Position numbers and translations under genes: made by a program
Notes under the pieces: generated by a model
What the model saw: only the letters and a program-made list of their open reading frames with translations
Told to the model about the DNA's origin: nothing
Databases searched by the model: none
From: Nitrospira sp. SB0677_bin_15
Lineage (GTDB): Bacteria; Nitrospirota; Nitrospiria; Nitrospirales; UBA8639
Length of the DNA stretch: 39,718 bases
Reading direction: 5' to 3'
Assembly: GCA_009842645.1 (NCBI GenBank)
Contig: VYFB01000036.1
Location: 1-39,718, forward strand
Shown here: piece after piece, positions 1 through 39,718 of the stretch
How positions within the stretch are numbered: position 1 is the first letter of the stretch
Layout of the letters: each line of letters starts with the position of its first letter

Positions 1-460
1 TCACCGTCACCGAATTGCCTTCCGCCACCGGGTTCGGCGCCGCCGATAGACTCACCGGCTGTGCATCGTCATCCTTGATTCTCACCTCCACCGAGATCGT
101 ACCCTTGCCGCCCGAAGCTGTATGCGTGACCGTCACCGTGCGGTCGCCGAAATCATCGTTGTCTATAGCAGTTACCGTCACTATCCTCTCCTCGCCCAAG
201 TCTCTGAACAGCATCAAAGTCGGGACCACCTTTATCAGGCCGGACGGGTGGGGTGGGGGTTTCAGCCTCACGGCGATAACACGAGGCAGTTCCTTTATAA
301 GTGTGATGGTGTAAGTGGCCGTACCGCCGTTCTCGGCTACCGACACCTGAGACTTGGAGACTTCCAGTGAGTTGTTGATCGTTTGGGCCTGAGCCTGCAC
401 GCAAGCCGTTGCGAATGCTAATAGCATGACCGCCCAACTCAGGGCCAATTGATTCTTCAT
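1..460 (-). CDS. Secreted Calx-beta-like repeat protein, N-terminal part (runs off the window edge)
   Basis: Absent from the ORF track because it has no stop inside the window. Reverse-strand ATG at 460 opens a stop-free frame to position 1: MKNQLALSWAVMLLAFATACVQAQAQTINNSLEVSKSQVSVAENGGTATYTITL...VTVTAIDNDDFGDRTVTVTHTASGG...VRIKDDDAQPVSLSAAPNPVAEGNSVTV. Signal-like N-terminus and Calx-beta-like motifs. Confidence 0.8.
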   Translation of the reverse strand, partial: MKNQLALSWAVMLLAFATACVQAQAQTINNSLEVSKSQVSVAENGGTATYTITLIKELPRVIAVRLKPPPHPSGLIKVVPTLMLFRDLGEERIVTVTAIDNDDFGDRTVTVTHTASGGKGTISVEVRIKDDDAQPVSLSAAPNPVAEGNSVTV

Positions 461-561
461 GAGTTTTGCGATGAGATGCCCCGAATCTCGATCGGCGCGC
501 TAAATTTCTTTGGGAACCTCTGATCCCCGATTAAAAACGTCGGGGACAGGCGTCGAGGACA

Positions 562-709
562 TGTTTACTGCACTCTCGGGCGCAGTGCTGCGTTGTGTCC
601 TCGCTCAACCCTCACCTATCTCCATGATAAGCTTCGGGTTTCGCTGCGGGACGCCTTGCCCTGCATCCCGCTATCACACTTAATCAGAGGTTCCTTAATC
701 AGAGGTTCC
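562..709 (+). repeat. MITE-like repeat, copy 1 (left end degenerate; right end duplicated)
   Basis: tgtcctcgctcaaccctcacctatct...gataagcttcgggtttcgct core; right end cacttaatcagaggttcc (677-694) followed by a second ttaatcagaggttcc (695-709). Confidence 0.85.
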
Positions 710-900
710 CTTATTCATCCGTATGCCAAAGGCTACACGGGCCGTTCACAGCAAACAGGTCCGCCTAAGTCTCACTTTCGTTGAGTCATTGTCGCTATCT
801 TCACTCAAATTGCATGCCACATTTTCAAACGAGAATTTCTCTTTTCATTTCAAATGGTTAGGAAAACTCTTGAGCAAGGCTTGGCATGCCGTTTTTTGTG

Positions 901-945
901 GTGAGACAATAAAGTGTCTCACATGGCATTTTTGAGACACCTCAC
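901..945. promoter_or_regulatory. Inverted repeat GTGAGACA-N6-TGTCTCAC plus a third half-site
   Basis: Perfect 8+8 dyad at 901-922; further GAGACACCTCAC at 934-945; intergenic. Confidence 0.5.
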
Positions 946-1278
946 GGTAATGATCCTTGTGGCTATTCACACATCCTAACTGTTGCAGGATGTTTAATAT
1001 CTGCTACAATTTGAAGTTCCCAATCGGATGTATGCTTAAGAGCCTGCCCGGAGCGTTCTTCGACTTCGCTGTCGCTACGCCCTTTGACAAGCTCAGGACA
1101 GGCTCAGAACCGACGATCCCCTTTCCGTTCATCCTGAGCGTAGCCCCTAGGGGTGAAGTCGAAGGATCAGAACGAACGGGAGCGTGAAGTCGAAGAGCTT
1201 GGCCTGAGCGAAACGAAGGATCGAGCGAAGGGAACAAGCCAGTGAGAATATTTGAGTCACTGAGGAAGAGGTGCGGAC

Positions 1279-2382
1279 GTGAATTCCGTTGAAATCAGGG
1301 CCTTCCCCATTACCGATTACGAGTCGGTTCCGGCCGAGGAACTCTTTGAGCGGACCGGGGCCGCCAAGAAGGCGCTCGGCGACCGGGTGCTGATCCTGGG
1401 GCATAACTACCAGCGGGATGAAGTCATTGTACACGCCGACCTCCGGGGGGATTCCTTGTTGCTGTCCAAGTTGGCGGCGGAACGGTCGCAGCACCCTTAC
1501 GTGGTCTTCTGCGGCGTCCACTTCATGGCGGAAACCGCAGATATTCTGAGCCGGTCGAACCAGACCGTGATTTTACCGGATTTGGCCGCGGGATGTTCCA
1601 TGGCGGACATGGCGGCCATTGAGCAGGTGGATCAGTGTTGGGAGGAACTGGGGCGCGTGCTGTCCGTGGAAGAGGCCGTCATGCCGGCGGTGTACGTGAA
1701 TTCTGCCGCGGTCCTCAAGGCCTTTTGCGGGGAGCATGGAGGCATTACCTGTACGTCGTCCAATGCCAGGGCCGTCATGGAATGGTGCTGGGCCAGGAGA
1801 GAAAAAATCCTGTTCTTCCCGGACGAGCACCTGGGCCGCAACGTAGCCAATGCCATGGGAATGCCGCGGGAACAGATGATCGTCTGGGACCCATACCTGC
1901 CGTACGGGGGGAACACGAAAGAGGCGATCCGAAAAGCCCGCCTGATTTTATGGAAAGGACATTGCAGTGTCCATCAGATGTTTCAACCCGCGCACGTCGA
2001 ATACTTTCGCAAGACCTACCCGGGGATTCAGGTCATTGTGCACCCGGAATGTCACGAAGACGTGGTCAATGAAGCCGATGTGGTGGGGTCCACCGAGCGT
2101 ATTATTCGCGCGGTCAAACAAGCGGAGCCGGGCACCCTGTGGGCCGTGGGCACCGAGTTGAACCTGGTCAACCGGCTGAAACACGAAGAAACCGACAAAC
2201 AGGTGTTTTTCCTGTCCCCCACCGTCTGCCGGTGCGCGACCATGTTCCGGATCGACGCCGCGCACCTGTGTTGGAGCATGGAGAATCTTGCGCAAGGCTG
2301 CGTAGTGAACCGGATTTCCGTCCCGGTCGACGACAAGGTTCTGGCCCGGGTCGCACTCGACAGAATGATGGCGGTCAGCTAA
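1279..2382 (+). CDS. nadA: Quinolinate synthase
   Basis: 367 aa, GTG start; LGHNYQRDEVI, DLAAGCSMADMA, HPECHEDVV and CRCATM-type Cys motifs typical of NadA. Confidence 0.93.
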   Translation: MNSVEIRAFPITDYESVPAEELFERTGAAKKALGDRVLILGHNYQRDEVIVHADLRGDSLLLSKLAAERSQHPYVVFCGVHFMAETADILSRSNQTVILPDLAAGCSMADMAAIEQVDQCWEELGRVLSVEEAVMPAVYVNSAAVLKAFCGEHGGITCTSSNARAVMEWCWARREKILFFPDEHLGRNVANAMGMPREQMIVWDPYLPYGGNTKEAIRKARLILWKGHCSVHQMFQPAHVEYFRKTYPGIQVIVHPECHEDVVNEADVVGSTERIIRAVKQAEPGTLWAVGTELNLVNRLKHEETDKQVFFLSPTVCRCATMFRIDAAHLCWSMENLAQGCVVNRISVPVDDKVLARVALDRMMAVS

Positions 2383-2478
2383 CGAACGGGCATCCTTCAT
2401 GCAGGTTTGCGACCTGCACACCAAGAGATGAAAATGGGACGCTCTTGCACCCTTCTGTCATCTTCGGTTTTCTTTTCC

Positions 2479-2641
2479 GTCATTCCCGACATCTTTAATC
2501 GGGAATCCAGGGTTTTTTCTTTTCCTTCGAATTGCGAGGAGAACGGCACTGGATCCTCGCGTTCGCAAGGATGACAGAAACAGACAAAGGCAAAAGCAAA
2601 AGGCAGAAGACCTTGGATTCCCGATCGGGGTCGGGAATGAC
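2479..2641. repeat. Intergenic element bounded by inverted GTCATTCCCGA...GGGAATCCAGG arms
   Basis: gtcattcccgacatctttaatcgggaatccagg at the left; ccttggattcccgatcggggtcgggaatgac at the right (inverse). Confidence 0.7.
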
Positions 2642-2679
2642 GAATGTGGTTATTTTCGTACCAACGACAAAAGAAGACA

Positions 2680-5535
2680 ATGGATTATAAATCAACGCTC
2701 AATTTGCCCAGGACGGCGTTTCCCATGAAGGGGAACCTGCCGAATCGCGAGCCGGAATTCGTTGCCCGGTGGATGAAACAGGGACTCTATCAACGTATTC
2801 AGGCGTCGCGGGTGGGGAAGCCCTTGTACGTCCTGCATGACGGCCCGCCATATGCCAACGGCCATATTCATATCGGCCACGCGCTCAATAAAATTCTCAA
2901 GGACATCATTGTCAAATCCCGCACCATGGAAGGCATGCAGGCACCCTACGTGCCGGGCTGGGATTGCCACGGATTGCCTATCGAACACCAGGTTACGAAG
3001 CAACTCGGCGAGAAGAAAAAGGACATGAGCGCCACGGATCTGCGCCGGCAATGTCGTGAATACGCGGACAAATTCTGGAACATCCAACGGGACGAGTTTC
3101 AACGGTTGGGCGTCCTGGGTGATTGGGACCGCCCTTACCTCACGATGGACAAAGCCTACGAAGCGACCATCATCCGGGAGTTCGGCAAATTCGTGGAGCG
3201 CGGCGGGGTCTACAAAGGGCTGAAACCTGTGCTGTGGTGTACGCAAGATCAAACTGCCCTGGCCGAGGCTGAAGTGGAATACATGGACCATGAGTCACCC
3301 TCCGTCTACGTGAAATTTCCGTTTGATGCGACTTCAAGGGAACGACTTGGTCTTGCCGGACTCAAAGGCGTCGAAAACATTTCCATCGTCATCTGGACGA
3401 CCACGCCATGGACGCTTCCCGCGAATCAGGCCATCGCGATCCATCCCCGGATCGACTATGCGTTCGTCCTTGTCGGGAAGGAAATTCTGGTCATGGCGGA
3501 AAAGCTGGTCGAAGCCGTGTCCGAAGCCTGTGCGTTGAAAAAGCCTGATATTCTCGGTTGCAAAAAACTCTATCCTGAGCCTGTCGAAGGAGGTAATGAC
3601 GGGTTCGAGGCTCTTCATTGCCAACGACCCCTGGACAACGGGCTTTCGCCCATTCTGCTCGGGGACTTCGTGACACTGGAACAGGGAACCGGGTGCGTGC
3701 ATATCGCGCCGGGCCATGGGATGGATGACTACCTGCTGGCCTTGAAATACAATGCCGGGCAGGTGCTCACGGAACCACTGCAAGTCAAAGTGCCGGTGGA
3801 TGACCACGGACGTTTCACGGAAGAGGTGCATGAGTTTGCCGGGCAGCACGTGTTCAAAGCCAACCCGGCGATCGTGGAAAAACTCAAGCAACGGGGCACG
3901 TTGCTGGGCCATGAGACATTACTCCATTCCTATCCCCATTGCTGGCGCTGCAAGAAGCCGGTGATTTTTCGCGCCACGCAACAATGGTTCGTGTCCATGG
4001 ACGAAGGCCGGTTGCGCGAACGGGCACTTGAAGAAATCGACCGCGTGCAATGGATTCCGGAGCGAGGCCGTGAACGTATCTACGGTATGGTCGAGAACCG
4101 GCCGGATTGGTGTCTGTCCCGTCAACGGATTTGGGGCACGCCGGTCCCCGGATTCACGTGCGCGCAATGCCAAATCCCGTTAATCGACGCGCAGATCATC
4201 GACCGGATTGCTGACTTGGTGAGCAAGCATGGCGCGGACGTGTGGTTCGAACGACCGGCACGGGAATTGCTTCCCGAGGGCACGACCTGTGCGGCATGCG
4301 GGGCCACGGAATTCAACAAGGAACAGGATATCCTGGACGTGTGGTTTGAGTCGGGCGTGAGTCATGCCGCGGTCGTCAAACAGCAGGGCGACGGCTGGTG
4401 GCCGGCGAGCTTGTATCTGGAAGGATCGGATCAGCACAGGGGATGGTTCCACAGCGCGCTTTTGTCCTCCGTGACCACGGACGGGCAGGCGCCTTACCGG
4501 GCCGTGCTGACTCACGGGTTTGTGGTAGACGGGCAGGGCAAAAAGATGTCCAAGTCCGCGGGCAACGTAGTGGCGCCGCAAGACGTGATCAAACAGCACG
4601 GCGCGGAAATCCTGCGTTTGTGGGTCGCAGCCCAGGATTATCAGGAGGACCTTCGCATCTCATCGCAGATTCTCACGCAATTGGTCGAGGCCTACCGGAA
4701 AATCCGGAATACGTGCAGGTATTTGCTCAGCAACGTCTACGATTTCGACCCGCACAAGCATCAGGTGGAGATCTCCCGGTTGCCGGAATTGGACCGGTGG
4801 GCCCTGCTGCGATTCAACAACCTCATCAGTCAGGTTCGCCAAGGCTACGAGATCTTCGATTTTCGGCAGATCGTGCATGAACTCGACTACTTCTGTTCCG
4901 TGGATATGAGCGCGACCTACCTGGATATTCTCAAAGACCGGCTCTACACCTTTGCGCCGGATTCGCCCCTGCGGCGGGGCTCGCAGATGGTGTTGTTCCA
5001 TATCGTCACGGGGTTGGCCCGGCTCATGGCGCCAATCCTGAGCTTTACCGCGGAAGACGTTTGGGACGCTGTGCCCGGAAGAGACCCGTCGCCGGATGAC
5101 TCGGTCCACCTCTCGACCTTTCCCGCTTCCGCGGCCATACCCGATGAGGCAGAGTTGGACGCCAACTGGAAACGATTACTTGCCATCCGCACCATAGTCC
5201 TGTCGGCCTTGGAAGAACAGCGGCGAGAAAAAATCATCGGATCTTCGCTGGAAGCGCGCGTGATGCTTCACGCCGTGCCGGCCTTGCACGAGTTTCTGCA
5301 AGCCTATGAACGCGAGTTACCCACGCTGTTTATCGTGTCCCAGGTGGTCCTTCATCCAACCGGGAACCCTGCCGGTGAAAAGCAATTGGTCAGTGATGAA
5401 GCCTTGGGCATGAGCGTGAACGTCGTGAAGGCCAAGGGAGAAAAATGCGAACGTTGCTGGAATTACCGGGATACCGTGGGCCGCGTGCCCGAACATCCGA
5501 CGCTCTGCGACCGGTGCATTGAGGCCGTGGCGTGA
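2680..5535 (+). CDS. ileS: Isoleucyl-tRNA synthetase
   Basis: Start taken at [29 protein letters not shown] and KMSKSAGN class I aaRS motifs; C-terminal CERCWNYR...CDRC zinc finger. Confidence 0.96.
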
Positions 5536-6095
5536 ACTCCGGATTCCAGCGGTGGGGCATCCTTCTTGGCGTCGGGCTCGTCATCGTGGTCCTGGATCAA
5601 ATCACCAAGACCCTCGTGATGCATACCATGCACCTGCACGAATCCATCCCCGTCATCGCCGGGTTTTTCAACCTGACCTACATCCGGAACCCCGGTGCGG
5701 CCTTCGGCATGTTTGCCACGACCAACAGCGCGTTTCGGCTCATCTTTTTCGTGGGCACGTCCATCTTCGCCATGGGGCTGCTGGGGATGATCTTTTATCG
5801 CATGCACCCGGCAGACGTGTGGGGCCGGCTCAGCGTCGCCGGCATTTTCGGAGGAGCGATCGGGAACCTGCTTGACCGGTTGCAATATGGCGAAGTTGTG
5901 GACTTTCTCGACTTTTACATGGGCGGCTACCACTGGCCGGCCTTCAACGTGGCGGACAGCGCCATCAGCGTAGGGGTCGTGTCACTGCTGATCCTGTTTG
6001 CCATGGATAATAAAGGAGAAACCCCCGCTCCCATCGAGCCAACCGAAGAAGGCACCTCGAACGACAAGGGGAAAAGGACAAGCCATGATCTGTGA
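5532..6095 (+). CDS. lspA: Lipoprotein signal peptidase (signal peptidase II)
   Basis: 187 aa, 4-bp overlap with ile[31 protein letters not shown] and FNVADSAI motifs. Confidence 0.94.
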
Positions 6096-6201
6096 TCGCT
6101 GCGGAGAAGTCACCGAAACCTACGGGAGAGGATTGAGGTGAGGGGGCTTACGGAAACGCCCATGAAAGCCGTCACCTTTCCTTGAGGACGGGCGGCAGAC
6201 G

Positions 6202-6750
6202 TTACTTCCGCATTTCCCCGACAATGTGCGGGAGTTCGGGAATGATGAGGGCTTCCATGGCCAAACGGACCGCGCCGCTTGAGCCGGGAATCGAGAACAG
6301 CACGATTCCCTGATACAGGCCGGCGGTGGCTCGGCTGAGCATCGCGGACGAACTGATTTCCTTGTAGGACAGGTAGCGAAAGAGCTCCCCGAAGCCCGGC
6401 AATCGCTTTTCCAGGAGGCCGTCCACGGCTTCAAACGTGGAATCGCGACGGGAAATGCCGGTGCCGCCATTGATGATGAGGGCCTCGAGTCCAGGTTGTG
6501 CTCCTAATTGCCCGACCAGTTCACGGACTTCGACCGGCTCGTCCTTCACCACGTGATAGGCGCCGATGCGATGGCCGGTCTGCGCCAGCAACTCCCTGAT
6601 GAGTTGTCCGCTCTTATCGGTTTCCGGGGTCCGCGTATCGCTGCACGTAATGATGCCACACTCGATGGAAATAGGCCCGCGCGCCTTGTGTTCGGCAGGG
6701 GGTGCCTGATGCCCGGATTCGTGCCCGTGGGGGGCGTGGTGCGTAGACAT
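6202..6750 (-). CDS. moaB: MogA/MoaB family molybdenum cofactor biosynthesis protein
   Basis: 182 aa; IINGGTGISRRDSTFEAV and FSIPGSSGAVRLAMEALIIPELPHI motifs. Confidence 0.88.
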   Translation of the reverse strand: MSTHHAPHGHESGHQAPPAEHKARGPISIECGIITCSDTRTPETDKSGQLIRELLAQTGHRIGAYHVVKDEPVEVRELVGQLGAQPGLEALIINGGTGISRRDSTFEAVDGLLEKRLPGFGELFRYLSYKEISSSAMLSRATAGLYQGIVLFSIPGSSGAVRLAMEALIIPELPHIVGEMRK

Positions 6751-6777
6751 GATCAGAAGAGGGCGGTTGAGGTTTCT

Positions 6778-7104
6778 CTAGGTCCAAATGGAATCGGGGT
6801 TACATTCAGCCACCGGCGTTCCTTTTTTGATATGTTCATCCAAGATCAAGGGCACGTGCTCTTCTTTGACTTTGGAGTACCAGATGCCGTCCGGGTAGAC
6901 GACCACGGTGGGGCCCTGTTCGCAGGGACCAAGGCAGGTGCTGCCGGTCACGAGTACTTCTCCCGGTTGAAACCCCCGTTCCATCAGACCCATGTTGAGA
7001 TTCATCAGGATATTTTGAGAGCCTTCCCCGCCACAGGAGGGTTTCGGGTGACCCGGCGGTCTGGTGTTGGTGCATACGACAATATGATATTTCGGCTTGG
7101 GCAT
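6778..7104 (-). CDS. (2Fe-2S) ferredoxin domain-containing protein
   Basis: 108 aa; VCTNTRPPGHPKPSCGG...VLVTGSTCLGPCEQGPTVVVYPDGIWY, thioredoxin-like ferredoxin pattern. Confidence 0.87.
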   Translation of the reverse strand: MPKPKYHIVVCTNTRPPGHPKPSCGGEGSQNILMNLNMGLMERGFQPGEVLVTGSTCLGPCEQGPTVVVYPDGIWYSKVKEEHVPLILDEHIKKGTPVAECNPDSIWT

Positions 7105-7331
7105 GACGACTCCTTTCGGTCTATATTAATGCGAAAATAAGCTTCCCGAATCCGTCATTACTGTATGTGTTCACGTATTCGGTGACAATACCCCTTCACC
7201 CCAACCCTCTCCCGCCGGGGGAGAGGGAGTCATCCTTAAATTCCCCTCCTTTGCCTGTCCTGAGCGTAGCGAAGGATCAGGAGGGGTCAGGGGAGGTAGA
7301 GACTGTATGACGGACTGGCCGAAGCCATTGA

Positions 7332-7473
7332 GGAACCTCTGATTAAGTGCACTATCGGGCGCATGGCTGCGTTGTGTCCTCGCTCAACCCTCACCTATCT
7401 CTATGATAAGCTTCGGGTTTCGCTCCGGGACGCCTTGCCCTGCATCCCGCTATCACACTTAATCAGGGGTTCC
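7332..7473 (+). repeat. MITE-like repeat, copy 2 (full length, 142 bp, TTGA target duplication)
   Basis: ggaacctctgattaagtg...cacttaatcaggggttcc; flanked by TTGA on both sides. Confidence 0.92.
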
Positions 7474-7481
7474 TTGAGTGA

Positions 7482-7928
7482 TTATTTCCGGGGTCGAAAC
7501 AGTTCCCACGTCTCGAGACATTCCTCCGGCAAGTCCCAGTGCTTGACGCCTTTCTTGATGAAATCCAGGTAATCGTCCTTGACGCGAAACTTACCGATCG
7601 GATTGGCCGCGTGGGTGGTCACCAATTCTTTCTGCTCGTCTTCCGTCATCACGGTCACTTCCAGATGCCGGAACGCCCCTTCCGGGACTTCCCCGTCATA
7701 GGCATCCAGGATCTTCAGATCTTCGTCGGTGAGTTCAAACGCCGCTCCCCATACGCGTTCTCCCGGCGATGGGGTGATGCTGGCCAAGCCGCATCGCCAT
7801 TGCGAGGAAAAGCGTGGGAAGTGAATGGTGTGGTCCGGAAGGTAAGCCTTGAATAAAAACTGATGTTCGGGTGCCCGTCTTTTCAACTGGGTCGGGTTCA
7901 GGTTTTCGGCGTAAATAAAGACTCGCAT
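7482..7928 (-). CDS. Gamma-glutamylcyclotransferase (AIG2-like) family protein
   Basis: 148 aa; MRVFIYAENLNPTQLKRRAP...VWGAAFELTDEDLKILDAYDGEVPEGAFRHLEVTV. Confidence 0.8.
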   Translation of the reverse strand: MRVFIYAENLNPTQLKRRAPEHQFLFKAYLPDHTIHFPRFSSQWRCGLASITPSPGERVWGAAFELTDEDLKILDAYDGEVPEGAFRHLEVTVMTEDEQKELVTTHAANPIGKFRVKDDYLDFIKKGVKHWDLPEECLETWELFRPRK

Positions 7929-8034
7929 GCGTAATCAGCCTCTCTTCGATCAAGATAACAAACATGTTCTTCTATCATACCGGCGCGTTTGCTTGTCAAG
8001 ATTATGCGCTCGTGGGCCGGAGAGCCAACACACC

Positions 8035-8165
8035 AGCATTGTCATTCTGAGCCGAAGGCGAAGAATCTCGTAGTTGAAGTGGTCGGTTATCGACGGAGAG
8101 ATTCCTCGCAGGTCCTTCGCTTCGCTCAGGACAAGCTCGGAATGACAAATGGGGGTGTCGTTGGC
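8035..8165. repeat. Dispersed intergenic repeat, family B copy 1
   Basis: gtcattctgagc...gaatctcgtagttgaagtggtcggttatcgacggagagattcctcgc...ggaatgacaaatgggggtgtcgttggct; second copy at about 33554-33682. Confidence 0.75.
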
Positions 8166-8953
8166 TACGTTCGTTGACGCAGGAAGTCCCAAATTTTTTC
8201 CATCCCCATTTCAAGCAAGGTGCTCCCGGTTTCATACGCCTTGTTTTCTTCGGCGTGCCGGTCCGCCCAATCCAGGGCAATGGGGAGGGGAATCAATCGC
8301 GCCGGGCCTCCGGTCAGCTTCGCCCACATGAGACTTAAGACCGTGGCGACGCGAAACGGCACGGAGACGGGCTTAACGGCAGGATCGGTCATGTCCTGGC
8401 AGAACTTGGCCGGTGAGGTCACGAGGTATTCCCTGCAGGCCGCGGGGCGAAATTCGTAAATGCTGCACGATTCATCTTCAAGAAAGACGCATGGGAGGCG
8501 CTGGGCGTAATAGGCTTGGTTGACAGGCTCCATATCCGCGTCCGACAACTGTGTGCGGGTTTCGGATAATTGCACGAGCCGGCCGAGGAGTCCCGCCTCG
8601 TTCAAAGCAACTTTAACCTTGGAAAGACGCTGACGAATCCGTTCTCGATGCGGGGAGGGCAATTGCTCGACCCTCTTCTTGAGCGTAAAGGCTTCCGGAG
8701 GAGAAACCGGCACCATCACGCGGCAACAGGCGCCACACCCTTTTTGACAGGAAATCGTTTGCCCGGCCCGTTGCACGTTCGTTTCTTCGAGCTTGAGGGC
8801 TTCTTCTCCCAAGGAACGCATCAACGGGACAATGTCCGACACCGGAATAAAACTTGTCGGGACGGAAATCTCGGCCTGGAGGTCGCCTGCAGGAGTGGGG
8901 AGGGAAAGGCGAAACGTGTCGAGGGGTTTCGACGAACTCTGTTGTTTCGGCAT
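8165..8953 (-). CDS. YkgJ family cysteine cluster protein
   Basis: Start at MPKQQSSSKPL; CQKGCGACCRVMVPVSPPEA and LPCVFLEDESCSIYEFRPAACREYLV cysteine clusters. Confidence 0.85.
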   Translation of the reverse strand: MPKQQSSSKPLDTFRLSLPTPAGDLQAEISVPTSFIPVSDIVPLMRSLGEEALKLEETNVQRAGQTISCQKGCGACCRVMVPVSPPEAFTLKKRVEQLPSPHRERIRQRLSKVKVALNEAGLLGRLVQLSETRTQLSDADMEPVNQAYYAQRLPCVFLEDESCSIYEFRPAACREYLVTSPAKFCQDMTDPAVKPVSVPFRVATVLSLMWAKLTGGPARLIPLPIALDWADRHAEENKAYETGSTLLEMGMEKIWDFLRQRT

Positions 8954-9049
8954 AATATTCGGATTCCGATCCCTATAGCCTAGCGCATTGTTCCGGCCAC
9001 GTACAAGGACGCTTGCCACGGTTGAGCAGTTTGGCTTATTCTGTATGCG

Positions 9050-9457
9050 ATGACGATCTTTCAAAAAATCCTGGACGGCGAGATTCCGTGCCATAAGGTT
9101 TATGAAGACGAGCACGTCCTGGCCTTCCTGGATATCTATCCCTTGTCCTATGGCCATACCCTGGTCATTCCGAAAGAGCCGGCTGAAACCTTGGATCAAC
9201 TGTCGGATGAATCTGCCGCGGCCATCGGTCGCGTGTTACCGCGCCTGTGCCGTGCGGTACGCGAAGCTACGGGGACCGCGGATTTCAACGTCCTGCAGAA
9301 CAACGGTGCCCCGGCCCACCAAGCCATTGGACACGTACACTTCCACATCATTCCGAAAGAAGGCGATGGATCGGGTTTGGGAATAGGGTGGGATGCCAAG
9401 TCTCTCGACGACGGAGACGTCCTCGCCCGGAAGATCGCCGGCTGCCTGGAATCCTGA
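9050..9457 (+). CDS. HIT family protein
   Basis: 135 aa; FQKILDGEIPCHKVYEDEHVLAFLDI...HQAIGHVHFHIIPK (HxHxH). Confidence 0.94.
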   Translation: MTIFQKILDGEIPCHKVYEDEHVLAFLDIYPLSYGHTLVIPKEPAETLDQLSDESAAAIGRVLPRLCRAVREATGTADFNVLQNNGAPAHQAIGHVHFHIIPKEGDGSGLGIGWDAKSLDDGDVLARKIAGCLES

Positions 9458-9694
9458 CCGCCTGCTGACGAATCTGCCCCCGTGTTCTGTCTCCCCCTTT
9501 GTGTAGGGGCGACCGGCCGGTCGCCTGCTCCTACCAGGAAATTGCCAATGGATGACGGAACACAGACAGTGGAGATCGTTGATCGGCTTGAATCGACATT
9601 TTATTTGAATAGGAAGCCCGTTCATGGGGAAGGCGTTGCCGGGGATGTTCCAGCCTCCTATACTGGCTATCAATTTCCTTGAAAGACGAAGAAC

Positions 9695-11692
9695 ATGACA
9701 AACACAGCCGTAGGCCTGCTTGCGCACCCCATCGGTTTTCTCACCGGCGCGGTTCTTTACGCCATGATCTTGATCCTGGTGTTGCAGACACCACGGAAAT
9801 CCGTCTCACAAAACGTGAGCAATGCGCGGGTGACGCCCCTGAGGCGGTTGTCTCTGTGGACCGCGGTCCTGGGTTTATTATGGAACGTGGGCGGATTGAC
9901 CTCCTTTCTCCTGCCTGCCGCTTCACCCGGTTGGCTGCATCACCTGCTGCAAGTGACGGCGTTGTCCGCTCTGGGCTTTCTCCCGGCCGTTGTGGTCCAT
10001 TCATTTCTGCAATCCGGGATGCGCCGGCGCATCGAGCAGAATCGGCGCGTTCTGCTCGTGGGAGCGTATGCCTTGAGCACCGGAGCCGTAGCGTTCAACG
10101 TGCTGACCGTCATGCCGGGCACAACCGTCATGGCGGTCGAGGCGATGAGCCTGCTGGCCGGGGGCTTTGTCCTGCTGCTGGCGATCCTGCTGGTCGATAC
10201 CGTCAGGCAACAGGGATGGGATCGCCACGCCGGGATGCTGACCCTGGCCGTAATTGCCGCGGCCGCGATACCGTTCAGCCACCATCAATCCGGCGAATAC
10301 GCGTGGTGGATGGAGTTGATCGGGCACCATGCGTCATTGCCGTTGGCGGTAGCCATTTTGTATCAGGACTTTCGTTTTGCCTTCGGCGACGTTTTCTTGA
10401 AGCGGGCGCTTTCGCTCATGGGTTTGGTCGGCATTGCGATGGGGTTGTACGCGGGGCTGGGCGGCGCCTCGCAATTTATCTTGCGTCCGGAACAGCCGGC
10501 TTCGTTCATGGACGCGATTCTTATCGGATTGTGGGTCGGGACCGCGTTGCTCTATCCCTATGTTTCTCGCGGGGCGTCGTGGGTCGTCGATACGGTGGTC
10601 TTGCAGCGACCGGATTACGAGAAATTCCAGGACGACGTGGCGCAGGCCATCATGCAGCGGGGCACACCGGAAGCGATCATGGATCAATGTTGCGCGATGT
10701 TGAAAGCCGTGCTGTCCACGGAAGAGATCGTATGGACGTCCATGCAGGCACGCGAAGTCGACGATGGTTCCTTGTCGAGAAAGCCGATCGTGGCGCATGA
10801 CGCCTCCCACGTGACCGTGGAGATTCCAACGGTTGATTCTCTCCGCTATTGTATCAAGATCGGGCCACTTCCTCATGGGTGGAGGCTTTTGTCCGATGAC
10901 CTGTATCATCTGGAATCGCTGGCGCACCTGCTTTCCCGTCGCATTACGATGGTGCGCGTCACCCACGAACGTTGCGTGCAGGCCTTCCGGGAACAGGAAA
11001 TGCAAAAGCTCGCGACCGAATCGGAACTGCGGGCGTTGCGCGCGCAATTGAATCCCCATTTTCTCTTCAATGCCCTCACCACGATCGGCTATTTGATCCA
11101 AGCGTCTCCGGTGAAGGCCGTTGACACGCTCCTGCAATTGACCGGCCTCCTGAGAAACGTGTTGAAGCGATTGGATAAAGAACTGACGACCGTCGGGCAT
11201 GAAATGGATTTAATACAGGCTTACCTGGCAATTGAGCAGATGCGTTTCGAAGATCGGCTGACGGTCGATATTGACGTTCCGGAGTCGGTACGTGACGTGC
11301 CGATTCCGGCGTTGATCGTGCAACCATTGGTGGAGAACGCCGTCAAGCACGGCATTCAGCCTTCGGCGTCGGGGGGGCGGGTCCGGATTACGGCGTGGAC
11401 TGAAGAAGCGGGCGATGGCCGGGAACAGAGTCTCCCGTCGCTGTTGCACCTTCAAGTATGGAACACGGGGGGCGGAGCAGGATCAGTCCGTAATGGGAAC
11501 AGCAGGGGAACAGGGCTTGGTCTGTCCAATATCAGACAACGGTTGTTGCTGCACTACGGCGAACGCGCCACAATAGACGTGAAAAGCAGTGTGAAGCATG
11601 GAACGGTGGTGAACCTCCTGATTCCACTCGGCGGTCATGAGGTCACGCATGCCTCAGCACTTCCACAAGGATACGGAGTGACGTGGCCATGA
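9695..11692 (+). CDS. LytS-type sensor histidine kinase
   Basis: 665 aa, multi-span membrane N-terminus; LRAQLNPHFLFNALTTIGYLI H-box; VQPLVENAVKHGI and GTGLGLSNIRQRL ATP-binding motifs. Confidence 0.92.
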   Translation: MTNTAVGLLAHPIGFLTGAVLYAMILILVLQTPRKSVSQNVSNARVTPLRRLSLWTAVLGLLWNVGGLTSFLLPAASPGWLHHLLQVTALSALGFLPAVVVHSFLQSGMRRRIEQNRRVLLVGAYALSTGAVAFNVLTVMPGTTVMAVEAMSLLAGGFVLLLAILLVDTVRQQGWDRHAGMLTLAVIAAAAIPFSHHQSGEYAWWMELIGHHASLPLAVAILYQDFRFAFGDVFLKRALSLMGLVGIAMGLYAGLGGASQFILRPEQPASFMDAILIGLWVGTALLYPYVSRGASWVVDTVVLQRPDYEKFQDDVAQAIMQRGTPEAIMDQCCAMLKAVLSTEEIVWTSMQAREVDDGSLSRKPIVAHDASHVTVEIPTVDSLRYCIKIGPLPHGWRLLSDDLYHLESLAHLLSRRITMVRVTHERCVQAFREQEMQKLATESELRALRAQLNPHFLFNALTTIGYLIQASPVKAVDTLLQLTGLLRNVLKRLDKELTTVGHEMDLIQAYLAIEQMRFEDRLTVDIDVPESVRDVPIPALIVQPLVENAVKHGIQPSASGGRVRITAWTEEAGDGREQSLPSLLHLQVWNTGGGAGSVRNGNSRGTGLGLSNIRQRLLLHYGERATIDVKSSVKHGTVVNLLIPLGGHEVTHASALPQGYGVTWP

Positions 11693-12465
11693 CGTTACGT
11701 GTGATCGTAGCCGATGACGAACGTCCGGCAAGACAATTTCTTCTGTCCATGCTGCGCTCATTTGAAGACGTCGAAATTGTGGGGGACGCCCAAACCGGCA
11801 TGGAGGCCATGCGATTGATTGAGGACGCCCAACCGGACTTGGCCTTTCTTGATTTGCAGATGCCGGAAATGGACGGGTTGTCCATCGTCCGGTCCTTGCG
11901 CCACGGCCGCGTCCCACTGGTGGTCTTTGTGACGGCGTTCGAGGAGCACGCCGTGAGCGCCTTTGAAATTGAAGCGTTGGATTATCTCCTCAAACCCGTT
12001 GATCGAGACCGTCTCCGCACAACGATTGATCGTGCCCGTGGAAGGCTCGAACGTGACGCCTTGGCAGAGCACGTCAGTAGCGAGCAGCTTGGACCGGTGG
12101 ATCAGCCTTTGCCGGTGATTGCAAGGCAGTATATCGATCGGTTTCCCATTCGCAAACGCGACGATATTTATTTGTTGCCCGTTCATCGTATTGCGTCGGT
12201 CGTTTCTGAGGGGGAGTTGATGCACGTGACGACGATGGATAAGGAGCGATATACGATGAATTACCGGTTGAAAACGTTGGAAGCCAAGCTGGACCCCAAG
12301 CGGTTTCTTCGAGTCGGTCGCGGGGCTTTGGTCAACGTCGAGTCGATCAGAAAAATTACCCCCATGCCGGGAGGATCCTATCTTGTGACCTTGACGAATA
12401 CACAACAATTACGAGTGAGCCGCAGTCAATCCCGATCACTCCGCACCCATCTCTTGCAGGTATAA
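11683..12465 (+). CDS. LytTR-family response regulator
   Basis: Overlaps the kinase by 10 bp; VIVADDERPARQFL...LAFLDLQMPEMDGL receiver; C-terminal LytTR domain (RVGRGALVNVESIRKITPMPGGSYLVTL). Confidence 0.93.
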   Translation: MAMTLRVIVADDERPARQFLLSMLRSFEDVEIVGDAQTGMEAMRLIEDAQPDLAFLDLQMPEMDGLSIVRSLRHGRVPLVVFVTAFEEHAVSAFEIEALDYLLKPVDRDRLRTTIDRARGRLERDALAEHVSSEQLGPVDQPLPVIARQYIDRFPIRKRDDIYLLPVHRIASVVSEGELMHVTTMDKERYTMNYRLKTLEAKLDPKRFLRVGRGALVNVESIRKITPMPGGSYLVTLTNTQQLRVSRSQSRSLRTHLLQV

Positions 12466-12618
12466 AGCATGTTCTCCCTCCCTCTCCCTTCCTCCTCCCT
12501 CTCCCCCGGCGGGAGAGGGCTGGGGTGAGGGGGAGAGTGGTGAGAGGGCTGGTAGAGCCCCAAGAAGTGCTACCGGATCACAAATGACAGAATTTTCGCT
12601 TCCCGTAAGAAAAGAAAA

Positions 12619-13080
12619 ATGAAAGAACGTTGCAAGATGAAATCCGTCCTGATGGTGCTCGTGATGATGAGCCCCTTATTGGCAATGAGCCCTCAGTTTG
12701 CCTGGAGCCAGGTTGATGCTTCCACCCATGAGTCGGATCATTTGGAGGATGAACAGGTGGAGGTCCTGAAAACCGTACACGTGCATGGACTCAGGCTGAA
12801 CAAAGATCAACAGCTTGGTCCGGTCCCCAAGTACACTCCGTGGCCCACCATGCCGCCGGCGTTAGAAGGACAGGAAGTCGATGACTGGCTGAAAGCCCGC
12901 ATTCTCGTCAGTAAGATGGCAGAGACCACGCTCGTGGTTCTGGTCCCCGCGAAAAATCGTCTCATCAACCTGGCCGGAGTGCAGGCCCTCAAACAGTGGA
13001 CGTTCGATCCCCAAATGAACGGGGACGATCCCGTCGATGGAGAATTGACGGTCAGAATTCACTTCAGAACGCAGGAGTGA
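12619..13080 (+). CDS. Exported protein with TonB C-terminal-like domain
   Basis: Signal peptide; ALKQWTFDPQMNGDDPVDGELTVRIHF resembles the TonB_C end. Start may be 12637 (MKSVLMVL). Confidence 0.6.
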   Translation: MKERCKMKSVLMVLVMMSPLLAMSPQFAWSQVDASTHESDHLEDEQVEVLKTVHVHGLRLNKDQQLGPVPKYTPWPTMPPALEGQEVDDWLKARILVSKMAETTLVVLVPAKNRLINLAGVQALKQWTFDPQMNGDDPVDGELTVRIHFRTQE

Positions 13081-13330
13081 CCGCTGGAATTGTCGATGAC
13101 GCTCTGCCTGTCCTGAGCGTTCTTCGACTTCGCTGTCGCTACGCTCAGAACGAACGGGAGAGAAGCCGTTCACCCTGAGCGTAAGGCGCAACACGCCTGA
13201 AGTCGAAGGGCTAATCTGACCTACTCGCTTTGTCTTTCCTCTTGTTGTCATCCTCGATATCTTTAATCGAGGATCCAGTGTTTTTGTCTTTTCTTTATCC
13301 TCCGTCCGCGAAGACGTGGGACGGCATCCT

Positions 13331-13469
13331 TCTTCCCAGGTTGTACAACATCGTCGTATAAGTATAAATTTATCAGGGTTTGATACGGCAGGTACGAATG
13401 CTCAACTCTATCTTTGCAATAACCCATAACGTCTTCTCTTAAGCGAATCGACACGGGTTTTTTAGGTTT
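13331..13469 (-). pseudogene. RHH (BrnA/CopG-like) antitoxin remnant
   Basis: Reverse frame reads KPKKPVSIRLREDVMGYCKDRVEHSYLPYQTLINLYLYDDVV; KPVSIRL...YQTLIN is characteristic of BrnA/CopG antitoxins. No proper start or N-terminal region. Confidence 0.55.
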
Positions 13470-13501
13470 GGATGCAGTAGGGTTTTCACAAGAAAACAGC
13501 G

Positions 13502-14875
13502 ATGTCGAAGAACAAGAAAAATACAGAAGCGAACGATAAATCGCTGGAATCCTGGATATGGGATGCCGCGTGTGCCATTCGTGAGGCAAAAGACGCGCCG
13601 AAGTACAAAGAGTACATCTTGCCGCTTATTTTCGCTAAACGTCTCTGCGATGTGTTTGATGATGAACTGAATCGCATCGCCACTGAGGTGGGTTCGCGAG
13701 AGAAAGCCTTCCGACTGGTTGAGGTGGAGTGGCGGAGAGTTGCAGATAAGAAAAAGGCAATGGTTCGTTTCTACCTGCCGCTGAAGCCCAAAGATACGGA
13801 GCAGCCCGTGTGGTCGGTCATCCGCAAACTCTCCGATAAGATCGGCGAAGGTGTCACCACCCATATGCGCGAGATTGCTCGGGAAAACCCGCTCCTGAAA
13901 GGCATCATCGACCGTGTCGATTTCAACGCCACCACCCACGGCCAGCGCGATCTCGACGACGACCGTCTCTCCAACCTCATTGAGGCCATCAGCACCAAAC
14001 GCCTCGGGCTTGAGGACGTCGAGGCCGACATCATCGGCAAGAGCTACGAATACCTCATCCGCAAGTTCGCCGAGGGCAGCGGCCAGAGTGCCGGCGAGTT
14101 CTACACCCCGGGTGAAGTCGGCGAGATCATGGCCCGTGTCCTTGCCCCAGACCCGGGCATGGAAATCTACGACCCCACCTGCGGTTCCGGTGGCCTGCTC
14201 ATCAAGTGCGAACTCGCCATGGAGGCAAAAATAAAAGCCGCCCCAAAAACGAAAGACGTGCGCCTGCCCCTCAAACTGTTCGGCCAGGAATACGTCCCCG
14301 AGACCTGGGCCATGGCCAACATGAACATGATCATCCACGACATGGAAGGCCAGATCGAGATCGGTGACGCCTTCAAGAACCCCAGGTTCCGCGCCGAAAA
14401 AAGCGGCAAGCTCCGCACCTTCGACCGCGTCGTCGCCAATCCCATGTGGAATCAGGACTGGTATGTCGAGGCCGACTACGACAATGACGAACTTGACCGA
14501 TTCCCCGCCGGGGCCGGTTTCCCCGGCAAATCTTCCGCCGGCTGGGGCTGGGTCCAGCATATGTCCACCAGCCTCAATGCCAGCCGGATCTTCGAAAAGG
14601 GCGACCCCAAAAACTTCATCCCGCCCGAAGGCATCGCCCGTATCGCCGGCATCCTGATCAAGTGGAAGGAAGAAGAAAAACTCAGCCGCATCGTCGATCA
14701 CGCCGAACTGCAGAAAAACGACTACAACATTTCCCCCAGTCGCTACATCCATACCGGTGACGCGGAGACCTATCGTCCGCTTGCGGAGATCGTGGCGGAA
14801 CTGAATATTATAGAGGCTGAAGCCAGGGAGACGGACAAGGCGTTGCGGACAATTTTAAAACAAATTGGGATATAA
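13502..14875 (+). CDS. hsdM: Type I restriction-modification methyltransferase subunit HsdM, probably with internal deletion
   Basis: 457 aa; SAGEFYTPGEVGEIMARVLAPDPGMEIYDPTCGSGGLL, FDRVVANPMWNQD; C-terminus KNDYNISPSRYIH. The segment normally found between GWGWVQHM..SLN and ASRIFEKGDPKNFIP is missing. Confidence 0.9.
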   Translation: MSKNKKNTEANDKSLESWIWDAACAIREAKDAPKYKEYILPLIFAKRLCDVFDDELNRIATEVGSREKAFRLVEVEWRRVADKKKAMVRFYLPLKPKDTEQPVWSVIRKLSDKIGEGVTTHMREIARENPLLKGIIDRVDFNATTHGQRDLDDDRLSNLIEAISTKRLGLEDVEADIIGKSYEYLIRKFAEGSGQSAGEFYTPGEVGEIMARVLAPDPGMEIYDPTCGSGGLLIKCELAMEAKIKAAPKTKDVRLPLKLFGQEYVPETWAMANMNMIIHDMEGQIEIGDAFKNPRFRAEKSGKLRTFDRVVANPMWNQDWYVEADYDNDELDRFPAGAGFPGKSSAGWGWVQHMSTSLNASRIFEKGDPKNFIPPEGIARIAGILIKWKEEEKLSRIVDHAELQKNDYNISPSRYIHTGDAETYRPLAEIVAELNIIEAEARETDKALRTILKQIGI

Positions 14876-14970
14876 TCGACAAATCAGCCAATATCGTTCG
14901 GGAAATCTTCGACATGAAGGGCACAACCAGCGACTAGTGCAGCAATTCCTTGGAAACAGAGAGCGTTAAT

Positions 14971-16080
14971 ATGGGAGACCCTTTAGACAGACTGACAATA
15001 CAAGGGTTCAAATCCATCCATAAACTGGGAGATTTCGAGTTCAAGAGCCTGAACGTATTGATTGGCGCTAATGGTGCGGGCAAAAGCAACCTAATTTCCT
15101 TCTTCCGTCTGCTGCAAGCGATCATCAACGGGAATCTTAAGGACTACGTTCGAGAAAGCGGGGGTATCAGTGACCTTCTCTTTAACGGACGAAAGGCCAC
15201 ACGACATCTTGAGTTTGAAACTCGCTTCGGCCCACGCGGATACCGTTTCAAGATTAAACCCGGACCATCAGAACATAGTTGGGCGCTGACAGACGAAGAA
15301 CGTTACTATGAGCATGGACGGACAGGCTGGTGGAAACTTGGGGACAGCCCGGATGGGCAATCCTTGTTTGTGAAAGAAGTGAAGGCAAGATCCCGCGACG
15401 CCGAATACAGCAAACCTGTCTATGAGTCCATCGATTCATGGAAGATCTACCATTTTCACGATACCAGCGGAAGTGCAGCGATGCGTCACTCGGAGATCAT
15501 ACAAGACAACAAATCGCTACGTTTCGATGCCTCGAATATTGCGCCATTCCTACTGAGACTAAAAAACGAAGACGAGGAAACGTACGAAGAAATCCTCCAA
15601 TCCTGTAGATTGGTGATTCCCTATTTCGATGATTTCCTCCTTGATGTGGAAAGTTCGGGGCAAAAAAAGACGGTGACACTTTCATGGCGCGCCAAGGGGT
15701 CGGATTACCCGATGCAACCGTATCATTTTTCCGATGGGAGCATCCGGTTTATCTGCCTGACAACCGCCTTATTGCAACCAGATCCCCCTTCTTCCTTGAT
15801 TATCGATGAACCGGAGTTGGGATTACATCCTGCGGCAATCAGTATTTTGGCAGAGCTGATTCAAAACGCTTCCAAGCGCACACAGCTCATCGTGGCGACG
15901 CAGTCACCGGCACTGATCGACAACTTCTCGGTCGAGGACGTCGTTGTGGTCAGCCGGAAAGATGGTGCATCCACGTTTGAACGTCTGCATGAAAAGGATT
16001 ATCGAGCATGGCTTGAAGGCTATTCCGTGGGCGAACTCTGGAGCAAAGACGTCATCGCTGGTGGGCCTGTTTATGAGTAA
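14971..16080 (+). CDS. AAA family ATPase (AAA_21/SMC-like, OLD/RloA-type)
   Basis: LNVLIGANGAGKSNLISFF Walker A; SSLIIDEPELGLHPAAI Walker B; VATQSPALIDNF. ATG at 14971 preferred to the TTG at 14950. Confidence 0.9.
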   Translation: MGDPLDRLTIQGFKSIHKLGDFEFKSLNVLIGANGAGKSNLISFFRLLQAIINGNLKDYVRESGGISDLLFNGRKATRHLEFETRFGPRGYRFKIKPGPSEHSWALTDEERYYEHGRTGWWKLGDSPDGQSLFVKEVKARSRDAEYSKPVYESIDSWKIYHFHDTSGSAAMRHSEIIQDNKSLRFDASNIAPFLLRLKNEDEETYEEILQSCRLVIPYFDDFLLDVESSGQKKTVTLSWRAKGSDYPMQPYHFSDGSIRFICLTTALLQPDPPSSLIIDEPELGLHPAAISILAELIQNASKRTQLIVATQSPALIDNFSVEDVVVVSRKDGASTFERLHEKDYRAWLEGYSVGELWSKDVIAGGPVYE

Positions 16081-16747
16081 GTCCGTCGAAGTGGTAGCGC
16101 TGGTAGAAGGCCCAACCGAGAAAATATTTGTCAAAGCTCTTTTGTCTCCTTATCTAGCACGGGCAGGAGTATACATGACTTCGACAATCCTGACGAAGCC
16201 AGGTCAGAATGGCGGTGACGTTCGTTTTTCACGGGCCCAAAACGACATTGGGCGCCATCTCAAACAAAGAAAAGAAACATGGCTGACGCTACTTATCGAT
16301 TACTGCGGTATTAAAAGTGATTGGCCCGGTTACCAAGAGTCAAAACGTAATACACAACACATGTCAAAGGCCCGAGTGATGAACGAAGCAACCCGGAAGC
16401 GGGTCAACGAACTTTTCGGAGACCAAGATTCAGAGCGGCGATTCATACCGTACGTTTCAATGTTCGAGTTTGAGGCCTTGCTCTTCAGCGATGCCGAGAT
16501 CTTGGCGCAAAAACTGAATGTTCGGCTAAGAGACGTAGAGAAAATTCTTTCCCGATGTGGCGAACCGGAGAAGATCAATGACAAGTCCCAGATTGCCCCA
16601 TCCAAGCGGCTGGCAGTCTTGTCTGACAGATTCAAGAAGACAGTAACTGGTATCAACATCGCTCGGGAAATTGGCATCGACAAAATGCGAGGATCTTGTC
16701 CCATCTTCAACGAATGGATAACCAAATTGGAGAATTTGAAGCACTGA
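16073..16747 (+). CDS. DUF4276 family protein (possible Toprim-like partner of the ATPase)
   Basis: ATG at 16073 gives an 8-bp overlap (atgagtaa) with the ATPase; SVEVVALVEGPTEKIFVKALLSPYLA...LIDYCGIKSDWPGY...PYVSMFEFEALLFSD. Confidence 0.82.
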   Translation: MSKSVEVVALVEGPTEKIFVKALLSPYLARAGVYMTSTILTKPGQNGGDVRFSRAQNDIGRHLKQRKETWLTLLIDYCGIKSDWPGYQESKRNTQHMSKARVMNEATRKRVNELFGDQDSERRFIPYVSMFEFEALLFSDAEILAQKLNVRLRDVEKILSRCGEPEKINDKSQIAPSKRLAVLSDRFKKTVTGINIAREIGIDKMRGSCPIFNEWITKLENLKH

Positions 16748-16877
16748 GTATAGCCCTATCGTCAGGAACACAGGGTCCCGCTCGCATGGGAATGATTTTG
16801 TTGAAAAATGGAGCCGACGTTATCCCCGACGTATTGTATAAAGAAATCTCTTCCGTCTGCATGGAAGAAGACGGACA

Positions 16878-18134
16878 ATGAGCGACTCGAATCTATTGGT
16901 CGAACCATTGCCGACTGGATGGGAAAATTTCTGGTTCCATGACGTGTGCGACCGGGTGAAAGATTCTTACCAACCGGTTAATAGAGGGAGTACGCCCTAC
17001 ATCGGACTGGAACATCTTGTTCAAGGGTTTCCGGCATTCGTCGGGCGTGGAGCAGAAAGTGAAATCAGATCGTCCAAAACGGCCTTCAAGGTAGGAGATA
17101 TTCTTTTCGGTAAACTTCGTCCCTATCTCCGCGAAGGGGCGCAGGCCGATTTCGATGGAATCAGCTCTACAGATATCCTCGTCTTTCGCGCCGCACAAAG
17201 ATGCGAATCCAATTTTCTCAAATACCTTATTCATAGCGACGAGTTTATCGACCACGCAAAATCAACAACCAGCGGAGTTCAGCACCCGCGCACTTTCTGG
17301 CCTTCGTTGCGTAAGTTCCAACTCTCGCTCCCTCCACGCCCCGAGCAGAAGAAGATCGCGCATGTCCTTTCGACGGTACAGCGGGCGATCTAGGCGCAGG
17401 AGCGGATCATTCAGACCACCACCGAACTGAAAAAGACCCTCATGCACAAGCTCTTCACCGAAGGCATCAGAGGTGAACCGCAGAAACAGACTGAAATCGG
17501 TCTTATGCCCGAGAATTGGGAAACGCCGACGGTCGAAGCAGTCTGTACAATTAAGGCATCGGCGATGTCCTACAAACAATTGGAGGACGCTCCGAATGTG
17601 CCCAATGGTATCCGAGTGGTTGGAAGCAAGGTTTCGGATATGAACCTCCCCGACAACGAGATTGAGTTCCGTTCCGCAAACCTCGAACGCATTCTCTCTA
17701 AGAAAGAAGCCTTGAAGCGGACAGTTCCGGACAATTCCATTGTCTTTCCAAAACGGGGAGCGGCGATCGCGACCAACAAGAAACGACTCACCACCAGCCG
17801 TACCGTCTTAGATCCGAACCTGATCGCTGTCATGCCTTCCGAAGCCGTGAATCACCGGTATCTATTCCACTGGTTCAATACCTTTGACCTCAAGAAGATC
17901 ACCGATCCGGGTCCCACACCTCAACTGAACAAGAAGGATATTGCTCCCTTAAAGTTTCCAATGCCGCCCTTCGCCGAACAAGAAGCTATTGCGGTCGTGA
18001 TTGATGCTGCTGAAGAGAAAACTGCCCTTAACGGACGAAAGCGCGATCAACTCAAGGACCTCTTCCGCACCCTCCTTCACGAATTGATGACCGCTAAAAT
18101 TCGTGTGCACGATTTGAATTTCCAGGAAAAATAA
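16878..18134 (+). pseudogene. hsdS: Type I restriction specificity subunit HsdS, split by an in-frame TAG
   Basis: ORFs 16878-17393 and 17442-18134 are in the same frame; read-through gives VLSTVQRAI*AQERIIQTTTELKKTLMHKLFTEGIRGEPQKQTEIG, the conserved spacer between two target-recognition domains. TAG at 17391-17393. Confidence 0.9.
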
Positions 18135-18137
18135 CTC

Positions 18138-18290
18138 ATGGATTTTCCCGATCTCCCACACCTACTGCAACTTCAGAAAGATTTATGGCAATGACCCAGT
18201 TCTCGTGCTGCGGTGATGGTCGGAGCCGGATTTAGCCGAAATTCAGTGTCAACACCAGGTGTAAAGCACGCCTTTCCCCTTATTTCCCCT
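18138..18290 (+). pseudogene. SIR2-family N-terminal fragment with in-frame TGA
   Basis: MDFPDLPHLLQLQKDLWQ*PSSRAAVMVGAGFSRNSVSTPGVKHAFPL; GAGFS NAD-binding motif; TGA at 18192-18194; homology fades after about 18290. Confidence 0.72.
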
Positions 18291-18523
18291 CTGGTCGGAT
18301 CCAGCCAATCGGTATCTGATCAAAATCGTACAGCAAAGCCCCTGAGTGCGAACATCCCGCCACGTGTTTTGAGCATAACCAGTCATTCAGGCTCCCATGC
18401 AAGGATTTTTCAGTCTGAGAGACGACCAACGTTTTCATTTCGTTGCCTTACATCAGACTTCATGTTTCAATACAGTCCAATGACTATTGACAATTACAGC
18501 ATAAAGCCCCGAGGAGTTGCCGT

Positions 18524-19174
18524 ATGCCAAAAACACAGACCGTGCTTACGATTTTTGTCTCTTCCCCTGGAGATGTTGCCGAAGAGCGCGAAGTTTTTGA
18601 AGACGTTGTTCAGGAATTGAATAACACCTGAGCGGATACGCTTGACATTCGCCTGGATGTCGTACGATGGGAAACTCGTACAACCCCTGGATTTGGTAAA
18701 GATCCACAGGATGTTATAAACAAACAGATTTCTGATGCTTACGATATTTTCATCGGTATAATGTGGACACGTTTTGGTACGCCCACGCCACGAGCAGGTT
18801 CCGGCACAGAAGAAGAATTTTTGCGAGCTTACGATCGCTATAAAGAAGACCAAAATTCTATAGAAATAATGTTCTATTTTAAGACTACACCAGTATCTCC
18901 TGTCGATCTGGGCCTAGATCAATTAGGAGCCATTTCCAAGTTTCGAACAAAATTGAAGGACTTAGGAGGTCTCTACAGAGAATTTAGCTCAATTGAAGAG
19001 TTCCGTAATAATATAAGGCGACATCTTAGTACGACGGTCCAAAAATGGAAAAAGAAAATAGATGACAGGCCTATTGGTGAACCTATTCCGGCTCACAGGG
19101 AAATTGCAGATGTGACACAAAACAATTCCATTGAGGAGGAAGAAGAAGGACTCATTGATTTAAGGAACCTCTGA
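18524..19174 (+). pseudogene. DUF4062 domain fragment with in-frame TGA, truncated by MITE copy 3
   Basis: MPKTQTVLTIFVSSPGDVAEEREVFEDVVQELNNT*ADTLDIRLDVVRWETRTTPGFGKDPQDVINKQISDAYDIFIGIMWTRFGTPTPRAGSGTEEEF; TGA at 18629-18631; the last codons and stop come from the MITE. Confidence 0.85.
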
Positions 19175-19305
19175 TTAAGTGGCCTATCGGGCGCATGGCT
19201 GCGTTGTGTCCTCGCTCAACCCTCACCTATCTCGATGATAAGCTTCGGGTTTCGCTCCGGGACGCCTTGCCCTGCATCCCGCTATCACAATAAATCAGAG
19301 GTTCC
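19164..19305 (+). repeat. MITE-like repeat, copy 3 (full length, 142 bp)
   Basis: ggaacctctgattaagtg...aataaatcagaggttcc with the shared core. Confidence 0.9.
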
Positions 19306-19340
19306 TTTATGCTTCCGGACAAGGCGATCGAATCTAGAGC

Positions 19341-19670
19341 ATGAGTGAAATGGAGCGAAAGAGGGTTTTTAAAGAGCGGGTGAGGGCATGGGCCGCGAAA
19401 TTGGACGTGGACGTCGTTTGGCTGGGCGTGCGCCCGATGCGAAATAAGTGGGCCTCTTGCTCAACGAACGGGTATCTTAATTTCAATGCCGAACTATTAG
19501 ACCTCAAGCAGAGCCTATGGGATTACGTCATTGTGCATGAACTTCTTCATTTTTTCGTACCGAATCATGGAAAGTTGTGGAAAAGTTTGATGAGCGCACA
19601 CTTGGGAGATTATGAGCGTGCGGAGGCAGAGTTGCGGATGCGAGCAAGATGTGCGGACGCTATACTTTGA
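19341..19670 (+). CDS. M48/YgjP-like (DUF45) metallopeptidase
   Basis: NKWASCSTNGYLNFNAELL...YVIVHELLHFFVPNHGKLW (HELxH). Confidence 0.87.
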   Translation: MSEMERKRVFKERVRAWAAKLDVDVVWLGVRPMRNKWASCSTNGYLNFNAELLDLKQSLWDYVIVHELLHFFVPNHGKLWKSLMSAHLGDYERAEAELRMRARCADAIL

Positions 19671-20329
19671 CCTGCACGCCCGAGGTCCTCGCTGAGGAGT
19701 TTCAACTCGAAGCCGCCCCGGACCTTCAGCCCCGCTATAACGTGGCTCCCTCCCAATCGGTTGTTTGTGTCAGAGCGGCGCTTCCTGCACGGAAACGCGA
19801 AGCGGTCGCGCTACGGTGGGGATTGATCCCCTCGTGGGCCGGGGACCCCGCCATGGGAATGAACCTCATCAATGCCCGGGCAGAAACCGTGGCGGAAAAG
19901 CCGTCCTTTCGAAAACCGTTTCAGGAACGTCGCTGTCTGGTGCTGGCAGACGGCTATTATGAATGGAAACGGGAAGGCTCACGAAAGCAGCCCTACCATA
20001 TCCGGTTGAACAGTGAACGTCCATTTGCGTTCGCCGGACTTTGGGATCAGTGGACGGGTGCCGATGGGAAGACCATCGAATCATGCGCGATCCTCACCAC
20101 GACGCCCAACGAACGCTTGGCCTCGATTCATGACCGGATGCCGGTCATTTTGCCGACCTTAGCGTATGAACCGTGGCTGGATCCCGGGTTACAGGATGCG
20201 ACACGGCTTCTCACGTTCCTGACGCCTTACCCCGCAGACGCCATGATTGCGGTGCCGGTCAGCCGGTTGGTCAATGATCCGAGAGTGGACGACGCGCGCT
20301 GCCTCGAAGCCTGTTCCCGCAGTCTTTAG
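19649..20329 (+). CDS. SRAP domain (HMCES/YedK-like) protein
   Basis: MCGRYTL N-terminus with catalytic Cys2; PRYNVAPSQ; RWGLIPSW; INARAETVAEKPSFR; DGYYEWK; HDRMPVIL. Confidence 0.95.
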   Translation: MCGRYTLTCTPEVLAEEFQLEAAPDLQPRYNVAPSQSVVCVRAALPARKREAVALRWGLIPSWAGDPAMGMNLINARAETVAEKPSFRKPFQERRCLVLADGYYEWKREGSRKQPYHIRLNSERPFAFAGLWDQWTGADGKTIESCAILTTTPNERLASIHDRMPVILPTLAYEPWLDPGLQDATRLLTFLTPYPADAMIAVPVSRLVNDPRVDDARCLEACSRSL

Positions 20330-20557
20330 CGGGGACACAGTTCATGCATGTGTAAGGCGGCATCCCATGCGGTCTGCTCCTCTCTTTTGTAAGGAGGGGG
20401 AGGGGAGGTAGAGAGGCTTTGGATATTACTGTGAGAATCGGCGCCCCACGGACATGCGGCTCTACCCCACCTGACCTCCCCTTACAAAGGGGAGGAACCT
20501 ACAAGAAGATCCGCACAGAGTTGGCACACACTCTCCTGTCAACGAATGAGTGAACAT

Positions 20558-21334
20558 TTACCGGGTTGCCGTCCGGATGACACGGCTCACGGTTCTGATG
20601 AGGAACATCCGTGGCAACCATTTCATGACCAATGCCGTCAGCTTGCCTTGCCAGCCGATGGTGACGACGGGGCCCTTGTTCGGCAATGCGGCCAGGGACG
20701 CGTGGACCACCTGGTCGGCCGTTTGCATGGGCAAGAGGCCGGGTGGACGATAGCCGGCCGTGCTATGAAAATCGGTCTCTGTTTGTCCCGGGCAACAGGC
20801 TTGGATCACCACGCCGGTGTCGCGCGTTTCCTCGGCCAATGCTTCTGAAAACGACACCAGGAACGCTTTAGTCGCGGCATATTCCGCGAAATGCGGGATA
20901 GGGAGCAGGCCGGCGATGGAGGCCACGTTGATGATGGTCCCTGACCTGCGCTCGATCATTCCCGGCAGAAACAACCGGATACTTTCCACCACGGTTCGGA
21001 CGTGTACGTGCAGCATCTCCTGGATGCGCGGGAGCGGGTGGGAGACGAATTCCCCGTACAATCCAAACCCGGCGTTGTTGATCAGCATGTCCGGGGTCTG
21101 CCGGTATTGCCGGCTTTCCACGAATAATTGATGGGCGGCGTCAGGCCCGGACAGGTCGGCAATGAACGCGTGGGCTTGAATCCCGTGGTTCGCCTCGAGT
21201 TCACGGGCGAGGCGGGTGAGTCGCGTCTCATCGCGCGAGACCAGCAACAGATCATAGCCCCGGTTTGCAAGGACGCGGGCATAGGCGGCCCCGATCCCTC
21301 GTGAAGCCCCGGTGACAACGGCCAATGGATTCAT
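20558..21334 (-). CDS. SDR family oxidoreductase
   Basis: MNPLAVVTGASRGIGAAYA; INNAGFG; YAATKAF (YxxxK). Confidence 0.94.
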   Translation of the reverse strand: MNPLAVVTGASRGIGAAYARVLANRGYDLLLVSRDETRLTRLARELEANHGIQAHAFIADLSGPDAAHQLFVESRQYRQTPDMLINNAGFGLYGEFVSHPLPRIQEMLHVHVRTVVESIRLFLPGMIERRSGTIINVASIAGLLPIPHFAEYAATKAFLVSFSEALAEETRDTGVVIQACCPGQTETDFHSTAGYRPPGLLPMQTADQVVHASLAALPNKGPVVTIGWQGKLTALVMKWLPRMFLIRTVSRVIRTATR

Positions 21335-21388
21335 GTCCGTGCGTTCGACGGCGGGATGATCAGGGTTCGGCATGGGTTGTCTGTCCGG

Positions 21389-21949
21389 TTAAGGGGTAAC
21401 GGCGGCGTTCCAGGTATCGCGCTGGCCTTGGGCGTGGGCGGCATCCTGAAAGACGACGTGAATGATCATATTCCCGAACGGTCGCCGCACGATTTTCAGC
21501 AACACAAAGCCGTCCACAAACCCGAACACCAGTTCTTGAGCAGTTCCATCTTTAAAGATCGCCTGTTCCTGGTCAGTGGGCTGGTGGTTAAGGGGGTATT
21601 GTGAGGTCAGCACCTCAAAGACTTCAAGAAACCATTCCTGTGTATACGTGCCCATTTCAATGTCGATGTGGCTGAGAGTGGCCGGCGGGCCTCCTTTCCC
21701 GGACGGAGCGCCTGCGTTTGGGCCATAGGCCAAGGTAAAGTAACGATTCTTTCCCATAAGGTCATAGAGGCATTGGGTCTGGCTTGAGCAGTCTTCAAGC
21801 GCCTTGACTTCTGCGGGGGTCATGCCGAATTTCAAGGCACCGAAGCCTTGGATTGTGGCAGCCTGAATCGGGGCCGTCGTGGCTAGAAGGCTCACGATGC
21901 TGAAAGCCATAAGGGGCAGCACGGCGGTCGTTCTCAAACGATTAGTCAT
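21389..21949 (-). CDS. Hypothetical exported protein
   Basis: Signal peptide MTNRLRTTAVLPLMAFSIVSLLATTAPIQA; IQGFGALKFGMTPAEVKALEDC. Confidence 0.65.
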   Translation of the reverse strand: MTNRLRTTAVLPLMAFSIVSLLATTAPIQAATIQGFGALKFGMTPAEVKALEDCSSQTQCLYDLMGKNRYFTLAYGPNAGAPSGKGGPPATLSHIDIEMGTYTQEWFLEVFEVLTSQYPLNHQPTDQEQAIFKDGTAQELVFGFVDGFVLLKIVRRPFGNMIIHVVFQDAAHAQGQRDTWNAAVTP

Positions 21950-22209
21950 GAGTGCAACTCCTTTGAAGGTGACAGGGGACCCCATGATGCTCTGTATGCG
22001 AATGAAAAACAAGTATGCGAGGCGTTCGAGGGGTTCCGTGTGGTCGTGAGGCCACGTCGGCATGCGGATGTTATAGGAGACGGCCTCTGATCTGTTACCC
22101 TCTCCCCACCGTGGTGTATAGACCGGGGGCAGGGTGAGGGGGAAGCAGGCGCGCTCTTAACAAGGAGGAGGAAGTAAAGAGGCGCCTGCGGGCAGGTGGA
22201 ACATCCTTG

Positions 22210-22644
22210 TCAGAAAGTTTTGTACTCGAGCCACTTGCCGTTCAGGGTGATCTTGCAACGATCTTCTCCCTGGCTTCCCTTGACCTTTTCCATGTCGATC
22301 GAGAAGTCAATGGCGCTCATGATGCCGTCTCCGAACGTTTCATTGGCCATCTCCCGCAAAGCATCGCCGTACACGCCAATGACTTCAAGCAGTCGATACT
22401 TGAACGGATCACTCATGTTCGGGAAATCCGCCCGAACCGGAAAACGGCTCAAGCTGGCGGTGGACTCCTGGTCCAGGTCCAACAGCTTTCCGACGGTTGC
22501 CGCCTGCTCGGGCGTCAAGCGGTGATTGCCGGTCAAGGCAGCGGCTACAAAGGTCGGACTTTTCCCCACCGCTGCAGCGACGTCGACAAGCGCAATATTT
22601 TTTTCCAGACGTTTGGCTTTTATGACTGCTTTCGCATCGTTCAT
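22210..22644 (-). CDS. cynS: Cyanase (cyanate hydratase)
   Basis: MNDAKAVIKAKRLEKNIALVDVAAAVGKSPTFVAAALTGNHRL...DPFKYRLLEVIGVYGDALREMANETFGDGIMSAIDFSIDMEK. Confidence 0.95.
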   Translation of the reverse strand: MNDAKAVIKAKRLEKNIALVDVAAAVGKSPTFVAAALTGNHRLTPEQAATVGKLLDLDQESTASLSRFPVRADFPNMSDPFKYRLLEVIGVYGDALREMANETFGDGIMSAIDFSIDMEKVKGSQGEDRCKITLNGKWLEYKTF

Positions 22645-22663
22645 GATGATGGCTCCTTTCCAG

Positions 22664-23554
22664 TTAGGGGCGGCCACACAGGGCCGCCTCTACGGGTTTC
22701 GTCTGCTGAGTACGGAAATGAATTTCGACGGGGCCGGACCGTTCCGTATGATCCCCGCTCTCATCCGCTTGTCCGTGTGAGGCGTGGCGGACGAGAAAAT
22801 GGATGATATGGTTTCGAATCTTGTAATAGTGTTCGTCTTCGATAATCGTTTCCCTTGACCGCGGCCGGGGTATGGTGACGTCCACGATCTCCGCAATCCG
22901 TGCGGAAGGGCCGTTGGTCATGAGCATGATGCGATCGGAGAGCAGGATGGCTTCGTCCACGTCATGCGTGACCATGAAGACCGTGTTGCGCGTGGCATTC
23001 CACATCTGCACCAATTCCTCTTGAATCACGCCCCTGGTCAGCGCGTCGATTTGCGCAAACGGCTCATCCAGCAAGAGGACCTTTGGCTCAATGGAAAACG
23101 CGCGTGCGAGTCCGACCCGTTGTTTCATGCCCCCGGACAGGGCCGCGGGTTTTTTTGTTTCGGCCCCTTGCAGGCTGACGAGGGTGATGTATTTCTGCAC
23201 GTGTGCTTTGATCTTCTGCGAACTCCAAGTGGGATACGCCGAGCGGACGGCCAGGGCGACGTTCTCGAAGACCGTCATCCACGGCATCAACGCGAAACTT
23301 TGAAATACCACCATCCGGTCCAATCCCGGCCCCGTGACTTCCTGTCCGTTCAAGATAGCTCCGCCTTCGGTCGGGGTTTCCAGCCCGGCAATGATGTTGA
23401 GCAACGTGCTTTTCCCGCATCCGGAATGACCGATCACGGTGACGAATTCTCCTTTGTTGATCTTGACCGTAACGTCTTCGAAGATACAGACCGTGCCGTT
23501 CCCGGAATGACTCGGGAAATACTTGCTGAGATGATCGATAGAGAGAAAAGACAT
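22664..23554 (-). CDS. Nitrate/cyanate-type ABC transporter ATP-binding protein (CynD/NrtD-like)
   Basis: GHSGCGKSTLLNIIAG; LSGGMKQRVGLARAFSIEPKVLLLDEPF; MVTHDVDEAILLSDRI. Confidence 0.92.
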   Translation of the reverse strand: MSFLSIDHLSKYFPSHSGNGTVCIFEDVTVKINKGEFVTVIGHSGCGKSTLLNIIAGLETPTEGGAILNGQEVTGPGLDRMVVFQSFALMPWMTVFENVALAVRSAYPTWSSQKIKAHVQKYITLVSLQGAETKKPAALSGGMKQRVGLARAFSIEPKVLLLDEPFAQIDALTRGVIQEELVQMWNATRNTVFMVTHDVDEAILLSDRIMLMTNGPSARIAEIVDVTIPRPRSRETIIEDEHYYKIRNHIIHFLVRHASHGQADESGDHTERSGPVEIHFRTQQTKPVEAALCGRP

Positions 23555-23558
23555 GACG

Positions 23559-24461
23559 TTACTCCCTGTAAGTGACCAAGCCGGCCAATTTGTTAAATCC
23601 GGAATCCAGGAGCACACCGACGGTCCCCACCACCAGGATGGCGAAGATGACGCCGGCAATATCCAGGTTGTTCCATTCAATCCAACTCAGGTAGCCCACG
23701 CCCAATTCCCCCAGCAGCATCTCTGCCGGCACCACGGCGACCAGGGCACTTCCGAATGAAATGCGAAGACCGTTCACGATGGTCGGCGCGGCACCGGGAA
23801 GAATCACCTTGTAGAGCCGCTTGAACCACGACAACTGAAGAATGGCGGCCACCTGCAAATACTCCTTCCGGAGGGAGTTCACGCCGAAGGCCGTGGTAGC
23901 CAGGGTCGGCCAGACCGCGGCCATGAACACCACCAGGACCGCCGTCCATGTCGGGTCCTTGACCGTATACAGGAGCAAGGGCATCCAGGCTAACGGTGAG
24001 ATGGGCTTCAGGATCTGAATGAATGGGTTCAGCGCGCGAAACAACATCCGGTTCATTCCCAACACAATCCCCACCAGAATTGCCACGGCGGAGGCAGCCA
24101 TGAACCCCACGGAAAATCGCGAGACCGTATAGCCCACCAAAAAGGCGATTCCATGATCGTTGGTTCCTTTAATGACAAAGGCTTCGTTCAATTCAGTCCA
24201 GGCTTTCTCGAATACCGTGATGGGACCCGGCACCCCTTTCACTTTTTCTTTTTCCGGGTTCCACGCGTACCTGCCGTCATTGGTCCGGACGATGTCGCCG
24301 TTGAACTCCAGGACCAGCAATTCCTCTTCCGTCTTGCCCGCGGGATCGAACGGAGGACTGATGGTGGCGAGGTGCCACGCGAACAGAAAAATTCCCAGGA
24401 AAAACAGGGAGATAAAGAACGGATGCTGTGTCGATTTGCTGCCCATCGTTATTCCCGTCAT
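23559..24461 (-). CDS. ABC transporter permease (CynB/NrtB-like)
   Basis: 300 aa; binding-protein-dependent permease motif, KVILPGAAPTIVNGLRISFGSALVAVVPAEML. Confidence 0.92.
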   Translation of the reverse strand: MTGITMGSKSTQHPFFISLFFLGIFLFAWHLATISPPFDPAGKTEEELLVLEFNGDIVRTNDGRYAWNPEKEKVKGVPGPITVFEKAWTELNEAFVIKGTNDHGIAFLVGYTVSRFSVGFMAASAVAILVGIVLGMNRMLFRALNPFIQILKPISPLAWMPLLLYTVKDPTWTAVLVVFMAAVWPTLATTAFGVNSLRKEYLQVAAILQLSWFKRLYKVILPGAAPTIVNGLRISFGSALVAVVPAEMLLGELGVGYLSWIEWNNLDIAGVIFAILVVGTVGVLLDSGFNKLAGLVTYRE

Positions 24462-24575
24462 TGCTAATTCTCCTCTCCCAACCCCCTCTCCCCTGGAGGG
24501 AGAGGGCTGGGGTGAGGGGGCCTCCCTTCCCCTCCTTTGTAAGGAGGGGTGAGGGGAGGTAGAACATTTTCCCCC

Positions 24576-25982
24576 CTACGCCATGCTGTGAATGGGAAAA
24601 CTCTTCACGTAGACTTCAGGTTTCACGGGATCAAACGTCTTGCCCATGATGACGTGCGTTGTCATGGTCCTGGCATGCGTGGGATACCCCAGGCTTTTGG
24701 ATACCTTGTCACATTCCGCCGCGAGATAGACCTGTTCCGCGACTTTTTGATAATTCACGTCCCCTTTCAAATGACCCCACCGCTTCATTTGAGTCAGGAT
24801 CCAGATGGCCATGGAGTGCCAGGGATACGGATCGAAGTCGATGCGACTCGGGACCTTTTTGATCCCACCCAATCCATCGGCAAACGTCCCGGTCAGTACC
24901 TGTTCCAGTACAATTCTGGGCTGGTTCAAATAATTCGCCGGAGAGATGGCCTTGGCGATTTCCTTCCGGTTCGCAGGGTTCGACGCGTAATGGGTGGCAT
25001 CGACAATCGCCCGGAACAACGCGAGGAACGTATTGGGATACGTCGTCGCAAATTCCTGTGAGATCGCAAACGCGCAGCATGGGTGTTTGTCCCAGATGTC
25101 CTTCGAGAGCTTGTAAATGAACCCAACGTTTTCATACACCGCGCGTTGGTTAAAGGGATCGGGGGCCAGATACCCGTCCACGTTGCCCGCCTTCAGGTTG
25201 GCGACCATTTCCGGGGGCGGCACCACGCGGATCTGCACGTCCTTGTCCGGATGCACGCCGCCGTCAGCCAGAAAGTAGCGCAATAGATAGTTGTGCATGG
25301 AATAATCGAAAGGCACGCAAAAACGAAACCCTTTCATATCAGCAGCCGTTTTCACGCCCTTATGTTTGTTGTGCAGGGTAATGGCTTGCCCGTTGATATT
25401 TTCCACGGCGGGCATATAGAACGGGACTTGGGGAGACCCTGCGCCCAGGGTGATGGCCAAGGGCATGGGCGAGAGCATATGCGCGGCATCCACGTCCTTG
25501 TTGATCGCCCAATCCCGGATCATGGCCCACCCCGCCGCCCGTTTGACTTTGGCATTCAGGCCATGCTTGCTGTAGAACCCCATGGGTTCGGCCATGATGA
25601 TCGGCGTGGCACAGGTAATGGGAATAAACCCGATTCCCAGATCCGTTTTTTCCGGTTTGCCCACGGGGTCCGCGGCCAATGCCTGCAATTGGGAAAGCGG
25701 AAGAAACTCGCTGATTAAACCGACCAGCGCCGCGCTTCCGACACCGGCCAGTACTTGTCGTCGCGTCGGACCACTCGCCTGCAACACGGCTTTCGTCACG
25801 GCCACTTCAAGTGTCTTGGACAGGGACTCTTCAGGGGTGAGAGGTTGCTTCTCATCAAAAATGTCCGGGGCTTGCCCTCGACGGTTGTAAGCGAAGGGGG
25901 AATCCTCTCTGGCATCCCCGACGCTTCTCCCCGACCTGATCGGGGATCCGGAGTTTTCAGGATAGTGAACTGTGTGTGCCAT
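24576..25982 (-). CDS. Cyanate/nitrate ABC transporter substrate-binding protein (CynA/NrtA-like, Tat-type signal)
   Basis: Start MAHTVHYPENSG; TRRQVLAGVGSAALVGL; TDLGIGFIPITCATPIIMAEPMGFYSKHGLNAKVKRAAGWAMIRDWAI. Confidence 0.93.
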   Translation of the reverse strand: MAHTVHYPENSGSPIRSGRSVGDAREDSPFAYNRRGQAPDIFDEKQPLTPEESLSKTLEVAVTKAVLQASGPTRRQVLAGVGSAALVGLISEFLPLSQLQALAADPVGKPEKTDLGIGFIPITCATPIIMAEPMGFYSKHGLNAKVKRAAGWAMIRDWAINKDVDAAHMLSPMPLAITLGAGSPQVPFYMPAVENINGQAITLHNKHKGVKTAADMKGFRFCVPFDYSMHNYLLRYFLADGGVHPDKDVQIRVVPPPEMVANLKAGNVDGYLAPDPFNQRAVYENVGFIYKLSKDIWDKHPCCAFAISQEFATTYPNTFLALFRAIVDATHYASNPANRKEIAKAISPANYLNQPRIVLEQVLTGTFADGLGGIKKVPSRIDFDPYPWHSMAIWILTQMKRWGHLKGDVNYQKVAEQVYLAAECDKVSKSLGYPTHARTMTTHVIMGKTFDPVKPEVYVKSFPIHSMA

Positions 25983-26096
25983 GGCTCCTCCTTTTTCTGT
26001 CATTCCCGCGAATCCTTCGACAAGCTCAGGACAGGCGCGGGAATCCAGGGTCTTTCTGTTTTTGCAGTTGCCGACTCCCAAGTCCAAACCTGGTGC

Positions 26097-26112
26097 TGCA
26101 AAAAAAACGCCA
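26097..26112 (-). promoter_or_regulatory. Predicted sigma-54 (-24/-12) promoter of the cyn operon
   Basis: Minus strand TGGCGTTTTTTTTGCA: GG and GC at the spacing of the TGGCAC-N5-TTGC consensus; about 115 nt upstream of the cynA-like ATG. Confidence 0.7.
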
Positions 26113-26272
26113 AGCCAAGAGTTCTGAAAACTCTCAGGCCTGGCGTCATTGCCAGAACGACTTTGACTTCTTTGTCACTCTACGGGATTTCGGCAAACAC
26201 CGTAGCGTTTCTATAAAGAGAAGGAAGCAAGAACAATGCCATTTTCTTCTGCATAACCAAGTATTGAATTTT

Positions 26273-26414
26273 GAAACCCCTGATTTATTGTGATAGCGGG
26301 ATGCAGGGCAAGGCGTCCCGGAGCGAAACCCGAGGCTTATCAGAGAGATAGGTGAGGGTTGAGCGAGGACACAACGCCGCCCTGCGCCCGATAGTGCAGT
26401 AAATCAGAGGTTTC
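26273..26414 (-). repeat. MITE-like repeat, copy 4 (142 bp, TTTT flanks)
   Basis: gaaacccctgatttattg...cagtaaatcagaggtttc with inverted core; TTTT directly on both sides. Confidence 0.88.
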
Positions 26415-26465
26415 TTTTATAGAAGTTCGGAGTTGACGTCAGACAGAGTGCGTACAGCACATCAT

Positions 26466-26616
26466 TGTCAGGGTCATGACATTTTTGTCCGAATCCGACA
26501 ATTTTGTCAGGTTTGTATCGACGGTACGAACCGGGCACATGGTCAACGCCTGACACAACCAATGCGTCACATTGACAAAAAAGGAAAAGTACGGTTAACT
26601 ACAATTGACAGTGACA
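26466..26616. promoter_or_regulatory. Cluster of TGTCA/TGACA half-sites (putative enhancer for the sigma-54 activator)
   Basis: TGTCA-N6-TGACA (26466-26481), TTGTC-N7-GACAA (26485-26501), TTGTCA (26504), TGACA (26551), TTGACA (26572), TTGACAGTGACA (26605-26616). Confidence 0.5.
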
Positions 26617-26660
26617 AAGTCGTCATTGCGCTCACTGAGACAAGTTGTGCGAGGACAATG

Positions 26661-26702
26661 AACGTCCTTCCCCAATGAAGGTGGGGAAAGGACGTTTTTT
26701 TT
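26661..26702 (+). terminator. Rho-independent terminator
   Basis: aACGTCCTTCCCCaatgaaggtGGGGAAAGGACGTttttttt: long stem plus T-run. Confidence 0.82.
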
Positions 26703-26861
26703 GGCCGAAGAGAATGCTTGCCGTACATTCGTTGAGTACGGGGAACTTTCTTATTCGGGCAGTCGGTCGCGTACCAAGGCAAAGGCGCCGGGAAGCCATG
26801 GGGCAACGAGTTTGCACGTGGACCTACCGGGGCCTTTTGTTTTATGCAGACGTGAACGAAC

Positions 26862-28094
26862 GTGAAACGGGAATTTTCAAAGGACGCCGACAAGCTCATA
26901 AACCGACTGTGGGCTATTTTAGATCGGGAGGATGCTCCCGAAGCCCGGATTGGCGAGGCATTGGACTTGTTGAATCAAGAATCCGTAGCGGGAAAGGCTC
27001 CGGGTCGTTCTTGCGAGATTGCCGGGTCATTCCCACGCCTCAAGCAGGCCGGTGATACACCGAAACCTGTAGGGGGCGACCGGCGTGTCGTCCCTGCCGC
27101 CAGGAAAAAGGAACAGGCGACGATGCTTATTGGAAACAGCACGGCGATGCGAGCAGTGGAAGTTGCCATCCAGCGGATCTCGAACACCTCGGCGACGGTA
27201 TTGCTTCGCGGCGAAAGCGGGACGGGTAAAGAATTGGTGGCGCACAGGATTCATTCCTTGAGTGAGCGTGCCGAGCAACCCTTCGTGGTAGTGCATTGTG
27301 CGGCGATTCCGGAAACCCTGATTGAAACGACCCTGTTTGGACAGGAACGTGGAGCCTTCACGGGTGCGAATCAGGCCAGAAAAGGGCGACTGGAACAGGC
27401 GGCCGGCGGAACGTTGTTTCTGGATGAGGTCGGGGATATTCCCTTGTCAACGCAGGTGAAGCTTCTTCGCGTTCTTCAGGACAAAACTTTTGAGCGAGTC
27501 GGAGGTGAGGAAACATTCTCGGTGAACGTCCGGGTGATTGCCGCGACGCATCGTCATCTCGAAGCCATGGTCCATACCGGCGAGTTTCGAGAAGATTTGT
27601 ATTATCGGCTGAACGTCGTACCACTCACGCTTCCTCCCTTACGTGCCCGGCGGGACGACGTGCCTTTGCTCATTGCGCATTTTCTCGACAAATTCAATCG
27701 CGCCAATAGCCGGCACATCCAATTGGGGCAGGACGTGGTTCACATGATGAGTGTCTACCATTGGCCAGGAAACATTCGTGAATTACAAAATTGCATCGAA
27801 CGGTTGGTTGTCCTTGCAGAGACCCCGCTTGTCAATATGGAAGCCATTCCTGAATCGCTCACGCCGTATTTTGACCACATGCGAACCGTTCAATCTCAGC
27901 CCACCACCAAGTCGAACAGTCCTGCATCCCAGCAAACACTCTCCGCACGCTTGGATGCAATCGAACGGGACCGTCTTCGAGATGCCCTCACGAAAACAGG
28001 ATGGGTCAAGGCAAAGGCAGCGAGATTGTTGGGTATGACGCCGCGTCAAGTCGCCTATCGGATCGCCAAATATCAGCTTATCGAAGAATCCTGA
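26862..28094 (+). CDS. Sigma-54 dependent transcriptional activator (AAA + Fis-type HTH)
   Basis: GESGTGKELVAHRIH, GAFTGANQ loop, GGTLFLDEVGDIPL, HWPGNIRELQNCIERL; C-terminal HTH AARLLGMTPRQVAYRIAK. Confidence 0.93.
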   Translation: MKREFSKDADKLINRLWAILDREDAPEARIGEALDLLNQESVAGKAPGRSCEIAGSFPRLKQAGDTPKPVGGDRRVVPAARKKEQATMLIGNSTAMRAVEVAIQRISNTSATVLLRGESGTGKELVAHRIHSLSERAEQPFVVVHCAAIPETLIETTLFGQERGAFTGANQARKGRLEQAAGGTLFLDEVGDIPLSTQVKLLRVLQDKTFERVGGEETFSVNVRVIAATHRHLEAMVHTGEFREDLYYRLNVVPLTLPPLRARRDDVPLLIAHFLDKFNRANSRHIQLGQDVVHMMSVYHWPGNIRELQNCIERLVVLAETPLVNMEAIPESLTPYFDHMRTVQSQPTTKSNSPASQQTLSARLDAIERDRLRDALTKTGWVKAKAARLLGMTPRQVAYRIAKYQLIEES

Positions 28095-28141
28095 CCAGAG
28101 AAACCCGTTCAAGCTTCCCCGCCAAGGAAATAATTCTAAAG

Positions 28142-28283
28142 TCGAGTGTCTAGCCTGATCCACCTGTCGGCATCGGGCAAGACGTCCCGGAGCGAAACCC
28201 GAAGCTTATCGGGGAGATAGGTGAGGGTTGAGCGAGGACACAACGCAGCCCTGCGCCCGATAGTGCACTTAATCAGAGGTTCC
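28142..28283 (-). repeat. MITE-like repeat, copy 5 (left end diverged)
   Basis: gacgtcccggagcgaaacccgaagcttatcgggg...gcccgatagtgcacttaatcagaggttcc. Confidence 0.87.
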
Positions 28284-28497
28284 TTAAACATATACGTCCC
28301 TATTGATTCGCGCTTCGATTGGAATGCGGAGAAGAACCGACAACTCATTGAGCAGCAAGGAATATCCTTCGAGCGGGTCGTCGCTGCAATTGAACAAGTT
28401 GGCCTGGTACACGTGCTGGAACATCCTAATCAAGAACGATACCCAGGACAGTTGATCTACGTCGTGGACATCGAACAATACATTTACCTCGTCGGTG
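28284..28497 (+). pseudogene. BrnT/DUF4258-like toxin fragment, 3' end lost
   Basis: NIYVPIDSRFDWNAEKNRQLIEQQGISFERVVAAIEQVGLVHVLEHPNQERYPGQLIYVVDIEQYIYLV then switches to unrelated sequence; no start codon of its own after the MITE. Confidence 0.7.
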
Positions 28498-28647
28498 TAC
28501 ACCCTCTTTGAGAACCTTGCGGCGGGCGCGACCATTTGCGACTTCATCGAGTGGTTCGGCGGGGTTGATGAATCGGAGGTGGAGGCGGTGCCGGAGCACG
28601 TCGCTCAGGAACTCCGGTCCCAGGTCACCCATGCACATTCTGTTTGA
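28497..28647 (+). pseudogene. DUF433-like fragment
   Basis: YTLFENLAAGATICDFIEWFGGVDESEVEAVPEHVAQEL resembles DUF433 (LxxGxTxxEfLeWFpgvt). Confidence 0.5.
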
Positions 28648-28740
28648 TAACGGGACGCCCAGGCAGCTGACGCCTCCGGCTCTTCGGCCATGTCGTCGAA
28701 GAGGCCAGGGAGCGCGGCTGGGACGCCTTGTGGTCGGGAA
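28631..28740 (+). pseudogene. DUF5615-like PIN-domain toxin, N-terminal fragment (frameshifted)
   Basis: MHILFDNGTPRQL then, in a second frame, RLFGHVVEEARERGWDALWSG; overlaps the DUF433 fragment as a partner pair would. Confidence 0.55.
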
Positions 28741-29682
28741 CGAGAAGGCAAAGGAGCAGTTCGAGCAGAACTGCTTCACCGTCACGCGACAATTACGCTA
28801 CAGCCGGGACGAGATCCAGTATGCACTGGACATCGTGCTGTTCATCAACGGGCTGCTGGTCTGTACCTTCGAACTCAAAAACAACCTGACCAAGCAGACG
28901 GTGGACGACGCGGTCTGGCAGTACAAGAAGGATCGCAATCCGCGTGAGAAGCTCTTCAAGTTCAGCCGCTACGTGGCACACTTCGCTGTGGATGAGAACG
29001 AAGTGCGTTTTTGCACCCATCTACAAGGGAAGGCTTCGTGGTTCCTACCCTTCAACCGGGGCTGGGACGACGGCGCAGGAAAACCGCCCAACCCCTATGG
29101 ACTCAAGGCCGACTACCTGTGGCGCGAGGTATGCCATTCGGGAGTATCTTCGGGAACGCAAGAGCTCCTTCCAAGCCATCGTGGCCTTCTCAGGTGAGCA
29201 TGAGTTCGGCGGAACAAAGGTCAGCGAGGCCTCCCTGAACGGCTTTCCCTCCACATAAGATCGCCGAGCGGATTCGCGAAGATCCTTACCGCTTTCTCGT
29301 CTGTGCGGACAAATTTCAGACCGGCTACGACGAGCCCCTGCTGCACACGATGTACGTGGATAAGACCCTCTCGGGCATCATCAGGGCCTTCAACGATCTC
29401 TTCGGCTACATTGTCTGGCAGGACGCCGACCGTGTGCGTGAACTCATCACCGAGACCATTCCAGCCAAGGTGGCGGAGGACACCGCCTTCAAGAACGCCC
29501 GGCAAAACCCGGACAAGGAGAACGCGCGCATCGAACATGACAAAGCTTTGGTGCGCGTCATGACGTCCGTGATGAAGGACGACACCGAACTGTTCAAGCA
29601 ATTCATGGACCACCAGAGCTTCAAGCGGTGGATGAGCGACGCCGTATTCGGTCTGGCCTACACACAGGCTGGTAGGGAGTAA
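28741..29682 (+). pseudogene. hsdR: Type I restriction HsdR remnant with internal deletions and a frameshift
   Basis: FEQNCFTVTRQLRYSRDEIQYALDIVLFINGLLVCTFELKNNLTKQTVDDAVWQYKKDRNPREKLF...FLPFNRG (N-terminal nuclease region) then AIREYLRERKSSFQAIVAFSGEHEFGGTKVSEASLNGFPS / KIAERIREDPYRFLVCADKFQTGYDEPLLHTMYVDKTLSGI / FNDLFGYIVW...; central helicase part missing. Confidence 0.85.
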
Positions 29683-29701
29683 TGCCTGTGAGGGCAAAAG
29701 A

Positions 29702-29741
29702 TTGACATGGTCTGGATATGGCCATATAGTATTGTATGGCC
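29702..29741 (+). promoter_or_regulatory. vapB promoter with overlapping operator palindrome
   Basis: TTGACA (29702-29707), 17 nt, TATAGT (29725-29730); ATATGGCCATAT palindrome at 29716-29727 and TATGGCC at 29735-29741. Confidence 0.7.
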
Positions 29742-30020
29742 GTAACTACTATCAAATCGACCTATTCGCTGGATGTGGAATCCATACGCACACTTGAAAA
29801 ATTGGCGCAACGCTGGAACGTGTCGAAGTCCGAAGTGTTGCGGCGCGCCATTCGGGTTGCAGCGATAGACGGGATTCCCAGCGACGTTGCGGCGCTCAGT
29901 GCTCTCGACCAACTACAAGTCTCGCTACGGTTGCGCAAAGTCAATTTCGCACAGTGGGAAAGGGACTTGAAAGTTGAGCGTCGAGCGACTTCTCAGCGGC
30001 TGGCTCATAAGACCCCATGA
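29736..30020 (+). CDS. Ribbon-helix-helix antitoxin (VapB-like)
   Basis: TTIKSTYSLDVESIRTLEKLAQRWNVSKSEVLRRAIRVAA; 4-bp overlap with the PIN toxin. Confidence 0.82.
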   Translation: MAVTTIKSTYSLDVESIRTLEKLAQRWNVSKSEVLRRAIRVAAIDGIPSDVAALSALDQLQVSLRLRKVNFAQWERDLKVERRATSQRLAHKTP

Positions 30021-30388
30021 TTCACCTGGACACGAGTTTTTTGATTCGGGCGCTGAACGTGGGGACCCTTGAGGACTGCAAGTTGCGAGAGTGGATCAGT
30101 GCCGGCGAAACGCTGAGCATGAGCACGGTCGCTTGGGCGGAGTTTCTCTGCGGTCCACTTGACCAATCCGAAATAGAGTTGGCGGCTCAAATCGTTGGAC
30201 AGCAGAGTGTTTTCACGCCGGATCATGCGGCAATTGCCGCACGGTTATTCAATGAGTCGGGGCGACGGCGTGGCTCATTGCTCGACTGCATGATTGCAGC
30301 GGCAGCGCTGGCTGAAGGCGCACCCATTGCAACCATGAACGTGGCGGATTTTCGCCGTTTTGAGGATTCCGGCCTGACGGTGGTCTAA
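30017..30388 (+). CDS. PIN-domain toxin (VapC-like)
   Basis: MIHLDTSFLIRAL; WAEFLCGP; GSLLDCMIAAAALAEGAPIATMNVADFRRF. Confidence 0.9.
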   Translation: MIHLDTSFLIRALNVGTLEDCKLREWISAGETLSMSTVAWAEFLCGPLDQSEIELAAQIVGQQSVFTPDHAAIAARLFNESGRRRGSLLDCMIAAAALAEGAPIATMNVADFRRFEDSGLTVV

Positions 30389-30393
30389 CTTAT

Positions 30394-30915
30394 GGAACCT
30401 CTGATTAAGTGTCTCAAATAAGGTATACTCCGGCCAGGTATCCCCCAACCCACCCCGAATCGGAGGCCTCCCATGCACCAATCCAGTGGCTGGCGGAGCA
30501 ATATTTATGCGAGCGAGCGGTCTTGGTGCGGACGGGGGCGATCGTGGATGCAACGATTATTGCGGCGTCGGGCTCGACGAAGAATCAGGCCCACACCCGG
30601 GATCCCGAGATGGCGTCCACGAAGAAGGGGCGGAATTGGTATTTCGGCTTGAAGGCGCACATTGGCAGTGACTCGCAGGGGTGGGTGCATCGCAAAGCGA
30701 CACGCGGGCGGCGCCTGACGTGTGCCGATCGGGCGTTTAATCGCAAGAGTAACCGCGTGTGCGCCCGGGTCGAGCATGTCTTTTGTGTCATCAAGCACTT
30801 GTGGGGCTATCGGCGGGTGCGGTATCGGGGGTTAGCGAAGAATGCGGCGAACCTGTTCACGTTATTTGCCCTGGCGAATTGGTATCTGGTGCGCCGCGAA
30901 TTGGCCGTCACGTAG
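30394..30915 (+). mobile_element. IS5-family element remnant: left end plus internally deleted transposase; right end not found
   Basis: ggaacctctgattaagtg at 30394; VRTGAIVDATIIAASGSTKNQAHTRDPEMASTKKGRNWYFGLKAHIGSDS...KSNRVCARVEHVFCVIKHLWGYRRVRYRGLAKNAANLFTLFALANWYLVRREL. Confidence 0.85.
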
Positions 30916-31048
30916 AGGGCGATCGGTGAAAACCGCTCCGCTGGCGGCCAAGCGGACCACACACTCCCCGAGAGCCCCTTATCTGTTCTTAAAGATAAAA
31001 AGCATGGGTGCTTCCTCCCCTCTCAGATTTAAACAGAACAGAGAATAA

Positions 31049-32041
31049 ATGCCTGCACTGCCTCCTGAAATAATCGTTCAAGCAATAGAAGAGGCCTTCA
31101 CTGATTCTGCAGCGTCGGCTGTCTTGGTGTCGAAGCCGAGAGGAAATCCGAAAAGATTCTACGTTACGTCCGGAGAAGCATCGTTTTCTGTTTGGATATA
31201 CATCTGGACGTTGACTCATGGGGGTGGACCACGTTCGGTTGACGAATATCGTATACAACTTACGTCGGTAACTCCCCCTTTGCCGGAAAATCCAGACGGC
31301 CCTACGCTATTGTTGGGTTACGAGCCAAATAGCAAGTGCTTTGCCGGATTTGATCTTAGAAAACACCGAATGTTTTCAACCCAGTCTCCTTCCATCCAGA
31401 TAAATATCAATACCCTTGGGGAAGCTGTTAGGGATGGTTTTGCCTTTGCGCGGAAAGGTAACGATGAAATTGCAGTCGGTTTTCGTCCTGACAATATGCT
31501 CGCATACTGTGCAAATTATGAAAGCCTGCATGAGAAAGGGGCAGATGTCACAGTGTCCAGTCTGTTATCCAGAATCGGAAGGCTCGAATCCGTAACTGAT
31601 GCTGAAATCGACAAGTTGGCCCCCGACAGGAGGCGTATTGTAAAGAAATTATCGCACCTTGTCCGAGACAGTAATTTTAGAAGAAAGGTCACCGTCGCCT
31701 ACGACCGAAAGTGTTGTGTAACCGGATTGCAACTACGACTCATTGATGCTGCACACATTTTGCCTGTTGGCGCGGAAGGTAGTACCGATGACGTTCAAAA
31801 CGGATTGTGTCTTTCTCCCACTTATCACAGGGCGTATGATCGTAAACTGATCTACCTCACTGAGGAGCGACGAATGCTGATCAATCCTCGCGAGAAAGAT
31901 AAACTCATCAAACTTGGTTTGGGCGGAGGACTTCAGGAATTTGAGTCACATCTTGGTAAAGAGATATTCCTTCCACCGGACAGGAATCAATGGCCACGAA
32001 TAGAGTTCATCCGGTCTGCGAACGAGTTTCGGGAAATCTGA
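31049..32041 (+). CDS. HNH endonuclease (HNH_2-type, likely restriction enzyme)
   Basis: 330 aa; VTVAYDRKCCVTGLQLRLIDAAHILPVGAEGSTDDVQNGLCLSPTYHRAYDRKLIYL. Confidence 0.85.
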   Translation: MPALPPEIIVQAIEEAFTDSAASAVLVSKPRGNPKRFYVTSGEASFSVWIYIWTLTHGGGPRSVDEYRIQLTSVTPPLPENPDGPTLLLGYEPNSKCFAGFDLRKHRMFSTQSPSIQININTLGEAVRDGFAFARKGNDEIAVGFRPDNMLAYCANYESLHEKGADVTVSSLLSRIGRLESVTDAEIDKLAPDRRRIVKKLSHLVRDSNFRRKVTVAYDRKCCVTGLQLRLIDAAHILPVGAEGSTDDVQNGLCLSPTYHRAYDRKLIYLTEERRMLINPREKDKLIKLGLGGGLQEFESHLGKEIFLPPDRNQWPRIEFIRSANEFREI

Positions 32042-32084
32042 GTTATCCCTCTCAGGTAAAGCTGAACGCATCTGAGTCACAATA

Positions 32085-32130
32085 TTGTATTACAAAAAAT
32101 AATTGACAGAACTGATTTTCGTATTACAAT
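32085..32130 (+). promoter_or_regulatory. Methyltransferase promoter with two operator-like palindromes
   Basis: TTGACA (32103-32108), 16 nt, TACAAT (32125-32130); TTGTATTACAA (32085-32095) and TCGTATTACAA (32119-32129). Confidence 0.65.
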
Positions 32131-32135
32131 TAATT

Positions 32136-33356
32136 ATGCCCCGCCCAAAAGTTAAAAGCCCTCGAAAAAGGCTCGTCAATTTCCGGCTTACAGACACTGA
32201 GTATTCGGAGATGCAATGCTCTGCAGAGGTAGCTGGCTATGATTCGCTGAGCAGTTATCTTCGCCACCTGTATGACAACCATAGACATGTATCTCAAGCG
32301 AAAGAAGATTCCGCAATATACGGTGTTGCACAACCCGAGATTTATAGAGAAACGCAATATGGCGAAATCTATTATGGCGATTCTCTCGGTCTATTACACG
32401 CGACATTGGCACCAAATTCTGTGGACTTGATTATGACTTCGCCGCCGTTTGGTCTTGTCAGAAAGAAGATCTACGGTAACGAAGACGCTGATCGATACGT
32501 GCAGTGGTTTCGACCGTTTGCCGAAGGCATGCAACGGGTGTTGAAGGATAAAGGCAGTCTCGTGATTGATATCGGTGGGGCTTGGAAACCCAGGGCTCCT
32601 ACTCGTTCACTTTATCATTTCGAGTTACTTATCGCGCTGTGTCGGGATTACGGGTTTCATCTTTGTCAGGAACATTACTGGTGGAACCCTGCAAAGCTAC
32701 CGACTCCGGCAGAATGGGTAAACGTCAGGCGAATACGAGTAAAGGACGCTGTAAACTGTGTCTGGTGGCTGTCGAAAACGTCGTGGCCCAAGGCATCTAA
32801 CAAACGTATTCTCGCCCCCTATAGTAATTCAATGAAATCTTTATTAAAGAACGGTTATAAGCCCAAGTTACGTCCATCGGGTCATGACATTTCCAATAAA
32901 TTCGAGAAAGACAACGGTGGTTCCGTTCCACCAAACCTTTTGGCCATCGCAAATACAGAATCGAACGGGACTTATCAGGACTATTGCCGCGCAAATAATC
33001 TGCCGGTGCATCCTGCAAGATTTCCGGCACGCCTTCCCGAATATTTCATTCGAATGCTTACTGATGAAGGGGATCTGGTGGTTGATCCTTTTGGGGGTTC
33101 ATGCGTCACTGGTGAGGTGGCCGAGTCGCTAAGACGCAAATGGGTTTGCTGTGAATTAAACGAAGACTACCTGAAAGGTGCTCTATCCCGATTCGTCGGT
33201 TTGAAACCTCGATTGTCGAAAACGGATAATACTCCTTATCAGGTTTATCCACCGTGTTCATTGAATGGTTCTACAGACACTTCGCCGTTTCCAGAAGACG
33301 GGGGCTTTAAGCGTGCCCTCAAAAAGCCAACACAGAAAAGTCTTCGGCTGTTTTAG
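32136..33356 (+). CDS. Site-specific DNA methyltransferase (N6-A/N4-C, beta order) with N-terminal RHH-like segment
   Basis: N-terminus MPRPKVKSPRKRLVNFRLTDTEYSEMQCSAEVAGYDSLSSYLRHLYDN; LIMTSPPFGL catalytic motif; DLVVDPFGGSCVTGEVAESLRRKWVCCELNEDY SAM motif. Confidence 0.9.
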   Translation: MPRPKVKSPRKRLVNFRLTDTEYSEMQCSAEVAGYDSLSSYLRHLYDNHRHVSQAKEDSAIYGVAQPEIYRETQYGEIYYGDSLGLLHATLAPNSVDLIMTSPPFGLVRKKIYGNEDADRYVQWFRPFAEGMQRVLKDKGSLVIDIGGAWKPRAPTRSLYHFELLIALCRDYGFHLCQEHYWWNPAKLPTPAEWVNVRRIRVKDAVNCVWWLSKTSWPKASNKRILAPYSNSMKSLLKNGYKPKLRPSGHDISNKFEKDNGGSVPPNLLAIANTESNGTYQDYCRANNLPVHPARFPARLPEYFIRMLTDEGDLVVDPFGGSCVTGEVAESLRRKWVCCELNEDYLKGALSRFVGLKPRLSKTDNTPYQVYPPCSLNGSTDTSPFPEDGGFKRALKKPTQKSLRLF

Positions 33357-33553
33357 CTTCTCTTCACGACTTAATTTTGATTAAGCACTTGCTGGAAAAC
33401 TTCAGAGGATTCTGAAAGATGGCCCTTCGGAGTCATGAGAGGCGGGCGGGCGAGAGGAGTAAACAGGAATCCCCCATGCAGGCCCTTCGACTGCGCTCCG
33501 CTACGCTCAGGACAGGCTTGCCGCCTGCACCCCAAGGGATGAAAATCGTACAG

Positions 33554-33682
33554 GTGGTCATCCTGAGCGAAGCGAAGGATCTCGTAGTTGAGGCGGTCGG
33601 TTATCGAGCGAGAGATTCCTCACTTCGCTCGGAATGACAAATGGGGGTATCGGAATGACAAATTGGGGTGTTGTTGGCTATT
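33554..33682. repeat. Dispersed intergenic repeat, family B copy 2
   Basis: gtcatcctgagcgaagcgaaggatctcgtagttgaggcggtcggttatcgagcgagagattcctc...ggaatgacaaattggggtgttgttggcta. Confidence 0.75.
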
Positions 33683-33697
33683 TTCATACCAAGCCCG

Positions 33698-34024
33698 TTA
33701 CAGGCTGATGAATCGATCGCAGCCTGTGATGATTTGGGAGAGGACCACCAGTCCGCAGAAGGTCACTTCCTGGCCATAGTCTTCCGTGGATACTTTGTGC
33801 TGCTGACATCCGTAGGCGCAGACGTTCAATTTGACGCCTGCCGAAACCAGGCTGAGGATCGCCGCGTTTTCCAGGTTTTTCACCCCCTCATCAATGAGAT
33901 ACAAGTACACGTTCACGTGTGAACGCAGGGCTTCGCGGCTCAAGCCGACGACCACGTCCGCGTTGGGATGAGAAGGGGGGGTTGAGAGAAGCAACCCCAG
34001 CTTTTTGCCTGCCAGATCGTTCAT
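33698..34024 (-). CDS. DsrE-family protein
   Basis: KKLGLLLSTPPSHPNADVVVGLSREALRSHVNVYLYLIDEGVKNL...GVKLNVCAYGCQQH. Confidence 0.75.
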   Translation of the reverse strand: MNDLAGKKLGLLLSTPPSHPNADVVVGLSREALRSHVNVYLYLIDEGVKNLENAAILSLVSAGVKLNVCAYGCQQHKVSTEDYGQEVTFCGLVVLSQIITGCDRFISL

Positions 34025-34033
34025 GGGCAACAA

Positions 34034-34462
34034 TTATTGAATCTCGATCGCGCCGCCCTGTAAGTCGAGGTCCGCGTCTTTCAACTCCATCTTATTCCCG
34101 ACGTGCCAATGTTCGGCCGTGACTTCGGACACTGTCCCGCCCGGCAAGTAAAACTTGGCCTGGGGGACCTGGACGCCGTTTTCCTCGTTCCTTTTGACGA
34201 GGAACACCACGCCTTTGAGCGTATTATCAATCACCGTCACCGATGCGGGTTCGGCCCGGAGTTCGAAGCGGTCCTGGTCATTGGACGACCATTCGTTGCG
34301 TTCCAGTTTGGCAACCTGTGATCCGGCGGGATTATAGAGGGCCATGCTCAGGAGGATACTCCCGTCTTCAGCCTTCTGTTCCACCTTGATCAGGTCCTGG
34401 TCCTGCGCCACAAAAATGCCGTTCGTATTGCGAAGCTGATTTGACCCGATTGAAATATCCAT
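34034..34462 (-). CDS. Hypothetical protein
   Basis: 142-aa ORF immediately upstream of the DsrE gene in the same orientation. Confidence 0.6.
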   Translation of the reverse strand: MDISIGSNQLRNTNGIFVAQDQDLIKVEQKAEDGSILLSMALYNPAGSQVAKLERNEWSSNDQDRFELRAEPASVTVIDNTLKGVVFLVKRNEENGVQVPQAKFYLPGGTVSEVTAEHWHVGNKMELKDADLDLQGGAIEIQ

Positions 34463-34620
34463 GATGTCCTTTATTCGCGGTCCGTGGTCTGGTACGGCTG
34501 AGAATTGATACCGGCCATCGGCTCCGTTTTACCCTGTTGGCAGAGACGAAGATACCGACTTGAAAAGCAGGGGTCAACCAACAAACGTTTTCTCGGATGA
34601 TGAGGAGAGCCATGCAAGTT

Positions 34621-35304
34621 TCATGGGTTCGAAATGGGACGAAGAAAGTACCGGACCCCGTCGACCTGTACCACGGGCATGATCAGCCCTTGGTCCGTGC
34701 CGTCGTGAGAAAAGGCGTAGATGATGGATTCCCAGGGAATCAGCGTGCCGGTGAAGAGGATTCCTATTTCCACGTGTTCTCTCTTTGCGTGACGGTCAAG
34801 GAGCGTCCGAAGTCCGGCCACTGAAGGGACGGCGACCATTTCATACGGCAATTGGAGTGGCTTGAATCGGACAAGGCCCCAAGTCGTTTTCGTGAACTCA
34901 GGACCCATGACCACGGAGAATCCTTGATCGGCTTCCCGGTACTCGCCCAGGACACCCGACCACCAAAACGCCACTCGTTGGCTCAGCAACGGATGTCCTT
35001 CCCGTAATGCATCCCGCTGTCGGTTGAAGTCAAAGAGCCTGGACCCGAGTTCTTCACCCGGCTGGTCATGCAACTGATTCCAATCAGGCGGCTGGTTTTC
35101 CAATTCACTGAGAAACCGCTCCTGGTTCGCGGCCGTGAGAAGGGTACGAATGGGTTCGCCGATGAACAGGGCGCGACTTCGAGGGAGAGTCTCCAGTGGT
35201 TGAATACCTGATGGAAGATCGGCGAGACACTCGAGGGAGAGGCCAAGAAAGAAGGCAAGCAAAACGGATGCTGCTGCGTGGAAAAGACGCGGTCGGCGAT
35301 TCAT
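34621..35304 (-). CDS. Hypothetical exported protein of the ABC operon
   Basis: Signal-like N-terminus; 4-bp overlap with the upstream ATPase gene. Confidence 0.65.
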   Translation of the reverse strand: MNRRPRLFHAAASVLLAFFLGLSLECLADLPSGIQPLETLPRSRALFIGEPIRTLLTAANQERFLSELENQPPDWNQLHDQPGEELGSRLFDFNRQRDALREGHPLLSQRVAFWWSGVLGEYREADQGFSVVMGPEFTKTTWGLVRFKPLQLPYEMVAVPSVAGLRTLLDRHAKREHVEIGILFTGTLIPWESIIYAFSHDGTDQGLIMPVVQVDGVRYFLRPISNP

Positions 35305-36389
35305 AACGACGGCAATGGAATCCGGTTGTCGTTGATGAACAGGTGAAAGTTTTTCACGTAGATCGTGATGGACTCTCCCGCGTGTTGCCGAAAACCGAAT
35401 GAGGTTCGTGCCATCAGAGATTGTCCTTTGACCATTATATGCACGATGGAATCATTGCCGAGGTTTTCAACCAAGTCGATGGTTCCGGTGCTCGCAACAT
35501 GTCCCGGCCCCTCAGGTTCAAATGTGACGTCTTCAGGACGGACCCCCAAGGTTGCCGTCCCAGTGCCTGCGCCGATTCGTTCGTGAGCCTGAAACGGAAA
35601 CCGGAACGTCAAGTCTCCCATGAGGAATTCGAGTTGCCGTTGATCGAGGCGATAAGAGCCCTCGAACAAATTCATCGGAGGGTTGCCGATGAACCCGGCG
35701 ACAAAGGGATTAGCGGGCTCATGATAAATCTGTTCGGGCCGTCCGATTTGCTGAATCCTGCCGCGATTCATAACGACAACGGCGTGCCCCAGCGTCATGG
35801 CTTCGCTTTGATCATGCGTCACGTAGACCATGGTGGTGCCCAAGCGGCGGTGCAATTTCTTCAATTCTACTCGCATTGATGCCCGAAGCCGGGCATCCAG
35901 GTTTGACAGTGGTTCGTCAAAAAGAAACAATTTGGGTTTCCGAACAATGGCTCGACCCATGGCCACGCGTTGCTGTTGCCCGCCCGAGAGTTCCTTCGGC
36001 TTCCGGTCAAGCAGGTCGTAAATTTCCAATAACGCAGCGGTTTCAGCGATACGTGCTTCGATCACGGATTTGGGTTCTCGCCGCATTTTCAACCCGAAAG
36101 CCAAGTTTTCCTTGACCGTCAAGTGTGGGTAGAGGGCATAGTGTTGAAAGACCATGGCGATGTCGCGGTCCGAAGGGGGGACGTCGTCCACGCATTGTCC
36201 TCCGAAGGACACCGAGCCTCGGGTTTGCGGTTCGAGACCGGCGATTATGCGCAGCAACGTGGATTTGCCGCATCCCGACGGACCCAGCAACACAAAGAAT
36301 TTGCCATCACTGACCTCGAACGACACGTCATGCAGAACCCGAGTCCGGCCGAACGTTTTCTCGATGTGTTGTAGTTCCAGTCCGGCCAT
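35301..36389 (-). CDS. Sugar ABC transporter ATP-binding protein (UgpC/MalK-like)
   Basis: GPSGCGKSTLLRIIAGLE; LSGGQQQRVAMGRAIVRKPKLFLFDEPLSNLDARLR; C-terminal TOBE region. Confidence 0.94.
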   Translation of the reverse strand: MAGLELQHIEKTFGRTRVLHDVSFEVSDGKFFVLLGPSGCGKSTLLRIIAGLEPQTRGSVSFGGQCVDDVPPSDRDIAMVFQHYALYPHLTVKENLAFGLKMRREPKSVIEARIAETAALLEIYDLLDRKPKELSGGQQQRVAMGRAIVRKPKLFLFDEPLSNLDARLRASMRVELKKLHRRLGTTMVYVTHDQSEAMTLGHAVVVMNRGRIQQIGRPEQIYHEPANPFVAGFIGNPPMNLFEGSYRLDQRQLEFLMGDLTFRFPFQAHERIGAGTGTATLGVRPEDVTFEPEGPGHVASTGTIDLVENLGNDSIVHIMVKGQSLMARTSFGFRQHAGESITIYVKNFHLFINDNRIPLPSL

Positions 36390-36397
36390 GCCTTACC

Positions 36398-37213
36398 TTA
36401 CTTCTTCACCGCGCCGGCCGATAGGCCATTGATGATCCCGCGTTGAAACAGGAGCACGAGGATGATCAACGGCAGCGTGGCGATCACGGAGGCCGCGGCG
36501 ATTTCTCCCCACGGCATGATAAATTCTCCCTGAAACAGGGCAATGCCGACCGGCAGGGTTTGGCGTTCGGGATCCGTGAGAATCAGCAAGGCGAAGAAAA
36601 ATTCGTTCCATGCGTAGATAAACGTGAGGATGGCCGCGGTGAACAGCCCGGGTGCCGCGAGGGGCAGCATGATTTTGTACAACGCCTGCCACGTTGTGCA
36701 GCCGTCGATGCGTGCGGCTTCTTCCAACTCGATCGGCAGTTCGTGGAAGAACGTGGTTAAAATCCACACGGCGAGGGGCAAGGTCAGTGAGACGTAGGGC
36801 AGGACCAGTCCCCAATGGGTATTCAACCCACCGAGCCGTTCCAGGATTTGCCAGACCGGTCCTGCAATGACGATAGGCGGAAACATCGCGACGCAGAGCA
36901 GCCCACCCAGGATCCATGTTTTTCCCGGCAACCGCAGCCGTGCCAAAGCATAGGCGGCCGGAGTTGCGGCGATTAGCGCAATGACGGTCGCGCTTCCGGC
37001 AACGGTGACACTGTTTCTCACGTAGTGTAACAGTCGATGCTCGAAGAGTGCTGAGGCATAAAACACGAGACTGCCGTCCGGCCACCAGGTTGGAGGGATC
37101 GCTTCCACTTGGATTTGTGACTTGAACGAAGTCAGGACAAACCAGAGAAAAGGACACAGGCTGCCGAGTACGGCCAGGAGGATCCCGCCAAGCAAGATCG
37201 GACGATGCATCAT
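36398..37213 (-). CDS. Carbohydrate ABC transporter permease (MalG/UgpE-like)
   Basis: EEAARIDGCTTWQALYKIMLPLAAPGLFTAAILTFIYAWNEFFFALLI. Confidence 0.94.
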   Translation of the reverse strand: MMHRPILLGGILLAVLGSLCPFLWFVLTSFKSQIQVEAIPPTWWPDGSLVFYASALFEHRLLHYVRNSVTVAGSATVIALIAATPAAYALARLRLPGKTWILGGLLCVAMFPPIVIAGPVWQILERLGGLNTHWGLVLPYVSLTLPLAVWILTTFFHELPIELEEAARIDGCTTWQALYKIMLPLAAPGLFTAAILTFIYAWNEFFFALLILTDPERQTLPVGIALFQGEFIMPWGEIAAASVIATLPLIILVLLFQRGIINGLSAGAVKK

Positions 37214-38097
37214 GCCGGTTTCCGTTGCAGGAGTTTGGAGCCAACGGTACGAACGTAGAACAGGGAGAGAATTGCCATCGCAACAAAGACCGTGACCGAG
37301 ATTGTGGTCCCATAGCCCACGCGTCCCTCGGTGAAGAGGGTTTTATAGCCGTAAAATTGAATCACTTGCGTGGCGTCACCGGGGCCGCCTTGCGTTATGA
37401 CGAAGACGAGGTCAAAGACTCGAAACGCATCAATGGTCCGAAACAGGAGAGCGGTGAGCAGCGCAGGCTTCAGCAGAGGGAGGGTGATGTGCCGGAAACG
37501 TTGCCATGCCGTGGCTCCATCGACGCGCGCTGCGTCATAGGTCTCCTCAGGAATGACTTGCAAGCCCGCCAGGACAAGAAGTCCGGTAAACGACGACGTT
37601 TTCCAAACGTCGGCCAGGACGATCGCGCCAAAGGCCGTCCACGGGTCAGCCAGCCACGGGACGTAGGCGTTGATTCTGTCGCCGAAGAGGATTGCGTTGA
37701 TTGCGCCGTATTGATCGTTCAACAGAAACCGCCACATCTGTGAAGCCACCACCGTGGGAATCGCCCATGGAATCAGCACGGCCGCACGGACCCATCCTCG
37801 CCCTCTAAAGCGTTCATGAACGACCAGGGCAATGCCCGTACCCATGAGCAGTTCCAAGGCAGTCGAGAACAGGACGAAGCCCAGTGTGACGATGAACGCC
37901 TGATGAGCAACGGGGTCCTGCAACAGTTCCGCGTAATGGCCGAACCCGACAAAGGATCGTTCCGGGCCGGGGAAGTCCGAGTACAGGCTCAGCACGAACG
38001 AATCCATGGCCGGATAGAGGGAAAAGACGGCCACGAACGTCAGGGCCGGAAAGACCATCAACCAGTCGGTGGTGTGCTCTTTGGTCGATTTCGTCAC
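37210..38097 (-). CDS. Sugar ABC transporter permease (MalF/UgpA-like)
   Basis: DAARVDGATAWQRFRHITLPLLKPALLTALLFRTIDAFRVFDLVFVITQGGPG. Confidence 0.94.
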   Translation of the reverse strand: MTKSTKEHTTDWLMVFPALTFVAVFSLYPAMDSFVLSLYSDFPGPERSFVGFGHYAELLQDPVAHQAFIVTLGFVLFSTALELLMGTGIALVVHERFRGRGWVRAAVLIPWAIPTVVASQMWRFLLNDQYGAINAILFGDRINAYVPWLADPWTAFGAIVLADVWKTSSFTGLLVLAGLQVIPEETYDAARVDGATAWQRFRHITLPLLKPALLTALLFRTIDAFRVFDLVFVITQGGPGDATQVIQFYGYKTLFTEGRVGYGTTISVTVFVAMAILSLFYVRTVGSKLLQRKPA

Positions 38098-39641
38098 AAG
38101 TCACGGAGTAAGGCCAACAACCGGTTGATTTTCCGATCGGCTGCTTGTGCCTCTTCTTGAATATCCGTTTCGGGAAAAGCCAACACGCGACTAAAATACC
38201 GTTGAAGAATGTGCGAAACAATGGGATAGACAGGCGTGCGGGGCCGCGGTTGGGCCGTTTGAAAAACTGCAAGCCAATCCCTGTATTGAGGATTGGCGTG
38301 GAGTACCTCCGGATCGGCATACAGCGCAAGCCGGGAAGGGGCCAATGAGGCATGGATCGCAAAATGTTTCTGCATCTCGGGACTGGCCATGAACTCGATA
38401 AAGGCCCATGCCTCATCAGGGTGTCGCGAATAGGCGCTGATCCCGTAGAGCCATCCGCCCAAGGCGGCCGTGCTTCTGCCTTCGGGAAAACGTGGAAGGG
38501 TCGTCACGCCGACCTTGCCCACGATCTTTGAATACTGCGGATCATTCGCCAATCCCCACGCATACGGCCAATTGCGGTGAAACACCACGTTGCCCTGGAG
38601 AAACACGGCGAGGGATTCGGACTCCTGATAGGTCAGCGCGGCCGGGGTTGCCAGTCGTTGAATGATCTGCTCCCGGACAAATTGCACGGCTTGCAAGGAT
38701 TCGGGAGCCGTCAAATTCGAGCGCCTGCCGTCGTCCGTCAGAAACGAGCCGTTGTGGCTGCCCACGAACTCCAGCATGTCGCACACCAGTCCTTCATACT
38801 GCTTGAACTGGCCGCTGTAGCCCCTGAGGAGCGGGTTGGCGGTTCGTTCGCCTTCCAGAATGGCCTGCGCTTGATGCACCAGTTCATACCACGTGGAGGG
38901 GGGAGAAAACCCATATTTCTCCAAAAGATCTTTGCGGTAATACAGCATGCCGCTGTCGATACGGGAAGGGGCCCCGTAGATATGGTGCCGATACATGCCC
39001 GATACAATTGTGGCCGGCAGAAATTTCTCGCGTTCGTTTGGCGGAAAGTAATCGTCAAGCGGCAGGGCCCATTCCGCGGCGGCGAACTCTGCGGTCCAGA
39101 TCACGTCCATAAAGAACAGGTCGAGTGAAGCGTCGCGATTCCGCAACTTCTGCGTCAACAGATCGTGATAGGCCGTGGAGGAATGCGGTGCAATTTCCCG
39201 CTTGATACGGATGTGCGGGTGGATCTGCTCAAACCGTTGAATGGCCTCATCCCAGACCCGAGGATGGTCCGCCTTCCACGTCACAAAATGAAGGGTGATC
39301 AGCGGTGAAACGAGCGTAGGGGACGGCGGGAACTCGCTCTGCCTGTCCTGAGTGTTCTTCGACTCCGCTGTCGCTACGCTCAGAACGAACGGGAACGTAA
39401 AGTCGAAGGAGCCTGTCCTGAGCTTGTCGAAGGATGCCGTCCCGAATTCCTGACAGTGCGCGAATTGGACGTTGAACAGGAGCGACGCTGCAAAAAGCCT
39501 AGCTGCCCATGGCAAAAGGCGACGAAGCGGAAAGGACGACGCAATGGAGAAAACGGCGTGAAAGCCGTGAGTCGATTCCATGTTCCAAACAGACTGCAAC
39601 AATCCGGGGGGCAAAGACAACGTTGCCGATTGTGTGTCCAT
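38094..39641 (-). CDS. Extracellular sugar-binding protein (family 1) of an ABC transporter
   Basis: LITLHFVTWKADHPRVWDEAIQRFEQIHPHIRIKREIAPHSSTAYHDLLTQKLRNRDASLDLFFMDVIWTAEFA; true start may be the Met at 39581. Confidence 0.9.
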   Translation of the reverse strand: MDTQSATLSLPPGLLQSVWNMESTHGFHAVFSIASSFPLRRLLPWAARLFAASLLFNVQFAHCQEFGTASFDKLRTGSFDFTFPFVLSVATAESKNTQDRQSEFPPSPTLVSPLITLHFVTWKADHPRVWDEAIQRFEQIHPHIRIKREIAPHSSTAYHDLLTQKLRNRDASLDLFFMDVIWTAEFAAAEWALPLDDYFPPNEREKFLPATIVSGMYRHHIYGAPSRIDSGMLYYRKDLLEKYGFSPPSTWYELVHQAQAILEGERTANPLLRGYSGQFKQYEGLVCDMLEFVGSHNGSFLTDDGRRSNLTAPESLQAVQFVREQIIQRLATPAALTYQESESLAVFLQGNVVFHRNWPYAWGLANDPQYSKIVGKVGVTTLPRFPEGRSTAALGGWLYGISAYSRHPDEAWAFIEFMASPEMQKHFAIHASLAPSRLALYADPEVLHANPQYRDWLAVFQTAQPRPRTPVYPIVSHILQRYFSRVLAFPETDIQEEAQAADRKINRLLALLRDL

Positions 39642-39666
39642 GCGAAATCACATATGGTAATCGTAA

Positions 39667-39718
39667 GGAACCTCTGATTAAGTGCACTATCGGGCGCAGG
39701 GCTGCGTTGTGTCCTCGC
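39667..39718 (+). repeat. MITE-like repeat, copy 6 (cut by window end)
   Basis: ggaacctctgattaagtgcactatcgggcgcagggctgcgttgtgtcctcgc. Confidence 0.88.

Follow-up and report, generated by a model that had tools for sequence, protein, structure and literature searches.

Conserved operators at the promoters of a ribbon-helix-helix–methyltransferase fusion from Nitrospira and of related fusions: a putative autoregulatory circuit

The window (the whole 39,718-nucleotide stretch of Nitrospira sp. SB0677_bin_15 that was analyzed) contains a gene encoding a fusion protein, here called RHH-MTase, in which a flexible linker joins an N-terminal ribbon-helix-helix (RHH) domain of the NikA-like type to an M.PvuII-type N4-cytosine DNA methyltransferase (MTase). 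Palindromic operators were found at the promoter of this gene and of dozens of RHH-MTase relatives in several phyla, and their presence depended on the RHH domain. The domain very probably binds these palindromes, a conclusion reached without binding data. It is judged highly likely that RHH-MTase represses its own promoter through the operators with no separate control protein; binding, repression, dimerization, and the transcription start site are inferred. Such an RHH autoregulatory circuit had been proposed in an earlier note on this DNA, and the interpretation was supported here, with binding and the sign of regulation still inferred. The features of the locus are listed below; the window's clade comprises the window and L003 to L011 (10 loci).

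31049..32041, + strand: gene for an HNH nuclease carrying MTaX1 (methylase-associated X1) at its N terminus (Pfam; MTaX1, E 3e-27; HNH_2, E 3e-13)
32085..32095, no strand: operator O1, TTGTATTACAA, a perfect 5-1-5 palindrome upstream of the -35 box (matrix score, 21.5)
32103..32108, + strand: -35 box TTGACA (TTGAC in 10/10 clade loci)
32119..32129, no strand: operator O2, TCGTATTACAA, with one mismatch, overlapping the -10 box (matrix score, 21.2)
32125..32130, + strand: -10 box TACAAT, 16 bp after the -35 box and 5 nt before the ATG
32136..33356, + strand: RHH-MTase fusion gene (arm, RHH, linker, M.PvuII-type methyltransferase)
Residues 1-10 of RHH-MTase: basic arm RPK..PR
Residues about 11-52 of RHH-MTase: RHH
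Residues 51-60 of RHH-MTase: linker, low confidence in AlphaFold
Residues about 68-353 of RHH-MTase: M.PvuII-type methyltransferase part

The RHH-MTase gene starts at the ATG at 32136-32138 and encodes 406 amino acids; an in-frame TTG at 32103 has no Shine-Dalgarno (SD) sequence and lies on the -35 box. The earlier reading of the product as a beta-order N4/N6 methyltransferase held as to the methyltransferase and was refined to the M.PvuII type, with 1boo matched at an E value of 1e-102 (residues 73-355). Pfam N6_N4_Mtase covers residues 96-348, the TSPPF motif and the GGS of motif I were essentially invariant among homologues, and the Proteus vulgaris pPvu1 enzyme was 54% identical to RHH-MTase over 282 amino acids. 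M.PvuII methylates CAGCTG, which was depleted about tenfold in the whole genome (48 occurrences versus 444 for the reversed control). Strong depletion was also seen in 13 of 14 genomes of the genus, most of them without RHH-MTase (the exception was G008), and the depletion was dropped as proof of the target because most congeners without the gene show it similarly.

The N terminus, previously suggested to be RHH-like, was tested by profile and structure prediction, and both agreed. The Pfam NikA-like profile matched residues 10-58 with 25 bits in the whole protein, against a cutoff of 27, and exceeded that cutoff with 29.1 bits when the N terminus was scanned alone; 35 of 39 homologues matched it at E ≤ 0.01. 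AlphaFold models of the full-length protein and of the N terminus alone both gave an extended segment (residues 12-19) followed by two helices (20-32 and 38-52), with a pLDDT of about 90 for residues 21-40 in the full-length model. The extended segment received no DSSP strand assignment, as expected with the dimer partner missing from the model. Foldseek matches to the N-terminal monomer model were nearly all RHH or RHH-like, none of them significant (best E, 0.94). R17 was invariant in 39 sequences, and the RPK..PR arm lies ahead of the strand. By analogy with Arc, positions 15 and 17 are expected to point toward the DNA; the placement of R17 rests on analogy only.

The palindromes, their 34-bp spacing, and the positions of TTGACA and TACAAT had all been described correctly, and the window alone gave them no statistical support: 40 perfect 5-1-5 palindromes were present across it versus 39 expected, a chance level at which the significance of the palindromes was rejected, so that the case for them needed comparison with relatives. 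Eighty homologous loci were fetched and 77, including the window, were analyzed, comprising 49 with an intact RHH (RHH+), 21 without one (RHH-minus), and 7 with a degenerate or uncertain RHH. In an unbiased dyad count, GTA-N-TAC ranked first, occurring in 22 of 43 dereplicated RHH+ upstream regions and in 0 of 20 RHH-minus ones; in 50 shuffles of the upstream regions, no dyad exceeded 8. A palindromic matrix yielded the operator consensus GTTnTTGTATTACAAnAAC, and the proposed site is a 19-bp palindrome. Operators scoring above the 95% null within 200 bp upstream were found at 47/49 RHH+ loci, 0/21 RHH-minus loci, and 0/7 degenerate or uncertain loci. A second genomic copy of TTGTATTACAA, on contig C87, had no matrix site above 8 bits and was taken as chance.

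Because the full matrix had been trained on the loci it scored, the comparison was repeated with a matrix built from the window's two sites only, which recovered 42/47 RHH+ loci at the 5% null and 36/47 at the 1% null, with 0/21 RHH-minus loci. A matrix from the window's clade applied to the other RHH+ loci recovered 37/39 at 5% and 22 at 0.1%. RHH+ loci outside the training set (ten viral contigs and one Ensifer plasmid) had the operator in 11/11 cases, and 0 of 200 shuffles scored as high; the upstream region of one of these loci (L099) copies a training sequence, and some of the remaining ones nearly duplicate one another. The operator was absent from four further nontraining loci (0/4), namely, the RHH-minus L105, L092, the real PvuII plasmid, and the archaeal plasmid L093. 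The MTase promoters (9.8 kb) contained 65 sites of at least 12 bits, versus 3 in 502 kb elsewhere. The co-occurrence that the earlier note asked for thus holds: the palindrome recurs upstream of RHH+ homologues. Upstream of RHH-minus ones it is absent. A search of phage genomes matched 200 records; coverage stayed below 80% of the query in every one, and no match among the 25 listed extended into the RHH domain.

Since RHH+ and RHH-minus enzymes form largely separate clades, few events may underlie much of the contrast between them, and for the same reason separate losses within the RHH+ clade carry weight. Inside that clade, the operator is missing from L050, L070/L072, and L073/L077, where either the arm or the basic strand is gone, and from L033, which no longer has the RPK arm. 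These joint losses look like several separate events. Among the other exceptions, L021 retains half-sites only, spaced one base further apart, the start of L049 is uncertain, and L048, an RHH-minus locus inside the RHH+ clade with no recognizable RHH, has an operator-like palindrome without the center base.

The co-losses bear on the possibility that a separately encoded regulator binds the palindromes and that the RHH domain helps the enzyme to find its target or to dimerize. Degenerate RHH scaffolds are kept in L070, L072, L073, and L077 even though the operator is gone, which suggests a second role for the domain. Operator presence nevertheless tracks an intact basic arm and strand, neighboring genes vary from locus to locus, and no HTH_3 (C-protein-type) gene was matched on the window's contig. 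The idea of a conserved gene for a small regulator close to RHH+ loci was also rejected, as the conserved small open reading frames that were found overlap MTase or nuclease coding frames. A separate regulator is therefore considered improbable.

Two promoter layouts were found with the same operator. In the window's clade, O1 and O2 flank a promoter consisting of TTGAC, a 16- to 17-bp spacer, and TACNN[TG], followed by 5 to 7 nt to the start codon (10/10 loci); the operators are 34 to 35 bp apart, with centers 46 to 49 and 12 to 14 bp upstream of the ATG (10/10). All 10 clade loci start with ATG and lack an SD sequence of at least 4 nt, and SD sequences were present in 31/39 other RHH+ loci. 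Under a strict parse (TTGTNN-17/18-TANNNT), the operator overlapped the -35 box in 16/39 of the other RHH+ loci. Two promoter designs under one operator are as expected for repression. On this spacing, and in the absence of RNA data, the clade mRNA is very probably leaderless, with a predicted transcription start at the ATG or within about 2 nt of it. The near-leaderless mRNA claimed before thus gained comparative support only, from spacing and the lack of SD sequences at all 10 clade loci, its start site remaining inferred. Leaderless transcripts are known in restriction-modification (R-M) systems, such as the C-dependent PvuII transcript (PMC2997769).

In the proposed autorepression, RHH dimers would bind the 19-bp palindromes at their own promoter as the enzyme accumulates. 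With O2 over the -10 box and O1 a short way upstream of the -35 box, bound protein would exclude RNA polymerase and so cap the methyltransferase level. O1 also occupies a possible activator position, and C-protein switches typically have two sites (PMC12707154), so that the RHH domain might activate, or both activate and repress, as C proteins do; this is considered unlikely given that O2 covers the -10 box and that many other loci have their main operator over the -35 box. Least credible of all is that RHH-MTase methylates the motif itself, with control through promoter methylation as in CfrBI, because M.PvuII relatives without an RHH domain that are 57 to 64% identical to the window protein do not have the motif and GTATTAC is unlike CAGCTG. 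Promoter methylation does control other R-M systems (PMC12707154).

As an extension of autorepression, it is conceivable, though doubtful, that the fusion senses how much of itself is present and how much substrate remains, through titration of the RHH domain. Unmethylated sites would hold the MTase domain and keep the RHH domain off the operators, so that synthesis continues; once methylation is complete, free enzyme would shut the gene off. If this were true, one portable sensor would serve unrelated nucleases.

The HNH gene at 31049..32041 is presumed to be the restriction partner of RHH-MTase. No operator-like site of at least 7 bits was found near its start, and direct control of the nuclease gene is not predicted in the window's clade. 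The HNH gene lies upstream in the same orientation in the window and 8/9 clade relatives, downstream of the MTase gene in L017, L021, L022, L026, and L033, and divergent from it in L028 and L030. Most other loci encode an AAA_5 ATPase, read as McrB-like, together with an unassigned partner in a usually convergent arrangement, and L046 and L078 have other partner gene sets. Near nuclease starts, no operators were found except a shared divergent one (L030) and a weak one of 8.2 bits (L045). Outside the clade, the nuclease gene shares the operator when divergent or lies downstream of the MTase gene in the same orientation. In the Nitrospira locus L003 (97% identical), the HNH gene is absent and both operators are kept, leaving an orphan RHH-MTase; there, the end of an upstream TPR gene and the start of the operator region fall within about 50 bp (L003:1794-1890). 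Because partner nucleases vary, the conserved unit is RHH-MTase and its operator. Of the claim that MTase level is controlled beside an HNH nuclease without a C protein, the lack of a C-protein-type gene stood for the window's contig, and the HNH nuclease is not essential to the proposed circuit.

Regulatory methyltransferases have been described with N-terminal helix-turn-helix (HTH) domains (PMC12707154, PMC3874152); none of the RHH type was found in the open-access literature searched, with subscription papers and REBASE outside the search. M.SsoII, M.Ecl18kI, and M.EcoRII resemble RHH-MTase in the fusion of a DNA-binding domain to a methyltransferase and in an operator that overlaps the MTase promoter, with autorepression expected. 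They differ in carrying an HTH on a C5 enzyme rather than an RHH on an N4-cytosine enzyme of M.PvuII type, in the operator itself, and in not having the predicted leaderless arrangement of the window's clade. The PvuII system (pvuIIM, C, R) contains the closest characterized methyltransferase, but it has a separate C gene, an M protein without an RHH domain, a different nuclease, and no such operator upstream of M; on pPvu1, a separate HTH regulator gene adjoins the PvuII nuclease gene. NikA/MobC-like RHH proteins and RHH antitoxins share the strand-helix-helix profile, the conserved strand arginine, and palindromic sites, whereas the window's RHH domain is fused to a DNA methyltransferase and is inferred to act on its own gene. 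Omega and PaaR of toxin-antitoxin systems are RHH repressors that bind their own promoters (PMC3874152); unlike the window's domain, they stand alone and are not fused to the antidote enzyme.

It is a standing question how restriction systems that have no control protein balance methyltransferase against nuclease. The loci described here represent a cross-phylum family of putatively autoregulatory methyltransferases, using a fold unreported for that job in the literature searched, with a defined operator shared by both promoter layouts. The proposed circuit is small and directly testable, and its sequence signature can be used to annotate other genomes.

Several further observations were made around these loci. 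Upstream of the HNH gene, remnants at 28508-30915 of the window suggest a decaying defense island; they comprise an incomplete N-terminal piece of HsdR, a gene with a PIN domain, and an incomplete transposase of the IS5 type. A repeat-like stretch of the ACTTCGCTCGGAATGACA type follows the RHH-MTase gene (33480-33670). On the archaeal plasmid L093 (2879-3073), a small annotated protein that is RHH-like by eye is encoded immediately ahead of a methyltransferase of the PvuII type, in a different frame, and the two may be a split version of the fusion. RHH-type MTases in L046, L078, and L050 lie beside pairs resembling, by eye, DndE and an ABC ATPase, and a neighboring protein in L046 contains RNA polymerase alpha-CTD and sigma-region-4 domains (Pfam).
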